A DNA stretch of 64,000 nt from Desulfurispora thermophila DSM 16022 (GTDB lineage: Bacteria; Bacillota; Desulfotomaculia; Desulfotomaculales; Desulfurisporaceae). The translations under genes and the position numbers were made by a program. This document shows, in pieces, positions 1 through 64,000 of the stretch. Location of the stretch: NCBI RefSeq assembly GCF_000376385.1, contig NZ_AQWN01000002.1, forward strand, positions 124,115 through 188,114, written 5' to 3'. The notes under the pieces were generated by a model that saw only the letters and a list, made by a program, of their open reading frames with translations, did not search any database and was not told the origin of the DNA. Positions within the stretch are counted from its first letter, which is position 1. The number at the start of each line of letters is the position of its first letter.

Positions 1-1566
1 ATGCTGGGCAGGCACAAGGCCGAGATAGATGCACTCAACGTCTTTCCCGTACCCGACGGAGATACAGGAACCAATATGTACCTGACTTTGCTGGCCGGGT
101 TGCAGGAGGCCGAAGAACTATCTACCAGCAGTATGGGAGAGATTGCCGCTGCCATTGCCCGGGGAGCGCTGCTGGGGGCGCGGGGTAATTCCGGTGTGAT
201 ATTGTCTCAGATCTGGCAGGGATTTGCCAGGTCGCTGGCGGGTTGTCAGCAGGCAGGAGTAAACGAACTGGCGCAGGCTTTCGCGGCCGGGGCGCAGGCC
301 GCCTATCAGGCCGTCAGCAATCCGGTGGAGGGAACCATTCTCACGGTGATCAAGGCGGCGGCCGATGCCTTTGCCGAAGCGGCGGGCCGTGACTACGATC
401 TGCTGCGTTCCATGGTGCATGTGCTGCGCCGCAGCCGGGAGGCGCTGGCCCGTACTCCGGAACTTTTGCCCGTATTGCGCGAAGCCAGCGTGGTGGATGC
501 CGGGGGCCGGGGACTGGTGGTTATTCTGGAAGGGATAGTTTACGCATTGAAGATGGCGGCCGCCCGTTCCCAGTTGGAGCTTTTCGATTTAGCGGCCAAT
601 CAGCAGAAGGAGTTTATCGGCCGGGTGCAAGACGCTTCCGCACTGCTCAATTACACTTATTGTACAGAATTTATTTTGCGCGGTCAGAATTTGCCCCTGG
701 AAACCATGCGCCGGGAACTGGCCCCTTATGGCGATTGCCTGTTGGTGGTGGGGGACGGCGCTGTGGCCAAGGTGCACATCCATTCCAACCATCCCGGTCT
801 GGTGCTGGAGTGTTGCTTAAAATACGGTTCGGTGCACCAGGTGCACATCAACAATATGGAAGAGCAGGTAAAAGAGAAAAATGGGGAAAAACCGGTCGCC
901 CCGGTGGAAAAGCCCGTGGGTGTGGTTGCCATAGCGGTGGGAGAAGGACTGAGCCAGATTCTGGAGAGCATGGGCGTGGATATTGTTTTACCCGGCGGGC
1001 AGACCATGAATCCCAGTGCGGAGGAAATTCTGGACGCGGTACGGGCTGTGCCGGCACGCACTGTACTGGTGTTGCCCAATAACAAAAATGTGCTGCTGGC
1101 GGCCCGGCAGGCGGCTAGCCTGACCGACAAACAGGTGCTGGTAGTGCCGACACACAGTATTGTCCAGGGAATGGCGGCCATGTTGGCTTTTAACCCTTAC
1201 CACGAACCGGTTGAACTGCTGGCGGGCATGGAGAAGGCCGCCAGTCAGGTAATTGACGGGGAAGTTACTAAAGCGGTGCGCACTACCAGACTGGACGGGC
1301 GAGAAATTAAGGCTGGCGATTATCTGGGGCTGGCAGGCGATCATATACTGGCCAGCGGTCCGGATTTGCCACAGGTGCTGGCAGGTTTGCTGGACGCGCT
1401 GGTGCGGGAAGAGCACGGCCTGCTCACCCTTTATTACGGGGCTGAGGTGACGGACGATCAGGCCGGGCAATGTGTGCAGTTTTTGCAAACGCGTTTTCCT
1501 TCCCTGGATATCGAGCTGCATTACGGTGGCCAACCCCTGTACCAGTATTATCTGAGCCTGGAATAA
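1..1566 (+). CDS. fakA: DhaL/DegV-type fatty acid kinase-like protein, 5' end outside window
   Basis: FakA/YloV-family protein: an N-terminal DhaL kinase domain that, with a FakB lipid carrier, phosphorylates fatty acids for phospholipid synthesis in Gram-positive bacteria (family knowledge). The sequence begins at NVFPVPDGDTGTNM, the DhaL Mg-nucleotide motif, followed by GARGNSGVILSQ, both diagnostic. The C-terminal half is the usual DegV-like region. The family normally has about 30 residues before this motif, so the ATG at base 1 is probably internal and the gene starts upstream; 521 codons are visible against the usual 550 or so. It is followed 17 bases later by a PHP phosphatase gene on the same strand. 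Confidence 0.85.
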   Translation: MLGRHKAEIDALNVFPVPDGDTGTNMYLTLLAGLQEAEELSTSSMGEIAAAIARGALLGARGNSGVILSQIWQGFARSLAGCQQAGVNELAQAFAAGAQAAYQAVSNPVEGTILTVIKAAADAFAEAAGRDYDLLRSMVHVLRRSREALARTPELLPVLREASVVDAGGRGLVVILEGIVYALKMAAARSQLELFDLAANQQKEFIGRVQDASALLNYTYCTEFILRGQNLPLETMRRELAPYGDCLLVVGDGAVAKVHIHSNHPGLVLECCLKYGSVHQVHINNMEEQVKEKNGEKPVAPVEKPVGVVAIAVGEGLSQILESMGVDIVLPGGQTMNPSAEEILDAVRAVPARTVLVLPNNKNVLLAARQAASLTDKQVLVVPTHSIVQGMAAMLAFNPYHEPVELLAGMEKAASQVIDGEVTKAVRTTRLDGREIKAGDYLGLAGDHILASGPDLPQVLAGLLDALVREEHGLLTLYYGAEVTDDQAGQCVQFLQTRFPSLDIELHYGGQPLYQYYLSLE

Positions 1567-1583
1567 TTTAAAGGTGATGGAAT

Positions 1584-2387
1584 TTGTTTATTGACATACA
1601 CTCCCACATTTTGCCCGGGTTGGACGATGGGGCCAGTACTACGGATGAGGCTCTGGCCATGGCCTCGCTGGCTGTGGCGGACGGAGTGGCAGCAATGATC
1701 GCTACACCCCATGTTTATCCGGGATTGTACGAAAACAGCCGGCAGACTGTAGAAGATGCAGTCTTCCGCCTGAGAGCCGAGATGAACAACGCGGGCCTGG
1801 CACTGGAGTTGCTGGCCGGTGCGGAGTATTTTCTGGAACCCGGCCTGCTCGGGCGGCTGACCTCGGGTGACTTGCTCTTTTTGCATAGAGACAGCCGCTC
1901 TTTGCTGGTGGAGTTCCCCGCCCTGCAAGTTCCTGCTTATGCGGAAAGCGTTTTGCATGAACTTTTCTTGGGTGGCATCAGGCCTGTGATCGCTCATCCC
2001 GAGCGCAACCCGGAACTGGCCGGCTCGGATTTGCTGGAACGGCTGGTGCACAGAGGGGCGCTGTTGCAGGTAACGGCAGCCAGCCTGTGCGGGTATCTGG
2101 GCCGTACGGCCCGTCAGGCGGCGGAGGATTTGCTTAAGCGGGGGATCGTACACCTGGTAGCCTCTGACGCTCATTCCTGCCGGGGGCGGTCGCCGCAGCT
2201 CAGCGCTGCCCGGCAAAGAGCAGCAGAAATGCTGGGGGAAAGCGCGGCCCGGCAGCTGTTTTCTGAAAATCCCCGCCGGCTTCTACAGGGAGGAGATGTC
2301 TTGCCAGTTAGTTGCCAAGGCAGGAGTAGGGCGACCGGTGGCTGGTGGAGGAGGGTTTTCTGTTTTTTAAATAATCGTGGGAAATGA
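1584..2387 (+). CDS. PHP-domain protein-tyrosine phosphatase (CpsB/YwqE family)
   Basis: A 267-residue PHP-superfamily metal-dependent phosphatase resembling CpsB/YwqE, which dephosphorylates tyrosine kinases controlling exopolysaccharide synthesis. The N-terminus MFIDIHSHILPGLDDGA carries the HxH metal motif; further metal-ligand stretches are ATPHVYPG, VIAHPERNP and VASDAHS. The start is TTG at 1584 behind AAGGTGATGG; no ATG fits. No capsule genes or tyrosine kinase are nearby, so the substrate is unknown. It appears to be the last gene of a transcript begun upstream, because a strong terminator follows. Confidence 0.85.
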   Translation: MFIDIHSHILPGLDDGASTTDEALAMASLAVADGVAAMIATPHVYPGLYENSRQTVEDAVFRLRAEMNNAGLALELLAGAEYFLEPGLLGRLTSGDLLFLHRDSRSLLVEFPALQVPAYAESVLHELFLGGIRPVIAHPERNPELAGSDLLERLVHRGALLQVTAASLCGYLGRTARQAAEDLLKRGIVHLVASDAHSCRGRSPQLSAARQRAAEMLGESAARQLFSENPRRLLQGGDVLPVSCQGRSRATGGWWRRVFCFLNNRGK

Positions 2388-2393
2388 GTTTTT

Positions 2394-2417
2394 ACCGGGT
2401 TCTCGCCCGGTTTTTTT
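2394..2417 (+). terminator. intrinsic terminator after the PHP phosphatase gene
   Basis: Perfect 6-bp stem ACCGGG/CCCGGT with loop TTCTCG, followed by an uninterrupted T run. It closes the fakA-phosphatase transcript and isolates the oxygen-defence cluster downstream. Confidence 0.9.
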
Positions 2418-2574
2418 ATGTCCTGCCGGCTGTAATGTAAGAAATTATTAATCAATTTGTCAGAAAACATTAAGAGTCTGGTAAGAACAAGTTAAAATCT
2501 GCCCTTTATAATTAAAGCATACCTGGTTAGGAAATGATAAATTAATAAAATATGCCAGAAAGGGGTTATTAGAA

Positions 2575-2730
2575 ATGGAAAAATGGGTATGCGAGGTTTG
2601 CGGTTATGTTTATGATCCGGCGGAAGGCGCCGATGGGGTGGCTCCGGGTACTCCTTTTGAGAAGCTACCCGATGACTGGACCTGCCCGGTGTGCGGTGCT
2701 GACAAGAGCCAGTTCAGCAAAGAGTCTTAA
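2575..2730 (+). CDS. rubredoxin
   Basis: Complete 51-residue rubredoxin with two CxxCG knuckles (WVCEVCGY and WTCPVCGA) that ligate a single iron. It carries electrons in the cytoplasm; its position 60 bases before fprA suggests that it feeds the flavodiiron protein, as in rubredoxin:oxygen oxidoreductase systems. The start is ATG at 2575 behind AAGGGG. A TATAAT hexamer lies at 2507-2512 in the preceding AT-rich gap, but no good -35 is visible. Confidence 0.97.
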
Positions 2731-2790
2731 GCGGTTGGGCGTGGTTACATCACTATCACCGGAAAATGTTTGCGGAACAGGAGAGATAAA

Positions 2791-3987
2791 ATGAAACAGG
2801 CCATATCGATTGTACCAGGTGTATACTGGGTGGGGGCCAAAGACCCCGACCTGCGCATCTTTGATATTGTTATGGAAACCAAGTACGGCACCACATATAA
2901 CGCCTATCTGGTGCAGGGACGGGAGAAAACAGCGCTGATTGAAACTGTCAAAGTGCGGTTTTATGAGGAACTGAAGGAACGCATCACCTCGGTGGTGCCG
3001 CTGGACAAGATTGATTACATTGTTGTCAACCATACCGAACCCGATCATTCCGGCTCCATGGTGCGCCTGCTGGCCGATGCCCCCCAGGCTACTGTGGTGG
3101 GTTCCAAGGTAGCCATCAAGTTTTTAAAACAGCAGGTCAACCGCGACTTCCCCTGCCGGGAGGTGGGTGACGGCGATCAGGTGGATCTGGGCGGCAAAAC
3201 ACTGCGTTTTATCAATGCTCCCTTCCTGCACTGGCCTGATTCCATGTTCACCTATCTGCCGGAAGACAAGATTCTCTTTACCTGTGACGCTTTTGGTTGC
3301 CATTACTGCGGTGACTCTATTTTCAATGATGAAGTGGGCGACATCAGCGATGCCTATAAATATTACTTTGATGTGATTGTCAAGCCCTTCCGCCAGTACG
3401 TGCTGGAGGCGGCGGAAAAGATCCAGGGGCTGGCAGTGGATATAATCGCCCCTTCGCACGGACCGGTTTTGCGTCAGGATCCCTGGAAATATGTACAGAT
3501 TTATGCCCAGTGGTCCAAGCAAGAAAAAGACCCGGCCGCGCCCAAAAAAGTGGCTGTGCTGTACAGTTCGGCTTATGGCTACACCGGCAGCCTGGCGAAA
3601 GAGATCGCTGCCGGACTGCAGGAAAGCGGCGTGCAGGTCGAACTGCTGGAGATTATCATGCACCCGCTGTCCGAATTGGTGGATAAGATTGAAGCGGCCG
3701 ATGGTTTCTTGATCGGCTCGCCCACCATCAACCGGGATGCCGTCCCGCCGGTGTGGCAGCTTCTGTCCGGCGTTTCGGCCATCATCAACAAGGGCAAGCC
3801 GGCCGGAGCCTTTGGCTCCTACGGCTGGAGCGGAGAAGCCGTAAAGTTCATTGAGCAGCGTTTGAAAGACCTGCAGCTGAAAGTGCCGGTTCCCGGACTG
3901 CGGGTGAACTTTGCTCCGGCGGAAGGGGACCTGGCCAGGGCGCGCGATTTCGGCCGCCAGTTTGCCGCGGCTGTGCAGCAGGGATAG
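2791..3987 (+). CDS. fprA: A-type flavodiiron protein (oxygen/NO reductase)
   Basis: A 398-residue flavodiiron protein: N-terminal metallo-beta-lactamase-like diiron domain, then a flavodoxin domain from about residue 250. The H81-x-E83-x-D85-H86 diiron motif lies in NHTEPDHSGSM, and the FMN loop is in LYSSAYGYTG. These proteins reduce O2 to water or NO to N2O in anaerobes using electrons from rubredoxin, and a rubredoxin gene lies immediately upstream. I chose ATG at 2791, 6 bases after AGGAGA, over an upstream in-frame ATG at 2770. There is no rubredoxin domain on its own C-terminus, consistent with using the separate rubredoxin or the rubredoxin-bearing fusion downstream. Confidence 0.95.
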   Translation: MKQAISIVPGVYWVGAKDPDLRIFDIVMETKYGTTYNAYLVQGREKTALIETVKVRFYEELKERITSVVPLDKIDYIVVNHTEPDHSGSMVRLLADAPQATVVGSKVAIKFLKQQVNRDFPCREVGDGDQVDLGGKTLRFINAPFLHWPDSMFTYLPEDKILFTCDAFGCHYCGDSIFNDEVGDISDAYKYYFDVIVKPFRQYVLEAAEKIQGLAVDIIAPSHGPVLRQDPWKYVQIYAQWSKQEKDPAAPKKVAVLYSSAYGYTGSLAKEIAAGLQESGVQVELLEIIMHPLSELVDKIEAADGFLIGSPTINRDAVPPVWQLLSGVSAIINKGKPAGAFGSYGWSGEAVKFIEQRLKDLQLKVPVPGLRVNFAPAEGDLARARDFGRQFAAAVQQG

Positions 3988-4068
3988 GATGATACCTGCT
4001 TGATAGATAGCGTTTGATAGGATTATTATGCAAAATTCAGGGTAGTCCTATTTGAGGAGGCTTGCCTT

Positions 4069-4671
4069 ATGCCCTATGAATTACCGCCTCTGCCCTATGC
4101 CTATGATGCTCTGGAGCCTTACTACGATGAGCAGACAGTTCGCCTGCACCATGATGCGCATCACAAAGCTTATGTGGACGGTTTGAACAACGCCGAGGCC
4201 AAACTGGCCGAGGCGCGCCTGAAAGGCGATTACAGTTTAATTAAACACTGGGAGCGCGAACTGGCCTTCCACGGTAGCGGGCACATTTTGCACAGCATGT
4301 TTTGGGAAAATATGTCGCCCAATGGGGGCGGGCCGGCTACCGGGCCCATTGCCGAGCAAATAGATAAGGACTTTGGCGATTTTGAAACATTTAAAAAAGA
4401 GTTCAGCGCGGCCGCTGTGGCTGTGGAGGGTTCGGGCTGGGCCATCCTCTGCTGGAACCCTGTGTTTGGCAAGCTGGTTATTTTGCAGGCGGAAAAACAC
4501 CAGGATCTCACCCAGTGGGGGGTTGTACCCCTGCTGTGTGTGGATGTCTGGGAGCATGCCTACTACCTGGCTTATCAGAACAAGCGGGCGGCCTTCGTGG
4601 AGGCCTGGTGGCATCTGGTGAACTGGCGGGATGTGAATGACCGCTTTGTCCGGGCTACCGGAAAATGTTAA
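4069..4671 (+). CDS. sodA: superoxide dismutase (Fe/Mn family)
   Basis: A 200-residue Fe/Mn superoxide dismutase that converts superoxide to peroxide and O2. Metal ligands are visible as H27 (LHHDAHH), H75 (HILHSMFW), D159 and H163 (CVDVWEHAYY). The HQD stretch near residue 145 aligns with the Gln typical of Mn enzymes, so Mn or cambialistic use is likelier than strict Fe; this is inferred from alignment by eye. There is no signal peptide, so it is cytoplasmic. ATG at 4069 follows GAGGAGG. It sits between the oxygen-reducing fprA and the peroxide-reducing rubrerythrin fusion. Confidence 0.96.
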   Translation: MPYELPPLPYAYDALEPYYDEQTVRLHHDAHHKAYVDGLNNAEAKLAEARLKGDYSLIKHWERELAFHGSGHILHSMFWENMSPNGGGPATGPIAEQIDKDFGDFETFKKEFSAAAVAVEGSGWAILCWNPVFGKLVILQAEKHQDLTQWGVVPLLCVDVWEHAYYLAYQNKRAAFVEAWWHLVNWRDVNDRFVRATGKC

Positions 4672-4690
4672 TTACCAGGAGGCTGGTTTT

Positions 4691-6019
4691 GTGGAAGAAA
4701 TTAAAATCTGGCGCTGCACAGTGTGCGGCTGGCTGACCGAGGGTGATGAACCGCCCGACTTTTGTCCGCGCTGCGGGGCACCCAAGGAGAAGTTTGTGCT
4801 GGTGGATCCATCCGAGTATTTATTTGATGAAGAAGAGGATGCCGCAGCCGCTGTGGCCGCAATTAAAGAACTCACGCCCGAAGACAAGAAACGTATTGAG
4901 CCGGCTTTGTTCAAGATTTCCTACGGCCTGTACATTGTGGGTTCTTTCGACGGTGATAAGCTCAACGCCCAGGTGGTAAACACGGCTTTTCAGATCACCA
5001 GCACCCCCATGCGGGTGGTGATTGGTATCAATAAAAACAATTACACCAATGAACTCATTCGCAAGAGCGGCTTTTTCTCCCTGTGCATTCTGGGCAAGGA
5101 CGGCATGCGCATGGTGCAGCAATTTGGTTTCCGCTCCGGTCGCACGGTGGATAAATTTGCCGGCGTGGCCCACCGCCGGGGCGTAACCGGCGCACCCATC
5201 ATTGAGGATTGCATTGCCTGGGTGGAGTGCCGGGTGGACGAGAGCGCCACGGTGGATGTGGGTACGCACACCATGTTTGTGGGCGAAGTGGTGGAAGGCG
5301 GCGTGAAGAGCCAGGCCGAGCCCATGACCTATGCCTTCTACCGGGAGAACCGGCGCAATGTATCACTGGTGGCCGGGCTGCCCAAGCCCGGGGTGAAACG
5401 CTGGATATGCCGGGTTTGTGGCTATATCCACGAGGGAGATGCTCCGCCCGAGCAATGTCCGCTCTGCAGTGCTACCAAAGAACAATTCGAACTGGTAATG
5501 GAGGGAACAGAGGACATGAACAACAAGACCATGGATAACCTGATGGCTGCTTTTGCCGGAGAATCGCAGGCCAATCGCAAGTATCTGGCCTTTGCCGCCA
5601 AAGCGGAAAAAGAAGGTTATAAAAATGTGGCGCGCCTTTTCCGGGCCATTGCCGAGGCTGAAACCATTCACGCCTTAAAACATCTGGAAGTGGCCGGCAA
5701 GGTGGGCAGCACTCTGGACAATTTGCATGCGGCCCAAAGCGGTGAGCATTACGAGTTTACACAAATGTATCCCGAGTTCATCAAACAGGCCGAGGCGGAT
5801 GGCGAAAAGAACGCCCTGCGCACGTTTAACTTTGCCAATGAGGCCGAAAAAGTGCACGGTGCCCTGTACGAAAAGGCGGCCGGTCTGGTGCAGGACGGGA
5901 AAGATATTGCTGACGATCCTCTCCACCTCTGCCCTGTCTGCGGCTATATCGCCCACGGTGAGGCACCGGAAAAATGCCCCATCTGTGGCGCTCTGGCCAA
6001 ATCTTTTAAACAGTTTTGA
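4691..6019 (+). CDS. rubredoxin-flavin reductase-rubredoxin-rubrerythrin fusion protein
   Basis: A 442-residue, four-part redox protein. Residues 1-45 are rubredoxin-like (C9xxC12, C25xxC28); about 75-225 is a flavin-reductase-type FMN domain; about 235-272 is a second rubredoxin-like knuckle pair (WICRVCG, QCPLCS); 276-442 is a whole rubrerythrin, with a ferritin-like diiron domain (ESQANRKYLAF, EAETIHALKHLE, NEAEKVHGALYE) and a C-terminal rubredoxin. The front half resembles the high-molecular-weight rubredoxin of Moorella. The likely job is NAD(P)H-driven electron delivery to rubrerythrin for peroxide reduction, all in one chain (inference). The start is GTG 4691 behind AGGAGG. An internal ATG at 5516 preceded by GGAGGG could also give free rubrerythrin. 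Confidence 0.88.
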   Translation: MEEIKIWRCTVCGWLTEGDEPPDFCPRCGAPKEKFVLVDPSEYLFDEEEDAAAAVAAIKELTPEDKKRIEPALFKISYGLYIVGSFDGDKLNAQVVNTAFQITSTPMRVVIGINKNNYTNELIRKSGFFSLCILGKDGMRMVQQFGFRSGRTVDKFAGVAHRRGVTGAPIIEDCIAWVECRVDESATVDVGTHTMFVGEVVEGGVKSQAEPMTYAFYRENRRNVSLVAGLPKPGVKRWICRVCGYIHEGDAPPEQCPLCSATKEQFELVMEGTEDMNNKTMDNLMAAFAGESQANRKYLAFAAKAEKEGYKNVARLFRAIAEAETIHALKHLEVAGKVGSTLDNLHAAQSGEHYEFTQMYPEFIKQAEADGEKNALRTFNFANEAEKVHGALYEKAAGLVQDGKDIADDPLHLCPVCGYIAHGEAPEKCPICGALAKSFKQF

Positions 6020-6027
6020 GACAATTA

Positions 6028-6054
6028 ACGGGCGGGGCGGCTTGCCCCGCCCGT
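6028..6054. repeat. GC-rich inverted repeat without T run
   Basis: An 11-bp perfect stem (ACGGGCGGGGC / GCCCCGCCCGT) with a 5-base loop, placed 9 bases after the fusion gene. It has no poly-T, so it is probably an mRNA-stabilising or processing hairpin rather than an efficient terminator. Confidence 0.6.
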
Positions 6055-6143
6055 ACCGGGGTGTTTTCTGCCCGGCCGGCGAGGCAGGAACTCCCATTGG
6101 ATGACTATAGGCCGGCAATCTATAAACAGGAGGGGAATTCAAT

Positions 6144-6647
6144 ATGGCCTGGAGTATCATCAACTTCAGCGGCGAGGAAATTATTCGCCTGGCCACGGAA
6201 ATAGAGAAAGCGGGCAAAGCCTTTTATGATGCCATGGTGCAAAAAGTGGACGACCCGGAGCTGAAGAAGGTATTTACTTACCTGGCCGGGGAAGAGGAAC
6301 AGCATATTGCCGATTTTACCAAGCTGGGCGAGAAATTGGCCAAAGATGTTGTTCCCAATGAGAGTTATGTGGGCGAGTACGGTGACTATATCAAGGCCAT
6401 CATTGACAGCCATATTTTCAACCAAAACAACGTGGCCGACCTGGTAAAGAATATTAAAGTGTTCAAAGAAGCTGTGGCCATAGCCTTCCGCTTTGAAAAA
6501 GACTCCATAATGATTTTCCAGGAGTTTTTAAATGTAGTGGATGAAAGCGGCAAGGAGATTGTGCAAAAACTGATTGATGAGGAAAGACAGCACATTCGTA
6601 AGCTGGCCCTTTTGTCCCACGAGGCACCGACATTTGTGGTTAAATAA
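6144..6647 (+). CDS. ferritin-like diiron protein (rubrerythrin family without rubredoxin domain)
   Basis: A 167-residue four-helix diiron protein. The motifs IEKAGKAFYDAM, GEEEQHIADF and DEERQHIRKL supply the E and ExxH ligands of the rubrerythrin/ferritin-like fold. It lacks the C-terminal rubredoxin of classical rubrerythrin, so an external donor is needed; the rubredoxin-like gene just downstream (6695) is a natural candidate. Predicted to be a cytoplasmic peroxide-scavenging or iron-handling protein; the exact activity is unknown. ATG 6144 follows AGGAGGGG. Confidence 0.85.
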   Translation: MAWSIINFSGEEIIRLATEIEKAGKAFYDAMVQKVDDPELKKVFTYLAGEEEQHIADFTKLGEKLAKDVVPNESYVGEYGDYIKAIIDSHIFNQNNVADLVKNIKVFKEAVAIAFRFEKDSIMIFQEFLNVVDESGKEIVQKLIDEERQHIRKLALLSHEAPTFVVK

Positions 6648-6694
6648 AGAGAGCTTACCCTGGTTTCAGAAATATATGCAGGGGGTGGTGCTTG

Positions 6695-6892
6695 ATGGAA
6701 AAGCAGGGAAAAGAGCAAGAGAAAACTGCACGAGCCGGGCAATTCGCCAAAGCGGCCGGCGGTCCGGGTACGGGCAAACTCATTTGCCTGGTTTGCCGTT
6801 ATGAACACCCGGAGGAAGTGCCACCCAAAAGGTGTCCCTGGTGCGGGGCCAAAAAAGATAAATTTGTGCCCATAGATTCCCTTGAATCATAA
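6695..6892 (+). CDS. small rubredoxin-like domain protein
   Basis: A 65-residue protein with a charged, probably flexible N-terminal third and a C-terminal rubredoxin-like iron site (LICLVCRY and RCPWCGAKKDKF). It lacks the full-length rubredoxin core and resembles the short rubredoxin-like modules fused to the rubrerythrin protein upstream. It is likely an electron donor to the neighbouring ferritin-like protein (inference from adjacency). ATG 6695 follows GGGGGTGG; a TTG at 6692 is an alternative. A terminator follows, closing the cluster. Confidence 0.8.
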   Translation: MEKQGKEQEKTARAGQFAKAAGGPGTGKLICLVCRYEHPEEVPPKRCPWCGAKKDKFVPIDSLES

Positions 6893-6934
6893 AGTTTTTT
6901 AGTCACTACCACTCTTCTCCATACCCCACATTAA

Positions 6935-6963
6935 CCCGGCGGATTAGCGCCGGGATTTTTTTT
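6935..6963 (+). terminator. intrinsic terminator closing the oxygen-defence cluster
   Basis: 7-bp GC stem CCCGGCG/CGCCGGG, loop GATTAG, followed by eight Ts. Confidence 0.92.
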
Positions 6964-7077
6964 GGCGGGATATACCAAGAGAAAAATCTATCTTCGTCCG
7001 GTGGATTTTTGTATAATGAGGGTGAGTGTAAACATTTGCTAACAGAAAATAAATGGCAAAAGAGCAGGTGAGGTTTG

Positions 7078-9246
7078 GTGCCCGACAGGGTGGTGATTTA
7101 CCGCAGGCTGCTGATTGTGGCTTTGCTCACGGCGCTGTTGTGTACAGTTGCCTTCACTTACGCCTTCTGGGTTTTGGGCAAGCCCACCGATGCCCGGGCG
7201 GTGGCCAGGAATTCCTTTATTTACGATGCGCAGGGTAATGTGCTGTATGAATTGCACGGTGAGATCAACCGGGTGCCGGTGGGACTGGAGCAAATCCCTG
7301 TCCATGTTCGCCAGGCCTTTATCGCCATAGAGGATGAGCGTTTTTACCAGCACCCGGGGGTGGATCTAAAAGCTATTTTCCGCGCGCTGGTGGGCAATAT
7401 TACGGCCCGGCGCATTGCCCAGGGGGGTAGCACTATCACCCAGCAGGTGATCAAGACCTATTATCTTACTCCCGAGCGTACGTTCAGCCGGAAAATAAAG
7501 GAAATTTTTTTGGCAATAAACTTTGAGCGTACTCATTCCAAAGATGAAATCCTGGAAATGTATTTAAACCGCATTTATCTGGGTGAGGGAGCTTATGGCG
7601 TGCAGGCGGCGGCCCGGGCCTATTTCAACAAGGATGTGGGGGAATTGACACTGGCCCAGGGGGCTTTACTGGCCGGGTTGACCCAGGCCCCCAGCCTTTA
7701 CGATCCTTATGTCAATCCGGATCTGGCTTTGGAAAGGCGGAACACTGTGCTGGCCAAAATGCTGGAGCAGGGTATGATTGAGCAGGAGCAATATCAGCAG
7801 GCCATAGCCGAGCCGGTAAAGCTGCAGCGGCCGGAAAAAAAGCAACAGAGTCAAAAGTATGCCTTTTTCATTGACCAGGTAATCAGCGAAGCTATTGCCC
7901 GCCTGAAAGATATGGGCGGCGATGATTTGGTGTTTAACGGTGGACTTAAGATTAAAACTGCCTTTGAGCCTGCGCTGCAGGATGCGGCCGATGAGGCCTT
8001 TGCCCGGGCCGGCTTTGACGATGACAAAATGCAGGGCGCACTGGTGCTGGTGGATAACAGAACCGGAGCCATTAAAGCGGTGATTGGGGGCCGGCAGCAC
8101 GAGGCCCGCTTGGGCTTCAACCGGGCCACCAATTTGCGCCGCCAGCCGGGCAGCACATTCAAGCCCCTGGCTGTTTACGGTCCGGCCTTTGAAATGGGTT
8201 ATGTGCCCAGCTCAATCGTTAAGGATATTCCCCAGCGTTATGGAGATGGTTATTCACCCAAAAATGCCGATGGCGGCTACTATGGTGATATTCCCATCAG
8301 TGTAGCGGTGCAATGGTCACGCAATGCGGCGGCCGTCTGGCTGCTCAATGAAATTGGTGTGGAAAAGGGGATGGAGTTTGCCCGCCGCCTGGGCATCGAC
8401 CTGGTGCCCGAGGATGCTCACCTGCCGCTGGCCCTGGGGGGACTCACCCGTGGGGTTTCGCCGCTGCAAATGGCCGGTGCTTATGCCGCTTTCGCCAACG
8501 GAGGGTTATACTGTGAGCCCCACGCTATAGAGCAGATTATTGACGACCAGGGCAATATTATTTACCAGGCCCCGGTTCCCCGGCGGGTGATGCAGCAGAG
8601 CACGGCGGAAAAAATGACCGATGTGTTGCAAAATGCGGTGCGAGCGGGTACTGGCCGGCGAGCCTATGTGCCCGGTGTGCCGGTGGCCGGCAAGACCGGA
8701 ACAACGGAACTGCCTAAAACGGCCACCTTTCGCGGCCTCTCGGGCAACAAGGACGCCTGGTTTGTGGGATATACCGACCGCTATACCTGTGCCGTCTGGG
8801 TGGGTTATGATGAAAAGGACATGGACCGGAGCCACTATCTGCGCTTTTATGGTGGCGGCCTGCCGGCCAGCATATTTCACGATTTGATTTTCCGGATTTA
8901 TAAACCGGAGGCGCCATTTAATGAACAAACTGCTCTCCCGGCGGAGCAGCCGCCCGGGGATAACGGCCAGCTGGTGCCACCGGAAGGCAATCCGGCTGCC
9001 GGGACTGGCAACCAGAGCGAAATGCCGGAAAACACTACTGGAGTGGATGGGAATACCCAGGGAACCGGGAATATTCCATCAGATGGAGGGTTGGTTCCAA
9101 ATAACGGAAATGCATCACCACCTCCCATCAGCGAGACAGTACCGGGGACGGGTACGCCGGCCGGGCAAACACCCGGGGCGCCATCCCCTCAAATGCCGGC
9201 GCCGCCGGCCGGACCGGCAGCAGGAGAAAACCAGCCGCCCCAGTAA
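7078..9246 (+). CDS. class A penicillin-binding protein (transglycosylase-transpeptidase)
   Basis: A bifunctional peptidoglycan synthase of 722 residues. One N-terminal membrane anchor (about residues 10-32) is followed by the GT51 glycosyltransferase domain (EDERFYQHPGVD, GGSTITQQ) and the transpeptidase domain with S359-TFK, S414-RN and K539-TG. The last 90 or so residues are a low-complexity Pro/Gly/Asn tail, probably extracellular. The start is GTG 7078, 4 bases after AGGTGAGG; a TTG at 7075 sits too close to that site. The gene stands alone between two terminators. Confidence 0.95.
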   Translation: MPDRVVIYRRLLIVALLTALLCTVAFTYAFWVLGKPTDARAVARNSFIYDAQGNVLYELHGEINRVPVGLEQIPVHVRQAFIAIEDERFYQHPGVDLKAIFRALVGNITARRIAQGGSTITQQVIKTYYLTPERTFSRKIKEIFLAINFERTHSKDEILEMYLNRIYLGEGAYGVQAAARAYFNKDVGELTLAQGALLAGLTQAPSLYDPYVNPDLALERRNTVLAKMLEQGMIEQEQYQQAIAEPVKLQRPEKKQQSQKYAFFIDQVISEAIARLKDMGGDDLVFNGGLKIKTAFEPALQDAADEAFARAGFDDDKMQGALVLVDNRTGAIKAVIGGRQHEARLGFNRATNLRRQPGSTFKPLAVYGPAFEMGYVPSSIVKDIPQRYGDGYSPKNADGGYYGDIPISVAVQWSRNAAAVWLLNEIGVEKGMEFARRLGIDLVPEDAHLPLALGGLTRGVSPLQMAGAYAAFANGGLYCEPHAIEQIIDDQGNIIYQAPVPRRVMQQSTAEKMTDVLQNAVRAGTGRRAYVPGVPVAGKTGTTELPKTATFRGLSGNKDAWFVGYTDRYTCAVWVGYDEKDMDRSHYLRFYGGGLPASIFHDLIFRIYKPEAPFNEQTALPAEQPPGDNGQLVPPEGNPAAGTGNQSEMPENTTGVDGNTQGTGNIPSDGGLVPNNGNASPPPISETVPGTGTPAGQTPGAPSPQMPAPPAGPAAGENQPPQ

Positions 9247-9258
9247 ACTGTTCCGTCT

Positions 9259-9299
9259 CAGGTAGCTGCTGTTCGGCAGCTGCCTGTTTATATTTTTTA
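9259..9299 (+). terminator. intrinsic terminator after the penicillin-binding protein gene
   Basis: Stem CAGG-T-AGCTGC / GCAGCT-G-CCTG with loop TGTTCG, followed by a T-rich tail ending in six Ts. Confidence 0.85.
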
Positions 9300-9353
9300 A
9301 ATATTGTGCTATATTTATTGTGTTCGAAAACCTTACAAAAAGGGGTCCTGCCT

Positions 9354-9887
9354 GTGCAATTGACCGCGGAAGAAAAACAGTTGGCTGTGGAAACCGCCAG
9401 ACGGGTGGCAGCTTCCCACCGGCCGGGAAAGGGCAGCCTGATCCCTGTCTTGCAGGAGATCCAGGCGGATCTGGGTTACGTTCCTGCTGTTGCCATGCAG
9501 GAAGTGGCGCAGCTATTGAACGTACCGGCGGTGGACGTTTACGCTGTGGTAACCTTTTACAACCAGTTCCGCCTTACACCGCCCGGCCGGCGGCAGGTCA
9601 AGGTGTGTATGGGAACCGCCTGTCATATGAAGGGCGGACAGATCATTCTGGAGTCCTGGGAGCGGCGCTTGAACATCAAAGTGGGTGAGACAACGCCCGA
9701 CCGGGAATACAGTTTGGAGAGGGTAGCCTGTGTGGGTTGTTGTACCATGGCACCGGTAGTGCTGGTGAATGAGGAAGTGCACGCCAAAGTTACCCCCACC
9801 CGGGTGGACGGATTGCTTTTCGCTCATCAGTTGGCAAAAGAGCAGGTGGAAGGGGGGAAGGCCATTGAACAGGGCGGCAATGATTGA
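9354..9887 (+). CDS. NADH dehydrogenase 24-kDa-type [2Fe-2S] subunit (HndA/NuoE-like)
   Basis: A 177-residue thioredoxin-like [2Fe-2S] protein. The four cluster ligands are C85-x4-C90 (KVCMGTACHMKGG) and C126-x3-C130 (ACVGCC). Such subunits pass electrons between the flavin subunit and partner clusters in NADH-dependent hydrogenases, formate dehydrogenases and complex I. GTG 9354 behind AAGGGG is chosen over an upstream TTG because the family starts near this point. It overlaps the next gene by 8 bases, so the two are translationally coupled. Confidence 0.93.
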   Translation: MQLTAEEKQLAVETARRVAASHRPGKGSLIPVLQEIQADLGYVPAVAMQEVAQLLNVPAVDVYAVVTFYNQFRLTPPGRRQVKVCMGTACHMKGGQIILESWERRLNIKVGETTPDREYSLERVACVGCCTMAPVVLVNEEVHAKVTPTRVDGLLFAHQLAKEQVEGGKAIEQGGND

Positions 9888-11775
9888 GCAAAACCTGGCC
9901 AGGTTGGTGCAGGAGGCCGCCGGGCGTTACGGAGATGGGAAAGAAACGCCGGTGGTTATGGTGGGGGCGGCTACCTGCGGCCGGGCGGCCGGCGCACTGG
10001 CCGTGCTGGACGCGGTAAGTCAAACTGTACAGCGGCTGGGTTTACCGGCCGAGGTGCGCGAAGTAGGCTGCCTGGGACATTGCTATGCCGAGCCGCTGCT
10101 GGTGGTGGCCAAACCCGGCTGGCCGGCGGTGGCTTACGGTTATGTGGACGAAGGTACGGCCGGGCGGATTGTGGAGGATTTTCTGGTCAATGACGACCCC
10201 TGTATAGAGTTTGCTCTGGCCGCTCTGGAGCCCAACGAACTCATACCCACCTTTGCCGATTTTGCCCGGGGTGCCTGTGAGCAAAAAGTGGTGTTAGAAA
10301 AGTGCGGCCTGATTGACCCGCAGAACATTGATCACTACCTGGCTACGGGTGGTTACGCGGCGTTGGCCCGCTCTCTGATGCAGGAGCCGGAGGCCGTGCT
10401 GGAGGAAATTGTGCGTTCCGGGCTGCGCGGCCGGGGGGGAGCCGGCTTTCCCACCGGGCGGAAATGGCAGACCTGCCGGGAAGCCGAGGGCGAAATTAAA
10501 TATTTAATCTGCAACGCCGATGAAGGAGATCCCGGCGCTTTTATGGACCGCACCATATTGGAGTCCAACCCCCACCTCCTGTTGGAGGGAATGGTGATAG
10601 CCGCCCATGCTATTGGGGCCACGCAGGGGTATATCTATGTGCGGGCCGAATATCCGCTGGCCGTGCAGCGCCTGCAGACAGCTATAAAGCAGGCCCGGAG
10701 CAAGGGGTTGTTGGGTGAAGATATTCTGGGCAGTGGTTTTGGCTTTGACATTGCTGTTTTCCAGGGGTCGGGGGCTTTCGTCTGCGGTGAGGAAACCGCC
10801 CTGATTGCTTCCCTGGAGGGTGAGCCAGGGCTACCCAGGGTGAGGCCGCCCTTCCCGGCCCAGGCCGGGTTGTGGGGACGCCCCACGGTGATCAACAACG
10901 TCAAGACGTTGTCCTATGTGCCGCATATCATCAGCAAAGGAGCGGACTGGTTCCGCTCCCTGGGCAGTGAACAAAGTCCGGGTACGGCCATTTTTGCCCT
11001 GGCCGGCAAGGTGGTCAACACCGGTCTGGCCGAGGTGCCCATGAGCACCACATTGCGCCAGCTCATTTTCGAAGTAGGTAGCGGTATAGCCAACGGCCGG
11101 CAGTTCAAGGCGGTGCAAATTGGCGGGCCGTCCGGTGGTTGCCTCCCGGAAGAGGTGTTGGATACGCCCATTGATTTCGACAGCCTGCGGCAGGCCGGGG
11201 CCATGATGGGGTCGGGCGGGTTGGTGGTGCTGGACCAGGATGATTGCATGGTGGAAATCGCCCGCTTCTTTTTGGACTTCACCCGCCAGGAATCCTGCGG
11301 CAAGTGCACATTCTGTCGTCTGGGCACCGAGCAGATGGTACGTATTTTGGATCGCATCACACGCGGTCAGGGTCGCCCCGAGGATCTGGATTTACTGGAA
11401 AACCTGGCCCGGTCAGTGCAGGCCGGTTCACTTTGCAACCTGGGGCGCACGGCGCCCAACCCGGTGCTGAGCACGCTACGTTATTTCCGCCATGAATATG
11501 AAGCGCACATCAAGGAAAAACGTTGTCCGTCTCTCATGTGTAAAGATTTGATCGCTTACTACATTCTGCCCGACAAGTGCGAGCGCTCCTGTGACGCCTG
11601 TGTGGGCAGTTGTCCTGTGGAAGCCATTGCCAATAATGAAGACCGCATTAAGGTGATTGACCAGGCTAAATGTGTCAAGTGTGACAGTTGTCGCGTTGCC
11701 TGTCCACCCCAATATTCTGCTGTGGTAAAGCTGTCGCCGCCTGATGCGGTGCCGGGAGGGGGTGGCGTGAAGTGA
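9880..11775 (+). CDS. NADH-binding flavoprotein subunit (HndC/NuoF-like)
   Basis: A 631-residue subunit of the bifurcating-hydrogenase type. Domain order: N-terminal thioredoxin-like [2Fe-2S] domain (GAATCGRAAGA, GCLGHCYAEP); FMN/NADH-binding core (GLRGRGGAGFPTGRKW, CNADEGDPGAFMDR, SGAFVCGEETAL); SLBB-like region; [4Fe-4S] helical domain (ESCGKCTFCRLG); and two C-terminal [4Fe-4S] ferredoxin motifs (CDACVGSCPVEAI, CVKCDSCRVACPP). It oxidises NADH or reduces NAD and relays electrons through the two flanking subunits. ATG at 9880 is internal to the end of the preceding gene. The extra ferredoxin tail is typical of HndC/HydB rather than respiratory NuoF. Confidence 0.95.
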   Translation: MIEQNLARLVQEAAGRYGDGKETPVVMVGAATCGRAAGALAVLDAVSQTVQRLGLPAEVREVGCLGHCYAEPLLVVAKPGWPAVAYGYVDEGTAGRIVEDFLVNDDPCIEFALAALEPNELIPTFADFARGACEQKVVLEKCGLIDPQNIDHYLATGGYAALARSLMQEPEAVLEEIVRSGLRGRGGAGFPTGRKWQTCREAEGEIKYLICNADEGDPGAFMDRTILESNPHLLLEGMVIAAHAIGATQGYIYVRAEYPLAVQRLQTAIKQARSKGLLGEDILGSGFGFDIAVFQGSGAFVCGEETALIASLEGEPGLPRVRPPFPAQAGLWGRPTVINNVKTLSYVPHIISKGADWFRSLGSEQSPGTAIFALAGKVVNTGLAEVPMSTTLRQLIFEVGSGIANGRQFKAVQIGGPSGGCLPEEVLDTPIDFDSLRQAGAMMGSGGLVVLDQDDCMVEIARFFLDFTRQESCGKCTFCRLGTEQMVRILDRITRGQGRPEDLDLLENLARSVQAGSLCNLGRTAPNPVLSTLRYFRHEYEAHIKEKRCPSLMCKDLIAYYILPDKCERSCDACVGSCPVEAIANNEDRIKVIDQAKCVKCDSCRVACPPQYSAVVKLSPPDAVPGGGGVK

Positions 11776-12413
11776 GCAGGGTGACACTGACTATCGATGG
11801 AATGACTGTTCAGGCCCGGGCCGGGCAAAAGCTGTTGGCTGTGGCCCTGGAAAACGGTATCTTTATACCCCATCTGTGCAGCGACGGCGACCATGCCCAC
11901 CCGCCGGCCGCCTGCCGGTTGTGCTTTGTGCAGGTGGAAGGAATGCCGGCGCCCGTGCCAGCCTGCACCCTGCCGGTGACCGGGGGCATGGTGGTGCACA
12001 CACGCAGCGAAGCGGTGGACAAACTGGTGGCGGCCGGTTTTGCCCTGATCATGTCGGCGCACCGCCTGGAGTGCAAGAGCTGTGCCAAAAATGGCAACTG
12101 TGCACTGCAGGAAATTGCCAAAAAAAGAGGTCTGCGTTTAAGACCCAAAGGCCTACCCCTGCTGGAAAGAGATCTGCCGGTAGACGACAGCCACCCGCAG
12201 TTGCTCTATGATCCGGGTAAGTGTGTGCTCTGCGGGCGTTGTGTGCAGGCCTGCCGCCAGCAGGGCAGCGGTGTGTTGGGTTTTGTGCGGCGCGGTTTTG
12301 CGCGGCGCATGAGCACTTTTGCTGAACAGCCTCTGGGCAGCTCCGGCTGCAGCGGTTGTCTGGCTTGTGCAAAGGTATGCCCGGTGGGGGCGCTGGTGGT
12401 TAAAGAAAACTAA
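11772..12413 (+). CDS. HndD/NuoG-like iron-sulfur subunit lacking the hydrogenase domain
   Basis: A 213-residue iron-sulfur protein equal to the N-terminal third of HndD or NuoG. It has a plant-type [2Fe-2S] domain (CSDGDHAHPPAACRLC), a His-Cys [4Fe-4S] motif (H-x3-CKSCAKNGNC) and two [4Fe-4S] ferredoxin motifs (CVLCGRCVQAC, CSGCLACAKVCP). It then stops where HndD would continue into the H-cluster catalytic domain; no such domain occurs nearby. The start is GTG 11772, overlapping the preceding stop by 4 bases. The module may dock with a formate dehydrogenase, hydrogenase or ferredoxin partner encoded elsewhere (inference). Confidence 0.9.
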   Translation: MSRVTLTIDGMTVQARAGQKLLAVALENGIFIPHLCSDGDHAHPPAACRLCFVQVEGMPAPVPACTLPVTGGMVVHTRSEAVDKLVAAGFALIMSAHRLECKSCAKNGNCALQEIAKKRGLRLRPKGLPLLERDLPVDDSHPQLLYDPGKCVLCGRCVQACRQQGSGVLGFVRRGFARRMSTFAEQPLGSSGCSGCLACAKVCPVGALVVKEN

Positions 12414-12422
12414 TGCCGCTAA

Positions 12423-12478
12423 AAAAGGGTTCTCCATGCGGCTGAAGGTGCAGCCGGGGAGAACCCTTTTGCTTTATT
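12423..12478. terminator. bidirectional terminator between convergent genes
   Basis: A 13-bp arm AAAAGGGTTCTCC pairs with GGAGAACCCTTTT around a GC-rich inner hairpin. T-rich tails occur on both strands, so it can serve the NADH module (plus) and the Cys-rich gene (minus). Confidence 0.85.
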
Positions 12479-12926
12479 TTTTATAAGCGGCGGCCAGGCT
12501 GGCGGCCAAATCGGGGTTTAACTCCTTGATCTTGGCCAGGTACATAAAGACGCTGCCCGGATAATCCACACTCTCGGGCAGGACGCAATGTTCCAGTGTG
12601 TGGCGAACCAGCGCGATCACGCAGTCGCTGTTGTGATTGTCCCGGCATTCTTTGCACTGCCGGCAGGTTTCGGCCAGAGCCGGGGCAATGGTGTCGTGAT
12701 AATAGGGTTTGAAATCATTCTTGGGTATGAGCTGCTCTCCGCCGGGGATATTGTAGCAGTTTTTGCTCCGGGCAAACTCCAGCACCTTGCGGGCATAGCC
12801 GATTAAACAGGCCGATTTTTGGCACTGGCCGGTTTCCTGCAGGTCACATTGCGCACAGATGTCCTGCAGCGGCTTGAGCAGGGCGTTAAAGTCAAAGGCA
12901 TTGGTTTTGGTTTGGCTGGCGCTCAT
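12474..12926 (-). CDS. Cys-rich protein of unknown function, operon with sulfite-reductase-like gene
   Basis: A 150-residue soluble protein with ten or so Cys arranged in clusters: CAQCDLQETGQCQKSAC near the N-terminus and CRQCKECRDNHNSDC in the middle. These could bind Fe-S clusters or zinc. I do not recognise the family. It follows the sulfite-reductase-like gene by 12 bases with its own GAGAGGT ribosome site, so the two are cotranscribed. It could be a redox partner for that protein (inference from operon and Cys content only). Confidence 0.75.
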   Translation of the reverse strand: MSASQTKTNAFDFNALLKPLQDICAQCDLQETGQCQKSACLIGYARKVLEFARSKNCYNIPGGEQLIPKNDFKPYYHDTIAPALAETCRQCKECRDNHNSDCVIALVRHTLEHCVLPESVDYPGSVFMYLAKIKELNPDLAASLAAAYKK

Positions 12927-12938
12927 ATTTTCTACCTC

Positions 12939-13649
12939 TCATTCCTGCAGGAATTTCATGAAGTCAGCGGCGGGCTTTTCCGGTTCGCCCTCTGTCAGTT
13001 CGGTAGGGGGCAAAAACTTGTCCAATCCCACCCGCTGGATAGTGCGGCCCAGCTTCTCCCGCGGTTGGCCCAGTTCCCTAAAACGGGCCAGGACGTGATC
13101 AAGCAATTTTTGCGCTTTTTCTCCGCTCACCCGGCGGGCGATGAGCTGGCCGTGCAAGGGGTTTTTGCTGCCGCCGATGCCGCCGATAATCACATCATAC
13201 ACATCCTGCCCGCTGGCCATCAGGCCGAAATCGGCGCAGTGCGGGTCAACGCAACCGCGCGGGCAACCGGCTACGGCAATTTTGAAATCCTTGGGAACCT
13301 CCTGCCCCAGATATTTGTCCTGCAATTCAATGGCCAGGTCCAGGGCATTGGCAATGGCCCGCGGGCAAAGGGCGGCATTGCCCGCACAGCCCTTTACCGC
13401 CCGTACCACATTGCCGTAGGGGGAAACTTGCAGGCCCAGACTTGGCAAGCCGGCCAGGAGAGCCGGTACCTTTTCGGATGGCAGGACCACCACCATGGTT
13501 TGCCGGCTGGTCATTTTCACTCGAAAAGTCTGTACCTCCTGTACCAGCCGGGCCAGGCCGGCCAGTTGTTCCGGTGTCAGCACGCCGCAGGCGGCTACCA
13601 GATCCACGGCCACCAGGCCGCACTTTTGGGCAAAAATCCCTTCTCCCAT
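12939..13649 (-). CDS. small nitrite/sulfite reductase-like siroheme [4Fe-4S] protein
   Basis: A 236-residue single-module protein: a ferredoxin-like half-domain (TSRQTMVVVL in the substrate/siroheme region) followed by the siroheme-[4Fe-4S] motif. The cluster Cys are in KGCAGNAALC and AGCPRGC. The second pair has the standard C-x3-C spacing, but the first pair is C-x6-C instead of the usual C-x5-C. Small members of this family are proposed assimilatory-type sulfite reductases or related reductases; the substrate here is unknown. ATG follows AGAGGTG on the minus strand. First gene of a two-gene operon. Confidence 0.85.
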   Translation of the reverse strand: MGEGIFAQKCGLVAVDLVAACGVLTPEQLAGLARLVQEVQTFRVKMTSRQTMVVVLPSEKVPALLAGLPSLGLQVSPYGNVVRAVKGCAGNAALCPRAIANALDLAIELQDKYLGQEVPKDFKIAVAGCPRGCVDPHCADFGLMASGQDVYDVIIGGIGGSKNPLHGQLIARRVSGEKAQKLLDHVLARFRELGQPREKLGRTIQRVGLDKFLPPTELTEGEPEKPAADFMKFLQE

Positions 13650-13797
13650 AAAAAAACACCTCTTTATCCCTGATAAGAAGAACGTTATGGTGAATAACCA
13701 TTAATTGGTTATATGGTTATTATTATAAAATAAAAAACTGGCCTTGTGGCAGCTTTTTTTGCTTGCATATCCCGGGTGAGCAGTCCGCTTTGATTTG

Positions 13798-13826
13798 TTG
13801 ACGGTGTTTTGTCCCGGTGCTATAGT
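13798..13826 (+). promoter_or_regulatory. sigma-A promoter for the usp-crcB operon
   Basis: TTGACG at 13798-13803, 17-bp spacer, TATAGT at 13821-13826. The predicted start near 13833 leaves about 18 bases of leader before the TTG start codon, too short to hold a fluoride riboswitch. Confidence 0.85.
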
Positions 13827-13850
13827 TAGAGGGACAGGGGGTGCAGACAA

Positions 13851-14333
13851 TTGTCCGGCAAAATTCTGGTAGCTTTTGACGGTTCAGAACAGGCAGTTTT
13901 GGCCGTGCGTTGGGCGGCCCGCATGCAGCGCTTGCTGCCGCAGACCGCATGCATCGTGCTGGCGGTGGTCAGTTTTACCGGCGAGGAAGCCGCCTTTCTG
14001 GGGGCCAGCGCCGGCGCTATCGAACAGGCCCGGGAAAAACTGCAGGAAAGGCTGAATGCTGCTGTGTGCGATGCTTTCCCCGCCGGAACCCGGTCCTGCA
14101 GTGTGGTGTTGCGGGAAGGAGATCCGGGACGGGAAATTCTTAAATACGCGGCAGAAAATGCCGTCAGCCACATTGTGCTGGGTTCGCGGGGACTGGGTGG
14201 TATAAAAGGTGCTCTGCTGGGTAGCGTCAGCAGCCGGGTGATACGGGAAGCTGCCTGTCCGGTTACGGTAATCAACCTCCGGGCGGCACAGTATCTGGCC
14301 GGGGAGAGGGAAGAACATGACAATCATCATTAG
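13851..14333 (+). CDS. universal stress protein (UspA family, ATP-binding type)
   Basis: A 160-residue Usp domain. The N-terminal strand ILVAFDGSEQA and the C-terminal motif GSRGLGGIKGALLGSVS (G-x2-G-x9-G-S) mark the ATP-binding subclass. The role is generally protective during stress; no specific partner is known. TTG 13851 lies behind AGGGGGTG. The 3' end overlaps the first crcB gene by 17 bases, so it is the first gene of a three-gene operon with the fluoride-channel pair. Confidence 0.92.
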   Translation: MSGKILVAFDGSEQAVLAVRWAARMQRLLPQTACIVLAVVSFTGEEAAFLGASAGAIEQAREKLQERLNAAVCDAFPAGTRSCSVVLREGDPGREILKYAAENAVSHIVLGSRGLGGIKGALLGSVSSRVIREAACPVTVINLRAAQYLAGEREEHDNHH

Positions 14334-14733
14334 TGTAGGCTTTGGCGGTGTGCTGGGGGCGCTGGCCCGTTACGGCATTTCATTGCTGCTGAACTCGCGG
14401 GGAGTATTACCCTGGGGTACCCTGGCGGTCAACCTGCTGGGCAGCTTTTTGCTGGCCTTTTTTTTGACAGTGGTGTTGCAGCACTTTTACCACTACACCT
14501 GGTTGGCTCCGGCCGTAGCTACCGGTTTTATCGGTTCTTTCACCACATTTTCCTCTCTCAGTGTGGAATTGGTCAGGTTGTCCGTTAACCAACCGGCAGT
14601 GGCGTTGCTCTACCTGCTGGCCAGCTTTGGGCTGGGTCTTTTGCTGGCCTTTGGGGGTAGGCGATTGGGCGACCGGGTGGCTGCGCGTCTGGATGAACAG
14701 CGGGAAAAGCATTTATATGGGCAGGAGGAGTGA
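14317..14733 (+). CDS. crcB: CrcB/Fluc fluoride channel subunit 1
   Basis: A 138-residue four-helix membrane protein of the CrcB family, which exports fluoride as a dimer. Family motifs seen: GFGGVLGALARYGIS, GTLAVNLLGSFLLAF (the Asn-rich pore helix) and GFIGSFTTFSS (the Phe-box). ATG 14317 lies inside the end of the usp gene. A second crcB follows after 3 bases. Paired genes usually encode antiparallel heterodimers (family knowledge). Confidence 0.93.
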   Translation: MTIIISVGFGGVLGALARYGISLLLNSRGVLPWGTLAVNLLGSFLLAFFLTVVLQHFYHYTWLAPAVATGFIGSFTTFSSLSVELVRLSVNQPAVALLYLLASFGLGLLLAFGGRRLGDRVAARLDEQREKHLYGQEE

Positions 14734-14736
14734 CAG

Positions 14737-15099
14737 TTGAACCAGATTCTTTGGGTGGCCGCCGGTGGGTTTGCCGGTGCAGTATCCCGCTATCTGGTGA
14801 GCAAGTATACCGCGCGCTACTGGCGGGGCAACTTTCCTCTGGGCACTTTTCTGATCAATGTTGCCGGTAGCTTTTTACTGGGGCTGCTTTTATTGCACCC
14901 CGCCCTGACCGGCAGGCTGTCCGGGCAACTTGCTACAGGACTTTCGGCCGGTTTTCTAGGCGCTTTTACCACCTTTTCCACCCTGGAGTTTGAAACACTG
15001 CAACTATTGGAAAAAGGACACTGGCGCACGGCAGCGCTTTATGTGGTCGGCAGTTTTGCCCTGGGCTTCAGCGCGGCCTGGCTGGCCTGGCGGCTGTAA
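14737..15099 (+). CDS. crcB: CrcB/Fluc fluoride channel subunit 2
   Basis: A 120-residue CrcB paralogue with four membrane helices and the same signature stretches (GGFAGAVSRYLVS, GTFLINVAGSFLLG, GFLGAFTTFST). It is clearly diverged from the upstream copy, as expected for the second, oppositely inserted subunit of a heterodimer. TTG 14737 lies behind GCAGGAGGAG. It is the last gene of the operon. Confidence 0.92.
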   Translation: MNQILWVAAGGFAGAVSRYLVSKYTARYWRGNFPLGTFLINVAGSFLLGLLLLHPALTGRLSGQLATGLSAGFLGAFTTFSTLEFETLQLLEKGHWRTAALYVVGSFALGFSAAWLAWRL

Positions 15100-15121
15100 T
15101 TTTGGGGGATAATAATAAAAC

Positions 15122-15160
15122 TTACCCCGGCCATTGCAGGTACGACCGGGGTAAATTTAT
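15122..15160. terminator. inverted repeat between convergent genes, probable terminator
   Basis: 9-bp perfect arms TTACCCCGG / CCGGGGTAA with a 15-base loop and a short AT-rich tail, in the gap between crcB and the convergent ATPase gene. Confidence 0.65.
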
Positions 15161-15217
15161 GCCGTATTTTAATGGTGATGATGAAAGTTCACAGCGGATA
15201 AAATCTAAACTGTAGAT

Positions 15218-16336
15218 TCAGTTGCCCTTTCCCTGTTCCGCCGCGTAGCCCAGGATGCGCTGCAGGATGGCCTGGCGGCGGGCGGCGATGGCGGTAAAGT
15301 CCATGGCCGGAATGTAGTAAGTTTCCATGTGGTCGTGCTCGGCTTTGGCCCGGGCGATGTATTCCACGGCCAGCTCCATGCAGCGGCGGTACATCTCGCG
15401 GGCGGTGGTTTTTTCCGCCAGATACTGTTCGTTAAGCACGGGGTTGACAAACTGCATGGTGTCAATCACCGTGTCCTGCGGCTTGGGCTGGTAAAAGTGC
15501 GGTTCCACCGAGTTGATAATGGCCACATCCAGGGCCGGGATGACCAGATGTTCCACCTGGGAGGGGGTTAAGGCACAGTGGTAGGCCTCCACATGAAAAC
15601 CGCGCATCATGGCGGCATCTTTTAAGCGGGCCACCAGGGTGGTTTTGCCCGTGCCATCGTCGCCGCTGATAATATACCGCTTGCCCAGGTGGCCGACAAT
15701 GGTTTCCAGGTGGCTGACCGGGCCCAGGGGAGTAATGGCGGTGGCAAACAGGTGCCGGGCGCGCGGTTTTTCGGTCTGCCGCTCTTGGCCGTCAAATATT
15801 TCATGCACCAGTTCCAGGCACAGTTTATCCAGTCCGCCGGTGTCCAGGGCCTGGGTGTCCTGGTAGTAAGACTCCACCTCGTCCAGGAAGAGTTTTGCCG
15901 CGGCCAGGTAGCTGTAGGCGCGCCGGAAAAGCCGCCCCACCTCCCGGTTGCTGGCCAGGATTTCTTTTTTGTGCCGGCGCAGGTTTTCCTCGTCCCAATA
16001 ATCGCCCAAATGGACTATTTCATCCACGGCCCCCGGGTTTTTGGGGTCCACCACATGCGGCGCCGTGCCATCCAGCAAAGCTACACCGATGGCGGGGATG
16101 ACCACGCCGTCCAGCGAGTTGTTGTCGGATGAGCAGCAATGGAATTCCACATTGTAACCCTTTTCCAGCATGGCCTCGCCGATCTTGCGCATAAATGTAC
16201 TCTTGCCAACACCCGGCCCACCTTTAATTACAAAAATGCGTGTGGCATCGGCTTCAATAATGTAGTCGTAGAAAGAGTAAAATCCCTGGGAAGTATTGCC
16301 GCCGGGAAAAACTTTTTTCAATCTGCCCTGTGCCAT
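15218..16336 (-). CDS. tandem P-loop ATPase of unknown role (PRK06851-like)
   Basis: A 372-residue protein with two NTPase halves. The first Walker A is GGPGVGKST (about residue 39) and the second is SGDDGTGKTT (about residue 220). Each half continues with a similar strand pattern (EFHCCSSDNNSLDGVVIPA and EAYHCALTPSQVEHLVIPA), so it arose by internal duplication. It belongs to a conserved Firmicutes family whose function I do not know. It is monocistronic, with a long leader at 16383-16479 that folds into a closed structure ending in a T run (minus strand), suggesting attenuation control. Confidence 0.8.
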   Translation of the reverse strand: MAQGRLKKVFPGGNTSQGFYSFYDYIIEADATRIFVIKGGPGVGKSTFMRKIGEAMLEKGYNVEFHCCSSDNNSLDGVVIPAIGVALLDGTAPHVVDPKNPGAVDEIVHLGDYWDEENLRRHKKEILASNREVGRLFRRAYSYLAAAKLFLDEVESYYQDTQALDTGGLDKLCLELVHEIFDGQERQTEKPRARHLFATAITPLGPVSHLETIVGHLGKRYIISGDDGTGKTTLVARLKDAAMMRGFHVEAYHCALTPSQVEHLVIPALDVAIINSVEPHFYQPKPQDTVIDTMQFVNPVLNEQYLAEKTTAREMYRRCMELAVEYIARAKAEHDHMETYYIPAMDFTAIAARRQAILQRILGYAAEQGKGN

Positions 16337-16382
16337 TATTTGCCCTGACCTCCTCCGAGTTTAGACATTTTGCCAGGCAAAC

Positions 16383-16479
16383 AAAAAAGCACCATGAGGG
16401 AAGCCCATAGCTCTTCACGGCGCCGTTGCCTGAAGAATATACCCGGTATAGATATATGCGCCGGGAGGGTTTTAGGTGC
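16383..16479 (-). promoter_or_regulatory. candidate structured leader/attenuator of the tandem ATPase gene
   Basis: Read on the minus strand, GCACC (16479-16475) pairs with GGTGC (16393-16389), enclosing further complementary segments (CGGCGC with GCGCCG, CTTCA with TGAAG, GAAG with CTTC). The closing arm is followed at once by six Us (16388-16383), 47 bases before the start codon. This looks like a ligand-responsive or terminator-type leader. I could not match it to a known riboswitch by eye. Confidence 0.45.
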
Positions 16480-16500
16480 AAGAAAAGAATATAGGTGAGG

Positions 16501-16655
16501 CCGGTTGATAGCCGGAGTCGATTGGTGTATTTTCCCTCTCACCCAGGCTAACGACATTTGCATAGTATAAGGCCAAAGAATATCTGCGGGCAGCGCGGCC
16601 AGCTTGGCGCCCGGCATGGCGTAAGCCAATGCCGGTGTCAAAACTGGCCGCTTTT
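16501..16655 (+). promoter_or_regulatory. structured asnB leader ending in an intrinsic terminator
   Basis: Three stems precede asnB: CCGG/CCGG (16501-16515); nested GTCG/CGAC and GGTG/CACC (16517-16555); and GCGGCCAG (16595-16602) with CTGGCCGC (16644-16651), enclosing a CCGGCA/TGCCGG stem capped by TGGC-GTAA-GCCA. The last is followed by TTTT 29 bases before the start codon. It resembles a transcription attenuator. No T-box consensus or ANTAR hexaloop is present. Confidence 0.5.
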
Positions 16656-16683
16656 GCATTGTCGCAGGGCTGGGGGAGATAAA

Positions 16684-18534
16684 ATGTGTGGTATTGCCGG
16701 TTGGGTGGACTGGGCAGCTGACTTGTGCGAGCAAAAAAGCTCCGTGGAGAATATGGTTACCGCTTTGGCCCACCGGGGGCCGGATGCGCGGGCGATCTGG
16801 GCTTGCCGGCGAGCTATCCTGGGTCACTGCCGGTTGGCGGTGGTGGACCCGCTGGGAGGAGGGCAGCCCATGGTAAGGTGTGTGGCCGGCAAGCTTTATG
16901 TGATCACCTACAATGGTGAGCTTTACAACACGCCTGAACTGCGTAATGAGCTTGAACTGCGCGGGCATGTGTTTCAAACCAGTTCGGATACCGAGGTGCT
17001 GTTGTGCTCTTATATCGAGTGGGGGGCGCGTTGTCTGGAGAGGTTAAACGGTATCTATGCTTTTGCGGTTTGGGATGATCAGCGGCAGATGCTTTTTCTG
17101 GCCCGTGACCGGTTGGGGGTAAAGCCGCTCTTTTATACTCAGCAGGGCAGCTCATTCTTGTTTGCTTCCGAGCTTAAAGGCCTGCTGGCTCACCCTCTGG
17201 TATCACCCGTGGTTGACCGGGAAGGTATGGCTGAAGTGCTGGCCCTGGGGCCTTCGCGCACGCCGGGGCACGGTGTTTTCCGCGGCATTTATGAATTGCT
17301 GCCCGGTTGTTTTCTGCAGGTAACTCCGGAGGGCCGGAAAGCTGTGCGCTACTGGCAGCTCATCAGCCGGCCCCATACCGATAGTCTGGAGCAAACTGTG
17401 GAAAATGTGAGACAACTGCTGGAAGACAGTATTAAGCGGCAACTGGTGTCCGATGTGCCGGTGGGGACGCTGCTTTCCGGTGGGCTGGACTCCAGTATTA
17501 TTACGGCCGTGGCCTCCCGGGCCATGCAGCTGGAGGGAAAGCCCGCATTGTCCACTTTTTCCATTGAGTTTGCAGATGATGAGAAATACTTCCAGGCCGA
17601 TCTTTTTCAACCCGATGCCGATACCCCCTGGGTGGAACAGGTAGCCGGGTATTATCAAACCGAACACCATCGCGTGCTGGTAAACCCGGCGGAGCTGGTG
17701 GATGCGCTGGCGGCAGCGGTGCGGGCGAGGGATCTGCCCGGCATGGCCGATATTGATGCATCACTGCTTCTTTTTTGCCGTCAAATCAAGCAAAAGGTGA
17801 CCGTAGCCCTGTCCGGAGAGTGTGCCGATGAAGTGTTTGGTGGTTATCCCTGGTTTCATCGCCCGGAGCTAAGCGGCGATACTTTTCCCTGGATCAGGGG
17901 AGTGGAGGAAAAATGCCGGCTTTTGGTTCGTGGTTTGGCAGCCGATCTGGACATTGCCGGCTACATCCGGCAGCGTTACCTGGAAACACTGCAGCAGGTG
18001 CCTCGCCTGCCGGGAGAGAAAGAGGAGGAGTCCAGGCAGCGGGAGCTGACCTATCTCAATTTGCAATGGTTCATGGCCACGCTGCTGGACCGCAAAGACC
18101 GCATGAGCATGGCCAGCGGTTTGGAAGTGCGGGTACCTTTTTGTGATCACCGTCTGGTGGAATATGTCTGGAATATACCCTGGGCCTGGAAAAAACTTCA
18201 GGGACGGGAGAAGGGACTGCTGCGGCGGGCAATGGCCGATTTGCTGCCGCCCGCAGTGCTGTGGCGGCGCAAAAGCCCCTACCCCAAAACCCACCACCCG
18301 GCTTATAGGCAGGCGGTTAGACAGTGGTTGGGTGAATTGCTGGCCGATGCCGGTGCGCCGCTCTGGCAGATTGCCGACCGGGAGGCTGTGGGACGTCTCT
18401 GGCATGAGGAAGTGATGACCGGCGGTGATATGCCCTGGTTCGGGCAGTTGATGGGCAAAGTGCAGCTGATGGCTTATTTGTTGCAGATTGATTTCTGGCT
18501 TAAGACATACCGGGTGCGGCTGGTTCTCGACTAA
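16684..18534 (+). CDS. asnB: asparagine synthase (glutamine-hydrolysing)
   Basis: A 616-residue class II amidotransferase making asparagine from aspartate, glutamine and ATP. The mature N-terminal Cys nucleophile follows the initiator (MCGIAGW), which fixes the start at ATG 16684. LAHRGPDA and NGELYN line the glutaminase site. The synthetase half has the PP-loop SGGLDSS and SGECADEVFGGYPW. GGGGGAGAT is the ribosome site. It stands alone with its own leader and terminator. Related AsnB-like enzymes also amidate cell-wall or other substrates, but the sequence looks like a standard asparagine synthase. Confidence 0.93.
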   Translation: MCGIAGWVDWAADLCEQKSSVENMVTALAHRGPDARAIWACRRAILGHCRLAVVDPLGGGQPMVRCVAGKLYVITYNGELYNTPELRNELELRGHVFQTSSDTEVLLCSYIEWGARCLERLNGIYAFAVWDDQRQMLFLARDRLGVKPLFYTQQGSSFLFASELKGLLAHPLVSPVVDREGMAEVLALGPSRTPGHGVFRGIYELLPGCFLQVTPEGRKAVRYWQLISRPHTDSLEQTVENVRQLLEDSIKRQLVSDVPVGTLLSGGLDSSIITAVASRAMQLEGKPALSTFSIEFADDEKYFQADLFQPDADTPWVEQVAGYYQTEHHRVLVNPAELVDALAAAVRARDLPGMADIDASLLLFCRQIKQKVTVALSGECADEVFGGYPWFHRPELSGDTFPWIRGVEEKCRLLVRGLAADLDIAGYIRQRYLETLQQVPRLPGEKEEESRQRELTYLNLQWFMATLLDRKDRMSMASGLEVRVPFCDHRLVEYVWNIPWAWKKLQGREKGLLRRAMADLLPPAVLWRRKSPYPKTHHPAYRQAVRQWLGELLADAGAPLWQIADREAVGRLWHEEVMTGGDMPWFGQLMGKVQLMAYLLQIDFWLKTYRVRLVLD

Positions 18535-18547
18535 AGCTGTTCGGTGG

Positions 18548-18567
18548 CGGGGTTTCCCCCGTTTTTT
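18548..18567 (+). terminator. intrinsic terminator after asnB
   Basis: 5-bp GC stem CGGGG/CCCCG with a short loop and six Ts. Confidence 0.8.
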
Positions 18568-18675
18568 CTTTACTTCTTGCCTGTTGTTGGATTGTGATAT
18601 AATTATGCCGTAACGGACAGCTATCTCTGGTTAACAAGCCGCTCTTTTGGGGAGAAAGATAGTTTGAGGTGCTGT

Positions 18676-20448
18676 ATGAAAAGTCCTGCTGACATTGGGA
18701 AACTGGAGGCAAAGGTAGAGGAGCTGGTGGCCGCCAAAGAAGAATTGCTCCGGCAGTACAGCTTGCTGCAGGAAAAGGAGCGAGAGTTGGCCGAGTCCGA
18801 GCGGCGCTTTCGCAGTATGCTGGAAAACATGCAGCTGATTGCTGTTCTGTTGGACAGGAAGGGGCGGGTGGTTTTTGCCAACGACTTTTTGCTACGCCTT
18901 ACCGGTTGGCAGTGCGAGGAGGTGCTGGGTCAGGACTATTTTACTATTTTTGTGCCTCCGGAAATTCGTCCGCAAATCCGGCAGGTATTCGAGGAATGCG
19001 TTGCCCAGGGGTGGATTGAACCCCATTTTAAAAACGCCATAATTACCCGGCAGGGGGAGCGGCGGCTGATTTACTGGAATAACACGGTTCTGCTGGATAC
19101 CCGGGGGCAGGTGATGGGTACGGCCAGCATTGGCGAGGACATTACCGAAAGGCAGCAGGCGCAGGAAAAGGTACAGTTTCTGGCCTACCATGACGTGCTC
19201 ACCGGTCTGCCCAACCGCCTGAATTTGACCGAGCAACTGGCGCGGGAAATAAAAAGGGCGGAACGTTTGAAAGGACAACTGGCCGTTTTGTTTCTGGATC
19301 TGGACCGGTTCAAAATGACCAATGATACACTGGGGCATTCGGCCGGCGATGAATTGCTCCGGCAGGTGGCCGAGCGTTTGGGCAGCTCCCTGCGCCGCAG
19401 TGACATTCTGGCCCGGCTGGGCGGTGACGAGTTTATTATTATTTTACCCGACCTGAAAAACTCCCGCCGGGCGGTGGAAGTGGCCACCCGGTTGCTTAAC
19501 GCCTTTCAGGAGCCTTTCAATGTGGCCGGCAGTGAGCTTTATGTAAGCACCAGTATCGGTATCGCTGTTTATCCCGCGGATGGTGCTGATGTACAGACGT
19601 TGCTCAAAAATGCCGATCTGGCCATGTACCGGGCCAAGGAGAAAGGGCGCAACAATTATCAGCTCTACACACCGGAAATGCAGGCCAGCGCCTTGCGCTA
19701 TCTGGAAATGGAAAAGGCCCTGCGTGCTGCTGTGGAGCAGCAACAATTTGAACTTTTTTTTCAGCCCATTGTGAACCGGCAGGGTAAAATTGTGGTTCAG
19801 GAGGCACTGCTCCGCTGGCGGCACCCGCAGCGCGGGTTGATTGCGCCGGCCGAATTCATCCCGCTGGCCGAGGAGACCGGTTTGATATTGCCCATTGATG
19901 ATTGGGCGCTCAGGGCAGCCTGTCGCCAATTGCAGCAGTGGCGGGGTGCCTGTGGTAAAAATGTTCGAGTGGCGTTCAATATGTCCGGTTTGCAGTTTGC
20001 TCAGCCCAACCTGGTGGACAAAGTGGCTGCTGTTTTGTACCGCAGCGGACTGGAGCCAGCGGCGCTGGAAATTGAAATTACGGAAAATATAGCTATGCGA
20101 GATGTTGAATTGACCCTCCATCACCTGCGGGCGCTCAGACAACTGGGGGTGTCGGTTTGTCTGGATGATTTTGGTACTGGTTATTCTTCTTTGAGCTACA
20201 TCAAAAGGTTTCCCATCAATGTCATAAAAATTGACCGTTCTTTCATCGCCGACATTGCCACGGATAAGGCCAGTCTGGCCATTGTGCGGGCTATTTTGCT
20301 CATGGCGGAAAGCTTGCAGATGGACGTGGTGGCCGAGGGAGTGGAAACAAACGAACAACTGGCGCTTTTACGCGAACTGGGCTGCGCTTATTATCAGGGG
20401 TATCGCTTCGGCCGTCCGGTGCCGGCCTCCAGATGCTGGCGCGGCTGA
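18676..20448 (+). CDS. PAS-GGDEF-EAL cyclic-di-GMP enzyme
   Basis: A 590-residue cytoplasmic signalling protein. A short coiled coil (about residues 5-50) is followed by a PAS domain (about 45-165), a GGDEF domain with an intact LGGDEF active site, and an EAL domain with intact EALLRW, DDFGTGYSSLSY and VEGVET motifs. Both diguanylate cyclase and phosphodiesterase activities are therefore possible; which dominates cannot be told from sequence. No membrane helices. ATG 18676 follows GAGGT by 6 bases. It is 45 bases upstream of an ANTAR regulator and could be cotranscribed with it. Confidence 0.92.
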   Translation: MKSPADIGKLEAKVEELVAAKEELLRQYSLLQEKERELAESERRFRSMLENMQLIAVLLDRKGRVVFANDFLLRLTGWQCEEVLGQDYFTIFVPPEIRPQIRQVFEECVAQGWIEPHFKNAIITRQGERRLIYWNNTVLLDTRGQVMGTASIGEDITERQQAQEKVQFLAYHDVLTGLPNRLNLTEQLAREIKRAERLKGQLAVLFLDLDRFKMTNDTLGHSAGDELLRQVAERLGSSLRRSDILARLGGDEFIIILPDLKNSRRAVEVATRLLNAFQEPFNVAGSELYVSTSIGIAVYPADGADVQTLLKNADLAMYRAKEKGRNNYQLYTPEMQASALRYLEMEKALRAAVEQQQFELFFQPIVNRQGKIVVQEALLRWRHPQRGLIAPAEFIPLAEETGLILPIDDWALRAACRQLQQWRGACGKNVRVAFNMSGLQFAQPNLVDKVAAVLYRSGLEPAALEIEITENIAMRDVELTLHHLRALRQLGVSVCLDDFGTGYSSLSYIKRFPINVIKIDRSFIADIATDKASLAIVRAILLMAESLQMDVVAEGVETNEQLALLRELGCAYYQGYRFGRPVPASRCWRG

Positions 20449-20493
20449 ATGGGCAAAATTAAATTACATTATAATATAAAGAAGGACACAGGC

Positions 20494-21069
20494 ATGTATG
20501 GAACCAGAATTGTCATTGCCGATGCCGATGTCGCTTTTCGGCGGGCTTTAAAAGAGGTCATGCGGCACCTGGACTATGTTTGTGTGGGTGAAGTGGGCGA
20601 GGCCAGGGCGGCTCTGCAGTTGGTTTTTCAGACTGAACCGCATCTGGTGGTTTTGGACCCGCATTTGCCCGGCAGTGAAAGCGTTGACATTTGTACGATT
20701 ATTGACGAGCATAAGGTAGCTCCCATTGTGGCGGCAGTGGAAGCAAAGCAGGAGGTAATTCAGGAGGTGGCCGCCTATCCGGGAGTATACGGTCTGCTTT
20801 TGAAGCCCTTGCACGAGGATGCGCTCTGCCCGGTGGTGGAGGTGGCCCTGACCTCTTTTGGCCGGGTGAAAAACCTGCAGCGGGAACTGAAAGATTTGCG
20901 GCGTGAACTGGAAACGCGCAAGCTGGTGCAACGGGCCAAGCTGTTGCTCATGGAAAAGAAGCAAATGACCGAAAAAGATGCCCACAGATATTTGCAAAAG
21001 CTGGCCATGGACAACGGTTTGCCCCTGGCCAAGGTGGCTCAGCGGGTTATCCTGGCTTTAAGCCTTTAG
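20494..21069 (+). CDS. ANTAR-domain response regulator, diverged copy
   Basis: A 191-residue receiver-ANTAR protein. The receiver keeps the acidic pocket (IADAD), phospho-acceptor Asp (VVLDPHLPG) and Lys (LLLKPL). The C-terminal three-helix ANTAR domain (ETRKLVQRAKLLLMEKKQMT, ending QRVILALSL) binds dual-hexaloop RNA and relieves termination in the family. Compared with the second ANTAR protein at 24777 its RNA-binding helices are clearly diverged. It may act on the variant leader just downstream (21266-21347). ATG 20494 follows GAAGGA; an upstream in-frame ATG at 20449 has no ribosome site. Confidence 0.85.
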   Translation: MYGTRIVIADADVAFRRALKEVMRHLDYVCVGEVGEARAALQLVFQTEPHLVVLDPHLPGSESVDICTIIDEHKVAPIVAAVEAKQEVIQEVAAYPGVYGLLLKPLHEDALCPVVEVALTSFGRVKNLQRELKDLRRELETRKLVQRAKLLLMEKKQMTEKDAHRYLQKLAMDNGLPLAKVAQRVILALSL

Positions 21070-21218
21070 CACAGCAGTTACCAATAGGTATTGTTGATCT
21101 GTTATAGTATGGTGAAAAGTACAGTAATTGTAGTTGATGGGTAAAGGATGAGCGGTTTTGGACCGGGCAGGCATGGGTGATGCAAATGGATGTATACAAT
21201 ATAACATTACATCTGCTC

Positions 21219-21246
21219 TTGCAAATGATACGATTGCTGGTAAAAT
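21219..21246 (+). promoter_or_regulatory. promoter upstream of the glutamine-synthetase-like gene leader
   Basis: TTGCAA at 21219-21224, 16-bp spacer, TAAAAT at 21241-21246. It would start transcription just before the hairpin leader at 21266. Confidence 0.55.
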
Positions 21247-21265
21247 AAATAACGATAGTGCGCGC

Positions 21266-21347
21266 GGGACAACGGCGTCCCAACACGGGCCTGGTGGGAA
21301 AGTTTTGGGCTTTTAAGCCAGCCTTGCCTGTGTGCGGGCTTTTTTTG
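21266..21347 (+). promoter_or_regulatory. ANTAR-type leader variant before the GS-like gene
   Basis: First hairpin GGGAC-AACGGC-GTCCC (21266-21281) has a hexaloop with A1 and G4, the ANTAR signature. The expected second hairpin is only GGC-TTTTAA-GCC, whose loop lacks A1/G4. AAGCC then pairs with GGCTT before a T run at about 21341, forming a weak terminator. An alternative long pairing, ACACGGGC with GCCTGTGT, would break the terminator. It is a degenerate member of the leader set seen at 24565, 26912 and 28403. Confidence 0.5.
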
Positions 21348-21402
21348 TTTTTTGTCGCCTTTTTGAGTGCCGCGCCACTGGATGGAGGTATGGTTAAACA
21401 TC

Positions 21403-22725
21403 ATGCGCTTTTATACAGCCGAGGATGTGCTGGAAAAAGTCAAGGAAAACAATGTCAAGTTTATCCGCCTGCAGTTTACCAGTATGCTGGGCACACTGAA
21501 AAACCTGGCCATTACTGTGGAGGATTTGCCCCGCGCTTTGAGTGGCCAGGTGCGCTTTGACAGCTCGGTGGTACTGGACCGGGTGGGCAGTTATGAATCG
21601 GACATATATTTGATGCCCGATCCGGGCACCTTTATGATTTTTCCCTGGCGGCCGCGGGAAGGGGCGGTGGCCCGCCTGCTCTGTGATGTCTTGCAGCCCG
21701 ATGGTACACCCTTTTTTGCCTGCAGCCGCTCCATATTGAAAAAGTGCCGGCAAAAGGCCATGGCCGGCGGCTACCAATTACAGGTGGGGGCGGAAGTCGA
21801 GTTTTACCTGTTTCACCAGGACGAGCAGGGACGACCGCTGACCAGCACGCACGACCGGGCTGGTTATTGCGATCTCACGCCGGTGGACAGGGGAGAAAAC
21901 GCCCGCCGGGATATGGTGCTCACCCTGCAGGAAATGGGCTTTGATGTGGCCACCTCCCACCACGAGATAGGACCTGGCCAGCACGAGATCATTCTCAAGG
22001 ATGATGATGTACTGGCCATGGCCGACAACCTGATCACATTTAAGTTTGTGGTGCGTACCATTGCCGGGCGACATGGCCTGCATGCCTCGTTCATGCCCCG
22101 GCCATTGAACTACGCCAATGGCAGCGGCTTGCACCTGTTCCTTTCCCTGTGGAGGGAAAATGCCAATGTGCTGGCTGATCCCCGGGGGCCGCGTGGCCTG
22201 AGCTCGCTGGCCGAACAGTTTATTGCCGGCATCTTGCATCACGCCCCGGCTCTGACAGCGCTGGCCAACCCGCTGGTCAACAGTTACAAGCGCCTGCGCT
22301 GCAGTCCCATGGTGCCCTGTTTGACCGGTTGTGCTGAACAGCTCCGGGCGGCCATGTTGCGCGTGCCGGCCGGCCGGGGAAGCGATACCCGCCTTTTGCT
22401 GCGCAGTCCCGATCCGGCCGGCAACCCCTACCTGGTGCTGGCTGCGGTGCTGGGCTGCGGGCTGGACGGGGTGGAGAAAGGGCTGGTGCCCCAGTGGCTG
22501 CCCGAGGAGGATCCGGCCGAGAAGTGGGAGCAGCTTTACCGGGAGCATTGTTTGCCGGTGGATCTGGCCGGGGCCCTGCAGGCCCTGGAGGGGGACCGGC
22601 TGTTGCTGGATTTGCTGGGACAAAAGCTGGCCGGCCACTACCTGCAATACAAACAGGAAGAGTGGCAGCGTTACCAGTCCACGGTGCACGAGTGGGAGAT
22701 AAACGAGTATCTGGTCAATTATTAA
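21403..22725 (+). CDS. glutamine-synthetase-like protein lacking catalytic residues
   Basis: A 440-residue protein collinear with the two intact glutamine synthetases of this window. Kept: the EVE and HHE...GQHE metal motifs, GSGLH and NSYKRL. Lost: the flap Glu (GYEAP in active enzymes, SPMVP here) and the metal-binding Glu of RIELRNPD (RLLLRSPD here). The region NRSPLIR is also scrambled. It is probably not a working synthetase; it may regulate the others by mixed assembly or ligand sensing, or use another substrate (inference). ATG 21403 is 14 bases from GGAGG, a longish spacing. It follows an ANTAR gene and the variant ANTAR leader. Confidence 0.85.
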   Translation: MRFYTAEDVLEKVKENNVKFIRLQFTSMLGTLKNLAITVEDLPRALSGQVRFDSSVVLDRVGSYESDIYLMPDPGTFMIFPWRPREGAVARLLCDVLQPDGTPFFACSRSILKKCRQKAMAGGYQLQVGAEVEFYLFHQDEQGRPLTSTHDRAGYCDLTPVDRGENARRDMVLTLQEMGFDVATSHHEIGPGQHEIILKDDDVLAMADNLITFKFVVRTIAGRHGLHASFMPRPLNYANGSGLHLFLSLWRENANVLADPRGPRGLSSLAEQFIAGILHHAPALTALANPLVNSYKRLRCSPMVPCLTGCAEQLRAAMLRVPAGRGSDTRLLLRSPDPAGNPYLVLAAVLGCGLDGVEKGLVPQWLPEEDPAEKWEQLYREHCLPVDLAGALQALEGDRLLLDLLGQKLAGHYLQYKQEEWQRYQSTVHEWEINEYLVNY

Positions 22726-22885
22726 TGCTGGCGCGGGATTTTTCCACACCAGTGGTTTGCCGGGGACAAACATAGAAGCTATTTACTAAATAATTATAAA
22801 ATAAGGGATGCAGGGCGGCGTAAAAAACAATACAAAAGCCGCCTGTCAAATAAAAATAATATGTTTTGATCAGGAGGATGGAAAA

Positions 22886-24466
22886 ATGAGTTACAGCAAA
22901 GGAGTCAATGCCAGCGCGGCTACTTTGACCAAGCTGCGCACCGGGGAAAGTCGCTGCCCCTACAGCGGCATGTGTGTCACCTGTCTGGACGGTTGCCCGG
23001 GACTGTGTGAAATTGGCAAGTCCGCCGTACGCGGCAAGGAAGTGCTTTACCCGCAACCTTTTGGCAAAATTACTTCGGCTTCGGAAAAGGACTATCCCAT
23101 TGACTACTCCCACTTCAATATCATGGGTACCGCCGTGGGAGCGCACGGCATTGAACCAGACCCCGATAAAGCCATCTTCCCGGCTGTAAATCTGGAGACC
23201 CGTCTGGGGCAGAATGGCGACCTGGTGCTGGATCTGCCCATTGTGGTTGCGGCCATGGGTTCCACCAATGTGGCGGCCGACAACTGGGATCACCTGGCGG
23301 CCGGCGTGGCCATTGCGGGTTGCGGTATTGCCATTGGCGAAAACGTGTGCGCCATGGACCCCAATGTGGAAATCAAGGATGGCCGGGTGGTGCATTCTCC
23401 CAACCTGGAGCGCCGGGTGAAGGACTTCCAGAACTGGTCGCACGGCCGGGGCTTTGTGGCTGTCCAGGCCAACGTGGAAGACACCACGCTCAAAGTGCAG
23501 GAGTATGCCATTGAAAAACTGGGCGTGGAAGCTGTAGAGTTGAAGTGGGGCCAGGGGGCCAAGGACATTGGCGGCGAAGTCAAACTGAACACTCTGGAGC
23601 GCGCCCTGCAGCTGAAAAGCCGTGGTTATATTGTTTTGCCCGATCCCACTGATCCCAAAGTGCAGGAAGCATACAAAGCCGGTGCTTTCGCCGAGTTTGA
23701 ACGCCATTCCCGCATCGGCATGGTGGAATACGAGTCCTTCATGGCCCGGGTGGAAGAACTGCGCCGCTGCGGTGCCAGGTATGTTTTCCTGAAAACCGGC
23801 GCTTACCGGCCGGCCGACCTGGCCCGCGCGGTCAAATACGCCTCGGACGCCAAATTGGACCTGCTCACAGTGGACGGCGCCGGCGGCGGTACCGGCATGA
23901 GCCCCTGGCGGATGATGAATGAATGGGGTATTCCCACTGTTTACATCCAGGCTCTGCTGGTCAAGTATCTGGACCGTCTGGCCGCCAAGGGTGCCTATGT
24001 GCCACCGGTGGCCATTGCCGGCGGCTTCACTCTGGAAGACCATATGTTCAAAGGCCTGGCCATGGGCGCGCCCCACATCAAGGCCATTGGTATGGCCCGT
24101 TCCGCCCTCACCGCCGCCATGGTGGGCAAAAACATCGGGGAAGCCATCAAGTCGGGCAAGATTCCGGCCGAGTACAAGAAATACGGTGAGTCCCTGGAGC
24201 AAGTCTTTGTCTTTGCCTGCGAGCTGAAAAACAAGCTGGGCGCGGAAGCCTTTGCCAAACTGCCGGTGGGTGCCATTGGCGTGTACTCCTACTTCGAGCG
24301 CCTGGCCCAGGGGCTGCGCCAGTTCATGTGCGGCGCCCGCAAGTTTGCTTTGAGCTACATCACCCGCGACGACATTGCCGCCCTGACCAAAGAAGCGGCG
24401 GAAATCTCCGGCATTCGCTACATCATGGACCTGGATGCCGAGGAAGTGGAGCAGATTCTGGGTTGA
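22886..24466 (+). CDS. stand-alone glutamate synthase FMN domain protein
   Basis: A 526-residue protein equivalent to the central FMN/Fe-S synthase domain of glutamate synthase (motifs EDTTLKVQ, ELKWGQGAKDIGGEV, TVDGAGGGTGMSPW, AIAGGFTLEDH), without the glutaminase domain. A Cys-rich N-terminus (CPYSGMCVTCLDGCPGLCEIG) could hold an Fe-S cluster. Archaeal-type glutamate synthases are built from such separate domains. It may use ammonia or a separate amidotransferase and make glutamate or a related product (inference). ATG 22886 follows AGGAGG. It lies between the GS-like gene and the second ANTAR operon, and a complete gltB-gltD pair lies 4 kb downstream. Confidence 0.85.
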   Translation: MSYSKGVNASAATLTKLRTGESRCPYSGMCVTCLDGCPGLCEIGKSAVRGKEVLYPQPFGKITSASEKDYPIDYSHFNIMGTAVGAHGIEPDPDKAIFPAVNLETRLGQNGDLVLDLPIVVAAMGSTNVAADNWDHLAAGVAIAGCGIAIGENVCAMDPNVEIKDGRVVHSPNLERRVKDFQNWSHGRGFVAVQANVEDTTLKVQEYAIEKLGVEAVELKWGQGAKDIGGEVKLNTLERALQLKSRGYIVLPDPTDPKVQEAYKAGAFAEFERHSRIGMVEYESFMARVEELRRCGARYVFLKTGAYRPADLARAVKYASDAKLDLLTVDGAGGGTGMSPWRMMNEWGIPTVYIQALLVKYLDRLAAKGAYVPPVAIAGGFTLEDHMFKGLAMGAPHIKAIGMARSALTAAMVGKNIGEAIKSGKIPAEYKKYGESLEQVFVFACELKNKLGAEAFAKLPVGAIGVYSYFERLAQGLRQFMCGARKFALSYITRDDIAALTKEAAEISGIRYIMDLDAEEVEQILG

Positions 24467-24504
24467 TGTTTTTGTTAAAAATGGGTTAACACGACGAAAA
24501 GCAC

Positions 24505-24533
24505 TTGCCATATTGATCAGGTAGCTGTATAAT
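24505..24533 (+). promoter_or_regulatory. sigma-A promoter of the ANTAR-glnA operon
   Basis: TTGCCA at 24505-24510, 17-bp spacer, TATAAT at 24528-24533. Transcription would start about 25 bases before the ANTAR leader hairpins. Confidence 0.85.
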
Positions 24534-24564
24534 TAGCCTATAAAAAAGAAAGCCATACTGTTTG

Positions 24565-24636
24565 GATACAGCGCTGTATCTACAATTGGCAACGATGCCC
24601 TGACAGGGATGTTATGTCTCTGGGCAGGGCTTTTTT
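24565..24636 (+). promoter_or_regulatory. ANTAR dual-hexaloop antiterminator leader (ANTAR-glnA operon)
   Basis: Hairpin 1 is GATAC-AGCGCT-GTATC (24565-24580). Hairpin 2 is TGAC-AGGGAT-GTTA (24601-24614). Both hexaloops have A1 and G4, as required by ANTAR proteins. Hairpin 2 competes with the terminator GCCCTG (24597-24602)/CAGGGC (24625-24630), which is followed by six Ts. The first gene downstream is itself an ANTAR regulator, so this is an autoregulatory switch. Confidence 0.88.
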
Positions 24637-24776
24637 ATTTGACCGGCGCTGGCCACGTCCGGTCAAAGGAGGGCAGGATTTGTTATTGTATGGATGTTTT
24701 GCCGGTTGAAAAAGAAGGGTTATAATAAATAAACCGGGCGGCAGGATTTAAATAGCAGTTGGGGAGGCACACCGAG

Positions 24777-25361
24777 GTGGCCGAGTACAGGATTGTGCTG
24801 GTAGACAGTGATGCCAGCTGGAGAAAAAACTTCAAAGCCATGCTGGTAAAGCTTGGTTACTGGGTGATCGGGGATACCAGCGATGGCCTGACGGCGTTAA
24901 AGATGGTGCGGGCGCGCCAACCCGACCTGGTTATTGTCGATGCAGCTTTAAGCGGTATCGACGGTTATGAAATAGCCAGGATCGTCTATGAAGACAAGCT
25001 GGCCCCGGTGATTATGACCACTTCCTCCCCCAGTCTTGTACTGGTGGAAAAGGCCCGGGAAGCCAGGATTGCCTCGTTGCTGGTTAAACCGGTGGATGAA
25101 GCAACTCTCCTGCCGCTGATTGAACTGACCATGACCAACTACCAGGAAATCGTGCGCCTGGAAAATCAGGTCAAAGAGCTGAAAGAGGCACTGGAAACCC
25201 GTAAACTGGTGGAAAAGGCCAAGGGCATTTTGATGCAGAAGCTGGGGCTCAGTGAGCCGGAAGCCTTTAAGAGGATGCAGCGGCAGAGTATGAACAAGCG
25301 CATTTCCATGCGCCAGGTAGCCGAGGCCATAATTATGACCTACAGTCTGCAGGGCGATTAA
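24777..25361 (+). CDS. ANTAR-domain response regulator (transcription antiterminator)
   Basis: A 194-residue receiver-ANTAR protein. The receiver has LVDSD, VIVDAALSG and LVKPVD; the ANTAR domain is canonical (ETRKLVEKAKGILMQKLGLS ... SMRQVAEAI). By family knowledge, phosphorylation causes dimerisation and binding to two-hexaloop RNA, preventing terminator formation. Matching targets lie at 24565, 26912 and 28403, so it probably switches on itself, both glnA genes and gltB-gltD. GTG 24777 lies 9 bases after GGGGAGG; TTG 24759 lies before that site. No cognate kinase is adjacent; the pseudokinase at 34774 is the nearest sensor-like gene. Confidence 0.92.
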   Translation: MAEYRIVLVDSDASWRKNFKAMLVKLGYWVIGDTSDGLTALKMVRARQPDLVIVDAALSGIDGYEIARIVYEDKLAPVIMTTSSPSLVLVEKAREARIASLLVKPVDEATLLPLIELTMTNYQEIVRLENQVKELKEALETRKLVEKAKGILMQKLGLSEPEAFKRMQRQSMNKRISMRQVAEAIIMTYSLQGD

Positions 25362-25405
25362 AGAACTTTGCATCATAACAAAACTTTAAAAAGGATGGTT
25401 GATTT

Positions 25406-26737
25406 ATGGAAAAAGCTATAAAAAACGAGATTATGAGCAAGGCCAGGGAAATGCAGGTAAAATTCATCCGCCTGCAGTTTACCGATATTTTTGGTGTATT
25501 GAAAAACGTGGCCATTACTATTGAACAGCTGGAAAAAGCTTTGGACGGCGAGTTGATGTTTGACGGTTCCTCCATTCATGGTTTTACCCGCATTGAGGAG
25601 TCCGACATGTACCTGCGTCCCGACCCCAACACCTTTGTGGTGTTCCCCTGGCGGCCGCGGGACGGGGCGGTGGCCCGTCTGATCTGTGACGTATATAACC
25701 CGGACGGTACGCCCTTCGAAGGTGACCCGCGCTACGCTTTAAAGAGAGCCATTGCCGAGGCCAAAGAGCTGGGTTACACTATGTATGTGGGACCCGAGTG
25801 CGAATTTTTCCTCTTCCAGGTGGATGAAGAAGGCCGTCCCACCCTCAAGACCCACGACAAAGCCGGTTATTTCGATCTGACGCCGGTGGACATGGGCGAG
25901 AACGCCCGCCGTTCCATGGTGCTGACGCTGGAAGAGATGGGTTTTGAAATTGAGGCCTCTCACCACGAGGTAGCGCCCGGTCAGCATGAAATTGACTTTA
26001 AGTATTCCGATGCGCTGGATACGGCGGATAAGATCGTCACCTTCAAATTTGTGGTGCGCACCATTGCCCAGCGGCACGGGCTGCATGCCACCTTTATGCC
26101 CAAACCCATCTTTGGTATCAATGGTTCCGGCATGCACACCAACCAGTCGCTTTTCCGGGGCAATGAGAACGCTTTTTACGACCCCACCGCGCCGGATGGG
26201 CTGAGCCAGGTTGCCAAATATTATATTGGTGGGATTATGAAGCATGTGCGGGCCATGGCCGCTGTGACCAACCCCACGGTCAACTCTTACAAGCGTCTGG
26301 TGCCCGGTTACGAGGCCCCGGTCTACATCGCCTGGTCGGGTCGCAACCGCAGTCCGCTGATCCGCATCCCGGCCAAGCGCGGCCTTTCCACCCGTATTGA
26401 ATTGCGCAACCCCGACCCGTCCTGCAACCCCTACCTGGCTCTGGCGGTCTGCCTGAAAGCCGGTCTGGACGGGATTAAGAACCAGATTGTCCCGCCGCCG
26501 CCCTGCGACCGCAACATCTATGTGATGACCGAAGAAGAGCGGGCCGAGCTGGGCATTGGCAGCCTGCCGGCCAGTTTGATCGAAGCGGTGGAAGAAATGA
26601 AACGGGATGAAGTAGTGCGCGCGGCTCTGGGCGAGCACATTTTCACCAAGCTGGTGGAAGCGCAAACCAAAGAATGGGATGCCTTTCGCACCCAGGTTCA
26701 TCCCTGGGAAGTGGAAGAGTATTTGAGCAAGTTTTAA
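25406..26737 (+). CDS. glnA: glutamine synthetase type I (copy 1)
   Basis: A 443-residue GSI-alpha type enzyme (glutamate + NH3 + ATP to glutamine). All active-site motifs are intact: [36 protein letters not shown] flap, NRSP and [14 protein letters not shown]. There is no adenylylation Tyr loop of the GSI-beta type. ATG 25406 follows AAGGATG. It is 44 bases after the ANTAR gene with no terminator between, so the two are cotranscribed and both depend on the 24565 leader. A terminator follows. Confidence 0.96.
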
Positions 26738-26763
26738 ATCTTTTTTCCATCCTCTTGATCTGA

Positions 26764-26789
26764 CCCGCCAATCTGGCGGGGCTTTTTTT
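26764..26789 (+). terminator. intrinsic terminator after glnA copy 1
   Basis: CCCGCCA/TGGCGGG stem, 3-base loop, then seven Ts. Confidence 0.92.
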
Positions 26790-26911
26790 CTGGTCACAAG
26801 TATATTGTATTTTTTATGGTTATGAACAAACAGCCCTTTATTTATCCGGTCGGTTTATGTTATACTACCACTGAATCAGCAATTGCAAGTAAAATGCTGT
26901 TGCATATTGCC

Positions 26912-27000
26912 GGTACAACGTGGTACCATATAAGGGCAAGGGAGCCTGCTGGCACAAAGAGAGGCGAGGTGTGCCTCTTTGGTGTAAGGGGCTTTTTTTT
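26912..27000 (+). promoter_or_regulatory. ANTAR dual-hexaloop antiterminator leader (glnA copy 2)
   Basis: Hairpin 1 is GGTAC-AACGTG-GTACC (26912-26927). Hairpin 2 is GGGC-AAGGGA-GCCT (26934-26947). Both loops have A1/G4. The 3' arm of hairpin 2 overlaps the start of a long terminator (AGCC and CACAAAGAG pairing with CTCTTTGGTG and GGGGCT) ending in eight Ts, directly before the glnA start. A possible -10 TATACT is at 26861-26866. Confidence 0.88.
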
Positions 27001-27004
27001 GTAA

Positions 27005-28366
27005 ATGAATTATAGAAAGGTGTGCAAACCCCAAGTGCCTCGACTGTCGAACGACGATGTCCGCAGTTTAGCTAAAGAGCTGGGTGTAAAGTTTATCCGC
27101 CTGCAGTTTACCGACATTTTCGGCGTATTGAAAAACGTTTCCATTACGGTGGAACAGCTGGACAAGGCGCTGGCCGGCGAGCTGATGTTTGACGGCTCTT
27201 CCATTGAAGGGTTCGTGCGCATCGAAGAATCCGACATGTATTTGCGTCCCGACCCCAGCACTTTTGTGGTGTTCCCCTGGAAACCGCGCGATGGGGCGGT
27301 GGCCCGTCTGATCTGCGATGTGTACACCGCCGATGGCGAGCCCTTTATTGGCGACCCGCGCTATGTATTGCGGCGGGCGGTGCAGGAGGCGGCGGCCATG
27401 GGTTACACCATGAATGTGGGGCCCGAGGCCGAGTTTTTCCTCTTCCATGTGGATGATGACGGGCGGCCCACTACCATTACCCACGACCGGGCCGGTTACT
27501 TTGACTTGACCCCGGTGGACCTGGGCGAAAACGCCCGCCGCGACATGGTGCTGACACTGGAGCAAATGGGTTTTGAGATTGAAGCTTCTCACCACGAGGT
27601 GGCTCCCGGCCAGCACGAGATAGATTTCAAGTATTCCGACGCCCTGGACATAGCCGACAAGGTGGTTACATTCAAGTTTGTAGTGCGTACCATTGCCCAG
27701 CGGCACGGTCTGCACGCCACCTTTATGCCCAAGCCCATTTTCGGCATTGCCGGGTCGGGCATGCACTTAAACCAGTCGCTGATGAAAAACGGTACCAACT
27801 GTTTTTACGATCCGGACGCACCCATGCAGCTCAGCCAGGAGGCCCTGTGCTATATTGGTGGTTTGATGCGGCATATCCCCGCCATCACCGCCATCACCAA
27901 TCCCACGGTCAACTCCTACAAACGCCTGGTTTCGGGTTATGAGGCGCCGGTTTATGTGGCCTGGTCGGCCCGCAACCGCAGCCCGCTGATCCGGGTACCG
28001 GCCAAGCGGGGCCAGTCTACTCGCATTGAGCTGCGCAGCCCGGATCCCTCCTGCAACCCGTACCTGGCCCTGGCCGTCTGCCTGCGGGCCGGTCTGGACG
28101 GGATTAAGAACCGGATCATGCCGCCCCCGCCCTGTGACCGCAATATTTATGAGATGACGGCGGCGGAAAGGGAGGAACTGGGCATAGGCAGTCTGCCGGC
28201 CGACCTGGATCAGGCCATGCGGGCGCTGGAGCAGGACGAAGTGGTCAGGGATGCTCTGGGCCCCCATGTGTACGAGCGCTTTATGGCGGCCAAGCGCATT
28301 GAGTGGGACCGCTACCGCATCCAGGTGCATCCCTGGGAAATTGAGGAGTACCTGAGCAAGTTTTAA
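27005..28366 (+). CDS. glnA: glutamine synthetase type I (copy 2)
   Basis: A 453-residue GSI-alpha enzyme closely related to copy 1 and with every catalytic motif intact ([54 protein letters not shown]). The start is uncertain: ATG 27005 lies directly after the terminator T run with no ribosome site, while GTG 27035 lies 14 bases after AGAAAGG. The gene is read after antitermination at the 26912 leader and probably continues into gltB through a second ANTAR checkpoint. Confidence 0.94.
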
Positions 28367-28402
28367 AGCCGGAGCAGATCTGGCAGGACCTTACCAGACC
28401 AA

Positions 28403-28494
28403 GTACAAGGGTGTACGCATTCGGGCAAGGACGTCCGAAAAGAAAGGAGCACACAGTTTATTACTGTGCCGTCCTTTCTTTTCGGGCGTTTTTT
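28403..28494 (+). promoter_or_regulatory. ANTAR dual-hexaloop antiterminator leader (gltB-gltD)
   Basis: Hairpin 1 is GTAC-AAGGGT-GTAC (28403-28416). Hairpin 2 is TTCGGGC-AAGGAC-GTCCGAA (28420-28439). Both hexaloops have A1/G4. CCGAA of hairpin 2 is also the 5' end of a very long terminator stem (CCGAAAAGAAAGGA with TCCTTTCTTTTCGG) followed by a T run at 28489. No promoter is visible between glnA copy 2 and this leader, so it appears to gate read-through from glnA. Confidence 0.9.
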
Positions 28495-28534
28495 GTTTTT
28501 TATCTACAAATCATATAGGGAGGTCGTGTGTATT

Positions 28535-31500
28535 ATGCCAGAATATGGGCTGCCCTGTGCGCAGGGGATGTATGACCCGCAATTCGAGCGCGATGCTTGC
28601 GGCATTGGCTTTGTAGCCGATATCAAGGGGAGAAAATCCCACAATATAATTAAGCAAGGCTTGCAAATCCTGATTAATCTGGATCACCGCGGTGCCCAGG
28701 GCGCGGAAAGCGATACGGGAGATGGGGCGGGTATACTGCTGCAGATACCCCACGCTTTTCTGGCCCGGGAATGCGCCGGCCTGGGGTTTACCCTGCCCGA
28801 ACCGGGCAGCTACGGTGTGGGTATGCTCTTTTTGCCCCGGCAGGAGGAGCCAAGGCAGCAATGCACGGAAATTGTTTCCCGCGTTGTACAGGAGCGGGGG
28901 ATGCGCCTTTTAGGCTGGCGCGATGTGCCGGTGGATCCGGCCGTACCGGGGGAGACCGCCCGCGCGGTGATGCCTTTTGTACGCCAGGTGTTCATTGCTC
29001 CGCCCGGGCCGCTGGCCGATCGCCTGGCGCTGGAGCGCCGCCTGTATGTAATCCGCCGGCTGGTGGAAAAAGAAGTGGCCCGCCTTTGCCCTGCGGCGGC
29101 AGCAGATTTTTACTGGGTCAGTTTATCGGCCAGCACGGTGGTTTACAAGGGTATGCTGACGCCGGAACAACTGGACAGGTTTTACCCCGACCTGCGCCAT
29201 CCGGCGGTGGAGAGCGCCCTGGCGCTGGTGCACTCGCGTTTCAGCACCAACACTTTCCCCAGCTGGCACCGGGCGCACCCTTACCGTTATATCATTCATA
29301 ATGGCGAGATCAACACGCTGCGCGGCAATGTCAACTGGATGCACGCCCGGCAGAAAATGTGTCGCACGGACATTTTTGGCGTGGATATCGAGGAGATCCT
29401 GCCCGTGATTGATCAGGAAGGCAGTGACTCGGCCATGTTTGACAACTGCCTGGAGTTTCTGTATCTGGCCGGGCGCTCGCTGCCCCATGCCGTGATGATG
29501 ATGATTCCCGAGCCCTGGCAGAACCACGAGAGCATGAGCGCCGAGAAAAAGGCCTTTTACGAGTACCACAGCTGCCTGATGGAGCCCTGGGACGGCCCGG
29601 CCGCCGTGGCTTTTACCGATGGCCGGTTTATCGGTGCGGTACTGGACCGCAACGGATTGCGGCCGGCCCGCTACTATGTGACCAGCGATGACCTGATTGT
29701 GCTGGCTTCCGAGGTGGGGGTGCTGGACATCCCGCCCCAAAAAGTGGTGATTAAAGAACGTTTGCGACCCGGCCGCATGTTGCTGGTGGATACCGGGGAA
29801 GGGCGGATCATCAGCGATGAGGAGCTGAAACATCAGATGGCTACGGCCCGGCCCTACCGGCAGTGGCTGGATGAGCATTTAGTCAGTCTGGAAGAGCTGC
29901 CGCCGGCTCCCCGTACGGCCGGTGCGACCGGATTTTCCCTGGGCCAGTACCAGAAGGCCTTCGGTTATACCCATGAGGAACTGGTGAAAATGCTGGCCCC
30001 CATGGCCCGGGACGGTGTGGATCCGGTGGGGGCGATGGGCAATGATGCGGCTCTGGCGGTGCTGTCCGACAAACCGCAGCTTTTGTACAACTATTTCAAG
30101 CAGCTGTTTGCCCAGGTGACCAACCCGCCCATCGATGCCATCCGGGAGGAAATCATCACCTCCACATTGACCACCATTGGGCCGGAGAAGAATCTGATTG
30201 ACCCGCAGCCCGATAGTTGTCGCCAAATCAGAATCAAGACGCCCATTCTGAGCAATGAGGAACTGGCCAGGCTGCGCCATGTGCAGCGGGAGGGCTTTGC
30301 GGCGGAGACCCTGCCCATACTCTTTCCGGTGCAGGAGGGGGGTGACGGGCTGGAAAGGGCGCTTGAGGAGCTGTTCCGGCAGGCCGATGCGGCCATCGCC
30401 CGGGGGGCCAACATTTTAATTCTTTCCGACCGGGGGATTAATCAGAACCTGGCGGCCATACCGGCCCTGCTGGCCCTGTCCGGTCTGCACCACCACCTGA
30501 TTCGCCAGGGCACCCGCACCAGGGTGAGCCTGCTGCTGGAGTCGGCCGAGCCGCGGGAGGTGCATCATTTCGCCCTGCTCATCGGCTACGGCGCGGCGGC
30601 TATCAATCCCTACCTGGCTTTTGCCACACTGGAGGATCTGGTTAGAAGAGGCTTGATCACCGGGGTGAGTGCCGGCGAAGCGGTGAAAAATTATATCAAG
30701 GCCGTGACCAAGGGCGTGGTCAAGGTGATGTCCAAAATGGGCATTTCCACCATCCAGAGCTACCGGGGGGCGCAGATCTTCGAGGCGGTGGGTATTGACC
30801 GGAGTGTTGTCGACCGCTATTTTACCTGGACGGTTTCCCGCCTGGGCGGCATCGGTTTGCCGGAGATGGCGGAGGAAGTGCGCCTGCGCCACTCTAAGGC
30901 CTTTGGCGAAAACGAGCTGGAGACCGTGCTGGATACCGGCTCCACGTACCAGTGGCGCCATGACGGTGAGCAGCACCTGTACAACCCGCAGAGCATCTTT
31001 ACCCTGCAGCAGGCCTGCCGGCAGGGCGACTATCAACTGTTCAAGCAGTTTACTCAGCAGTTAAACAGCCAGGCCCACCGCTATTGCACACTGCGCGGTC
31101 TGCTGGAATTCAAAAAGGGCCTAAAGCACGTGCCCATAGATGAGGTGGAGCCGGTGGAGAGCATTTGCCGCCGCTTCAAGACCGGGGCCATGTCCTACGG
31201 TTCCATCAGCCAGGAGGCGCACGAGTGCCTGGCTATAGCCATGAACCGCATCGGCGGCAAGAGCAACACCGGTGAGGGCGGGGAGGATCCGGCCCGCTAT
31301 GTTCCCGATGCCAATGGCGACCTGCGGCGCAGTGCCATCAAGCAGGTGGCGTCGGGCCGTTTCGGGGTGACCAGCCATTACCTGGTCAACGCCGATGAAA
31401 TCCAGATCAAAATGGCCCAGGGGGCCAAGCCGGGTGAAGGTGGCCAGTTGCCGGGGGGTAAGGTATATCCCTGGATTGCCCGGGTGCGCAACTCCACCCC

Positions 31501-33130
31501 GGGGGTGGGGCTGATCTCACCGCCACCGCACCACGACATTTATTCCATTGAGGATCTGGCCCAGCTGATCTACGACCTGAAAAACGCCAACCCGCGGGCC
31601 CGCATCAATGTCAAGCTGGTCTCCGAGGCCGGTGTGGGCACCATTGCTGCCGGGGTGGCCAAAGGTCGCGCCGATGTGGTGTTGATCAGCGGTTATGACG
31701 GCGGCACGGGCGCGTCGCCGCGCACCAGCATCCGCCACGCCGGTCTGCCCTGGGAACTGGGTCTGGCCGAAACTCACCAGACGCTGGTGCTGAACAAGTT
31801 GCGGGACCGCATTGTGGTGGAAGTGGACGGCAAGTTGATGACCGGACGGGATGTGGTGATTGCCGCTCTGCTGGGAGCCGAGGAATTCGGCTTTGCCACA
31901 CTGCCCCTGGTGGCCCTGGGCTGTGTAATGATGCGGGTGTGCAACCAGGATACCTGCCCGGTGGGCATAGCCACCCAGAACCCGGAATTGCGCAAGAACT
32001 TCCGGGGTGACCCTCAGCATGTGGTCAACCTGATGCGATTTATCGCCCAGGAAGTGCGGGAGATCATGGCCGAGCTGGGCTTCCGCACTATTGACGAGAT
32101 GGTGGGGCGCACTGATGTGCTGGATGCCACGCTGGTGGAGCGGCACTGGAAAGCCCGGGGCCTGGACTTGAGCCCGCTCCTGTACCAGCCGCCCCTGCCG
32201 GCCGGCACGCAGCGCTACTGCTGCCGGGCCCAGGACCACGGCCTGGAAAAAACCCTGGACCACACTGTGCTGCTGGATATTTGCCGTCCCGCTCTGGAGG
32301 AGCGAAAGCCGGTGGAAGCGCGGCTGCCGGTGCGCAATATTCACCGCGCGGTGGGTACTATTCTGGGCAGTGAAGTAACGCGGCGCTTTGGTGAGCAGGG
32401 GTTGCCCGAAGATACTATCCGCTTGCATTTTACCGGTTCGGCCGGCCAGAGCTTCGGTGCCTTTTTGCCCCGGGGCATCACACTGACCCTGGAGGGCGAT
32501 GCCAACGACTATACCGGCAAAGGCCTGTCGGGCGGTAAAGTCATTGTTCTGCCGCCGGCTGAGGCCGGTTTTGTGCCCGAGGAAAACATCATTATCGGTA
32601 ACGTGGCCTTTTACGGTGCCACTGCCGGAGAGGCTTACATCCGGGGCATGGCCGGCGAGAGGTTCTGCGTGCGCAACAGCGGTGTATACGCTGTGGTGGA
32701 AGGTGTGGGCGACCACGGCTGCGAGTACATGACCGGTGGCCGGGTGGTGGTGCTGGGCAAAACCGGGCGCAACTTTGCCGCCGGCATGTCAGGGGGCATT
32801 GCCTATGTGCTGGACCTGGACGGCAGCTTTGCCAGCCGCTGCAATAAAGAGATGGTGCTCCTGGAAAAACTCTCCGATAGCCGGGAGGTAAGCGAAGTAA
32901 AAGAGATGATCAAGCGGCATGTGCATTACACCAAAAGCCAGTATGCCTGGCGCATTCTGGCCAACTGGGAGCAAGTGCTGCCCCGTTTTGTGCGGGTGAT
33001 CCCCCGCGACTACAAGCGCATGCTGGAGGCCATGGAACGGGCGCGCCAAACCGGCCTGACCGGTGAAGAAGCGATTATGGCCGCTTTTGAGGAGAACAAG
33101 CGGGATAAATCCCGGGTCAGCGGTAACTGA
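28535..33130 (+). CDS. gltB: glutamate synthase large subunit
   Basis: A 1531-residue complete GltB: N-terminal class II glutaminase with a propeptide of about 21 residues before the nucleophile Cys ([10 protein letters not shown]), central domain, FMN/[3Fe-4S] synthase domain ([50 protein letters not shown]) and C-terminal beta-helix with repeated G-rich turns. With GltD it makes two glutamates from 2-oxoglutarate and glutamine using NADPH, completing the GS-GOGAT cycle with the adjacent glnA. ATG 28535 follows GGGAGGT; upstream in-frame codons lie in the terminator. Confidence 0.97.
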
Positions 33131-33145
33131 AGGGAGGCGTAGGCG

Positions 33146-34630
33146 ATGGGTAAACCAGGTGCATTTATGGAATACAGGCGCGAAGTGCCGGCGGAAAGGC
33201 CGCCGCTGGAACGCATCAAGGACTGGCAGGAGTTCCGCCTGCCCCTGCCAGAGGAAAAGCTGCGGCAGCAGGCGGCCCGTTGCATGGATTGCGGCGTGCC
33301 GTTCTGCCACAGCGGCATGGTGCTGGGCGGCATGATTGCCGGCTGCCCGAATCACAATTTGATTCCCGAGTGGAACGATCTGGCCTACCGCGGTCTGTGG
33401 CGGGAGGCTCTGGATCGGCTGCTCAAGACCAACAACTTTCCCGAGTTTACCGGCCGGGTCTGCCCGGCCCTCTGCGAGGGTGCCTGCACGGCCGGTCTGG
33501 TGGGTAAGCCGGTGTGTACGAAAAGTATTGAATGGTCAATTATTGAGAAAGCTTACGCCCAGGGCTGGATGGTACCCCGGCCGCCCCGCCGCCGCACGGG
33601 CAAAAAAGTGGCCGTGGTAGGTTCGGGGCCGTCCGGTCTGGCCTGCGCCGACCAGCTGAACAAAGCCGGGCACCTGGTGACGGTGTTCGAGCGCAGCGAC
33701 CGCATTGGCGGGCTTTTGATGTACGGTATACCCAATATGAAGCTGGACAAACGCCTGGTGCAGCGGCGGGTGGATTTGATGACGGCAGAGGGAGTGCGCT
33801 TTGTCACCCGCACTTTTGTGGGGCGCGATTATCCGGCCGAGAAACTGCTGGAAGAGTTCGATGCGGTGGTGCTTTGTTGCGGCTCCACCCGGCCGCGGGA
33901 TTTAAACGTACCGGGCCGGGAACTGGCCGGTATCCACATGGCCGTGGACTACTTGAGTGCCAATACCAGGTGCCTTTTGGACAGCGGCCACCGGGACGGC
34001 CAGTACATTTCCGCGGCCGGCAAGGACGTTATTGTCATCGGTGGCGGCGATACGGGTACCGACTGCGTGGCCACAGCCTTGCGCCAGGGCTGCCGCAGCG
34101 TGGCCCAGCTGGAGATCATGCCGCCCCTGCCGGTGCGGCGGGCGCCCGATAACCCCTGGCCTCAATACCCCCGGATTTACAAAGTGGACTACGGGCAGGA
34201 GGAGGCTGCGGCCCTTTTCGGCAGTGACCCGCGCCATTACTGCGTGATGACCAAGGCTTTTCATGGTGATGGGCAGGGCCATGTGCAGGGTGTTCTTACC
34301 GTGCAGGTGGAGTGGGTGAAAGACGCATACGGCCGTCCGGTACCGCGGGAAATTGCCGGCAGTGAAAAGGTGTGGCCGGCCCAGTTGGTGCTTTTGGCCA
34401 TGGGCTTTCTGGGGCCCGAGGAGGAATTGCTCAAGCAGTTGGGCGTGCAGCAGGACCAGCGGGGCAATGTGGCGGCGGAATACGGCAAATTTGCCACCAA
34501 CGTGCCCGGCATATTTGCCGCCGGTGATATGCGGCGCGGTCAGAGCCTGGTGATCTGGGCCATCAACGAGGGGCGGGGTGCAGCCCGGGAGTGTGACCGC
34601 TACCTGATGGGCGAAACAAGGCTTCCTTGA
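33146..34630 (+). CDS. gltD: glutamate synthase small subunit
   Basis: A 494-residue NADPH-oxidising flavoprotein. N-terminal Fe-S motifs ([11 protein letters not shown] and CPALCEGAC) are followed by FAD-binding [17 protein letters not shown] and NADPH-binding [11 protein letters not shown]. It passes electrons to GltB. ATG 33146 follows GGGAGG, 15 bases after gltB, so it is in the same operon. A terminator lies 25 bases downstream. Confidence 0.97.
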
Positions 34631-34655
34631 GCAAAAGATTGATTTGTATGTGGAG

Positions 34656-34683
34656 CGGCCTGTGCAAATGTGCAGGCCGTTTT
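34656..34683 (+). terminator. intrinsic terminator after gltD
   Basis: CGGCCTG/CAGGCCG stem with a 10-base loop and TTTT. Its position argues against the following gene starting at a TTG that overlaps the gltD stop. Confidence 0.8.
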
Positions 34684-34773
34684 GCTTATTTGCCTTTTAT
34701 TGCCGGCAGGTTTTTGTTGTTGGGCAGCGAAGTGTTTTTATGCCGCATTTTATTCTTCTTGGGGGTATTTGCC

Positions 34774-35982
34774 TTGTATGGCCAGTTGCATAACCCGCTT
34801 TACCTGTTGGAGAAAGAAAAATTATTGAGGATAATTGACAACTTCACCCGGGCCACGGATATCACCATAGACATAAATGACGAAAAAGGTTTTCCTGTAG
34901 TCAGCCATAACTATTTTTACGGCTTTTGCAATTACATTCGCTCTACGGCGGAAGGCCTGCGCCGTTGTATCGCTTCCAATGCGGAAGCGGGTTTTCTCAC
35001 GGCCCGTACCGGTGAGGTGGCCTATTTCACCTGTCATGCCGGTATGATGCTGGTGGCGGTGCCCATTATGCTGGAAGGCGAGTTCATCGGTTCCATCACC
35101 TGCGGGCAGATGCACCTGCAAAAGCCCGACCGGCCGGCCGAGGAAAAAATGCTGGCCGCCACCACCGATCTGGGGCTGGACCGCGAGCTCTTATTGCGCA
35201 CCTACCGGGAAGTGGCGGTTTGCTCATTGGAAAAATGCCAGGCGGCCACCAGTCTGATCAGTTATATGATCGATTACATCCTGGAACTCATTTACCACCA
35301 GCGGCAGCAGGAAAAGGTGGCCAGTCAAAAAATCAAGGAGCTCACCCGGGAGGTGGCGCGGGCCCGTTTGGCCACCGGCCGTCAGACGGCCAGGTTGAAA
35401 AAGTTGCAATCGCACATCCGGCCCCAGTTTATCTACAACACATTGAACAGTATCACCGGTTTGATTGAGCTGGAGGAAAAGAGCAAAGCCTTGCAGGTGG
35501 TCTACAGCATGGCCGGGCTGTTGCGCTACAACCTGGATCGCTACGGTGACCTGGTGGTGCTGGCCGATGAGCTGGAGTGTGTGCGCAATTTCTTGACCAT
35601 CCAGAAGATTCGCTTCTGTCACCGTTTGGACTTTAACCTGAGTGTGCCCGAAAATCTACTCACCAGGGTTATTCCTTTCATGTCGGTTTACCCTGTTGTT
35701 GAGCAGCTGTTGCTATCTCTGGAGTACACCACCAGCTGTCTGCAGCTGGAAATAGGCGGGCAGGAGGAAAAAGAGGGCTGGCGGATCTATGTACAGTCCA
35801 ATGCTTTTTCCGGGCAGAATCTGGAGCGCAATTTGCGCCATGTGCAATACCGCCTGCAGCTATTCTGCGGCCGGGAGTATGGCCTAGTCTGCCAGTTGTT
35901 GCCGCAGGGGGAAAGGGTGGAACTTGTCTTGCCCTACCAGTTAAAAAGTGGTGTCGGTGGCGGGTATAAAGTGTTAAAATAA
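34774..35982 (+). CDS. PocR-domain sensor with degenerate histidine kinase region
   Basis: A 402-residue cytoplasmic protein. An N-terminal PocR-like ligand domain (about 15-180; YGFCNYIRS, CHAGMMLVAVPIMLEGEFIGSI) is followed by a linker coiled coil and a LytS-type kinase region. The usual phospho-acceptor motif PHFLYN reads PQFIYNTLNSI, so His is replaced by Gln. The ATP-binding N and G boxes are not recognisable. It probably senses a small molecule without phosphorylating itself (inference). TTG 34774 lies 8 bases after GGGGG. It directly follows the ANTAR-controlled gltBD genes, so a link to nitrogen signalling is possible. Confidence 0.8.
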   Translation: MYGQLHNPLYLLEKEKLLRIIDNFTRATDITIDINDEKGFPVVSHNYFYGFCNYIRSTAEGLRRCIASNAEAGFLTARTGEVAYFTCHAGMMLVAVPIMLEGEFIGSITCGQMHLQKPDRPAEEKMLAATTDLGLDRELLLRTYREVAVCSLEKCQAATSLISYMIDYILELIYHQRQQEKVASQKIKELTREVARARLATGRQTARLKKLQSHIRPQFIYNTLNSITGLIELEEKSKALQVVYSMAGLLRYNLDRYGDLVVLADELECVRNFLTIQKIRFCHRLDFNLSVPENLLTRVIPFMSVYPVVEQLLLSLEYTTSCLQLEIGGQEEKEGWRIYVQSNAFSGQNLERNLRHVQYRLQLFCGREYGLVCQLLPQGERVELVLPYQLKSGVGGGYKVLK

Positions 35983-36026
35983 GAGCAATCAATGCTGCCG
36001 GGCAGTATAGTTGGGAGGTTATGAAA

Positions 36027-36527
36027 ATGAGACACACACTGGCTGTTTTGGTGTTGAACAAGCCGGGCGTACTGGCCCGCATTGCCGGGTTGCTCAGCCG
36101 GCGGGTTTTTAATATTGAAAGCATTGCCGCCGGGTATACCGAAGAACCCGATATCACTCGCATCACCATTGTCGTCCAGGGCGACGACCGCATTTTGGAT
36201 CAGGTGATCAAACAGCTCTCCAAACTGATAGATGTGATCAAAATTCACCGCTTGCAGGATGAAGAGGTTATTGAGCGCGAGTTGGCTTTGATCAAGGTGA
36301 AAGCCTGTCCCAACAGACGTTCTGATATAGTGGACATTGTCAGTATTTTCCGGGCCAACATAGTGGATGTCAACCGTGAAACCATGGTGATTGAGTTGAC
36401 GGGAGACGAGCGCAAAATCAACGCCCTTTGTGCCGTTCTGGAGGACCACGGCATTGTGGAAATGGTGCGCACGGGTAAAATCGCCCTCTGGCGCAATCCC
36501 AACGCCAGTAAAAATATCACCCAGTAG
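36027..36527 (+). CDS. ilvN: acetolactate synthase small (regulatory) subunit
   Basis: A 166-residue ACT-domain regulatory subunit of acetohydroxyacid synthase, giving valine feedback in branched-chain amino acid synthesis. The N-terminal ACT domain has LAVLVLNKPGVLARIAGLLSRR and FNIESIAAGYTE. The catalytic ilvB partner is not adjacent, which is unusual because the two are normally together. ATG 36027 is 8 bases from GGGAGG; ATG 36021 is too close to it. Confidence 0.95.
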   Translation: MRHTLAVLVLNKPGVLARIAGLLSRRVFNIESIAAGYTEEPDITRITIVVQGDDRILDQVIKQLSKLIDVIKIHRLQDEEVIERELALIKVKACPNRRSDIVDIVSIFRANIVDVNRETMVIELTGDERKINALCAVLEDHGIVEMVRTGKIALWRNPNASKNITQ

Positions 36528-36573
36528 TTAAATGGTGACAGGATGTCATATTTTAGTATGTTTTACCATTTAA
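36528..36573. promoter_or_regulatory. inverted repeat upstream of mazEF
   Basis: Perfect 9-bp arms TTAAATGGT (36528-36536) and ACCATTTAA (36565-36573) around a 28-base loop that contains its own GACA/TGTC stem. It starts just after the ilvN stop. It could be an operator for the ribbon-helix-helix antitoxin or a weak terminator; there is no T run. Confidence 0.4.
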
Positions 36574-36704
36574 TATTAAGAGGATTTTTGCGCGGCGGGG
36601 CGAATTATTAAATACTGTGTTGCTAACAATATATACATAATCCAGTACCAGTCATGCATATGTATTATATTGACATGGTTGGTGCCGACAGGAGGTTAGC
36701 ACAG

Positions 36705-36977
36705 GTGGCCCAGGTGAAAAGGATCATGATTAGTCTCCCGGATAGTTTGTTGGCCGAAGTGGATGGAATTGTGGCGGCGGAAAGGCAAAGCCGCAGTGAA
36801 CTCATCCGGGAAGCTATGAAGCTCTATATTGCCGAGCGCAAGCGTCGCCTCTTGCGTGAACAAATGAAGCAGGGCTACCTGGAAATGGCGAAAATCAATC
36901 TGGCTCTGGCGGTGGAGCAATATTGCCTGGAGTCCGAGGTGGCCATTCCTTATGAGCAATTTGCGGAGGCAAAGTAA
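36705..36977 (+). CDS. mazE: MazE-type antitoxin (ribbon-helix-helix)
   Basis: A 90-residue CopG/ribbon-helix-helix protein ([37 protein letters not shown]) matching the EndoAI antitoxin of Bacillus. The N-terminal half would dimerise and bind the promoter; the C-terminal helix neutralises the toxin. GTG 36705 follows GGAGG by 9 bases. It directly precedes the mazF toxin gene. Confidence 0.9.
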
Positions 36978-36984
36978 TATACTG

Positions 36985-37329
36985 GTGCGGCGCGGAGATA
37001 TCTTTTTCGCTGATCTGAGCCCGGTGGTGGGTTCGGAGCAGGGAGGCACCCGTCCCGTGCTCATCCTGCAGAATGATATTGGCAACCAGTATAGCCCGAC
37101 AACCATTGTGGCGGCAATTACTTCGCAAATCGCCAAGGCCAAGCTGCCAACCCATGTGGAAATGGCGGCCGGCCCGGGGGGTTTGGAAAAGGACTCGGTA
37201 ATTCTGCTGGAGCAAATTCGCACCATTGATAAAAGCCGCCTGATGGAAAAAGTGGCTGCTCTGAATGAAGATATGATGAAAAAAGTCAACCATGCCATTG
37301 AAATCAGTCTGGGGTTGGTTGAGCTGTAG
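36985..37329 (+). CDS. mazF: MazF-type mRNA interferase toxin (EndoA)
   Basis: A 114-residue sequence-specific endoribonuclease of the EndoA/NdoA type ([51 protein letters not shown]). The catalytic Arg and Thr regions appear intact. The start is odd: the ribosome site GGAGG at 36965-36969 is 9 bases before an ATA codon at 36979, where homologues have Met; CTG and GTG follow at 36982 and 36985. I list GTG as the first canonical codon. Weak initiation may keep toxin below antitoxin. Confidence 0.9.
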
Positions 37330-37356
37330 CCTGTACCCGGTCATATTTTGCTCAAG

Positions 37357-37389
37357 AAAAGCACTCCTGGTCAGCGAGGAGTGCTTTTT
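37357..37389 (+). terminator. intrinsic terminator after mazF
   Basis: AAAAGCACTCCT pairs with AGGAGTGCTTTTT around an 8-base loop. Confidence 0.92.
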
Positions 37390-37404
37390 ATGTGAAAGGA
37401 GGGA

Positions 37405-38127
37405 ATGGCTGTGCCCGGGCCGCTGATTGGCGTAAGCTGTCATTATGATGTTTCCCGGCAGACCTGGCAGCTGGGAGAAGCCTATGCTGCCGCCGTGTAC
37501 AGGGCCGGCGGTCTGCCGGTAGCGCTTCTGCCCGGTGATGCCGGAGCGGCGGAAGAGCTAATAAAGCGGCTGGACGGGATAATTCTGGCCGGCGGTGTGG
37601 ATGTGGATCCCGTGCACTGGGGCGAGGAACCGCTTCCCGGTTGTGGGGAGATTGTGCCATTGGCGGACGCTTTTGAGCTGGCCCTGGCCCGCTGTTCATT
37701 GCAGTGGGGTAAACCTCTGCTGGGCATTTGCCGGGGCATGCAGATACTCAATGTGGCGGCCGGGGGGAGCCTGTACCAGGATATCAATACTCAACTGACT
37801 GGCGTATTAAAACACAGCCAGCAGGCACCCCGCAGTTATGCCACACACAGAATATTTTTGGCCGAAGGTACGTTGCTGGGCAGATTGCTGGGCTGCCGGG
37901 AACTGCGGGTGAACAGTTTTCACCACCAGGCCGTGCGCCGTTTAGCTGAGGGTTTTCAAGTGACAGCCCGGGCGGTGGATGGGGTGATTGAGGCGCTGGA
38001 GCACCCCGCTCTGCCCTTTGTAATTGGTGTGCAATTTCACCCCGAGGCCATGTGGCAAGAAAGCCCCCTTTTCTTAGAGCTGTTCACCGGTCTGGTACGG
38101 GCCAGCCGGGGCGAAAGCGTTTTCTAA
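37405..38127 (+). CDS. class I glutamine amidotransferase-like hydrolase (peptidase C26, PuuD-like)
   Basis: A 240-residue class I amidotransferase-fold hydrolase. The nucleophile elbow is LLGICRGMQ with its Cys; the His-Glu pair is in QFHPEAM. Relatives cleave gamma-glutamyl amides such as gamma-glutamyl-GABA. The substrate is not determined by context. ATG 37405 follows AAAGGAGGG. It is 24 bases upstream of an amidohydrolase gene, probably in the same operon. Confidence 0.88.
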   Translation: MAVPGPLIGVSCHYDVSRQTWQLGEAYAAAVYRAGGLPVALLPGDAGAAEELIKRLDGIILAGGVDVDPVHWGEEPLPGCGEIVPLADAFELALARCSLQWGKPLLGICRGMQILNVAAGGSLYQDINTQLTGVLKHSQQAPRSYATHRIFLAEGTLLGRLLGCRELRVNSFHHQAVRRLAEGFQVTARAVDGVIEALEHPALPFVIGVQFHPEAMWQESPLFLELFTGLVRASRGESVF

Positions 38128-38151
38128 AAAGCGTTCAGGAGGTGGAGATAA

Positions 38152-39342
38152 ATGCTGGCCATTGTGGGAGGTAAAATCTATCCGGTTACCGCACCGGTTA
38201 TTGAGTACGGGACGGTACTGGTGGAAGGAGATAAAATTGCTGCCGTGCTGCCGGGCCGTCAGGTGCCGGCCGGCGCACAGGTGATTGATGCGGCCGGGAT
38301 GACTGTGCTGCCGGGATTTATTGATGCCCATTGTCATGTGGGAATAGTGGAGGAAATTTATCGCCAGGAGGGCGATGACGTCAATGAGGTAACCGACCCG
38401 TTGCAGCCGCATCTTAGGGCCATTGATGCCATCAACCCGGCCGACCTGGCCTTTGCCGATGCCCTGGCCGCCGGTGTGACCACAGTGGTGGTGGCGCCCG
38501 GCAGCGCCAATGTACTGGGGGGAGAAATGGTCGCCCTGCACACGGCGGGGCGCAGTGTGGAGGAGATGTTGGTCAAGGAGCCCGTGGGTGTAAAAGCTGC
38601 CCTGGGAGAAAATCCCAAGCGCAGCTACGGCGGCCGGAGCAAAGCGCCGGCCACGCGCATGGCGGCAGCGGCCCTGCTGCGGGAGGCTCTGACCGGTGCC
38701 GCCAGCTATCTGGAAAAATGGCAGCGCTTTGCTGCCGGTCAGGGGGAAGCGCCCGAGAAGGACCTGAAAAAAGAGGCTTTGGCCAGAGTGCTGCGGCAGG
38801 AAATTCCCCTGCGGGTGCACGCCCACCGGGCGGACGATATTCTCACCGCCCTGCGCATAGCCAGGGAATTTGACATCAAGCTGGTCATCGAGCACTGTAC
38901 CGAGGGCTATAAAATTGCCGATATCCTGGCTCAACATGATGTCCCGACCGTAATCGGTCCGGTGATCACCAACCGGGCCAAAGTGGAACTGAAAGATATC
39001 TCCCTGGCTGCCGCCGCCCGGCTGGAGGAAGCGGGCGTGCAGTTTGCCGTGATGACCGACCATCCTGTGGTACCGGTGCAGTACCTGGCCCTATCGGCAG
39101 GACTGACCCAAAGAGGTGGCCTTTCCGAGGCAGCAGCTCTGGCCGCAGTGACCATTCGTCCGGCCAGAATACTGGGTTTGGAAGACCGGTTGGGTAGTCT
39201 GGAGGTGGGTAAACAGGCCGATATAGTAATCATGAATGGTCATCCCTTCGACCTGTGCAGTCAGGTTGTGCTGGTGCTGATCAACGGACGGCCGGTCTAC
39301 AATAAAGACGGTTTGTTTGAACAGGGTATGATTTCTGCCTAG
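38152..39342 (+). CDS. amidohydrolase (imidazolonepropionase-like)
   Basis: A 396-residue TIM-barrel metal-dependent hydrolase. The HxH site is GFIDAHCHVG; additional ligands are VHAHRADD, VIEHCTEG and MTDHP. The C-terminal ADIVIMNGHP beta segment is typical of cytosine-deaminase-like and imidazolonepropionase-like groups. The substrate is unknown; no histidine-degradation genes are nearby. ATG 38152 follows AGGAGGTGG. Being paired with the gamma-glutamyl hydrolase suggests breakdown of an amide compound (inference). Confidence 0.85.
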   Translation: MLAIVGGKIYPVTAPVIEYGTVLVEGDKIAAVLPGRQVPAGAQVIDAAGMTVLPGFIDAHCHVGIVEEIYRQEGDDVNEVTDPLQPHLRAIDAINPADLAFADALAAGVTTVVVAPGSANVLGGEMVALHTAGRSVEEMLVKEPVGVKAALGENPKRSYGGRSKAPATRMAAAALLREALTGAASYLEKWQRFAAGQGEAPEKDLKKEALARVLRQEIPLRVHAHRADDILTALRIAREFDIKLVIEHCTEGYKIADILAQHDVPTVIGPVITNRAKVELKDISLAAAARLEEAGVQFAVMTDHPVVPVQYLALSAGLTQRGGLSEAAALAAVTIRPARILGLEDRLGSLEVGKQADIVIMNGHPFDLCSQVVLVLINGRPVYNKDGLFEQGMISA

Positions 39343-39430
39343 GGATGCAGCAATACGCCCGGCAAATTTTTAACATTAAATTTTGTTATATCCAGCAGGA
39401 GAATCAATCTACATGTAGAATACTGCCAAA

Positions 39431-39468
39431 TGGTAATTTAATGTAAAATTACCATGTAGTGTTATAAT
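39431..39468 (+). promoter_or_regulatory. operator-like palindrome and -10 box before the Spo0F-like gene
   Basis: Perfect 9-bp palindrome TGGTAATTT (39431-39439) / AAATTACCA (39446-39454) with a 6-base spacer sits 8 bases upstream of a TATAAT at 39463-39468. It thus occupies the -35 region, where no consensus -35 is seen. This suggests binding of a dimeric regulator. Confidence 0.5.
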
Positions 39469-39488
39469 TTGTCGAGGGAGAGGGAAAT

Positions 39489-39899
39489 ATGTCGGGCGAG
39501 AAAGTGCGGCTGGATGTGCTGGTAGTGGATGACCAGCCAGGTGTGCGCAGTTTGCTGCAAATCCTGGTTAGCGAGGCAGGGCATACGGTGCGCTTGGCGG
39601 AAAACGGCCGGCAGGCGGTGGAGGAGGTTAAGAAGAAGGTTCCTGATTTGGTATTTATGGATGTGCGCATGCCGGTCATGGGAGGGCTGGAGGCACTGGA
39701 ACGGATTAAAGTAATGGCTCCGCGGGTGGAAGTGGTCTTGATGTCGGCTTTTGTTGCCGATGAAGCAGTGGAAAGTGCTTTGTCCGGTGGAGCCCGGAAC
39801 TTTTTGCAAAAACCGTTTGAACTGCAGCAAGTCCTGGATTTGCTGTCGGAAGTGGCGAAAGAAAGGTTTTTTCCACCAGCCGCATTAGAGGTGATGTAA
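39489..39899 (+). CDS. single-domain response regulator (Spo0F/CheY-like)
   Basis: A 136-residue stand-alone receiver domain: VVDDQPGVRSLL acidic pocket, LVFMDVRMPVMGG phospho-acceptor Asp, MSAF Thr/Ser position, and QKPF Lys. The VVDDQ-G-R pattern resembles Spo0F, the phosphorelay carrier of sporulation. CheY-like alternatives cannot be excluded. ATG 39489 follows GGGAGAGGGA. Monocistronic, between an operator-like palindrome and a terminator. Confidence 0.85.
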   Translation: MSGEKVRLDVLVVDDQPGVRSLLQILVSEAGHTVRLAENGRQAVEEVKKKVPDLVFMDVRMPVMGGLEALERIKVMAPRVEVVLMSAFVADEAVESALSGGARNFLQKPFELQQVLDLLSEVAKERFFPPAALEVM

Positions 39900-39920
39900 G
39901 AAGATGTGGGTTCTTATATA

Positions 39921-39956
39921 AACGCCCCTGGTAAAAGTTACAGGGGCGTTTATTTT
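39921..39956 (+). terminator. intrinsic terminator after the receiver gene
   Basis: AACGCCCCTG/CAGGGGCGTT 10-bp stem, loop GTAAAAGTTA, then a T-rich tail. Confidence 0.92.
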
Positions 39957-40020
39957 TTCTTCCTCTGTTTTGTGTTATATTATTACTGCTGGAAAAAACA
40001 AAATGGACGGGGAAGATAAA

Positions 40021-40497
40021 TTGGAATACAGGCTTTACAGCAATTCGCCTGTCATGACAATGGAAATCGCCCGGCGAATGGGTGGCTTGCTCAAGCCGGG
40101 TGATGTGCTTTGTCTTTACGGCGAACTGGGAGCGGGTAAGACCTGCTTCGTGCAGGGATTGGCCCGCGGTATGGGCATAACCTCACGGGTTAACAGCCCC
40201 ACTTTTACGATTGTTAAAGAATATCCGGGTGTTCCGCCCCTTTATCATTTTGATGTATACCGCCTGGCAAATATTGAGGAACTGATAGATATTGGTTTTG
40301 ATGAATACATTGCCGGGGATGGTGTTTGTGTAATTGAATGGGCGGATAAGATTGAGACGGCTTTGCCCGCAGACCGCCTGGATATTAAATTGAACGCATC
40401 CTCTCCCGGGGAACGGGAGATTGTTTTGCTGGCACACGGCTCGCGGGCAACACAGCTTCTGGAAGGGGTGAGGATGGTTGTACCTGCTGGCGCTTGA
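40021..40497 (+). CDS. tsaE: tRNA threonylcarbamoyladenosine synthesis ATPase TsaE
   Basis: A 158-residue P-loop ATPase ([44 protein letters not shown]) required with TsaB and TsaD for t6A modification of ANN-decoding tRNAs. The TTG at 40021 follows GGGGAAG at a good distance and gives the usual family N-terminus; ATG 40003 is an alternative with a weak site. The 3' end overlaps tsaB by 20 bases. Confidence 0.94.
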
Positions 40498-41182
40498 AAC
40501 GGCCACGCCGGTAGCTTCTGTGGCGGTGTACCGGCAGGACCAATTGCTGGTTTTACATAGTGTACACAGCCAGAGGACTCACTCGGTGCATCTGCTGCCC
40601 ATGATTAAATCGGCCCTGGCAGCTGCCAGCCTTACAATGCGTGACCTGCAGGGGCTGGCGGTCTCCAGTGGTCCGGGCTCTTTTACTGGTTTGCGGATAG
40701 GGTTGGCCGCAGCCAGGACCCTGGGGCAGGTTTTGAACATCCCTCTTTGCGGGGTCAGTACACTGGACGCACTGGCCTACCGCCTGCGTTTCACCCGGGG
40801 CTACGTGTGCGCCATGCTTTATGCCCGCAAAAATGAGGTGTATTATGCTCTTTACAACTGTGGAGAGGGTAGAATATCCCGGCTCACCCCATTGCAGGCC
40901 GCTGCACCGCAGCGCGTGGCCGAGGAATTGGCTGCATACAGGGAGGGCGTGCTCTGTGTGGGCGATGGTGTGCTGGCTTATAGGGAATCATTCAGCCGGA
41001 TGGAAAATCTAACTGTTGCTGATGGAGCTTTGCATCTGCCGGGAGCGGATTGCATTGCCGAGTTGGGTCTGAAAATGTTACGGGAAGGCCGTTACAATAA
41101 TGCTTTTGAGTTGTTGCCCGAATATGTGCGCCTGTCCGAGGCCGAGGCCAGGCTCAAGGCGCAGAGTTCTGGAGGAATATAA
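40478..41182 (+). CDS. tsaB: tRNA threonylcarbamoyladenosine synthesis protein TsaB
   Basis: A 234-residue ASKHA-fold protein of the t6A complex ([51 protein letters not shown]). It scaffolds TsaD and TsaE. TTG 40478 lies inside the end of tsaE behind AGGGGTGAGG, so the genes are translationally coupled. The usual tsaE-tsaB-rimI order is kept; tsaD is not in the window. Confidence 0.95.
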   Translation: MYLLALETATPVASVAVYRQDQLLVLHSVHSQRTHSVHLLPMIKSALAAASLTMRDLQGLAVSSGPGSFTGLRIGLAAARTLGQVLNIPLCGVSTLDALAYRLRFTRGYVCAMLYARKNEVYYALYNCGEGRISRLTPLQAAAPQRVAEELAAYREGVLCVGDGVLAYRESFSRMENLTVADGALHLPGADCIAELGLKMLREGRYNNAFELLPEYVRLSEAEARLKAQSSGGI

Positions 41183-41626
41183 TTGTCCATCAGGATAGTT
41201 AGAATGGAAATCGACCATTTGGAACAGGTATTGGAAATTGAGCGCCTCAGCTTTCCCATTCCCTGGTCGCGGCAGGCCTTTGAATTTGAGCTGACCCGCA
41301 ATGATTTTGCTTTTTATTTGGTGTTGATGGACGCTGATCGGGTGGTTGGTTACGCCGGGATGTGGGTGGTGATAGATGAGGGCCACATCACCAACGTAGC
41401 CGTGCACCCGGACTGGCGTGGTCGCGGGCTGGGACGCAGGTTGTTACAGGAACTGATCAGACAGGCGAAGCAAAAAGGGGTTTTGCGGATGACGCTGGAA
41501 GTGCGCCAGTCCAACCAGGTGGCCAGGCGTCTTTACAGTACACTGGGGTTTGTGGAAGGTGGCCGGAGGCGCAAATACTACAGCGATAACAATGAGGATG
41601 CCATTATTATGTGGTTGGAGCTGTAG
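41183..41626 (+). CDS. rimI: ribosomal protein S18 alanine N-acetyltransferase
   Basis: A 147-residue GNAT acetyltransferase. HITNVAVHPDWRGRGLGRRLL is the acetyl-CoA loop and ARRLYSTLGFVEGGRRRKYY the C-terminal motif of RimI. It acetylates the N-terminus of ribosomal protein S18. TTG 41183 follows GGAGGAAT directly after the tsaB stop. Third gene of the tsaE-tsaB-rimI operon. Confidence 0.93.
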   Translation: MSIRIVRMEIDHLEQVLEIERLSFPIPWSRQAFEFELTRNDFAFYLVLMDADRVVGYAGMWVVIDEGHITNVAVHPDWRGRGLGRRLLQELIRQAKQKGVLRMTLEVRQSNQVARRLYSTLGFVEGGRRRKYYSDNNEDAIIMWLEL

Positions 41627-41744
41627 TTTTGCAGTACATCTCATTAGGTAGCTGGCGTCCTTGCTAAGGAAAACCCTTTCGGATAACCCTTGCGGTTTTG
41701 GCAGGGGATGGTCATAAAAAATAATAATGGTGGTGAAATTCAGT

Positions 41745-41888
41745 ATGCGCGATAACCTGCGCCACATCATGCGTTTTGCTGGTCTGGCCTTGCTGGCGGC
41801 GGCGTTTTTGGTTAAGGGTACCTGGTCGATGATACTGGTGGCCGTTGGGGCCGGGCTTTTTTTTCTGGCCGGAGGTGGTGGTTGCTGA
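41745..41888 (+). CDS. small hydrophobic membrane protein, unknown
   Basis: A 47-residue reading frame: a short basic start (MRDNLRHIMRF), then one or two hydrophobic stretches (GLALLAAAFLV, MILVAVGAGLFFLAGGG) ending in Cys. It lies between rimI and a strong terminator on the same strand; GGTGGTGA precedes ATG 41745, and an in-frame ATG at 41727 would add six residues. I do not recognise it; it would be a single- or double-pass inner-membrane peptide. Confidence 0.5.
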   Translation: MRDNLRHIMRFAGLALLAAAFLVKGTWSMILVAVGAGLFFLAGGGGC

Positions 41889-41900
41889 GGGCGGTAAAAA

Positions 41901-41932
41901 TGCGGGGTTGGTCAACCCCGCTTGCTTTTTTT
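41901..41932. terminator. bidirectional intrinsic terminator
   Basis: TGCGGGGTTG/CAACCCCGC stem with a 2-base loop. Seven Ts follow on the plus strand and ATTTTTA on the minus strand. It serves the rimI side and the convergent deacetylase gene, whose stop lies within it. Confidence 0.9.
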
Positions 41933-42904
41933 GGGCCAGGCCGGTGGTGTATGTTCATCAATAACCTGGCATGAGTAGCCCTTTTGTTTTAATAGCTCAA
42001 GAATTCTGGGCAGTGCTTGCACCACGCTGGTTCGGTTTCGCAAATATATGCCGGCGCTGCTGTGCGGTTTGATGGCTGATGCGTTATTGAGCTGGGTGCC
42101 GTCATGGAGCAAGATGATGGGGGCAAGTTGCATCTTTTCCACCTTTTTCAGTCCGCTGGCCACATTTTGAAATACCTGTTCTGCAGTTACCTCCTGAGGT
42201 GCGGTGTCGGCGCCGGTAATATTCCAGCCGACGGGCAGATAGCCGCGCTCGGCTAGCAGTTGGTGGGCGGGCGCTTTGAGCATGGCCGGTCCGCCCGGGG
42301 GACGGAAGACCATACTTTTTACGTTATACTGGTTCTCCAGCAGGGTGCGGCATTTATCCAGATCGGTCAGCAAATTTTCCGGAGAGCTGTAGATGTACTT
42401 GTAATCATGACTATAGGTGTGGTTGAGCAGGGCATGTCCTTCTGAGGTGATTCGGGTAGCAATATCCGGGTTTCTGTCCAGGTTGCGGCCAATAACAAAA
42501 AAGGTGGCTTTAACATGGTATTCTTTTAGTATATCCAGAATTTGGGGGGTAAAGGTGTCGTTGGGACCATCGTCAAAGGTCAGATAGGCGATTTTATCCT
42601 GCTTACTATTGGCTTTTGGTTGGGGCGTAATGGTTTGTTTTTCTCCGGCTTGCTCTTTTTCAGTTACCACAATGGCAGATCTGGTAGCTGACCATGCCAG
42701 ACTTGCGCTATTCCCGCTGGCTGCTTGTTCAGTTGATTGGTGAATATGGATCTGGGGTGGTACATTTACACTTGAGCTGCCTGTTAGCGCAGTGCTGCTT
42801 GCGACCTGCCGGACGGGTTGTTTGGCGCAACCGAGTACAGAAAATAGGAGTAAGGACATGGTCAAAACCATGGCGGTATGGGGGAATTCTTTTAGCCTTT
42901 GCAT
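41912..42904 (-). CDS. secreted lipoprotein polysaccharide deacetylase
   Basis: A 330-residue NodB-type deacetylase. The N-terminus has a lipoprotein signal (MSLLLFSVLGC). After a low-complexity linker, the catalytic domain shows YLTFDDGPN (catalytic Asp and metal Asp), HTYSHD (metal His pair), RPPGG and ILLHD. It probably deacetylates peptidoglycan or another envelope glycan outside the membrane. I chose the ATG at 42904 behind GAAAGGT; a longer frame runs on through the tRNA-Arg gene and is not credible. Confidence 0.9.
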   Translation of the reverse strand: MQRLKEFPHTAMVLTMSLLLFSVLGCAKQPVRQVASSTALTGSSSVNVPPQIHIHQSTEQAASGNSASLAWSATRSAIVVTEKEQAGEKQTITPQPKANSKQDKIAYLTFDDGPNDTFTPQILDILKEYHVKATFFVIGRNLDRNPDIATRITSEGHALLNHTYSHDYKYIYSSPENLLTDLDKCRTLLENQYNVKSMVFRPPGGPAMLKAPAHQLLAERGYLPVGWNITGADTAPQEVTAEQVFQNVASGLKKVEKMQLAPIILLHDGTQLNNASAIKPHSSAGIYLRNRTSVVQALPRILELLKQKGYSCQVIDEHTPPAWPKKSKRG

Positions 42905-43072
42905 AAGCAACCAGACCTTTCGATAGTGATCTATTACGAAAACGCCCCTGTCAATGCGCTTGGTTGTTTTGCCAAGCAGGTAATTGCCCGGGTGTGGTAT
43001 TCTGTAAAATATTAGACTGTAATAACGGGTTTGGGGTTCGCCTGCGGGAGAATTTTTATTGCAAAACAGTAC

Positions 43073-43101
43073 TTGCGTTTTATTATTGTTTGCGCTATAA
43101 T
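43073..43101 (+). promoter_or_regulatory. sigma-A promoter of tRNA-Arg
   Basis: TTGCGT at 43073-43078, 17-bp spacer, TATAAT at 43096-43101, about 30 bases before the tRNA. Confidence 0.85.
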
Positions 43102-43131
43102 AACAAACGCAGCTTGTTGAGAAATGTTTAT

Positions 43132-43206
<75 letters not shown>

Positions 43207-43210
43207 GCCC

Positions 43211-43257
43211 AAACCCCGCAAAGCCAGTAATATCAAGGCTTGCGGGGTTTTTGTTTT
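43211..43257 (+). terminator. intrinsic terminator after tRNA-Arg
   Basis: AAACCCCGCAAAGCC pairs with GGCTTGCGGGGTTT around an 11-base loop; T-rich tail. Confidence 0.92.
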
Positions 43258-43370
43258 TGGTGCCTATTTACGCAATTCCAAAAATAAAACGCCGCTTGCC
43301 CAAAAAGGGTGAGTGGCAGCAAAGGAAGTAAGAAAACATAGACCCAGGATACACCCTGGATCTGTTGTAG

Positions 43371-44834
43371 TCATTCTATGCCGCAACGGTTAACCGGCAG
43401 CACGATATTGAAGGTGGTTCCTACGTTCAACTTACTTTCTACGTTAATCTGTCCTCCGTGGCCCTCCACAATTCTCTTGACAATGGCCAACCCCAGGCCG
43501 GTACCGCCTTGTACCCGGGTTCGGGACTTGTCACCTTTATAAAATCGCTCCCAGATCATGGGTAAATCTTCCGGCGCAATACCCTCACCGGTGTCGCTGA
43601 TACGGATGTGCACCTGGTTGGCCTTGGTAGTAACATCGAGTTCGATTTTTCCTCCGGAAGGGGTATGCCGGATAGCATTGGCAATTAAGTTGATCAATAC
43701 CCTCTCGATGCGGTCGCTATTGCAGGTAACCAAAGGTAGTTTCTTTTCTATGCTGATTTCCAAGTGAAGACCTTTCTCAACAATTATTTGAGTAAACCTC
43801 CGCTGCACCCTGGTGATGATCTTTCGCAAGTCACAAGGTTCCTTGTCAAAATCAAAGTGTCCCTCTTCCATGCGCTTCAAATCCAGTACCTCATTGACCA
43901 GACGTTTAAGACGGTTGATTTCTTCTAAAATGTTATTTAGATATTCATTGCGTTCTTTTTCGGTTTTAACCAGCCCATCGATCAGAGTTTCGGTGAATCC
44001 TTGCATAACCGCCAGAGGGGTTTTAATTTCATGGGCCACGTTGGTAACAAACTCCCGACGGATTTGGTCCTGTTGTTCGAGTTGGCTGATTTTTTCTTGC
44101 AGCCGGGAGGCCAGCGTATTGAGAGAGTTGGCCAGCAGGCCGATTTCATCGTTTGTCTGGATATCCACCCGTTGCTGATAATTGCCACTGGCCATTGCCA
44201 GGGCTACCCTGTTCATTTTTACCAGTGGTTTAGAGATAAACCGGGAGAAAACCAGGCTTAACAATGCGGCCAGGATAATACCCCCGGCAGCAGTGTAGAC
44301 AGTAAGCATCTGCAATCTTTTCAGTTCGTCTGCCAGGGGCTCCAAAGGAGCATGGATAATCACAGCTCTATTGATATTATCGTTATTTCTAAAGGGAATA
44401 CCTACCGATAAAACGTCGGTTTTAAAGTATGGGTTATTACCCTTGTGTACCACCGCCTGGCCCTGGTACAACTTTTTTATATCCTCCATGTTCATAGGGC
44501 CGTGATGGGGATTGTTCATATCCATTGGCATATTCTTGGTGCTCATACCCATGCCCTGACAATTAATGACAATGCCTTTTTCATTTAGAATCATTACGTT
44601 GGCATTATATAGTTTTGCGATCAAGGCTACTTTCTGGTCCAGCGCAGCGGGGTCTTGCTCCGCTCGAGCAATGTCTGCCACCTTATTGCCCAGAGCATTT
44701 AGTTGCTTGACCTGCTGTTTGTAGTACAATCCTTCCATAAAGCTGGTTTGTGCCACCCCAGCAATACCGATCACCACCAGCACCAAAATAGTCATAATGA
44801 CCCAGAGCTTAGTGACAATGTTGTTGATCTTCAT
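43371..44834 (-). CDS. sensor histidine kinase with Met/His-rich extracytoplasmic loop
   Basis: A 487-residue membrane kinase: TM1 (about 11-29), extracytoplasmic domain (30-175), TM2 (about 178-200), HAMP, HisKA with H268 (TNVAHEIKTPL), and an HATPase domain with intact N, G1 (DTGEGI) and G2 (GGTGLGLAIV) boxes. The sensor loop at 95-116 is packed with Met and His (M95, M97, M102, M104, M106, H110, H111, M114, M116), a pattern seen in copper- or silver-binding sites. It overlaps the response regulator gene by 4 bases. Autophosphorylation and transfer to that regulator are expected; metal sensing is inferred. Confidence 0.92.
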   Translation of the reverse strand: MKINNIVTKLWVIMTILVLVVIGIAGVAQTSFMEGLYYKQQVKQLNALGNKVADIARAEQDPAALDQKVALIAKLYNANVMILNEKGIVINCQGMGMSTKNMPMDMNNPHHGPMNMEDIKKLYQGQAVVHKGNNPYFKTDVLSVGIPFRNNDNINRAVIIHAPLEPLADELKRLQMLTVYTAAGGIILAALLSLVFSRFISKPLVKMNRVALAMASGNYQQRVDIQTNDEIGLLANSLNTLASRLQEKISQLEQQDQIRREFVTNVAHEIKTPLAVMQGFTETLIDGLVKTEKERNEYLNNILEEINRLKRLVNEVLDLKRMEEGHFDFDKEPCDLRKIITRVQRRFTQIIVEKGLHLEISIEKKLPLVTCNSDRIERVLINLIANAIRHTPSGGKIELDVTTKANQVHIRISDTGEGIAPEDLPMIWERFYKGDKSRTRVQGGTGLGLAIVKRIVEGHGGQINVESKLNVGTTFNIVLPVNRCGIE

Positions 44835-45520
44835 GACTCCACCTCAAATTTATATCCCACACCCCAAACGGTCTTGATAAAGGTGTGGGCACCGGCTGCC
44901 CGCAGTTTATCCCGCAGACGGTTAATATGGGTATCCACTGTCCGGACATCACCGTAGTAATCGTACCCCCAAACCTCCTCCAAAAGTTGCTCCCGGCTGA
45001 AGGGACGCCCAGTGAACCGGGCCAACAGTGCCAGCAGGTCAAACTCCTTGGGGGTCAGGGTAACAGGTTTTTCTTTGACCAGTACCTCACGTCTGATTAA
45101 ATCTATGCTCATGCCTGGGAACTTTAATAGGTGTTCTTCTTTTTTCTCACCGGTCCCTGTCCGGCGCATCACCGCCTTAATGCGGGCCACCAGTTCCCTG
45201 GGACTGAAAGGCTTGCCCATGTAGTCATCCGCTCCGAACTCCAGGCCCAAAATGCGGTCCACCTCTTCATTTTTGGCTGTCAGCATAATGATGGGCACCT
45301 GGGAAACCTTGCGGATTTCTTGGCACACTGTAACCCCATCCAGTTTGGGCATCATTACATCCAGTACGATTAAATCCCAATATTCGGTGCGGAACTTCCG
45401 CAAGGCTTCTTCGCCGTCTGCCGCTTCCCCCACCTGGTACCCCTCATTGGTTAAATAAATGCCGATCACCTGGCGAATTTTATCTTCATCATCTACCACC
45501 AGTATACGCAACGAACTCAT
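44831..45520 (-). CDS. OmpR/PhoB-family response regulator
   Basis: A 229-residue regulator: receiver (VVDDEDKIR, IVLDVMMPKLDG, MLTAKNEE, GKPFSPREL) and winged-helix DNA-binding domain (LTPKEFDLLALLARFTGRPFSREQLLEEVW, VDTHINRLRDKL). ATG 45520 is 8 bases from GGGAGG; two upstream ATGs are closer or lack a site. By family knowledge it binds direct repeats of about 11 bp, and such repeats precede several genes of this island, so it is their likely activator. First gene of the operon with the kinase. Confidence 0.94.
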   Translation of the reverse strand: MSSLRILVVDDEDKIRQVIGIYLTNEGYQVGEAADGEEALRKFRTEYWDLIVLDVMMPKLDGVTVCQEIRKVSQVPIIMLTAKNEEVDRILGLEFGADDYMGKPFSPRELVARIKAVMRRTGTGEKKEEHLLKFPGMSIDLIRREVLVKEKPVTLTPKEFDLLALLARFTGRPFSREQLLEEVWGYDYYGDVRTVDTHINRLRDKLRAAGAHTFIKTVWGVGYKFEVES

Positions 45521-45577
45521 CGCCATTTCCTCCCTCAATTAAACTGCCTGAATATACACGGGATGGTTACTGTGTTT

Positions 45578-45607
45578 ATAGTAAGGCTTAAAACAAGCCT
45601 TTGTCAA
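45578..45607 (-). promoter_or_regulatory. sigma-A promoter of the two-component operon
   Basis: On the minus strand TTGACA (45607-45602), 18-bp spacer (17 to an overlapping TTACTA), TACTAT (45583-45578). The spacer contains an AAGGCTT/AAGCCTT palindrome that might bind a regulator. Confidence 0.7.
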
Positions 45608-45622
45608 AGCCTGCAAGGGATT

Positions 45623-45676
45623 GTAACAAAAATGTTAAACCTGTGAAAAGAATTTTGTAACGCTTTTTTGATATAC
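45623..45676 (+). promoter_or_regulatory. tandem 11-bp half-sites and putative -10 in front of a short transcript
   Basis: GTAACA (45623), GTTAAA (45634) and GAAAAG (45645) lie at exact 11-bp period on the plus strand. ATATAC begins 20 bases after the third half-site. The motif resembles the operators at 45865, 48694 and 49711. The only thing immediately downstream is a small His-rich reading frame and a terminator. Confidence 0.45.
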
Positions 45677-45709
45677 GTATTGATGCTTTGCCCTTTGATG
45701 CACTTCTTT

Positions 45710-45790
45710 ATGATGAGGAATCATAAGCATCATGAATCACTTGAGAACACCCAAGCCGTAAAGAAACAAGAAATCCATTCACGATGCTGA
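45710..45790 (+). CDS. possible 26-residue His-rich peptide or small RNA
   Basis: A short frame MMRNHKHHESLEN... that ends in Cys, with four of its five His in the first 9 residues. The stop codon abuts a strong terminator hairpin and a candidate promoter lies 35 bases upstream, so a transcript of about 130 bases is plausible. No ribosome site precedes the ATG, so it may instead be a non-coding small RNA. Confidence 0.3.
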   Translation: MMRNHKHHESLENTQAVKKQEIHSRC

Positions 45791-45820
45791 GTAGGTTGGC
45801 CAATAGCCAACCTACTCTTT
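45790..45820 (+). terminator. intrinsic terminator in the intergenic region
   Basis: Perfect 11-bp stem AGTAGGTTGGC/GCCAACCTACT, loop CAATA, followed by CTTTTA. No annotated gene ends here, so it points to a short unrecognised transcript. Confidence 0.8.
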
Positions 45821-45864
45821 TATCTATATCTTAGATATTTCAGAGGGTTAAATATAAACAAAAT

Positions 45865-45907
45865 GTGATATCCCTGAAACAGTTTTGCCAAAGTTCTTTG
45901 TTATATT
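45865..45907 (+). promoter_or_regulatory. tandem-repeat operator and -10 for the Met-rich protein gene
   Basis: GTGATA (45865-45870)-TCCCT-GAAACA (45876-45881), then exactly 20 bases to TATATT (45902-45907). There is no -35 consensus; the second half-site covers that position, as in activator-dependent promoters. The transcript would have a leader of about 170 bases that includes two very short reading frames (45948-46002). Confidence 0.75.
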
Positions 45908-46086
45908 GTTACCTGTAAGGAACAACACCCGACGGGAGGTGGACCAAATGTTTACTAAACACTAGATGCTCCCCGCAGTGGCCCATTGCAAGGACTGCTG
46001 CTGAAGGTGGTCACGGACTAGACGATATACTGTCCAAACATCACAAAATATTATATTTTATATTAAATATATTGGAGGAATGAATA

Positions 46087-46473
46087 ATGAAACGTAAACT
46101 AATGGCCGGTATTGTAACCCTCGCCCTTGGTGCCCTGCTGGTACCTGCTGCTTTCGCTGCACGTAATGACAACCAGACTAACACTGTGCCCACAGCTCCC
46201 AGCACCCAAAATCAGCAGTTCTTTAACCAAATGTTTGACTGGCATAAAGCCTGGCTGGAGAATGCTGTTAAGAACAAGCAACTGACCGAAGAACAAGCTA
46301 AGGCCTGGGCCCAACACTTCGACCAAATGAAAGAATTCCATAGCAAAAATGGTTTTGGCCCGATGGGCGGTATGATGAACATGATGGGCAATGGTGGCAT
46401 GATGGGTAGCGGTATGGGCCTCATGATGAGCGGCGGCATGATGGGTAACTTCAACACACCTTCCAGTAAATAA
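46087..46473 (+). CDS. secreted Met-rich protein (DUF2680-like)
   Basis: A 128-residue exported protein. The signal peptide ends near PAAFAA. The middle (LENAVKNKQLTEEQAKAWAQHFDQM) resembles the small DUF2680/YckD family. The C-terminus is a Met/Gly run (MGGMMNMMGNGGMMGSGMG) that could bind copper or silver through thioethers. Function is not known; the metal role is inferred from composition and from the neighbouring Met-rich sensor. ATG 46087 follows GGAGGA. Confidence 0.8.
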   Translation: MKRKLMAGIVTLALGALLVPAAFAARNDNQTNTVPTAPSTQNQQFFNQMFDWHKAWLENAVKNKQLTEEQAKAWAQHFDQMKEFHSKNGFGPMGGMMNMMGNGGMMGSGMGLMMSGGMMGNFNTPSSK

Positions 46474-46567
46474 GTGTACCTGTTAGCCATCATTACCCTT
46501 CGGTTCCACAGCCCCCTTTCTTGAATAAATGGCACGAACTCCTCTAAAAGGGAGTTCGTGCTTTTCT

Positions 46568-46747
46568 CTATAACATAGTGAGGGCTTCCTGGCATTTCTT
46601 GATACAATTCTCCAGGGAATCGGTGGCCTGCTGCAGATTAGTCTTAGCTTGGGTGTTTTGAACGATATTGGCCAGGTTCTTAAGATCATTGGATGTAGCT
46701 TGACAGTGGGAAAGGCAGGACTGTATCATTTGTTTTTCGTGCATCAT
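46568..46747 (-). CDS. small helical protein with two CxxxC motifs (DUF1657-like)
   Basis: A 59-residue protein predicted to form an alpha-helical hairpin. LKNLANIVQNTQAKTNLQQA resembles the DUF1657 family, but here the two helices carry CLSHC and CIKKC, each a one-turn CxxxC pair that would face the other in a hairpin. Such pairs bind Cu(I) in copper-storage proteins; here this is inference. ATG 46747 follows GGAGGAG on the minus strand. No signal peptide. Confidence 0.7.
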   Translation of the reverse strand: MMHEKQMIQSCLSHCQATSNDLKNLANIVQNTQAKTNLQQATDSLENCIKKCQEALTML

Positions 46748-47011
46748 AGTTTTCTCCTCCTTGATTTTGCAAAGTCTAAGATTGATTAAGGTTATTATGA
46801 AAAAATTCATTTGCCTTTATTCATTTCATCTGTTTTTTGCAACTAGAAAATCCCCTGTATTGCAAAGATTTTTCCCCAGGCACCGGGAGAACAATGAAAA
46901 TATTCATGCATAATAGAGATGGGGTAATTATCACACTGCGCCGTTTGCAGGACCAAAGCTTTAATTCTAGGGAGATATGGAAACCTGTTCTTTCCATTTT
47001 GCGGCAGAATT
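46748..47011. other. intergenic region, no gene recognised
   Basis: AT-rich gap between the divergent CxxxC and PepSY-like genes. I see no coding frame with a ribosome site and no clear hairpin; the operator of the PepSY-like gene begins at 47012. Confidence 0.6.
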
Positions 47012-47065
47012 ATCACAAAAACCTTAAACGGTTGTGCTACTTTTGTAAAACTTGGTTGTTATGAT
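47012..47065 (+). promoter_or_regulatory. tandem-repeat operator and -10 for the PepSY-like gene
   Basis: Half-sites ATCACA (47012), CTTAAA (47023), GTGCTA (47034) and GTAAAA (47045) run at exact 11-bp period. TATGAT (47060-47065) begins 20 bases after GTGCTA, the same geometry as at 45865 and 48694. The predicted start leaves a leader of about 23 bases before the TTG start. Confidence 0.6.
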
Positions 47066-47094
47066 AAAACCATAAAACAAAGGAGGGGATCATT

Positions 47095-47790
47095 TTGAAC
47101 AAAAAACTGCTGGTGTCAGGATTATTGATCGGGACACTTTTGTTATCCATACTTGTTCTAACTTCCGCCAACGTCAAGGATAACTTTGGGGGCTGGGGAA
47201 TGGGACAGGGACTGCCTGGAATGGGAATGATGGGTTCTTCCATGATGGGTAGCGGCGGTATTGCCCTGAAGGAGCCGGTAGATTCTGAAAAGGCAGAGGA
47301 GTTGGTCAATGACTATTTAAAAACTTCAGGACTGGAGGGCATTTCCCTGGCGGAACTGATGGAGTTTGATACCCACTTTTATGTGGAGACAAGGGAAGAC
47401 CAAAGTGGCAAGTATGCCCAAGAGTTTATTTTGGATAAGCGTACTGGCTCCATCAGCCCGGAAATTGGGCCCAATATGATGTGGAATATCAAGTACGGGC
47501 ATATGGGCGGTATGATGATGGGTTACAGTTCAGAGGCCAGTGATAAGCCATCTGTTTCACCGGAGGATTCTATAAAAATTGCCAACGATTATTTAAAAGG
47601 AAAAAATTCCGGTGAGACTGCGGCTGAACCCCATGAATTTTATGGCTACTACACTCTGCATACCCTTAAAGACGGAAAAATCGTTGGCATGCTCAGTGTC
47701 AACAGTGTCACCGGTCAAGTCTGGTATCACACTTGGCACGGTAACTTTGTAGGAATGAAAAGCGTCGATGGCCATGCCCATAGGAATTAG
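47095..47790 (+). CDS. exported PepSY-like protein with Met-rich segments
   Basis: A 231-residue exported protein with an uncleaved or signal-type N-terminal hydrophobic segment. It then has a Met/Gly-rich stretch (GMGQGLPGMGMMGSSMMGSG) and two PepSY-like repeats, each with a helix (EKAEELVNDYLKTSG; DSIKIANDYLKGKNS) and a strand pair ending with conserved G and W (SVNSVTGQVWYHTWHG). The first repeat also ends near a Met cluster (GHMGGMMMG). Possibly a metal-binding envelope protein. TTG 47095 follows AGGAGGGG. Confidence 0.75.
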   Translation: MNKKLLVSGLLIGTLLLSILVLTSANVKDNFGGWGMGQGLPGMGMMGSSMMGSGGIALKEPVDSEKAEELVNDYLKTSGLEGISLAELMEFDTHFYVETREDQSGKYAQEFILDKRTGSISPEIGPNMMWNIKYGHMGGMMMGYSSEASDKPSVSPEDSIKIANDYLKGKNSGETAAEPHEFYGYYTLHTLKDGKIVGMLSVNSVTGQVWYHTWHGNFVGMKSVDGHAHRN

Positions 47791-47914
47791 GAAGCAGAAA
47801 ACAATAAACATTGTACGTAGTGGGTATGTATGGCCACGTCCACTCCCACTATTAGTGTTTCGGGTGTGATCATGGCCAGTTTCTGGCTTAAGGTGTTGTT
47901 CAAGTCGGCTTCCT

Positions 47915-47968
47915 CCTGGTATTGGTGGTTTAGTCTTTCCAACTAAACCATACCAGGATTTTTTCTTT
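47915..47968 (+). terminator. intrinsic terminator downstream of the PepSY-like gene
   Basis: CCTGGTA and TGGTTTAGT pair with ACTAAACCA and TACCAGG around loop CTTTCCA; followed by ATTTTTTC. Confidence 0.85.
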
Positions 47969-47994
47969 TCCTCAATTCCCGACATTCTTCATTA

Positions 47995-48216
47995 CAGAAA
48001 TGCTGGCTGTTTGCCAACACTCCACGGGGTGCCCGGGCCAGTGCGATTATTTACAGCATTGTTGAGACAGCGAAGGAGAACGGGTTAAACCCCTTCCAGT
48101 ACCTGTGTTATCTCTTTGAGAAACTGCCCAACCTGGATATGAAGGACGAACAGGCTCTGGATGAGTTGCTGCCGTGGTCTGATAGGCTGCCCGCTGACTG
48201 CCGGGTTAGCAAGTAG
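47995..48216 (+). pseudogene. IS66-family transposase C-terminal remnant
   Basis: About 73 codons in one frame with no start, reading WLFANTPRGARASAIIYS, ETAKENGLNPFQYLCYLFEK and LPWSDRLP before a stop. This is the characteristic C-terminal end of IS66 transposases. The rest of the element and its terminal repeats are absent, so it is a relic within the AT-rich island. Confidence 0.8.
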
Positions 48217-48227
48217 TACATTATAAC

Positions 48228-48315
48228 CCCCACCTGGTTGGCAAGGTGGGGTTATTTTACGCTTACGATTAAAGTCCCCACCTTGTTGGCAAGGTGGGGA
48301 TTATTTTACGCTTAC
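48228..48315 (+). repeat. tandem direct repeat of a hairpin unit (2 copies, 48-bp period)
   Basis: Two nearly identical units, each CCCCACC-(10 bases)-GGTGGGG followed by TTATTTTACGCTTAC, begin at 48228 and 48276. Each is a GC hairpin with a T-rich tail, so they could act as a double terminator after the transposase remnant, or mark the edge of a lost element. Confidence 0.8.
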
Positions 48316-48343
48316 TTATGAACTACGAACCTAGATAGTATTA

Positions 48344-48577
48344 CTACCGGGATAATTCTTCTTTAAGTTTTTTGTACTCATCTTCAGTTATCTCGTTCCG
48401 GGCATATCTGAATTTTAAAATATCCAGGGCTCCGTACGACGCTCCTTCTTTAAGGGCATTTTTTACTCCGGAATTTACTGCCCAGTAAACTACTAAACCT
48501 AACAGTGCTAGCGGGATCAGCATCATAATAATCCCTCCGAACCATCCCATACCATAGCTACCGTACATCATTGGCAT
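48344..48577 (-). CDS. small SHOCT-domain membrane protein
   Basis: A 77-residue protein with a Met/Tyr-rich N-terminus (MPMMYGSYGMGW), one membrane helix (IIMMLIPLALLGLVVYWAV) and a C-terminal SHOCT helix pair (LDILKFRYARNEITEDEYKKLKEEL). SHOCT proteins are small oligomerisation or anchoring modules. ATG 48577 follows AGGAGG. Its promoter carries the island operator (48694-48736). Confidence 0.85.
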   Translation of the reverse strand: MPMMYGSYGMGWFGGIIMMLIPLALLGLVVYWAVNSGVKNALKEGASYGALDILKFRYARNEITEDEYKKLKEELSR

Positions 48578-48693
48578 TACGCATTCCTCCTTTAAAGTTT
48601 TTTATATAATTCCCTTAAGGGATTATTTTAAAAAGCTATCTTAAATACAAAGGTCTATTAATATGAAAGATGTTGACAGAGGTCTCGCAGTTT

Positions 48694-48736
48694 AGTATAT
48701 AACGGGGTTATTACAGCCCTGTCACAGGGGTATCAC
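48694..48736 (-). promoter_or_regulatory. tandem-repeat operator and -10 for the SHOCT protein gene
   Basis: On the minus strand: GTGATA (48736-48731)-CCCCT-GTGACA (48725-48720)-GGGCT-GTAATA-ACCCC-GTTATA (ending 48698), all at 11-bp period. TATACT (48699-48694) starts exactly 20 bases after GTGACA. It is the clearest example of the island operator. Confidence 0.78.
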
Positions 48737-48945
48737 ATTTTCGTGATATTTAACACATCCAGAATTATGAAGATAAAGATGGTCTTTATTCAACTATAAT
48801 TCGGCCCTGTCTACAATGAAAATAACGAGATGGCCATTAGTCCAATTTATAATCCGTCCGGCAATTGTTCGGTAATAGAGATGTTTGTGATGACAAGTAT
48901 CAAATCCGGGATGATAGGAGGATATTATTTTTTAGGAATAAATAT
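48737..48945. other. intergenic region, no gene recognised
   Basis: AT-rich gap behind the SHOCT gene promoter. No convincing gene or hairpin up to the terminator at 48946; the plus-strand frame beginning here is the opposite strand of the lipoprotein gene. Confidence 0.55.
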
Positions 48946-48976
48946 GGAACAGGCTCCCGCAGCGGTAACCTGTTCC
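48946..48976 (-). terminator. terminator-like hairpin after the Met-rich lipoprotein gene
   Basis: GGAACAGG/CCTGTTCC 8-bp stem with a 15-base loop; on the minus strand it is followed by ATATTTATT. Confidence 0.6.
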
Positions 48977-48990
48977 CTTTCACCTGGTAA

Positions 48991-49482
48991 TTACTTCATA
49001 CCCATTGCTTCTTTGGCCAAGGGCATCAGTTTGGGGTTCTTCATCATGGCCATGAAAGTATCTTTCATGCGAGGATCGGCCATTATTTCCATCATCGGCT
49101 GTCTCATGGCTGGGTCAGACATGATCTTGATCATAGCTTCCCGAGTTTCCGGTGCACCCATAATTTTTACCATGCTCTTTTGCATGTCAGCGTTTTTCAT
49201 CATATCCATCATGGCGGGCATCATCTTTTCGGAGCTCATAATTTTGGTCATTGACTGGCGGGTTTCGGGGGAACTCATTGCATCCATCATTATGTCGGGA
49301 TTCTGGTTCATCATACTCATCATGTCACCGATTTTCATGTCTCCCAGTTGCTGGTGTTGTTCGTGCTGTTGCTGAGCGGTAGTGTCTGTCTTTTTCTCTT
49401 CTTTGCCGGCGCAACCGCTTACAAAAGCAGCCATTAACATTAAAGAAACTACTACCATGAATACTTTTTTGGTTCTTGACAT
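48991..49482 (-). CDS. Met-rich lipoprotein with degenerate tandem repeats
   Basis: A 163-residue lipoprotein: signal with lipobox VSGC, a Gln/His linker (QQQHEQHQQ), then roughly 25-residue repeats containing paired Met (PETRQSMTKIM, PETREAMIKIM, PAMRQPMMEIM, PRMKDTFMAMM). The repeat pattern resembles STI1-type helical repeats, but the abundance of MxxM and MM suggests soft-metal binding (inference). ATG 49482 follows AAAGGAG. Expected to sit on the outer face of the membrane; lgt in the same island could lipidate it. Confidence 0.8.
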   Translation of the reverse strand: MSRTKKVFMVVVSLMLMAAFVSGCAGKEEKKTDTTAQQQHEQHQQLGDMKIGDMMSMMNQNPDIMMDAMSSPETRQSMTKIMSSEKMMPAMMDMMKNADMQKSMVKIMGAPETREAMIKIMSDPAMRQPMMEIMADPRMKDTFMAMMKNPKLMPLAKEAMGMK

Positions 49483-49624
49483 CTTGTTAACTCCTTTCAT
49501 TTGGTAAGCTAGTTCAGTTCTTGATTAATCGAATTCCAACTATGTAGCCTCAGTCACCTCCCTAAAAATAATATCTTTTTATGATGAATTTCATCATTAC
49601 TTGTAATTTTCCTGCTATGACAAA

Positions 49625-49641
49625 TAACACATTTTTGTAAC
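49625..49641 (-). promoter_or_regulatory. possible operator for the Met-rich lipoprotein gene
   Basis: On the minus strand GTTACA-AAAAT-GTGTTA, two half-sites 11 bp apart, about 140 bases upstream of the gene. No good -10 lies 20 bases downstream, so this site is weaker evidence than those at 45865, 48694 and 49711. Confidence 0.4.
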
Positions 49642-49710
49642 AAAAAAGCGTGTATGTCTCATCTGATAAAATATTTGTTACCACTTAAATTTAATAACTC
49701 AATCTAAAGT

Positions 49711-49764
49711 GTCACAAAAAAGTGATATTTTTGTAACAGGGATGAGAATTTTTTACTGTATTAT
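49711..49764 (+). promoter_or_regulatory. triple tandem-repeat operator and -10 for the Cys-rich protein/NapH operon
   Basis: GTCACA (49711)-AAAAA-GTGATA (49722)-TTTTT-GTAACA (49733-49738), all at exact 11-bp period; then exactly 20 bases to TATTAT (49759-49764). Transcription would start near 49771, about 36 bases before the first gene. Confidence 0.78.
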
Positions 49765-49806
49765 TCTCACATAAACAAAACAAATAAGGTTAAGGGGGTT
49801 GCGCAA

Positions 49807-50048
49807 TTGAAAAAAAAATTATTACCACATTTACTTTAATTTCCAGTTTATTTGTTGCTTCAACTGCTTTTGCCGCCAATGACAATAGCAGTGACAGAAG
49901 CAACTATGTTGAAATGTTGAATAACTGCAAGGTTGCCTTAAAGCAATCGTTAGGCAAGGATTGGAAACAGCACATCGAAATGATGAAGGCGGGTAGTTGT
50001 CCTGAGTGCGGTATGACTGCCGAAAAATGCTCTATGAATATGGATTAA
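49807..50048 (+). CDS. small secreted Cys-rich protein with out-of-frame poly-A start
   Basis: An 80-residue exported protein: signal peptide IITTFTLISSLFVASTAFA, then a short domain ending SCPECGMTAEKCSMNMD, with a CxxC that could bind metal. The expected TTG start at 49807 after AAGGGGG is followed by nine As, which puts the signal peptide out of frame; ten As would restore a natural MKKK start. In the correct frame the first codons are GCA-ATT-GAA with no standard start. Either a frameshift, transcriptional slippage, or an ATT start. I list it as intact with that caveat. Confidence 0.55.
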
Positions 50049-50132
50049 GATAAAAGGGCTTCCCGGTTACGGGGGCTCGATTTACATAAAAAAAGATTTA
50101 TATACAAATGTAAATTGAAAAAGGTGATGAAA

Positions 50133-50423
50133 ATGAGATTAAATCAGCCTGGCAATTTATTAAGGTTGGTTATGGTGGCGTTATTAGTAATAGCTCCCTT
50201 GGCAACAGGTGCTCTGGCTGCGAGCGATGTCCCTGGTGATCCCCATGCCGGTCATGACATGAGCACAATGAACCAGTCGGATATGAGTTCAGCAAATCAA
50301 GCTGACCCCAATGCAGGGCACGATATGAGTAATGTGAACTGGCCGGTGATCTATGGTTTTGCCGCTTTCAATTTGCTCGTTATAATAGCAGCTGCTCTAT
50401 TAAAAAGGTACGCAAAGAGATGA
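50133..50423 (+). CDS. membrane-anchored His/Met protein with repeated GHDMS motif
   Basis: A 96-residue protein: signal anchor (about 12-34), an extracytoplasmic segment with two copies of DP-AGHDMS (DPHAGHDMSTMNQ and DPNAGHDMSNVNW), and a C-terminal membrane helix. His and Met spacing suggests copper binding; no known family. ATG 50133 follows AAAGGTG. It lies 11 bases before the NapH-like gene, probably in the same operon and perhaps its metal-handling accessory. Confidence 0.7.
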   Translation: MRLNQPGNLLRLVMVALLVIAPLATGALAASDVPGDPHAGHDMSTMNQSDMSSANQADPNAGHDMSNVNWPVIYGFAAFNLLVIIAAALLKRYAKR

Positions 50424-50434
50424 GGTGAATTTAG

Positions 50435-51775
50435 ATGAAAGAACAAAGCAAAGGTAGCCAGTTGCTAAAAAGTATACTGAGAAGTAAATGGTATCCTGGC
50501 ATTTTTCAATGGCCAACCTTAATTGTTTTTGCAATTATCTTGTATGAATTATTAATCGGCATTCCCGTGGCTCACGAAAACTTTGGTACAGCCATGACCT
50601 GGGTGCTCTGGTGGCCTATAATCCCGCTAATCTTCCTTTTGGTGGGTCGCTTCTGGTGTGCGATCTGTCCCTTTGCTACCTTGAGCGATCTGGTGCAGAA
50701 ATTTGTGGGCAACAACCGTCCGGTGCCCAAATTTTTGAAGAAGTACGGTATATGGATTATTGACGCCTTCTTCATTTTAATCACCTGGGCAGACCATGTA
50801 TATGGCATTGTGGAATCCCCCCGGGGTTCCGGCGTGTTGCTCCTTATGATCACCACTGGTGTTATTATGGCCGGGGCCTTTTTTGAAAGAAGAACCTGGT
50901 GCCGTTATCTTTGCTTCATTGGTGGTCTGGCAGGCAACTATTCCCGGGCTGGTGCTCTGCAACTACGGGGTACTCCTGAGAAGTGTGCCAGGTGTACTGT
51001 TAGTGCTTGTTATAAAGGTTCGGAAAAGGTACCGGGCTGTCCTATGTTTGAGTTTCCGAAGACGATGGACAACAGTGCCCGCTGCAACTTCTGCGGCAAC
51101 TGTGTGAAGAACTGTCCCAACGATTCCATTACCGTTTCCACAAGGATACCCTCCAGGGAATTGTGGTTTATTCGCCGGCCCAAACTGGAAGAATCCTTCC
51201 TGGCCATTGTCATTATGGGTATCGTATTTGTGCAGAACATTACCATGCTGGAAGTTTGGGCTGAAATTCAGCAGTGGATGGGCAATGTACTGGGAACAGG
51301 TAATAAAGATGTGCTCTTTACTGTCACCTTTATCATTGCTATGGCCGTCCCAGCACTCATTCTTTATCTGACCAGTTGGTTGGCATCCTTAAAGAACTCC
51401 GACAATGCTTCGATGAACTTTACTAAATTTGGTTATGCGTTAATACCGCTGGATTTTGCGGGTCATATGGCCCACAACCTTTTCCACCTGCTGGCGGAAG
51501 GTAAATCGGTTTTGTATACCGGTCTGGCTCTTTTCGGAATTAGAAACCAAAGCGCATCTGCTGCCCTGGTGGGCATGGAAACCATCGCGTTCCTGCAGTA
51601 TGCCCTGCTAGCCTTGGGTACAACAGCATCTATATACACGGCTTACCGCATTGCCAGGTCTAATTACAAGGAAAATGAGATCATGGGTACAGTGTTGCCC
51701 TATACTATCCTCATCCTGATCCTGGTGATCTTCAACATCTATCTATTTCTGCTGCCGATGGCTCATAGAATGTAA
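50435..51775 (+). CDS. NapH/NosR-like membrane polyferredoxin
   Basis: A 446-residue integral membrane protein with about eight helices. Cys motifs of the NapH/NosR/CcoG group: FWCAICPFA and WCRYLCF on the membrane-spanning halves, CARCTVSAC...GCPMF, and the ferredoxin motif CNFCGNCVKNCP in the cytoplasmic loop. Such proteins move electrons across or along the membrane, for example in nitrate, nitrous oxide or copper-enzyme maturation. No oxidoreductase partner is nearby. A role in supplying reductant to envelope metal chemistry is inferred. ATG 50435 follows GAGGTG. Confidence 0.85.
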   Translation: MKEQSKGSQLLKSILRSKWYPGIFQWPTLIVFAIILYELLIGIPVAHENFGTAMTWVLWWPIIPLIFLLVGRFWCAICPFATLSDLVQKFVGNNRPVPKFLKKYGIWIIDAFFILITWADHVYGIVESPRGSGVLLLMITTGVIMAGAFFERRTWCRYLCFIGGLAGNYSRAGALQLRGTPEKCARCTVSACYKGSEKVPGCPMFEFPKTMDNSARCNFCGNCVKNCPNDSITVSTRIPSRELWFIRRPKLEESFLAIVIMGIVFVQNITMLEVWAEIQQWMGNVLGTGNKDVLFTVTFIIAMAVPALILYLTSWLASLKNSDNASMNFTKFGYALIPLDFAGHMAHNLFHLLAEGKSVLYTGLALFGIRNQSASAALVGMETIAFLQYALLALGTTASIYTAYRIARSNYKENEIMGTVLPYTILILILVIFNIYLFLLPMAHRM

Positions 51776-51805
51776 AATAAATTTCTCAAATCTGGGAGGC
51801 AACTC

Positions 51806-52585
51806 GTGTATCCGGTACTTTTTCATATCGGCAACTTTCCTGTTAGATCCTGGGGTGTTATGGTGGTTCTGGGAATTTTAGCCGGCCTTTGGCTCGCAGC
51901 TCGATTGGCTAAAAAAGAGAACATTGCTCCGGAAAAAGTTGTGGAATTTACCTTGTATGCATTTTATGCAGGTATTGCAGGTGCCCGCCTCTGGGAAGTT
52001 ATTTGGGGTTGGGAAAAATTCTCGTCCCACCCCGGAGAGGCATTAAAGTTCTGGTCAGGAGGGCTGTCTATCCAGGGTGGGGTGGTGGCAGGTTTGCTTG
52101 TGTGTATTTGGTTTGTGCGCAAACATAACCTTTCCACATGGAAATTTGCCGATGTATTGGCTCCGGGCCTGATCCTGGGTCAGGGTATCGGGAGAGTTGG
52201 TTGCCTATTAAATGGGGATGCTTATGGTATACCCACCAACCTGCCTATCGGGGTTTCATATAAAGAAGGAACCCCTGCCTATGCCGTCTACGGGGCCCAA
52301 CCCTTATTTCCAGCTGAAATAATAGAGGGTATAGCAGATATTGTCATCTTGTTTATCCTTCTGCGCGTATATAGACGCAAACCCTTTGACGGTGCGGTAG
52401 CTTTGTATTATTTTATCTTTTACTCCATCGTTCGGTTTACTCTGGAGTTTTGGCGGTCAGACAGCTTGTTAATTCTGGGCGGCTTAAAGGTAGCACAGTT
52501 GACAACGCTGGGTACTATGCTGCTGGCTTTGGCTGTTGTTTTTCATAATTGGCGTAGAAAAAAGATGGAAAATCATAGAGCATGA
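51806..52585 (+). CDS. lgt: prolipoprotein diacylglyceryl transferase
   Basis: A 259-residue membrane enzyme with seven helices that adds diacylglycerol to the lipobox Cys of prolipoproteins. The Lgt signature is seen in GRVGCLLNGDAYG and the preceding GLSIQGGVVAG, and YAVYGAQPLFPAEI is family-typical. GTG 51806 follows TGGGAGG. It is 30 bases after the NapH-like gene, so it is in the island operon. Lgt is usually a housekeeping gene located elsewhere; here it may be a second copy serving the island lipoprotein (inference). Confidence 0.95.
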   Translation: MYPVLFHIGNFPVRSWGVMVVLGILAGLWLAARLAKKENIAPEKVVEFTLYAFYAGIAGARLWEVIWGWEKFSSHPGEALKFWSGGLSIQGGVVAGLLVCIWFVRKHNLSTWKFADVLAPGLILGQGIGRVGCLLNGDAYGIPTNLPIGVSYKEGTPAYAVYGAQPLFPAEIIEGIADIVILFILLRVYRRKPFDGAVALYYFIFYSIVRFTLEFWRSDSLLILGGLKVAQLTTLGTMLLALAVVFHNWRRKKMENHRA

Positions 52586-52615
52586 GTTCACTGCTTGCCG
52601 GTGAACTCTTTTTAT
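52585..52615 (+). terminator. intrinsic terminator after lgt
   Basis: AGTTCAC/GTGAACT stem overlapping the lgt stop, followed by CTTTTTATTTT. It marks the right edge of the island transcript. Confidence 0.85.
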
Positions 52616-52703
52616 TTTATCATTCACCTGAACCCGGCAAGCCAGGCACATCGTCAATTAGTACAAAGCGCAGCATAAATTAGGAAATAGGAGGTATGTG
52701 CAA

Positions 52704-54725
52704 ATGCGCAGAAACCGGGGTCTGATCGTGACAAGCTTTTTGCTGGTGCTCTGGCTGCTGGCCGCAGGCGTGTGGTACCTGAAGGTTTCACCGGCCGATG
52801 CCGCTCCCGCCAAACCGCAGCCGGTGGGCGACCTTTATAAGCTGCGCCAGCTGCTGCAGCAGGCGTCACAAAACGGTAATCCATACGGTTACGGGATTAT
52901 GCTGAAAAGTGCGGCCGGGCAGGCTCCGGGTTCTACCGGTGCGGCTGATGCAGGCAGGGCGGATTATTCCTCTACCAATGTGCAGGTGCAGGGAGTGGAT
53001 GAGGCCGATGTGGTCAAGACCGATGGCGAGTATCTCTATCAGGTGAGCAATCAGCAGGTGATCATCAGCCGTGTGTATCCGCCGGAGCAAATGAAGGTAG
53101 CCAGTACCATAGCTTTTACCGATCAAAATTTTGCTCCGCAGGAACTTTATTTGCGGGCCAACAGGCTGGTTGTCATTGGTAATAGCTGGCGGGAAATACC
53201 ACGGCCTGTGGAACCGGCACCAGTCAAACCGCAGCAAAATAAATTATCCATACTTCCATATCCTGTTTACATTGACAACAGCACGACCAAACTGTTTGTC
53301 TACGACATCAGCGACCGGTTTAGGCCGCACCTGGAGCGGGAACTGGAAGTGGAAGGTCGTTACATTTCTTCCCGTTTAATTGACAGCGCCCTCTATCTGG
53401 TAAGCAGCCGCTATGCCGGGTACTACCCGCTCAAGCAGCAGGGGTCTGAACAGTCGCTTACTCCATCATACCGGGACAGCCGGGAAGGCAAAGGGTTTAA
53501 ATGCATAGGATACGACCGGGTTTACTATTTTCCGGGTGTAATCCCCCGGCCCAACTACATTGTGGTGGCGGGCCTGAATATTGACCAGCCGGGACAGGAG
53601 CTGGACATCAGCAGCTACCTGGGGGCGGGCGAGAATGTCTACGCCTCCCGGCAAAAGCTCTATGTGGCCGTGACCGAGCCCCAGGTACAGCCTTTATCCG
53701 ATACCGGCAAACAGACACTGCTGCCACTGTCCCGGCGGGAGACCAAAATATACTCTTTTGCCCTAAAAGAAGGTCGTGTGGAGTACGCTGCTGCCGGCAG
53801 CGTGCCGGGAGATATATTAAATCAATTCTCCATGGATGAACACAACGGGTATTTTCGTATTGCCACCACGACCGGGGAAATCTGGGCCAAAGATGAAGAC
53901 ATTTCAAAGAATAATATTTATGTTTTAAATGACAAGCTGGCCATAACAGGAAAATTGGAAGGATTGGCGCCGGGCGAGCGTATTTACTCCACCCGTTTTG
54001 CGGGTGACCGGGCTTATATGGTGACGTTTCGCACCGTGGACCCGTTGTTTGTCATTGATCTGAAAGACCCGCAAAAGCCTGCCGTACTGGGCTACCTGAA
54101 AATACCGGGGTACAGTGATTACCTGCACCCATACGATGAAAACCATATCATCGGCTTTGGCAAGGACACTTTTGAATTGCCCGTGAAAGATAGCCAGGGC
54201 CGGGACAGCGGGGAAACCATGGCCTATTACGCCGGTATGAAAATATCCATCTTTGACGTGTCCGACGTGACCAAACCCAGAGAAATGTTTGCACCGGTGA
54301 TCATCGGTGACCGGGGTACGTACTCGGATTTGCTGTACAACCACAAGGCGCTGCTGTTCAGCAAAGAAAAGAATTTGCTGGCCTTCCCGGTTACCGTCAT
54401 GGAAAAGAATGCGGTCAGCCAGCCTGCCGGTTCCCCGTTGCCGGATGGACGCCTGGAGTACGGTCGTTTTGCCTTCCAGGGGGTCTATGTGTACAATATT
54501 GATTTGACGCACGGTCTGCAATACAAAGGGCGGATTACCCACCTGTCCGATGAGGATTACCGCCGGGCCGGTGATTACTGGTATGACAGTAACAAGAATG
54601 TGCAGAGGGCCATTTACATTAATGACACTCTATATACCATATCTTCCGCCATGCTCAAGGCCAACCGCTTGAGCGATCTGGCAGAACAGGGCAGTTTAAC
54701 CTTGCCTGCGGGCGGAGGGAAATAA
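52704..54725 (+). CDS. exported beta-propeller domain protein
   Basis: A 673-residue secreted or membrane-anchored protein. One N-terminal membrane segment (VTSFLLVLWLLAAGVWYL) is followed by repeated propeller-blade sequences of the family of secreted proteins with C-terminal beta-propellers (QGVDEADVVKTDGEYLYQVS, FAGDRAYMVTFRTVDPLFVIDL, ISIFDVSD). The function is not established; it may act in envelope maintenance. ATG 52704 follows AGGAGG by 9 bases; a GTG at 52698 is closer. Codon use and GC content return to the surrounding level. Confidence 0.8.
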   Translation: MRRNRGLIVTSFLLVLWLLAAGVWYLKVSPADAAPAKPQPVGDLYKLRQLLQQASQNGNPYGYGIMLKSAAGQAPGSTGAADAGRADYSSTNVQVQGVDEADVVKTDGEYLYQVSNQQVIISRVYPPEQMKVASTIAFTDQNFAPQELYLRANRLVVIGNSWREIPRPVEPAPVKPQQNKLSILPYPVYIDNSTTKLFVYDISDRFRPHLERELEVEGRYISSRLIDSALYLVSSRYAGYYPLKQQGSEQSLTPSYRDSREGKGFKCIGYDRVYYFPGVIPRPNYIVVAGLNIDQPGQELDISSYLGAGENVYASRQKLYVAVTEPQVQPLSDTGKQTLLPLSRRETKIYSFALKEGRVEYAAAGSVPGDILNQFSMDEHNGYFRIATTTGEIWAKDEDISKNNIYVLNDKLAITGKLEGLAPGERIYSTRFAGDRAYMVTFRTVDPLFVIDLKDPQKPAVLGYLKIPGYSDYLHPYDENHIIGFGKDTFELPVKDSQGRDSGETMAYYAGMKISIFDVSDVTKPREMFAPVIIGDRGTYSDLLYNHKALLFSKEKNLLAFPVTVMEKNAVSQPAGSPLPDGRLEYGRFAFQGVYVYNIDLTHGLQYKGRITHLSDEDYRRAGDYWYDSNKNVQRAIYINDTLYTISSAMLKANRLSDLAEQGSLTLPAGGGK

Positions 54726-54733
54726 AATACTAA

Positions 54734-54757
54734 CGCCGGCGGCCTTGGCCGCCGGCG
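54734..54757. terminator. GC-rich palindrome between convergent genes
   Basis: 11-bp arms CGCCGGCGGCC/GGCCGCCGGCG with a 2-base loop, between the propeller and acyl-CoA dehydrogenase genes. On the minus strand it is followed by the T-rich stretch GTTAGTATTTTATTT, so it can terminate from that side. Confidence 0.65.
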
Positions 54758-54763
54758 CGCGCG

Positions 54764-55921
54764 TTAGTCAAGCAAAGTTCTGGCTATCACCAGTCTCTGG
54801 ATCTGATTGGTCCCTTCGTAAATCTGGGTGATTTTAGCGTCCCGCATCATGCGTTCCAATGGATACTCCCGCATGTAGCCATAGCCGCCCAGCACCTGTA
54901 CGGCATCCACTGTTACCTGCATGGCCACATCCGAGGCGAACAGCTTGGCCATGGAGGAGAAGCGGCTGATTTCCGCCGGGCTGGTACCGTTTTGCACCGC
55001 TTCTTCAATTAGGAATGCCGCTTTGTAAACCAGCTGGCGGGCGGCTTCGATGCGGGTGACCATGTCGGCCAGCATAAACTGGATGCCCTGGAAGGATGCG
55101 ATGGGTTTGCCAAACTGGACACGTTCTCTGGCATAGTTGACGGCGTAATCCAGAGCGCCCTGGGCAATGCCCACGGCCTGGGCGCCAATCACCGGGCGGG
55201 TGCGATCCAGCGTCATCATGGCAATTTTGAATCCGTCGCCCTCTTTGCCCAGCAGATTTTCTGCCGGGACGGGACAGTTTTCCAGGATCAGCTCCGTGGT
55301 TTGCGAGCCACGGATACCCATTTTCTTTTCCTTCTTCCCGGCGGAAAATCCCGGGTAGTCCTTTTCCACAATAAAGGCGCTCAGACCTTTCAGCCCTTTG
55401 CTCGGGTCGGTACTGGCAAAAATTGTGTATACATCGGCTATGCCGCCGTTGGTGATGAAACATTTCTGGCCGTTTAAAATATAAACATCACCCTGGCGTA
55501 CGGCGCGCGTTTTGACCGAGCCGGCATCCGAGCCGGCGTTGGGTTCGGTGAGGCCGAAGGCGCAGATCTGTTCGCCGCTGGCCAGGACCGGGAGATACTT
55601 TTGTTTTTGTTCCTCGGAGCCGCCTACCAAAATGGGCATTAGGCCCAGCTCCTGGGCGGCCACAATTAAAGAAGCGGAAGCCGAAACCCGGGCAATTTCT
55701 TCCACAATCAGACAAACAGCGGGCAGACCCACACCGGTGCCGCCGTACGCTTCCGGTACCCCTGCGCCCAGCAGACCCTGTTCGGCAAACAGTTCTTTTA
55801 AATCCCAGGGGTAGGCGTCCTGCTCATCTATTTCTGCAGCCCGGGGAGCTACGCGGGCTTCCGCCATTTTGGCCACGGTGCGGCGCAGCATTTCCAGATC
55901 TTCAGAAAGCCGGTAGGACAT
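54764..55921 (-). CDS. acyl-CoA dehydrogenase
   Basis: A 385-residue FAD enzyme oxidising acyl-CoA to enoyl-CoA. Signatures: CAFGLTEPNAGSDAG, ITNGGIADVY, QVLGGYGYMREYPLERMMRD, and YEGTNQIQ with the catalytic Glu. It resembles short-chain (butyryl-CoA type) dehydrogenases. No electron-transfer flavoprotein genes are adjacent. ATG follows AGGAGG on the minus strand. The promoter region holds a pair of operator-like repeats (55967-56021). Confidence 0.95.
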   Translation of the reverse strand: MSYRLSEDLEMLRRTVAKMAEARVAPRAAEIDEQDAYPWDLKELFAEQGLLGAGVPEAYGGTGVGLPAVCLIVEEIARVSASASLIVAAQELGLMPILVGGSEEQKQKYLPVLASGEQICAFGLTEPNAGSDAGSVKTRAVRQGDVYILNGQKCFITNGGIADVYTIFASTDPSKGLKGLSAFIVEKDYPGFSAGKKEKKMGIRGSQTTELILENCPVPAENLLGKEGDGFKIAMMTLDRTRPVIGAQAVGIAQGALDYAVNYARERVQFGKPIASFQGIQFMLADMVTRIEAARQLVYKAAFLIEEAVQNGTSPAEISRFSSMAKLFASDVAMQVTVDAVQVLGGYGYMREYPLERMMRDAKITQIYEGTNQIQRLVIARTLLD

Positions 55922-55966
55922 GACAAAACCTCCTTAATAACACTCTCTAAATAAAGATAAAACAAA

Positions 55967-56021
55967 AATATAATTTTGGGAATATAAAATAATCAAATAA
56001 GTAATATAATTTTGGAAATAT
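55967..56021. promoter_or_regulatory. paired operator-like direct repeats upstream of the acyl-CoA dehydrogenase gene
   Basis: AATATAATTTTGGGAATAT (55967-55985) and AATATAATTTTGGAAATAT (56003-56021): two 19-bp copies with one mismatch, spaced by 36 bp, each partly palindromic at its ends. A regulator controlling fatty-acid metabolism genes would be a natural binder. Confidence 0.5.
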
Positions 56022-56060
56022 TAGTTTGAGGTTATGCGCTATCCTGCCGGTCAGGTCATG

Positions 56061-56411
56061 CTATGGGCGATTAATTTGGGTGTTCTTTCTGACTGGTAAT
56101 ATTTGGTTGGATAAAGTCTTTATTCCAGGCCCGGGCTCGCGCTGAGTCTGATTGCTGCCGGTAACCGTTTGAGCTGGCTGGCGTGATGGCCAGTTGATCA
56201 TGTCCAGCAATTGTTGGGCGTTGGTTTCCTTGCCGGCAGCCTGCCTGTTTTCCCGGCTGACAGCATCCAGCACTTCTGCCCGCAAAATGTCCACCTGGCG
56301 CGGGGCGGTAATGCCCAGCTTGACTGTGTCACCGCTGATTTCCACTACAGTCAGCTTTATATCAGGGCCAATGTAAATGGTTTGGTTTTTCTTACGGGAG
56401 AGCACCAGCAT
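56061..56411 (-). CDS. csrA: carbon storage regulator CsrA with C-terminal extension
   Basis: A CsrA RNA-binding domain occupies residues 1-55 (MLVLSRKKNQTIYIG, LGITAPRQVDILRAEV), followed by an unusual Gln/Pro/Asn-rich tail of about 50 residues. CsrA blocks translation of target mRNAs such as flagellin and is antagonised by FliW, encoded 3 bases upstream in the same operon. Typical CsrA is about 60-75 residues; the tail is poorly conserved sequence of unknown role. Confidence 0.93.
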   Translation of the reverse strand: MLVLSRKKNQTIYIGPDIKLTVVEISGDTVKLGITAPRQVDILRAEVLDAVSRENRQAAGKETNAQQLLDMINWPSRQPAQTVTGSNQTQREPGPGIKTLSNQILPVRKNTQINRP

Positions 56412-56414
56412 ACT

Positions 56415-56810
56415 TTACACCTCCCCGCGGGTGATCAACTGCTGTAGCGGTGTGCGCAGTGAATAGCGGGTTTCTTCCAGGATAATCTGCTCTCCCAGCT
56501 GGCGGCGGACATTGATAATTACCGGTGCCTGCAAATTGACCGTAGCACTGGTCACTCCCCCGCGGGGGTTGACAATGTTAAAGACTGCCACATCGGACAT
56601 ATCTTCTATCTGCAAGCGCTCTCTGGCTGCTTCGGGCAGGTCGAATTCATAGTCCTGTGTAAAGCAAAAAGGGTTGAGAAGCAGAAAGCTCACTTGCGGT
56701 TGAGCCTGGCATTGCAGGTTGTAAAAAGGGCTTTCCGGCTGTGTTTGATACAGGTAATATTCCTGCCATTCCTCAAAGCCGGGCAGGCCACGGGGGAAAA
56801 ATACAAGCAT
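56415..56810 (-). CDS. fliW: flagellar assembly factor FliW, short N-terminus
   Basis: A 131-residue FliW that binds flagellin and CsrA to couple flagellin level to translation. Motifs: FFPRGLPGFEEW, FLLLNPFCFTQDYEFDLP, ATVNLQAPVIIN. Relative to Bacillus FliW the first beta strand (about 15 residues before FP-G-PGF) is missing, and an in-frame stop lies shortly upstream, so it is not a missed start. ATG 56810 follows AGGAGAGG on the minus strand. Operon with csrA. Confidence 0.92.
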   Translation of the reverse strand: MLVFFPRGLPGFEEWQEYYLYQTQPESPFYNLQCQAQPQVSFLLLNPFCFTQDYEFDLPEAARERLQIEDMSDVAVFNIVNPRGGVTSATVNLQAPVIINVRRQLGEQIILEETRYSLRTPLQQLITRGEV

Positions 56811-56895
56811 ACTTTCCTCTCCTGTCAAGATTCAGTTTTAAATACATAAGCGTATGTTTGGGGAATTTTTTAGGGTGCTGTAGCAGTATTGGCAA

Positions 56896-57261
56896 TCACC
56901 AAAAGGCGTTGACAATATGCTGCAGTTTTGCCGGTTTGTTGTCGGGAGAAAGCCAGACGGCCACCACATCGAATCGCAACTGGCAGTGCCGGTAGTGCGG
57001 CAGGGAAGTCAGGTAGGTGGCAATGCGGCGCAGTTTTTCCTGTTTGAAGCAATGGACGCTTTCCTGGGGCAGGCCGTACTGGTTGCCGTGGCGGGTTTTT
57101 ACTTCCACCAGGACCAGGTAGTTCCCGTCGATAGCCAGTATATCCACTTCTCCCAGCCGGCAGCGGTAGTTGCGGTGCAGTATTTTATAGCCGCGTGCCG
57201 CCAGGTATTGCGCGGCCGCCTGTTCACCAATTTTGCCGGCAACCAGGCGTTCTCTGGTCAT
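56896..57261 (-). CDS. YraN-family putative endonuclease (UPF0102)
   Basis: A 121-residue PD-(D/E)xK-fold protein: GKIGEQAAAQYLAARGYKIL, GEVDILAIDGNYLVLVEVKTR (catalytic D and ExK), FDVVAV. Proposed as a Holliday-junction-like or repair nuclease; the biochemical role is not settled. I chose ATG 57261 behind AAAGGTG over TTG 57288. It lies upstream of fliW with an 85-base gap on the same strand. Confidence 0.85.
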   Translation of the reverse strand: MTRERLVAGKIGEQAAAQYLAARGYKILHRNYRCRLGEVDILAIDGNYLVLVEVKTRHGNQYGLPQESVHCFKQEKLRRIATYLTSLPHYRHCQLRFDVVAVWLSPDNKPAKLQHIVNAFW

Positions 57262-57410
57262 GTTTATTTTCACCTTTCTGGTTTTCAAGTAATATTCTGC
57301 TGTCCGTTATATATTCCTGCCTCTGCCGGCAGGTAAAAATTATACCGGGATTTTCTTGCCATGGGTGTAACTGGGTTGTAGAATAGTATTAAAAACCGGA
57401 GGGGTGGGCT

Positions 57411-57662
57411 ATGAAAATAAGCTCGGGCGGTTTGCAATCCGCAGTGCTGCATGATACCATTACATCACCCCGTACTGATCACAATGCAGCCCGTATCCTG
57501 CCGGGCGATTTAGCCGAGGTGGAAAAGAAAGAAAAGAAGTCCCCTCATTTGAGCAAGCCGGTAGTGGCAGGAGAAAAAAGCACCGCCGGACAGGGATATC
57601 ATTCCGGACAACCCGGTAGACCTGTTTTGCCCAAACGCCGCAGTGTGGATACCTATGCTTGA
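57411..57662 (+). CDS. small hydrophilic protein of unknown function upstream of fliD
   Basis: An 83-residue basic, Gly/Ser/Lys-rich, probably unstructured protein (MKISSGGLQSAV..., ...RPVLPKRRSVDTYA). I do not recognise it. Support for it being real: ATG behind GGAGGGGTGG and a terminator whose 5' arm is in the 3' coding end. It precedes the fliD operon; its start resembles flagellar export substrates such as anti-sigma FlgM or hook proteins only vaguely. Confidence 0.55.
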   Translation: MKISSGGLQSAVLHDTITSPRTDHNAARILPGDLAEVEKKEKKSPHLSKPVVAGEKSTAGQGYHSGQPGRPVLPKRRSVDTYA

Positions 57663-57677
57663 GGCGTTTTTTTTTGT
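57633..57677 (+). terminator. intrinsic terminator overlapping the end of the small gene
   Basis: AAACGCC (57633-57639) pairs with GGCGTTT (57663-57669) and is followed by a long T run. Confidence 0.75.
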
Positions 57678-57701
57678 TTTGGAGAAGGTGTACAAGTGTA
57701 G

Positions 57702-57728
57702 TAAAGTTTGGGCGGGGATGGTCCGAGA
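57702..57728 (+). promoter_or_regulatory. candidate sigma-D motility promoter of the fliD operon
   Basis: TAAA at 57702-57705, 15-bp spacer, GTCCGAGA at 57721-57728, similar to the TAAA-N15-GCCGATAT consensus. Confidence 0.45.
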
Positions 57729-57792
57729 TAATAAGTAGGATTGAATGTCATTTGTGGTGGAAAGAGTTTGATCCAGAAAGAAGGTAATGTCT

Positions 57793-59319
57793 ATGTCCAG
57801 CACTTTGCGCATTGGTGGTTTGGCCACGGGCATTGATGTTGATAGCATTGTTAAAGAAACCATGCAGGCCAAAAGGATCCCGCAAGACAAGCTGAAACAA
57901 CAGAAGCAAATTTTGGAATGGCAGAGAGATGACTACCGGGCAATAAATACAGTACTGCGTACCTTTCGCGATAAAGTGTTTAACATGAAGCTGCAGAGCA
58001 CTTTCCTGGCTCGCAAGGCCACCAGTTCAGATGAAACAGTGCTGACAGCCAGCGCTGGAGCTACCGCTGCGCCAGGCATGTATACTGTGAAAGTGAATCA
58101 GCTGGCCGAGGGCGTCACGGTGGGTAGCCAGGTGAAACTGCCTGACGAGGATAATGGGAGTGGTGGTACAAGGACACTGGCCGAGCAGTTCAGTCTTTCG
58201 GGAACTCTATCTTTTACCTTGGAGGGAGCAAATGGTTATAAGGATTTTTCCTTTGATACAGCTACCGCTAATATCAATAGTGTCGTCAGTGCAATTAATT
58301 CCGCCAACCTGGGGATCAGTGCCAGTTATGACGCGGTGAACAACCGGTTTTTCTTGACCACGACTTCTACAGGCAGCAATGCGTTTATTAAAGTGACAAA
58401 TGATACCAGCAATTTCATTTCTGGAGATGGTTCCGGTACGGATAATACTTTAAAGATGAAATTGATAGCCGGCACGAAAACAACTGGGAAGGATGCCGAG
58501 GTGGATTTTGGTGATACTACTGGTCTGAAGTTTGCCAGTAACACATTTACTATCAACGGCATCACAATTAATGCCAAAAAGGTGCAGACCAGTGCGGTAA
58601 CGATAAATGTAACTGCAGATACTGACGCCGTTTTCAACTCCATCAAAGACTTCGTCAACTCCTACAATGATACTATTGCCAAAATAAATGCCGAGCTGTC
58701 TGAAACCAGGTATAAGGACTACGTGCCATTGACGGATACCCAGAAAAAAGAGATGTCGGATGAGGAAATAAAGAAATGGGAAGAGATGGCCAGGAGCGGT
58801 CTTTTGCGCAATGACCCGTTGTTGCGCGGCATTTTGGGCACCATGCGCACTACGCTCTCCTCCTCCGTGAGCAATATCAACAGCAGATATACTACGCTGG
58901 CGGCCGTGGGTATTACTACCGGCTCATACGCGGAGGGCGGTAAGCTTTATATCGACGAAACCAAACTGCGGGCGGCCCTGCAGGCCGATCCGGAAGGTGT
59001 GATGAAACTTTTTACCAACTCCACTGATGTGGCCGGGGAGAAAGGGCTGGCCCTGCGCCTGTACGATGATGTGAACAATGCCATCAATCAGTTGGGTACT
59101 AAGGCGGGTTATGATTCTACCAGTAGCCTTTACGACAACAGCGACATTGCCAAGCGGATGCGGGATCTCGATCAGCGCATTGAACAATATGAGGAGCGTT
59201 TGCAAAAGGAAGAGGATCGTTTGTGGAAACAGTTTACTGCATTGGAAAAAGCTGTGGCGCAGATGAACGCTCAGAGTGCCTGGCTGTCCCAGCAGTTCGG
59301 CGGAGGAGGTAGCAAATAA
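57793..59319 (+). CDS. fliD: flagellar filament capping protein FliD
   Basis: A 508-residue hook-associated protein 2, exported to the filament tip where it caps and folds flagellin. The N-terminal motif RIGGLATGIDVDSIVKETMQAKRIP, the long central D2/D3 region rich in Asn/Thr, and the C-terminal coiled-coil helix (QRIEQYEERLQKEEDRLWKQF) fit the family. ATG 57793 is 8 bases from GAAGG; ATG 57787 is also possible. First gene of fliD-fliS-fliT-like-flaG. Confidence 0.96.
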   Translation: MSSTLRIGGLATGIDVDSIVKETMQAKRIPQDKLKQQKQILEWQRDDYRAINTVLRTFRDKVFNMKLQSTFLARKATSSDETVLTASAGATAAPGMYTVKVNQLAEGVTVGSQVKLPDEDNGSGGTRTLAEQFSLSGTLSFTLEGANGYKDFSFDTATANINSVVSAINSANLGISASYDAVNNRFFLTTTSTGSNAFIKVTNDTSNFISGDGSGTDNTLKMKLIAGTKTTGKDAEVDFGDTTGLKFASNTFTINGITINAKKVQTSAVTINVTADTDAVFNSIKDFVNSYNDTIAKINAELSETRYKDYVPLTDTQKKEMSDEEIKKWEEMARSGLLRNDPLLRGILGTMRTTLSSSVSNINSRYTTLAAVGITTGSYAEGGKLYIDETKLRAALQADPEGVMKLFTNSTDVAGEKGLALRLYDDVNNAINQLGTKAGYDSTSSLYDNSDIAKRMRDLDQRIEQYEERLQKEEDRLWKQFTALEKAVAQMNAQSAWLSQQFGGGGSK

Positions 59320-59321
59320 CC

Positions 59322-59705
59322 ATGTCTTTACCCAATCCTTACCAGCAGTACAGGCAAAACGCCGTGAACAGCGCTGCGCCGGGTGAGTTGACTCTAATGC
59401 TTTACAACGGTGCGATTAAATTTCTCCATCAGGCCCGGGAGGCTATAGCTGCCAAAGATGTGCCCGGTGCGCATGAGGCGCTGGTGCGGGCCCAGGAAAT
59501 CATTCAGTATTTGTTTGATACGCTGGACATGCAATATGAAATTGCCGGTAATCTGGCTGCTTTGTATGATTTCATTTTACGGCAATTGCGCCAGGCCAAC
59601 ATTAAAAAAGATGTTGGTCCGGTGGAAGAAGTTTTGCCTTTGTTGGAGGATCTGCGTGATACCTGGGGTAAGGCTCTTCTGGCTGTAAAGGGTAGGACAA
59701 CATGA
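59322..59705 (+). CDS. fliS: flagellin export chaperone FliS
   Basis: A 127-residue helical chaperone binding the flagellin C-terminus before export. Motifs: NPYQQYRQNAV, PGELTLMLYNGAIKFLHQA, LYDFILRQLRQANIKKD. Directly follows fliD and overlaps the next gene by 4 bases. Confidence 0.96.
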   Translation: MSLPNPYQQYRQNAVNSAAPGELTLMLYNGAIKFLHQAREAIAAKDVPGAHEALVRAQEIIQYLFDTLDMQYEIAGNLAALYDFILRQLRQANIKKDVGPVEEVLPLLEDLRDTWGKALLAVKGRTT

Positions 59706-60046
59706 ATCATCAGGAACTAATACAGGATTTATTTGCTCTAACCGGGCAGGCAATAGAAGCTCTCCAGCAGGATGATTTCGATGGACTAATTGATGTGTTG
59801 GAAAAAAGGCAGCATGTTTTGGACTTTTTAGCCGAATTGGGTGAGTATTTCGGCGGGGTGTCGGCCCGGGAACAGATAACCCAGAAGGTTTTGAATTTAG
59901 ACCGCCAACTCTTGCAACTGGCCGAAAGCAAGCTGGTTTCTTTGCAACGGCAGTGGCAGATCTGCCGGCAAGCGCGCCGGGCGCTGGACTCTTACCGGCA
60001 ACCGCGGCTGCAACTCAGCGGTGTGTTTGTAGAAAAAAAACAATAG
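59702..60046 (+). CDS. FliT-like flagellar chaperone
   Basis: A 114-residue all-helical protein (LIQDLFALTGQAIEALQQDD, ...RREQITQKVLNLDRQLLQ-type region) in the place where FliT usually follows FliS. Sequence similarity within this group is low, so the name rests on size, helical content and context. FliT-type proteins chaperone FliD and can regulate flagellar genes. Start ATG 59702 overlaps the fliS stop. Confidence 0.7.
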   Translation: MNHQELIQDLFALTGQAIEALQQDDFDGLIDVLEKRQHVLDFLAELGEYFGGVSAREQITQKVLNLDRQLLQLAESKLVSLQRQWQICRQARRALDSYRQPRLQLSGVFVEKKQ

Positions 60047-60076
60047 AGAACAGTAAGGCAAGGAGGTAGACCGATA

Positions 60077-60475
60077 ATGCGGGTGGAAGGTTGGCGCGCT
60101 CTGGATGGCGCAGTTGCCGGAGCGGATGGGGTTTGGCCCGGCCGCAACAACAGCAGTAGATTCGTACCTGAACAGGCAGCGGGAGAAAGCGTGAGGCAGC
60201 CGGTGGAGAAAGGTAAAGATGGATTGGAAAACAATCAAACGGCTGTGTTTACTCCCCAGCACGTGCAGGCAGCGGTGGAAAAGTTGAACAAGACCATGGA
60301 AACCTATGGCACCGAGTTGCGCTTCGTTTACCATGAAAAAAGCGGTGAGTACATGGTCAAGGTGATCAGTGAAAAAGATAAAAGCGTAATTCGCGAAATA
60401 CCACCGCATCAGGTATTGGAAATGGTGGCTTACTTCAAGGAAATGTTGGGCATAATAGTGGATAAGTTTATATAG
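60077..60475 (+). CDS. flaG: FlaG-family protein
   Basis: A 132-residue protein with a variable N-terminal half and a FlaG domain at the C-terminus (LNKTMETYGTELRFVYHEKSGEYMVKVI, REIPPHQVLEMVAYFKEMLG). FlaG proteins influence filament length. ATG 60077 follows AAGGAGGT. Last gene of the fliD operon. Confidence 0.92.
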   Translation: MRVEGWRALDGAVAGADGVWPGRNNSSRFVPEQAAGESVRQPVEKGKDGLENNQTAVFTPQHVQAAVEKLNKTMETYGTELRFVYHEKSGEYMVKVISEKDKSVIREIPPHQVLEMVAYFKEMLGIIVDKFI

Positions 60476-60518
60476 TATAGTGTAAATAACGCTTACACAG
60501 CATTTTTTAATAATAATT

Positions 60519-60545
60519 TAAACTTGATTTTGCATAATGCGATAA
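60519..60545 (+). promoter_or_regulatory. candidate sigma-D promoter upstream of a hairpin
   Basis: TAAA at 60519-60522, 16-bp spacer, GCGATAA at 60539-60545, close to the motility sigma consensus. The predicted start falls at the beginning of the terminator hairpin at 60554, an odd arrangement. Confidence 0.4.
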
Positions 60546-60553
60546 ATAACTGG

Positions 60554-60588
60554 AAGTCCTGTCTGAGTAGCACAGACGGGACTTTTGT
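60554..60588 (+). terminator. intrinsic terminator after the fliD operon
   Basis: AAGTCC-T-GTCTG pairs with CAGAC-G-GGACTT around a 7-base loop, followed by TTTTGTCTTT. Confidence 0.85.
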
Positions 60589-60739
60589 CTTTAATTGCCA
60601 GCGAAAAACAACCTCTTATGGAAATTTTTCGGGGAGGAAAAACTATTTTTTTGTTGAATAAAGCAATTTACACAAAAATGGCCGGTTTTTTCCTGGCAAT
60701 ATGTCATCAATACATAACCTGTCTTGGGGAGGAGTTGCT

Positions 60740-61147
60740 TTGGCGTTATTTGATGCCCCTGTCTTGCAGGTGTTGTCCAAGCAGCTGGATGCATCTGCCC
60801 TGACGCAACGGGTAATTGCCCACAACATAGCCAACGCTGTTACTCCCGGTTATCAACGGCGGGAAGTGCTTTTTACCGATATTTTGCGCCAGGCTCTGGA
60901 CCTGGATGGTGAAGCGCTCGCATTACGTACTGCCCACCCCCGGCACCTGGGGGGGCGTATTGCACTGGCCGAACTGGAACCACGGGTTGTGGAGCAGACC
61001 GGCACGTTTATGCAACCCAACCAAAACAATGTGGATATTGAGCAGGAAATGGTGCGCCTGGCGACCAACACCCTGCTCTACGATGCCAGCATCCGTGCTT
61101 TGAGTGACCGGTTGAATACACTGAGCTATGCCATCAAAGGGAGGTAA
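60740..61147 (+). CDS. flgB: flagellar basal-body rod protein FlgB
   Basis: A 135-residue proximal rod protein (QRVIAHNIANAVTPGYQRREV; C-terminal VDIEQEMVRLATNTLLYDASIRALSDRLNTL). Exported to build the rod through the cell wall. TTG 60740 lies 6 bases after GGGGAGGAG; an upstream ATG lacks a site. First gene of the flgB-flgC-fliE-fliF-fliG operon. Confidence 0.95.
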   Translation: MALFDAPVLQVLSKQLDASALTQRVIAHNIANAVTPGYQRREVLFTDILRQALDLDGEALALRTAHPRHLGGRIALAELEPRVVEQTGTFMQPNQNNVDIEQEMVRLATNTLLYDASIRALSDRLNTLSYAIKGR

Positions 61148-61152
61148 AGGCA

Positions 61153-61578
61153 TTGTCGTTATTTGAAAATATGGCCATTAGTTCCTCCGGTATGACTGCC
61201 GGGCGCCTGTGGCTGGATTTAATAAGTAATAATATTGCCAATATTAACACGGCCGGTCGGCCGGGTGACCCGGGTAAGAACGCTTATCGCCGGCTAATGC
61301 CTGTTTTTGCTGAGGAATTGCGCCTGGCCCGGCAGGGAGTGAGCCGGCTGAATGGGGTGGCGGTGAGCATGGTGCGGCAGGATCCCGCTCCCCCCCGTCT
61401 GGTTTACGAGCCCGGTCATCCTCTGGCCGATGCAAGGGGCTATGTGGAATACCCTAATATAAATATCGCCAATGAGATGACCGATCTTTTGGTGGCGGCC
61501 AGATTTTATGAGGCCAACGCTACAGTTTTTAACGCGGCCAAGAGTATGGCGGTAAAGGCGCTGGAACTGGGTCGCTAA
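61153..61578 (+). CDS. flgC: flagellar basal-body rod protein FlgC
   Basis: A 141-residue rod protein (SSSGMTAGRLWLDLISNNIANINTA; VEYPNINIANEMTDLLVAARFYEANATVFNAAKSM). TTG start 5 bases after the flgB stop, behind GGGAGG. Confidence 0.95.
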   Translation: MSLFENMAISSSGMTAGRLWLDLISNNIANINTAGRPGDPGKNAYRRLMPVFAEELRLARQGVSRLNGVAVSMVRQDPAPPRLVYEPGHPLADARGYVEYPNINIANEMTDLLVAARFYEANATVFNAAKSMAVKALELGR

Positions 61579-61599
61579 TTGAGCGGGAGGAGTGGTTGT

Positions 61600-61902
61600 A
61601 TGCAGATTATGCCTGTACCCCAATTGCTGCCGGTATCGGCTTTGGATGCCGCTCCCCAGTCCACTGGCAATGAAGTTGAAAAAAAAGGGTTTGCCGTCTG
61701 GCTGGCCGAAGCTTTGGAGAGAGTAAATGAGGCGCAGAAGGTTGCTGACCAAACAGTCCTGAATTTTTTAACCGGTCAGGTGCAGGATGTGCACCAGGTG
61801 ACCATCACCATGGAACAGGCCAAGCTGATGCTGCAGTTGGCGGTGGAAGTGCGCAATAAACTGGTGGAGTCGTACCAGGAAATATCACGCATGCCTGTAT
61901 AA
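61600..61902 (+). CDS. fliE: flagellar hook-basal body complex protein FliE
   Basis: A 100-residue rod/MS-ring junction protein (GFAVWLAEALERVNEAQKVADQ; VHQVTITMEQAKLMLQLAVEVRNKLVESYQEISRM). ATG 61600 follows GGGAGGAG. Confidence 0.95.
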   Translation: MQIMPVPQLLPVSALDAAPQSTGNEVEKKGFAVWLAEALERVNEAQKVADQTVLNFLTGQVQDVHQVTITMEQAKLMLQLAVEVRNKLVESYQEISRMPV

Positions 61903-61919
61903 TAACGGGAAGTGGTTGA

Positions 61920-63467
61920 GTGAACATTTTAGAGATAAGAGACCGGCTGCTGCAGCGCTGGCGCAATATGGCCCGCTGGCAACAGATTGCCGTGCCGTTG
62001 ATTGTGGTGGCGCTGTTGGCCCTGCTGATCTGGGCCGGGCAATTGCTCTGGGGCGTGAAATATGCTCCGCTGTTTGTAGATTTGGATCCGGTGGATGCAG
62101 GACGCATTGTGTCGGAACTGGAGAAGGAGAAAATTGCTTACCGGTTGACCAATCAAGGGCGCAATATTGAAGTGCCGGCCGATCTGGTATACAGCACCCG
62201 CATTAAGCTGGCCAGCAGCGGCGCTTTGCTCAGCGGTTCGGGTTTTGAGCTTTTCGACCAGCAAAAATTCGGTGTTACCGATTATGAGCAGCAGGTGGCC
62301 TACCAGCGGGCATTGCAGGAAGAACTGCGGCGCACCATTGTCCAGTTGGAAGAAGTGGAACAGGCGCGGGTGCACCTGGTTTTACCGCGCAAGAGCCTGT
62401 TTATAGATGAGCAGACTCCGCCCTCCGCTTCGGTGGTGCTCAAACTGAAACCCGGTGCACGCCTGGAGCCCGGCCAGGTAAAAGGTCTGGTGGATTTAAT
62501 CGCCGGCAGCGTCCAGGACTTGAAACCGGAGAATGTACATATAATTGACCTGGCGGGCAACTCCCTCACTGATGCCCTTAATTTGGGAAGTGATGCGGCG
62601 GCGCTTTCCGGTCTGGCCTTGCAACATTACGAAGTGCAACGGGAATATGAAAAAGCGCTGGAAAGCCGGGTTGCTCAGCTCCTCGGTCGCATACTGGGTC
62701 CAGGTAAGGCGGTGGCCATGGTCAGTGCTGAACTGGATTTCAGCCAGCAACAGACCACCAGTGTAAACTACGGTCCCAGCCAGTTGCTCAGTAAACAGGA
62801 AATCAGCGAGACCAGCAGCGGGGGCAGCGGTGCGGGTGGAGTGCCGGGGGCCGAGAGCAACCTGCCGGGCGGCAGCATTCCAGCGCAGGGCGGGGAAGGC
62901 AGCAGCAGTTACAGCAGACAACAGGTAACCACAAACTATCAGGTTCCTTCCCAGCAGCAAACCGTTATTAAACCGCCGGGGACGCTGAAAAAGCTTTCGG
63001 TTTCTGTGGTACTGAACGGCAACTATCCGCAAAACCAGATCGATGAGATTCGCAAGCTGGTAGCCACTGCGGTAGGTTATGATGAAACCCGCGGGGACAG
63101 CATTGCCGTTTCGGGTATGGCCTTTGATGACAGCCTGCAAAAAGAGTTTGCCGCAGGGGAGCAGGTGGATAAAAGAAATGCCATGTATATTGAGCCTGTG
63201 TGGATTTATCTTGCGGGAGGTCTGTTGCTGGCCGGTTTGCTGGTGGGGATGGTGGTCTGGCGGCGGCGCCGTCGCTACCAGGTCTGGCTGAAAGAGCAGG
63301 AGGAACTGCGACGGGCTGCCGAACAGGCGGCCCGGGTGGAGGAAGAGCCTTCCTCTTTCCTGAAACCGGAAGAAAAAACGCGCACTGTACAGGATGACTT
63401 AAAAGAGTTTGCCCGCGAACACCCGAATGAAGTGGCGGATATTCTGAAGCTGTGGCTAAAGGAGTGA
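61920..63467 (+). CDS. fliF: flagellar MS-ring protein FliF
   Basis: A 515-residue membrane protein forming the MS ring. N-terminal helix (about 24-45), ring-building motifs with YAPLFVDLDPVDAGRIVSELE, SGSGFELFDQQKFG, VEQARVHLVLPRKSLF, a Gly/Ser-rich periplasmic-side insertion (about 300-340), a second helix (about 425-445) and a C-terminal FliG-binding tail (EFAREHPNEVADILKLWL). GTG 61920 behind GAAGTGG. Confidence 0.95.
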   Translation: MNILEIRDRLLQRWRNMARWQQIAVPLIVVALLALLIWAGQLLWGVKYAPLFVDLDPVDAGRIVSELEKEKIAYRLTNQGRNIEVPADLVYSTRIKLASSGALLSGSGFELFDQQKFGVTDYEQQVAYQRALQEELRRTIVQLEEVEQARVHLVLPRKSLFIDEQTPPSASVVLKLKPGARLEPGQVKGLVDLIAGSVQDLKPENVHIIDLAGNSLTDALNLGSDAAALSGLALQHYEVQREYEKALESRVAQLLGRILGPGKAVAMVSAELDFSQQQTTSVNYGPSQLLSKQEISETSSGGSGAGGVPGAESNLPGGSIPAQGGEGSSSYSRQQVTTNYQVPSQQQTVIKPPGTLKKLSVSVVLNGNYPQNQIDEIRKLVATAVGYDETRGDSIAVSGMAFDDSLQKEFAAGEQVDKRNAMYIEPVWIYLAGGLLLAGLLVGMVVWRRRRRYQVWLKEQEELRRAAEQAARVEEEPSSFLKPEEKTRTVQDDLKEFAREHPNEVADILKLWLKE

Positions 63468-63473
63468 GAGAGA

Positions 63474-64000
63474 GTGCCCGAGCTTTCGCCAAGCAATTTG
63501 AACGGCTGGCAAAAAGCGGCCATTGTGCTAATTGCCCTGGGGTCGGAAATATCCGCGCGGGTATTGAAGAAAAATTTTTCCGATGAAGAAGTAGAGCGGT
63601 TGACTCAGGAAATTTCCCTGCTGGATAATGTGCCCAAAGAAGTGCAGCGTGTGGTTCTGGATGAATTCATTCAGCTCAGCCGGGCTCGTGAATATTTAAT
63701 GCAGGGTGGTCTGGACTATGCCCGGGATATGCTGGAAAAAGCAGTGGGACCCCAGAAGGCGGCAGAGATCTTGGAGAAAGTATCCGTAAGTATTCAAAAA
63801 GTACCTTTTGCCAGCCTGCGACGCACCGAGCCCAGGCATTTGCTCAACTTTATCAAGGACGAGCATCCCCAGACCATCGCTCTGGTGCTCAATTACCTGC
63901 ATCCCGAGCAGTCAGCCATGCTGCTGGCCGCCCTGCCGGCCGAAATTCAGGCCGACGTAGCCAGACGGATTGCCATTATTGACCGCGTTTCGCCCGAAGT
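63474..64000 (+). CDS. fliG: flagellar motor switch protein FliG, truncated by window end
   Basis: First 175 codons of FliG: NGWQKAAIVLIALGSEISAR, FSDEEVERLTQEI, and the middle-domain EHPQTIALVLNYL and QADVARRIAIIDRVSPE motifs. FliG links the MS ring to the rotor switch and torque generation. GTG 63474 follows AAAGGAGTGAG, 6 bases after fliF. The C-terminal domain lies beyond the window. Confidence 0.95.
   Translation, partial: MPELSPSNLNGWQKAAIVLIALGSEISARVLKKNFSDEEVERLTQEISLLDNVPKEVQRVVLDEFIQLSRAREYLMQGGLDYARDMLEKAVGPQKAAEILEKVSVSIQKVPFASLRRTEPRHLLNFIKDEHPQTIALVLNYLHPEQSAMLLAALPAEIQADVARRIAIIDRVSPE

Follow-up and report, generated by a model that had tools for sequence, protein, structure and literature searches.

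A glutamine synthetase (GS)-like gene of Desulfurispora thermophila DSM 16022, here called psGS, appears to encode a pseudoenzyme which, as we propose with a probability of about 40%, serves as a 2-oxoglutarate (2-OG) sensor that gates its partner ANTAR1, an antiterminator, in the manner of the NasS–NasT and AmiC–AmiR pairs; the ligand binding, the complex, the catalytic inactivity and the direction of the switch we infer from sequence and by analogy with those pairs. The psGS proteins have lost the flap Glu and ligands of the second metal, evolve under purifying selection, have an ANTAR gene as constant neighbour and a hairpin/terminator leader in front of their gene, and have kept the residues that contact 2-OG in archaeal GS. 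All coordinates refer to the window, i.e. the whole stretch of 64,000 nt from contig NZ_AQWN01000002.1 that was analysed, with its features listed in Table 1.

Table 1. Features of the psGS region, in window coordinates
Feature	Position	Strand	Basis or remark
ANTAR1, receiver and ANTAR RNA-binding domain, proposed psGS partner	20449..21069	+	Pfam Response_reg and ANTAR
Promoter-like site (weak, 9/12 matches, TG before second hexamer)	21219..21246	+	5' of leader
ANTAR-type single hexaloop hairpin GGGAC-AACGGC-GTCCC, loop A1 and G4	21266..21281	+	Equivalent in 42/48 loci
Intrinsic terminator region, T run 3' of hairpin	21282..21345	+	Fold
psGS, GS-like probable pseudoenzyme, 440 aa	21403..22725	+	Residue comparison, Pfam, AlphaFold2 model
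Stand-alone FMN glutamate-synthase-domain protein, 3' of psGS	22808..24466	+	PF01645, 42 bits
ANTAR2 regulator, upstream of intact glnA pair	24759..25361	+	Pfam
GlnA1, intact type I GS	25406..26737	+	602 bits; all catalytic residues kept
Dual-hexaloop ANTAR leader and terminator before GlnA2	26912..26999	+	Motif search, fold
GlnA2, intact type I GS	27005..28366	+	590 bits; catalytic residues kept

Loss of catalytic residues from an intact GS fold

The reading frame of psGS begins with an ATG at 21403, a GTG at 21367 being a possible alternative, and its product is 49% identical to GlnA1 and 52% identical to GlnA2. It contains the Gln-synt_N and Gln-synt_C domains of Pfam, and an AlphaFold2 model, for which a 29-row psGS alignment was used as input, had an intact GS fold (pLDDT 85.9, pTM 0.90), with bacterial and archaeal GS as its closest PDB matches (TM ≈0.9). 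Also present were the substrate arginines R297, R315 and R334, as well as E131, E133, E188, E195 and H244, which we take to correspond to E129, E131, E212, E220 and H269 of the Salmonella enzyme, the residue roles and the assignment of single residues to metal 1 or metal 2 being presumed to be as in that enzyme. The original prediction, made from the DNA letters, that the protein keeps the GS fold and most metal motifs was thereby borne out.

As also claimed in that prediction, the flap Glu and the metal-ligand Glu of the RIELRxPD motif, retained in both GlnA1 and GlnA2, were absent from psGS, which has Met303 and Leu332 at these positions. Two further substitutions were a Gly62 at the position of B. 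subtilis Arg62 and a Phe246 replacing the Asn of 'GSGMHxN' (the Asn/His site). One of the three metal-2 ligands is gone from the window protein, with the glutamate-binding arginines present. Scored against the NCBIfam model of type I glutamate–ammonia ligase (TIGR00653), psGS reached 384.7 bits, below the curated whole-protein cut-off of 429.15 bits, with GlnA1 at 602.2 and GlnA2 at 590.5; by score, flap Glu and metal-2 Glu alike, psGS thus fell outside type I GS. Among its PDB matches was also 2j9i (E 2e-11), presumably Lengsin, a GS-like protein of the vertebrate lens that is regarded as non-enzymatic, as proposed here for psGS; unlike psGS, Lengsin is remote, eukaryotic and without a tie to a regulator.

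psGS as a family under purifying selection

A genome scan gave 75 loci, with a psGS group of 49 proteins including that of the window. In a 72-row tree (48 psGS and 24 canonical GS, six long or odd rows of an earlier set having been dropped) the psGS clade was set apart by a branch supported at 100/100, and in a 94-row tree that included the long branches L004 and L048 the identical split received a value of only 10. The end branch of the window psGS was long (0.81 in the 72-row and 1.08 in the 94-row tree), without a close relative in the sample.

The flap Glu was absent in 48 of the 49 psGS proteins, the exception (L046) having a flap of different build that contains a Glu, and the equivalent of the metal ligand E357 was absent in 43. 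At least two metal-2 ligands were lost in 39 proteins, one in four (including that of the window) and none in six. The clade was found by profile score in 28 of 40 genomes of the order; besides that of the window, these were 27 genomes with 28 loci (two in G024), which were checked by residue. In this sample, which shares species with the first one, the flap Glu was absent at 27 of 28 loci, with the flap of the exception, L105, resembling that of L046. Only 10 of 149 genomes in a phylum-wide sample passed a strict psGS score, and the psGS proteins of the six that lie outside the order all lacked the flap Glu, with E357 kept in five; loss of the flap thus seems to have preceded that of the second metal site. 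The same losses therefore recurred among relatives, as the original prediction had put up for checking, and are not due to chance.

The long end branch of the window copy would agree with a pseudogene in early decay, but the frame of 440 codons is intact, identical substitutions are found in dozens of relatives, the leader is conserved, and purifying selection acts on the whole family, with dN/dS values of 0.05–0.17 (NG86, 14 close pairs) that were somewhat higher than those of GlnA in most comparable pairs. From the intact frame, the recurrence across a separate clade and the dN/dS values we regard a decaying pseudogene as ruled out, with next to no probability left to it, and the view of psGS as a pseudoenzyme and not a pseudogene was upheld. 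A retained fold combined with family-wide loss of catalytic residues under purifying selection is what characterizes pseudoenzymes of the GS superfamily, and psGS is, as judged from its residues, very probably a conserved pseudoenzyme devoid of synthetase activity.

It is quite unlikely that psGS is still an enzyme, either a ligase or a catalyst of another reaction, using a different substrate at a one-metal site. Gamma-glutamyl amides other than glutamine are made by many GS paralogues, the metal-1 ligands E131 and E212 (Salmonella numbering) and the arginines are mostly retained, and E357 is present in the early-branching L025, L032, L037, L039, L040 and L121–L125; against this, the metal-2 ligands have given way to unrelated residues (H269 to N, K, A, S or T, and E357 to I, V, L, T or A) with no new conserved set, and the equivalents of K352 and R355 vary.

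Far stronger erosion was also found. A much more degenerate psGS paralogue in genome G037, which adjoins ANTAR1, reads EEADGRPGSRRHNPIEW at 17 sites (taken from the alignment and uncertain at single places), most catalytic residues being replaced, and has lost metal ligands and several arginines, including the equivalents of R344 and R359. An extremely degenerate GS-like gene (L116:2816-4111, minus strand) has an ANTAR neighbour and lies upstream of an FMN glutamate synthase, its product having all eight 2-OG residues and almost no catalytic ones. A second kind of GS-like protein, at L114:6074-7393 and L115:5769-7184 (the same as L108 and L109), has His or Leu for the flap Glu and retains E357 and the 2-OG residues; the genes lie 3' of an ANTAR gene and 5' of an apparent glutamate dehydrogenase (by eye), and perhaps represent an independent GS–ANTAR sensor pair.

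Gene neighbourhood of psGS

The gene order ANTAR1–psGS–FMN glutamate synthase–ANTAR2–glnA–glnA–gltB was recurrent. An ANTAR gene adjoined psGS in all of the 48 other loci, in 46 of them on the same strand and in two (L026 and L029) divergently on the opposite strand, and five loci of the Thermincola type had the frames of the two genes overlapping or abutting. Within the order sample, an ANTAR neighbour was found at 27 of 28 psGS loci; the exception was L097, the second copy of G024, where neither an ANTAR gene nor an FMN synthase adjoins.

The phospho-acceptor Asp was found in only 22 of 47 ANTAR1 orthologues, with the Thr/Ser and Lys of the receiver being variable and the RNA-binding residues of the ANTAR domain nearly invariant; in the window ANTAR1 the acceptor Asp is present and the Thr/Ser lost. 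The ANTAR2 receiver was likewise eroded (Asp in 10 of 35). Where the receiver is a pseudo-receiver, an ANTAR protein may work through a modulator protein, AmiC being that of AmiR (PMC3369931), and NasS–NasT is a second case of a sensor with an ANTAR protein, NasS being NrtA-like. The reading that assumes least is that psGS acts together with ANTAR1, which we judge moderately probable. Mirror-tree analysis gave partial r values with psGS of 0.69 for ANTAR1 and 0.81 for ANTAR2, a co-evolution that does not appear specific for ANTAR1.

Alternatively, psGS could serve the FMN glutamate synthase as an accessory subunit, the synthase being one which is encoded 3' of it in 40 of 48 loci and whose protein shows the FMN domain alone, no other Pfam domain having been matched. 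We consider this very unlikely, since the synthase was absent within reach at the other eight loci (L016, L047 and L048 among them being stretches that end early) and since it persists where psGS has been lost: both L113, with psGS gone, and L074, with a psGS remnant, still have ANTAR1, the leader and the FMN synthase. These two loci also show that ANTAR1 can do without psGS. At L113:5196-5560 the ANTAR leader, kept after the loss of psGS, is now found directly before the FMN glutamate synthase.

The original prediction had also suggested that psGS may regulate GS, which it could do by entering mixed rings with GlnA1 or GlnA2, or by capping them, and thus tuning their activity. Both the predicted fold and the C-terminal tail, with H429, W431, E432, Y436 and L437 invariant, are as in GS, and since GS has its active sites at subunit interfaces (PMC10799026), an inactive subunit would affect the one next to it. 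The genes around psGS are nevertheless ANTAR1 and the FMN glutamate synthase, it has a leader of its own, and the sequenced stretch examined around psGS was in some cases found to contain no canonical GS, many of these stretches being short; such mixed rings therefore appear unlikely.

A single-hexaloop leader in front of psGS

That psGS has its own leader, as stated in the original prediction, was confirmed: a hexaloop hairpin lies 5' of a terminator whose T run ends near 21345, and relatives have TTGATT-like and TATAAT-like pairs (by eye) at the place corresponding to the promoter-like site. An equivalent hairpin, mostly GGGC-AANGNN-GUCC, was found in 42 of the 48 other loci, and the six without it were those where psGS directly follows the ANTAR gene. 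With the window included, the loop had A1 in 42 and G4 in all 43 leaders, and a T run followed in 42, with only one match to the pattern in 2150 shuffled leaders. The stem in the window has an A-U pair where the family has G-U, a compensating change. Taken together with the adjacency in 48 of 48 loci, the ANTAR-type leader in 42 of 48 supports the link between psGS and the ANTAR regulators.

According to the minimum-energy folds of most relatives, the 3' arm of the hairpin is taken into a strong terminator stem, so that hairpin and terminator would be mutually exclusive. In the fold of the window leader, the hairpin coexisted with a terminator stem 3' of it, the two scarcely overlapping, which makes the switch less plain there. 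Across the genome of the window the hairpin motif occurred once, at the psGS leader, and a backwards control motif likewise once.

Dual hexaloops were found in none of the 48 psGS leaders, versus 16 of 80 leaders of canonical GS using the identical rule; the psGS leader has the loop A1 and G4 of ANTAR target RNAs and a single hairpin in place of two. A search of Rfam with window positions 10000–36000 gave four matches (E up to 5), none of them in the psGS leader or near its gathering score. The minimal ANTAR target has been redefined as one hexaloop, and the dual motif is reported to need both hexaloops to stop termination (PMC8934654). Putative ANTAR leaders before glutamate synthase and other nitrogen genes of D. 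reducens and D. acetoxidans have been described (Ramesh 2012, PMC3369931), which are dual hexaloops, unlike the psGS leader; the term 'glutamine synthetase' does not occur in the main text of that paper. Further hairpins with A1/G4 hexaloops were seen in the window before gltB (28403–28439), and between the FMN synthase and ANTAR2 (24563–24614), just 5' of a T-rich, terminator-like stretch.

Glutamine or 2-oxoglutarate as the ligand of psGS

The suggestion of the original prediction that psGS may sense glutamine was weakened. In the inhibited GS of B. subtilis, glutamine is held by the flap residue Glu304 and locked by Arg62 (PMC9249791); the flap Glu is gone in nearly all psGS proteins, Arg62 is retained in only 11 of 63, and the window protein has Met and Gly in place of the two residues by which GS senses glutamine in the GlnR/TnrA circuit. 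With both lost or eroded, classical glutamine sensing through the Glu304/Arg62 route is unlikely, and we disfavour it.

The allosteric 2-OG site of the GS from M. thermolithotrophicus (MtGS) lies between subunits and is formed by Phe18, Arg20, Arg88, Arg174, Arg175 and Ser191, with Ala34 and Val94 leaving room for the ligand; the site was absent from the bacterial homologues compared in that paper (PMC10799026). Matching residues are used by GlnA1 of M. mazei, which forms dodecamers with 2-OG. The window psGS has all eight, as F20, R22, A36, R83, V89, R168, R169 and S185, and the set was complete in 63 of 63 distinct psGS proteins versus 54 of 82 canonical GS (with Lys for Arg88 in 17 and Ser for Ala34 in 13 of the 82), the register having been set by the ends of phmmer matches to 8ool together with B. 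subtilis Tyr20 and Glu36, and not by residue-by-residue alignment. Canonical GS had 287 well-conserved positions, and the 81 of these that were invariant in psGS included all eight 2-OG residues (hypergeometric P ≈3e-5, a nominal value and not a true probability since the sequences are related). R22, R168, R169 and S185 are also found in the GS of B. subtilis, where the 2-OG site is reported to be absent, and the weight of the comparison therefore rests on F20, A36 and R83. The degenerate G037 paralogue has kept 8/8 of these residues despite having lost nearly every catalytic one; the intact GlnA1 has an identical site, so that its retention in psGS may be inherited or structural. On these residues 2-OG is the best lead for a psGS ligand, which we put forward tentatively.

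As a further possibility, psGS could inform ANTAR1 as a non-catalytic sensor of glutamate or glutamine bound in the old active site. The substrate pocket does survive in part, with D53, R297, R315, R334 and G240 (Salmonella D50, R321, R339, R359 and G265) invariant in 63 of 63 distinct proteins, yet the residues that hold glutamine are lost or eroded, and in the G037 paralogue the R344- and R359-equivalents and the metal ligands have disappeared with the gene context unchanged, making this alternative rather unlikely.

As a separate observation, GlnA1 and the canonical GS of many Clostridia are GS of the active type having the complete archaeal 2-OG site, and such proteins may, judging from their sequences, be 2-OG-activated GS enzymes of Bacillota.

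Discussion

We propose that psGS is a GS which no longer catalyses its reaction and was retained in the role of a ligand-sensing subunit. Being GS-like by predicted fold, it in all likelihood still assembles into the GS ring, and the allosteric pocket between neighbouring subunits would bind 2-OG, which is the usual signal of nitrogen shortage. The bound ligand would change how the ring is shaped or assembled, such that ANTAR1 is captured or released, and free ANTAR1 would bind the hexaloop hairpin of the psGS leader and keep it out of the terminator, with antitermination allowing transcription to reach psGS and also the FMN glutamate synthase. The proposal is tempered by the co-evolution not appearing specific for ANTAR1, by psGS being losable and by the three PII proteins, known sensors of 2-OG, that are encoded in the genome of the window.

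The closest known systems are those of AmiC–AmiR and NasS–NasT, whose sensors derive from solute-binding proteins, AmiC having a fold of that type. The proposed psGS pair resembles them in that the psGS gene adjoins an ANTAR gene, in its relation to nitrogen metabolism, in an ANTAR protein with a receiver-like domain, which in those systems need not be phosphorylated and may not need it here either, and in a leader with hairpin and terminator (PMC3795266, PMC3369931, PMC3369936); it differs in that the sensor is a GS. A regulatory GS acting via protein contact, as proposed for psGS, has a precedent in the feedback-inhibited GS of Bacillota controlling GlnR and TnrA, where an active enzyme moonlights through Glu304 and Arg62 (PMC9249791); unlike that enzyme, psGS is apparently non-catalytic, lacks Glu304 and Arg62 and has an RNA-binding protein as its candidate partner. 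With MtGS it shares all reported 2-OG contact residues, and with GlnA1 of M. mazei the matches to F24, R26, R87, R172, R173 and S189 (by offset), both of these being, unlike psGS, active enzymes.

Going further, psGS may represent a new class of nitrogen sensors, a possibility that we rate as somewhat less likely than not, in which a dead GS ring reads 2-OG and directly gates an ANTAR protein acting on a one-hexaloop leader. Such a class would have arisen stepwise: the flap Glu would have gone first (Thermincola-type), the second metal site next and, in the G037 lineage, almost the entire active site, the pocket staying intact. No report of an inactive bacterial GS tied to ANTAR proteins or to 2-OG was found in a literature search that had most subscription journals outside its coverage.

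If the proposal is true, the annotation of psGS as 'glutamine synthetase' in Desulfotomaculum-type genomes is likely wrong as to activity. The ANTAR regulators of these anaerobes would then have a concrete input signal, and 2-OG would be sensed by a GS-type protein in bacteria. It would then also follow that a central metabolic enzyme has become a dedicated regulator keeping only its allosteric site, with sensing split from catalysis.

Follow-up and report, generated by a model that had tools for sequence, protein, structure and literature searches.

The window examined here, i.e., the whole stretch of 64,000 nucleotides from Desulfurispora thermophila DSM 16022, harbors four 54-bp elements close to the genes for a sensor histidine kinase and an OmpR/PhoB-family response regulator; in each element, four direct half-sites recur every 11 bp ahead of a TATAAT-like -10 box. 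According to the scheme that we propose, to which we assign a probability of about 0.8 on the basis of sequence comparisons, the neighbouring kinase would sense a stress and the regulator would bind the 54-bp elements, switching on the four promoters.

Architecture and genomic distribution of the elements

The initial annotation had described two half-sites per element, GTGATA-N5-(GAAACA/GTGACA/GTAACA), followed by 20 bases and by TATATT, TATACT or TATTAT. The pattern search in the window retrieved exact matches at 45865 (+), 48736 (-) and 49722 (+); the elements actually embed four half-sites (RTnACA, GTGAYA, GTnACA and GTAAAA), of which the second and the third had been caught. The first element spans positions 45854-45907 of the plus strand (half-sites at 45854, 45865, 45876 and 45887; -10 TATATT at 45902-45907), the second 47012-47065 (+; half-sites at 47012, 47023, 47034 and 47045; -10 TATGAT at 47060-47065), the third 48747-48694 of the minus strand (-10 TATACT at 48699-48694), and the fourth 49711-49764 (+; half-sites at 49711, 49722, 49733 and 49744; -10 TATTAT at 49759-49764). 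The proposed period was confirmed, the identical bases within the window elements being 46-54% at shift 11 vs 18-36% at the other shifts from 5 to 16. The reported lack of a -35 box also held, since at spacings of 15-19 the best hexamers share at most two of the six bases of TTGACA.

The 2.82-Mb genome was surveyed both by pattern and by a model (R1). The pattern search returned the same three loci as the sole matches with up to one mismatch; the next best have two, and those found at L004 and L005 were discarded, as they fall in coding sequences or at unrelated positions. Taken by itself, the short pattern shows weak enrichment across the window (14 matches with up to two mismatches vs 8.7 expected by chance), and significance is reached with the full architecture. 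With a matrix trained on relatives alone, from which the window sites were left out, the four elements scored 43-50 bits (43.4, 50.0, 46.7 and 42.9, in the order given above), the next score in the window being 8.3; the maximum was 0.9 for the shuffled window sequence and 13.4 with AT-rich intergenic composition. A chance likeness in AT-rich intergenic DNA, with which the weak enrichment of the short pattern would agree, is refuted by this relatives-only matrix, scores and conservation being far above those of shuffled sequence and flanks, and its probability is negligible. The element at 47012, previously regarded as a looser version with the same period, does share the period and is the top scorer.

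Model R1 retrieved five matches with E ≤ 1e-5 from the entire genome, every one inside the 4-kb cluster: the four elements (E = 4e-7, 3e-8, 7e-8 and 7e-7, in the same order) and a decayed copy at 45624..45675 (+; E = 9.6e-6). The partial version announced at 45623 is therefore real, albeit degenerate, with a 1-nt insertion before half-site 4, and it precedes the remnant of a gene for a small Met/His membrane protein (45668..45790, +; 61% identity over 31 aa, E = 1e-10). An intact homologue of 49 aa occurs in D. aeronauticus (L052), together with an intact site and genes at L052:18530; judging from these sequences, the remnant is the lost target of site 45624. The other partial version, at 49625, found no support on the plus strand and was rejected, the sole trace there being a weak fragment of the minus strand (E = 0.4). 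Elsewhere in the genome, a weaker match (C9:12557, E in the 0.03-0.05 range) lies upstream of a second DUF2680 gene and is likely a sixth site, and a match in the same range (C7:19699) was dropped, its context giving no support. The regulator gene itself (44831-45520) has no site in front of it.

Link with the two-component system

The kinase (43371..44834, -) consists, according to Pfam, of a transmembrane segment, an extracytoplasmic PAS-like domain, a second transmembrane segment, HAMP, HisKA and HATPase, with HAMP (196-247) directly before HisKA (259-325) and no PAS match between them. Its sensor loop C-x-GMG...M...HH is conserved in the orthologues, and the structure model of the sensor is nearest to the WalK extracellular domain. 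The gene product of 44831..45520 (-), the proposed site binder, is an OmpR-family regulator, as had been stated: its Response_reg and Trans_reg_C domains (PF00072, 113 bits, and PF00486, 103 bits) score above the Pfam cut-offs.

The scan of the relatives revealed sites in 26 of the 113 genomes of the order, the majority of the strong ones coming from one genus. The repeats are present in the orthologous promoters, where they are 56-93% identical to the window sites, vs 42-78% (mostly around 50%) for the 100 bp upstream. A kinase homologue (E ≤ 1e-100) is encoded by 21 of the 26 site-bearing genomes (p = 9e-6, uncorrected for kinship among genomes), five lacking a close kinase; where the kinase reaches 54% identity or more, sites are present in 12 out of 12 genomes, vs 14 of the 101 others (p = 2e-9, likewise uncorrected). 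In many relatives the sites are clustered beside kinase/regulator genes, and 72 out of 120 lie within 12 kb of a kinase homologue of E ≤ 1e-100, about 40% not being near a kinase of this family. A recognition helix that hardly varies, GDxRTVDTHINRLRxKL, is common to the regulators associated with sites and differs in other nearby regulators, and the same target families recur downstream of the sites across families, including genomes not used for training. Conserved sites, genome specificity, co-occurrence with the kinase and the common recognition helix led us to accept a two-component regulon, as originally suggested, as the most probable interpretation of these sequences.

It might be argued that the sites are bound by another OmpR-family regulator, of the WalR or PhoP type, the neighbouring pair being incidental or a co-user. 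In a consensus drawn from about 100 sites, half-sites 3 and 4 do fit the WalR/VicR box TGTWAH-N5-TGTWAH (PMC4168254), the sensor fold is nearest to that of WalK, and a paralogous kinase subfamily devoid of the Met/His loop (class B) is accompanied by near-identical sites. However, WalR boxes would be expected genome-wide, whereas all the matches with E ≤ 1e-5 are at most 4 kb from the kinase/regulator pair; moreover, the sites co-occur with this kinase family, and in one relative (G043), where a duplicated kinase/regulator pair decayed reciprocally, most of the nearby sites adjoin the intact regulator copy. We consider this explanation unlikely.

In the preferred scheme, the 54-bp elements would be the activator sites of the regulator encoded at 44831-45520. 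The kinase would perceive an extracytoplasmic stress by means of the PAS-like domain and its Cys-GMG-Met-HisHis loop and would phosphorylate the regulator, of which two tandem dimers (four subunits) would then occupy the four half-sites, arranged in direct orientation near -60, -49, -38 and -27. Once in place, the regulator is predicted to stand in for the missing -35 and to bring housekeeping RNA polymerase to the -10 box of TATAAT type. The fixed distance to the -10 and the occurrence of SigI among the targets of the relatives might also suit a promoter of an alternative sigma factor, or a repressor operator; yet direct repeats, four in number and spaced at the helical period, ahead of a -10 of housekeeping type suit OmpR-type activators, and the sites are kept in this genome even though no close SigI homologue was found in it (best E = 5e-5, 28% identity), so that such a reading appears very improbable.

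Proposed target genes and candidate signal

A single signal would switch on the genes behind the four elements. The first precedes a Met-rich DUF2680-like secreted protein (46087..46473, +; Pfam DUF2680 E = 0.0022, below cut-off), whose family follows sites in 18 genomes, and the second a Met-rich exported protein (47095..47790, +) with the same arrangement in G081, G052 and G043; the latter had been labelled PepSY, a label that finds no support, Pfam having given no match. The third is upstream of a SHOCT small membrane protein (48344..48577, -; above the Pfam cut-off; family downstream of sites in eight genomes). The fourth opens an operon that includes the Cys-rich, NapH and lgt genes previously listed: a Cys-rich small exported protein (CPECGMTAEKC; 49808..50047, +), a Met/His-rich small membrane protein (50115..50423, +; family after sites in eight genomes), a NapH-like membrane polyferredoxin (50435..51775, +; after sites in eight genomes) with Fer4_5/Fer4 above cut-offs and the NapH NCBIfam models below theirs, and, at the operon end, the prolipoprotein diacylglyceryl transferase Lgt (51806..52585, +; Pfam LGT E = 1e-63). 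Two amendments apply: the Cys-rich ORF is frameshifted in the assembly at an A9 tract (an intact homologue in L054 is 84% identical over 58 aa), and lgt lies behind a site scoring 30 bits or more in the D. thermophila genome only.

Between the first element and its target, a leader (45948..46035, +) comprises an 18-codon peptide ORF followed by a small hairpin. It is present in 68 of the 113 genomes, with ORF conservation of 0.89/0.88/0.54 at the three codon positions, and had no match in Rfam. Leader peptides of this kind have 18-26 aa and the motif HCKGGC, with a hairpin on the 3' side; here the ORF is interrupted by a TAG at codon 6 (MFTKH*MLPAVAHCKDCC).

As for the signal, it would most likely be a soft metal, e.g., Cu(I) or Ag(I). 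Metal sensing by the kinase is plausible from its loop, and the Met-/Cys-rich envelope targets probably deal with a toxic metal, copper being one candidate; the copper reading is weakened by the two copper-ATPase-type genes of this genome, which have no site match nearby in the R1 genome scan. The lack of sites at these genes would be in agreement with a response to general envelope or thiol/redox stress, as would the relatives' sites, mainly of class B, that precede SigI-RsgI, HtrA-like protease, M23 peptidases and FeoB-N, and the class-A sites ahead of a CcdA/TlpA-type operon. On the other hand, the C-x-GMG..M..HH loop is kept in class-A kinases and missing from class B, the class-A targets are Met/His/Cys-rich, and in L057 and L143 CopA-type ATPases bearing Cu signatures have weak sites in front of them. 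A general stress response is a possibility to be taken seriously, if not the one we favour; a soft metal remains our preferred signal.

Comparison with known systems

The regulon had been called undescribed: no description of it, of a Desulforamulus copper two-component system, of a metal-responsive two-component system in this order of anaerobic Firmicutes, or of the function of DUF2680 was found in the searchable literature, and its half-sites fall in the known WalR/VicR box class. The present data provide a transcription-factor motif and a position matrix for Met-/His-/Cys-rich envelope proteins (DUF2680, SHOCT, NapH-like), otherwise uncharacterised, in numerous genomes of a single order, and would place DUF2680 proteins in a defined stress response. 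Several situations also amount to natural experiments: duplicate systems that decayed reciprocally, a decayed target whose site is out of register, and what looks like transfer of the entire cassette. The cassette looks horizontally acquired, and the small set of promoters is apparently transferable.

Tandem 11-bp repeats where the -35 would be are also typical of the PhoB/PhoP Pho-box promoters, and in those of B. subtilis PhoP the -10 is preceded by four TTAACA-like repeats. In PhoB PHO boxes, two 11-nt tandem repeats replace the -35 and are bound head-to-tail (PMC4415409); unlike PhoB, the regulator scores 243 bits with the PhoB model vs a cut-off of 296, and phosphate genes are not among the targets. 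CiaR sites (NTTAAG-N5-TTTAAG; PMC4938410) have two half-sites with the same 11-bp period and a different half-site sequence. The kinases of CopRS/CusRS share the extracytoplasmic loop with Met/His, and C. glutamicum CopR controls a very small regulon adjoining its own genes (PMC3140484), as is the case here; its site TGAAGATTTnnTGAAGATTT is different, copper ATPases are outside the regulon of this genome, and the scores with the heavy-metal kinase and regulator models TIGR01386 (210 vs 292.55-292.6 bits) and TIGR01387 (179 vs 279.2) are below cut-offs.

WalRK/VicRK (YycFG) resembles the system in the OmpR-family regulator, in the TGTWAH(A) half-site at 11-bp period and in the sensor fold near the WalK extracellular PAS. 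It differs in that the kinase studied here has no internal PAS and possesses the Met/His/Cys sensor loop, and in the four half-sites at fixed distance from the -10 and the small, local regulon; the NCBIfam equivalogs score 309 vs 725 cut-off bits (WalK) and 239 vs 340 (YycF). By the curated cut-offs, we discarded both the WalRK and the CusRS/CopRS label. A bolder and rather doubtful idea is that, in Desulfotomaculum-type sulfate reducers and their relatives, a WalRK-derived system became a self-contained and horizontally mobile module for metal defence, in which sensor, regulator, four-half-site promoters and Met/Cys-rich targets would travel together, coupled in several genomes to the HCKGGC leader, which may sense copper during translation in a manner analogous, though unrelated, to CruR.

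The 54-bp element and its conservation

A matrix built from relatives only yielded a 54-bp element, RTnACAAAAAT-GTGAYAnnnTT-GTnACAGnTTT-GTAAAAnTT-N6-TATAAT, composed of four half-sites with an 11-bp period and a -10 box. A blind scan of the window with this matrix retrieved 47012-47065 (+), 48747-48694 (-), 45854-45907 (+), and 49711-49764 (+), scoring 50.0, 46.7, 43.4, and 42.9, respectively; the fifth-ranked score was 8.3 (at 45634, one base out of register), while no shuffled control exceeded 0.9, except that shuffles of AT-rich intergenic composition went up to 13.4. The site at 47012, considered looser in the initial annotation, is actually the top-scoring one. The period proposed there was borne out (46-54% identity at shift 11 vs. 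18-36% when the shift took any other value between 5 and 16), as was the absence of a -35 hexamer; if transcription starts about 7 nt past the -10 box, the half-sites would begin near -60, -49, -38, and -27.

The shorter pattern originally recognized, GTGATA-N5-GWRACA-N20-TATWNT, was found at all three places claimed for it and, with up to one mismatch, nowhere else in the 2.82-Mb genome. Allowing up to two mismatches, it gave 14 matches in the window vs. 8.7 expected; by itself it is unconvincing, and the case rests on conservation. The same sites lie near the kinase orthologues of Desulforamulus (69-89% identical), and the repeats are kept in orthologous promoters, the site blocks being 56-93% identical vs. 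42-78%, mostly near 50%, for the 100 bp upstream.

Scanning the genome and its relatives, as had been suggested, recovered sites in both. R1, a sequence-only covariance model trained on relatives (the window and genomes of the same order such as G082, G080, G024, G007, and G101 being outside the training set), gave five matches with E<=1e-5 in this genome, every one at window 45624-49764, followed by one with E=0.03. The latter, on contig C9 (C9:12557(-)), is immediately upstream of a second DUF2680 gene; strong sites likewise precede DUF2680 genes in two genomes of the order (G052 and G034), and this is probably the sixth site of the genome. Sites with E<=1e-4 occur in 26 of the 113 genomes of the order, whose members include Desulforamulus, Desulforadius, and Desulfoscipio, in a scan that scores the best candidates per genome only and may miss weak sites. 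A kinase homologue (E<=1e-100) is present in 21 of these 26 genomes vs. 48 of 113 overall (Fisher p=9e-6, kinship ignored), and all 12 genomes with a kinase at least 54% identical have sites (p=2e-9, kinship ignored); 72 out of 120 sites have such a kinase no more than 12 kb away.

Two partial sites had also been reported. That at 45623 is a real site, at 45624-45675 (+), degenerate through a one-base insertion before half-site 4; it sits on what remains of a gene for a small membrane protein. D. aeronauticus keeps this gene intact and driven by a site, and the degenerate copy here is best read as the decaying promoter of a lost gene. That at 49625 (+) is not a site.

Target genes and a conserved leader

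The genes that follow sites scoring 30 bits or more were surveyed (n=121 in 24 genomes, two regions fetched twice). They encode DUF2680-like proteins (18 genomes; 46087-46473 in the window), SHOCT proteins (8 genomes; 48344-48577, minus strand), Met/His-rich and NapH-like operons (8 genomes; 50115-51775), SigI-RsgI (5 genomes), and the family of the Met-rich protein at 47095-47790 (4 genomes); further targets are an HtrA-like protease, M23 peptidases, FeoB-N, CcdA/TlpA, and HMA P-type ATPases.

The Cys-rich exported ORF at 49808-50047 (CPECGMTAEKC) starts with TTG and then loses its frame at an A9 tract; its homologue is intact in L054, a locus from a relative, and the interruption represents either a real frameshift, slippage/phase variation, or an assembly error. 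On the minus strand, 46568-46810 encodes a small Cys-containing protein (CLSHC, CIKKC), which an ORF in a relative's locus (L125) matches with 83% identity across 52 aa; no regulatory site was found before this gene. Two near-identical short hairpin-like repeats (CCCCACCTTGTTGGCAAGGTGGGG) stand in tandem at 48225-48302 and are probably terminators.

The site at 45854 is separated from the DUF2680-like gene by a conserved leader (45948-46035; relatives' copies L170-L199), present in 68 of the 113 genomes. It comprises a peptide of 18-26 codons, with consensus MLRKxWMLRxVAHCKGGC and variants M(L/F)(R/T)K-x-(W/Y)ML(R/P)xVAHCKGGC, and a 3' hairpin, GGGCA-N11-TGCCC, with covarying pairs. Over 30 copies, conservation per codon position is 0.89/0.88/0.54 and H13, C14, and C18 are invariant; in the window copy, codon 6 is TAG. 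A search of Rfam gave no match. In five genomes a CopA-type ATPase gene follows the leader at a distance of about 0.2 kb. The leader peptide is possibly copper-sensing; it recalls CruR, a copper-responsive leader (PMC9426467), but the sequence is unrelated.

Origin of the cassette

The kinase, the regulator, the 47095 protein, and the SHOCT and NapH-like proteins share up to 87-93% identity with those of Desulforamulus, whereas a flanking amidohydrolase is 56-59% identical there. D. putei has nothing matching the flanking acyl-CoA dehydrogenase at E<=1e-60; in Desulfoscipio the identity of this protein is 82%. The GC content is 44% across 43.3-52.6 kb vs. 56% and 52% in the two flanks. The cassette was probably acquired horizontally together with its regulator and sites, which would explain their clustering here. 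The low-GC island (43300-52600) begins beside a tRNA gene (43132-43203).

The two-component system and its signal

The regulator (44831-45520, minus strand) belongs to the OmpR family, as previously assigned. Site-near regulators have in common GDxRTVDTHINRLRxKL and a T(V/I)(W/R)GVGYKFE wing, from which three unrelated neighbouring regulators deviate. In G043, another genome of the order, there are two copies of the pair, about 0.8 Mb apart (L125:10828-11759 and L051:9721-11402), which have decayed reciprocally: one locus harbors an intact regulator and an 81-aa kinase stump, the other an intact kinase and a 73-aa regulator remnant, and the sites are retained at both, the pattern that a trans-acting regulator predicts.

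A paralogous kinase subfamily (L127, L129, L132, L138, L142) lacks the Met/His/Cys sensor loop and has class-B sites nearby, GTTAAA-N5-GTGACA-N5-GTGACA, so that cross-talk is possible. The class-B regulon, which adjoins a kinase without the metal loop, targets an HtrA-like protease, M23 peptidases, FeoB-N, a chemoreceptor, an HMA ATPase, and many small exported Met/Tyr-rich proteins. It is large in relatives (L125-L129, L131, L132, L157); in G043, a stretch of about 60 kb carries more than 15 sites.

The extracytoplasmic domain of the kinase (43371-44834, minus strand) has a confident structure prediction (pLDDT 89), nearest to WalK receptor domains. The motif C-x-GMG ... M ... HH is kept across kinase orthologues, and this loop, together with the Met/Cys-rich targets, suggests a soft metal as the signal; we give roughly even odds that the kinase senses metal. 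Against copper specificity, no site accompanies the CopA-type genes here, and the class-B targets resemble those of envelope stress.

So far as searchable papers go, the regulon is undescribed, as had been proposed; the WalRK, PhoBR, and CusRS/CopRS labels were rejected by curated scores. The regulator, the putative binder of the sites, falls within the OmpR/PhoB family, and the regulon would work like a PhoB/WalR-type activator regulon.
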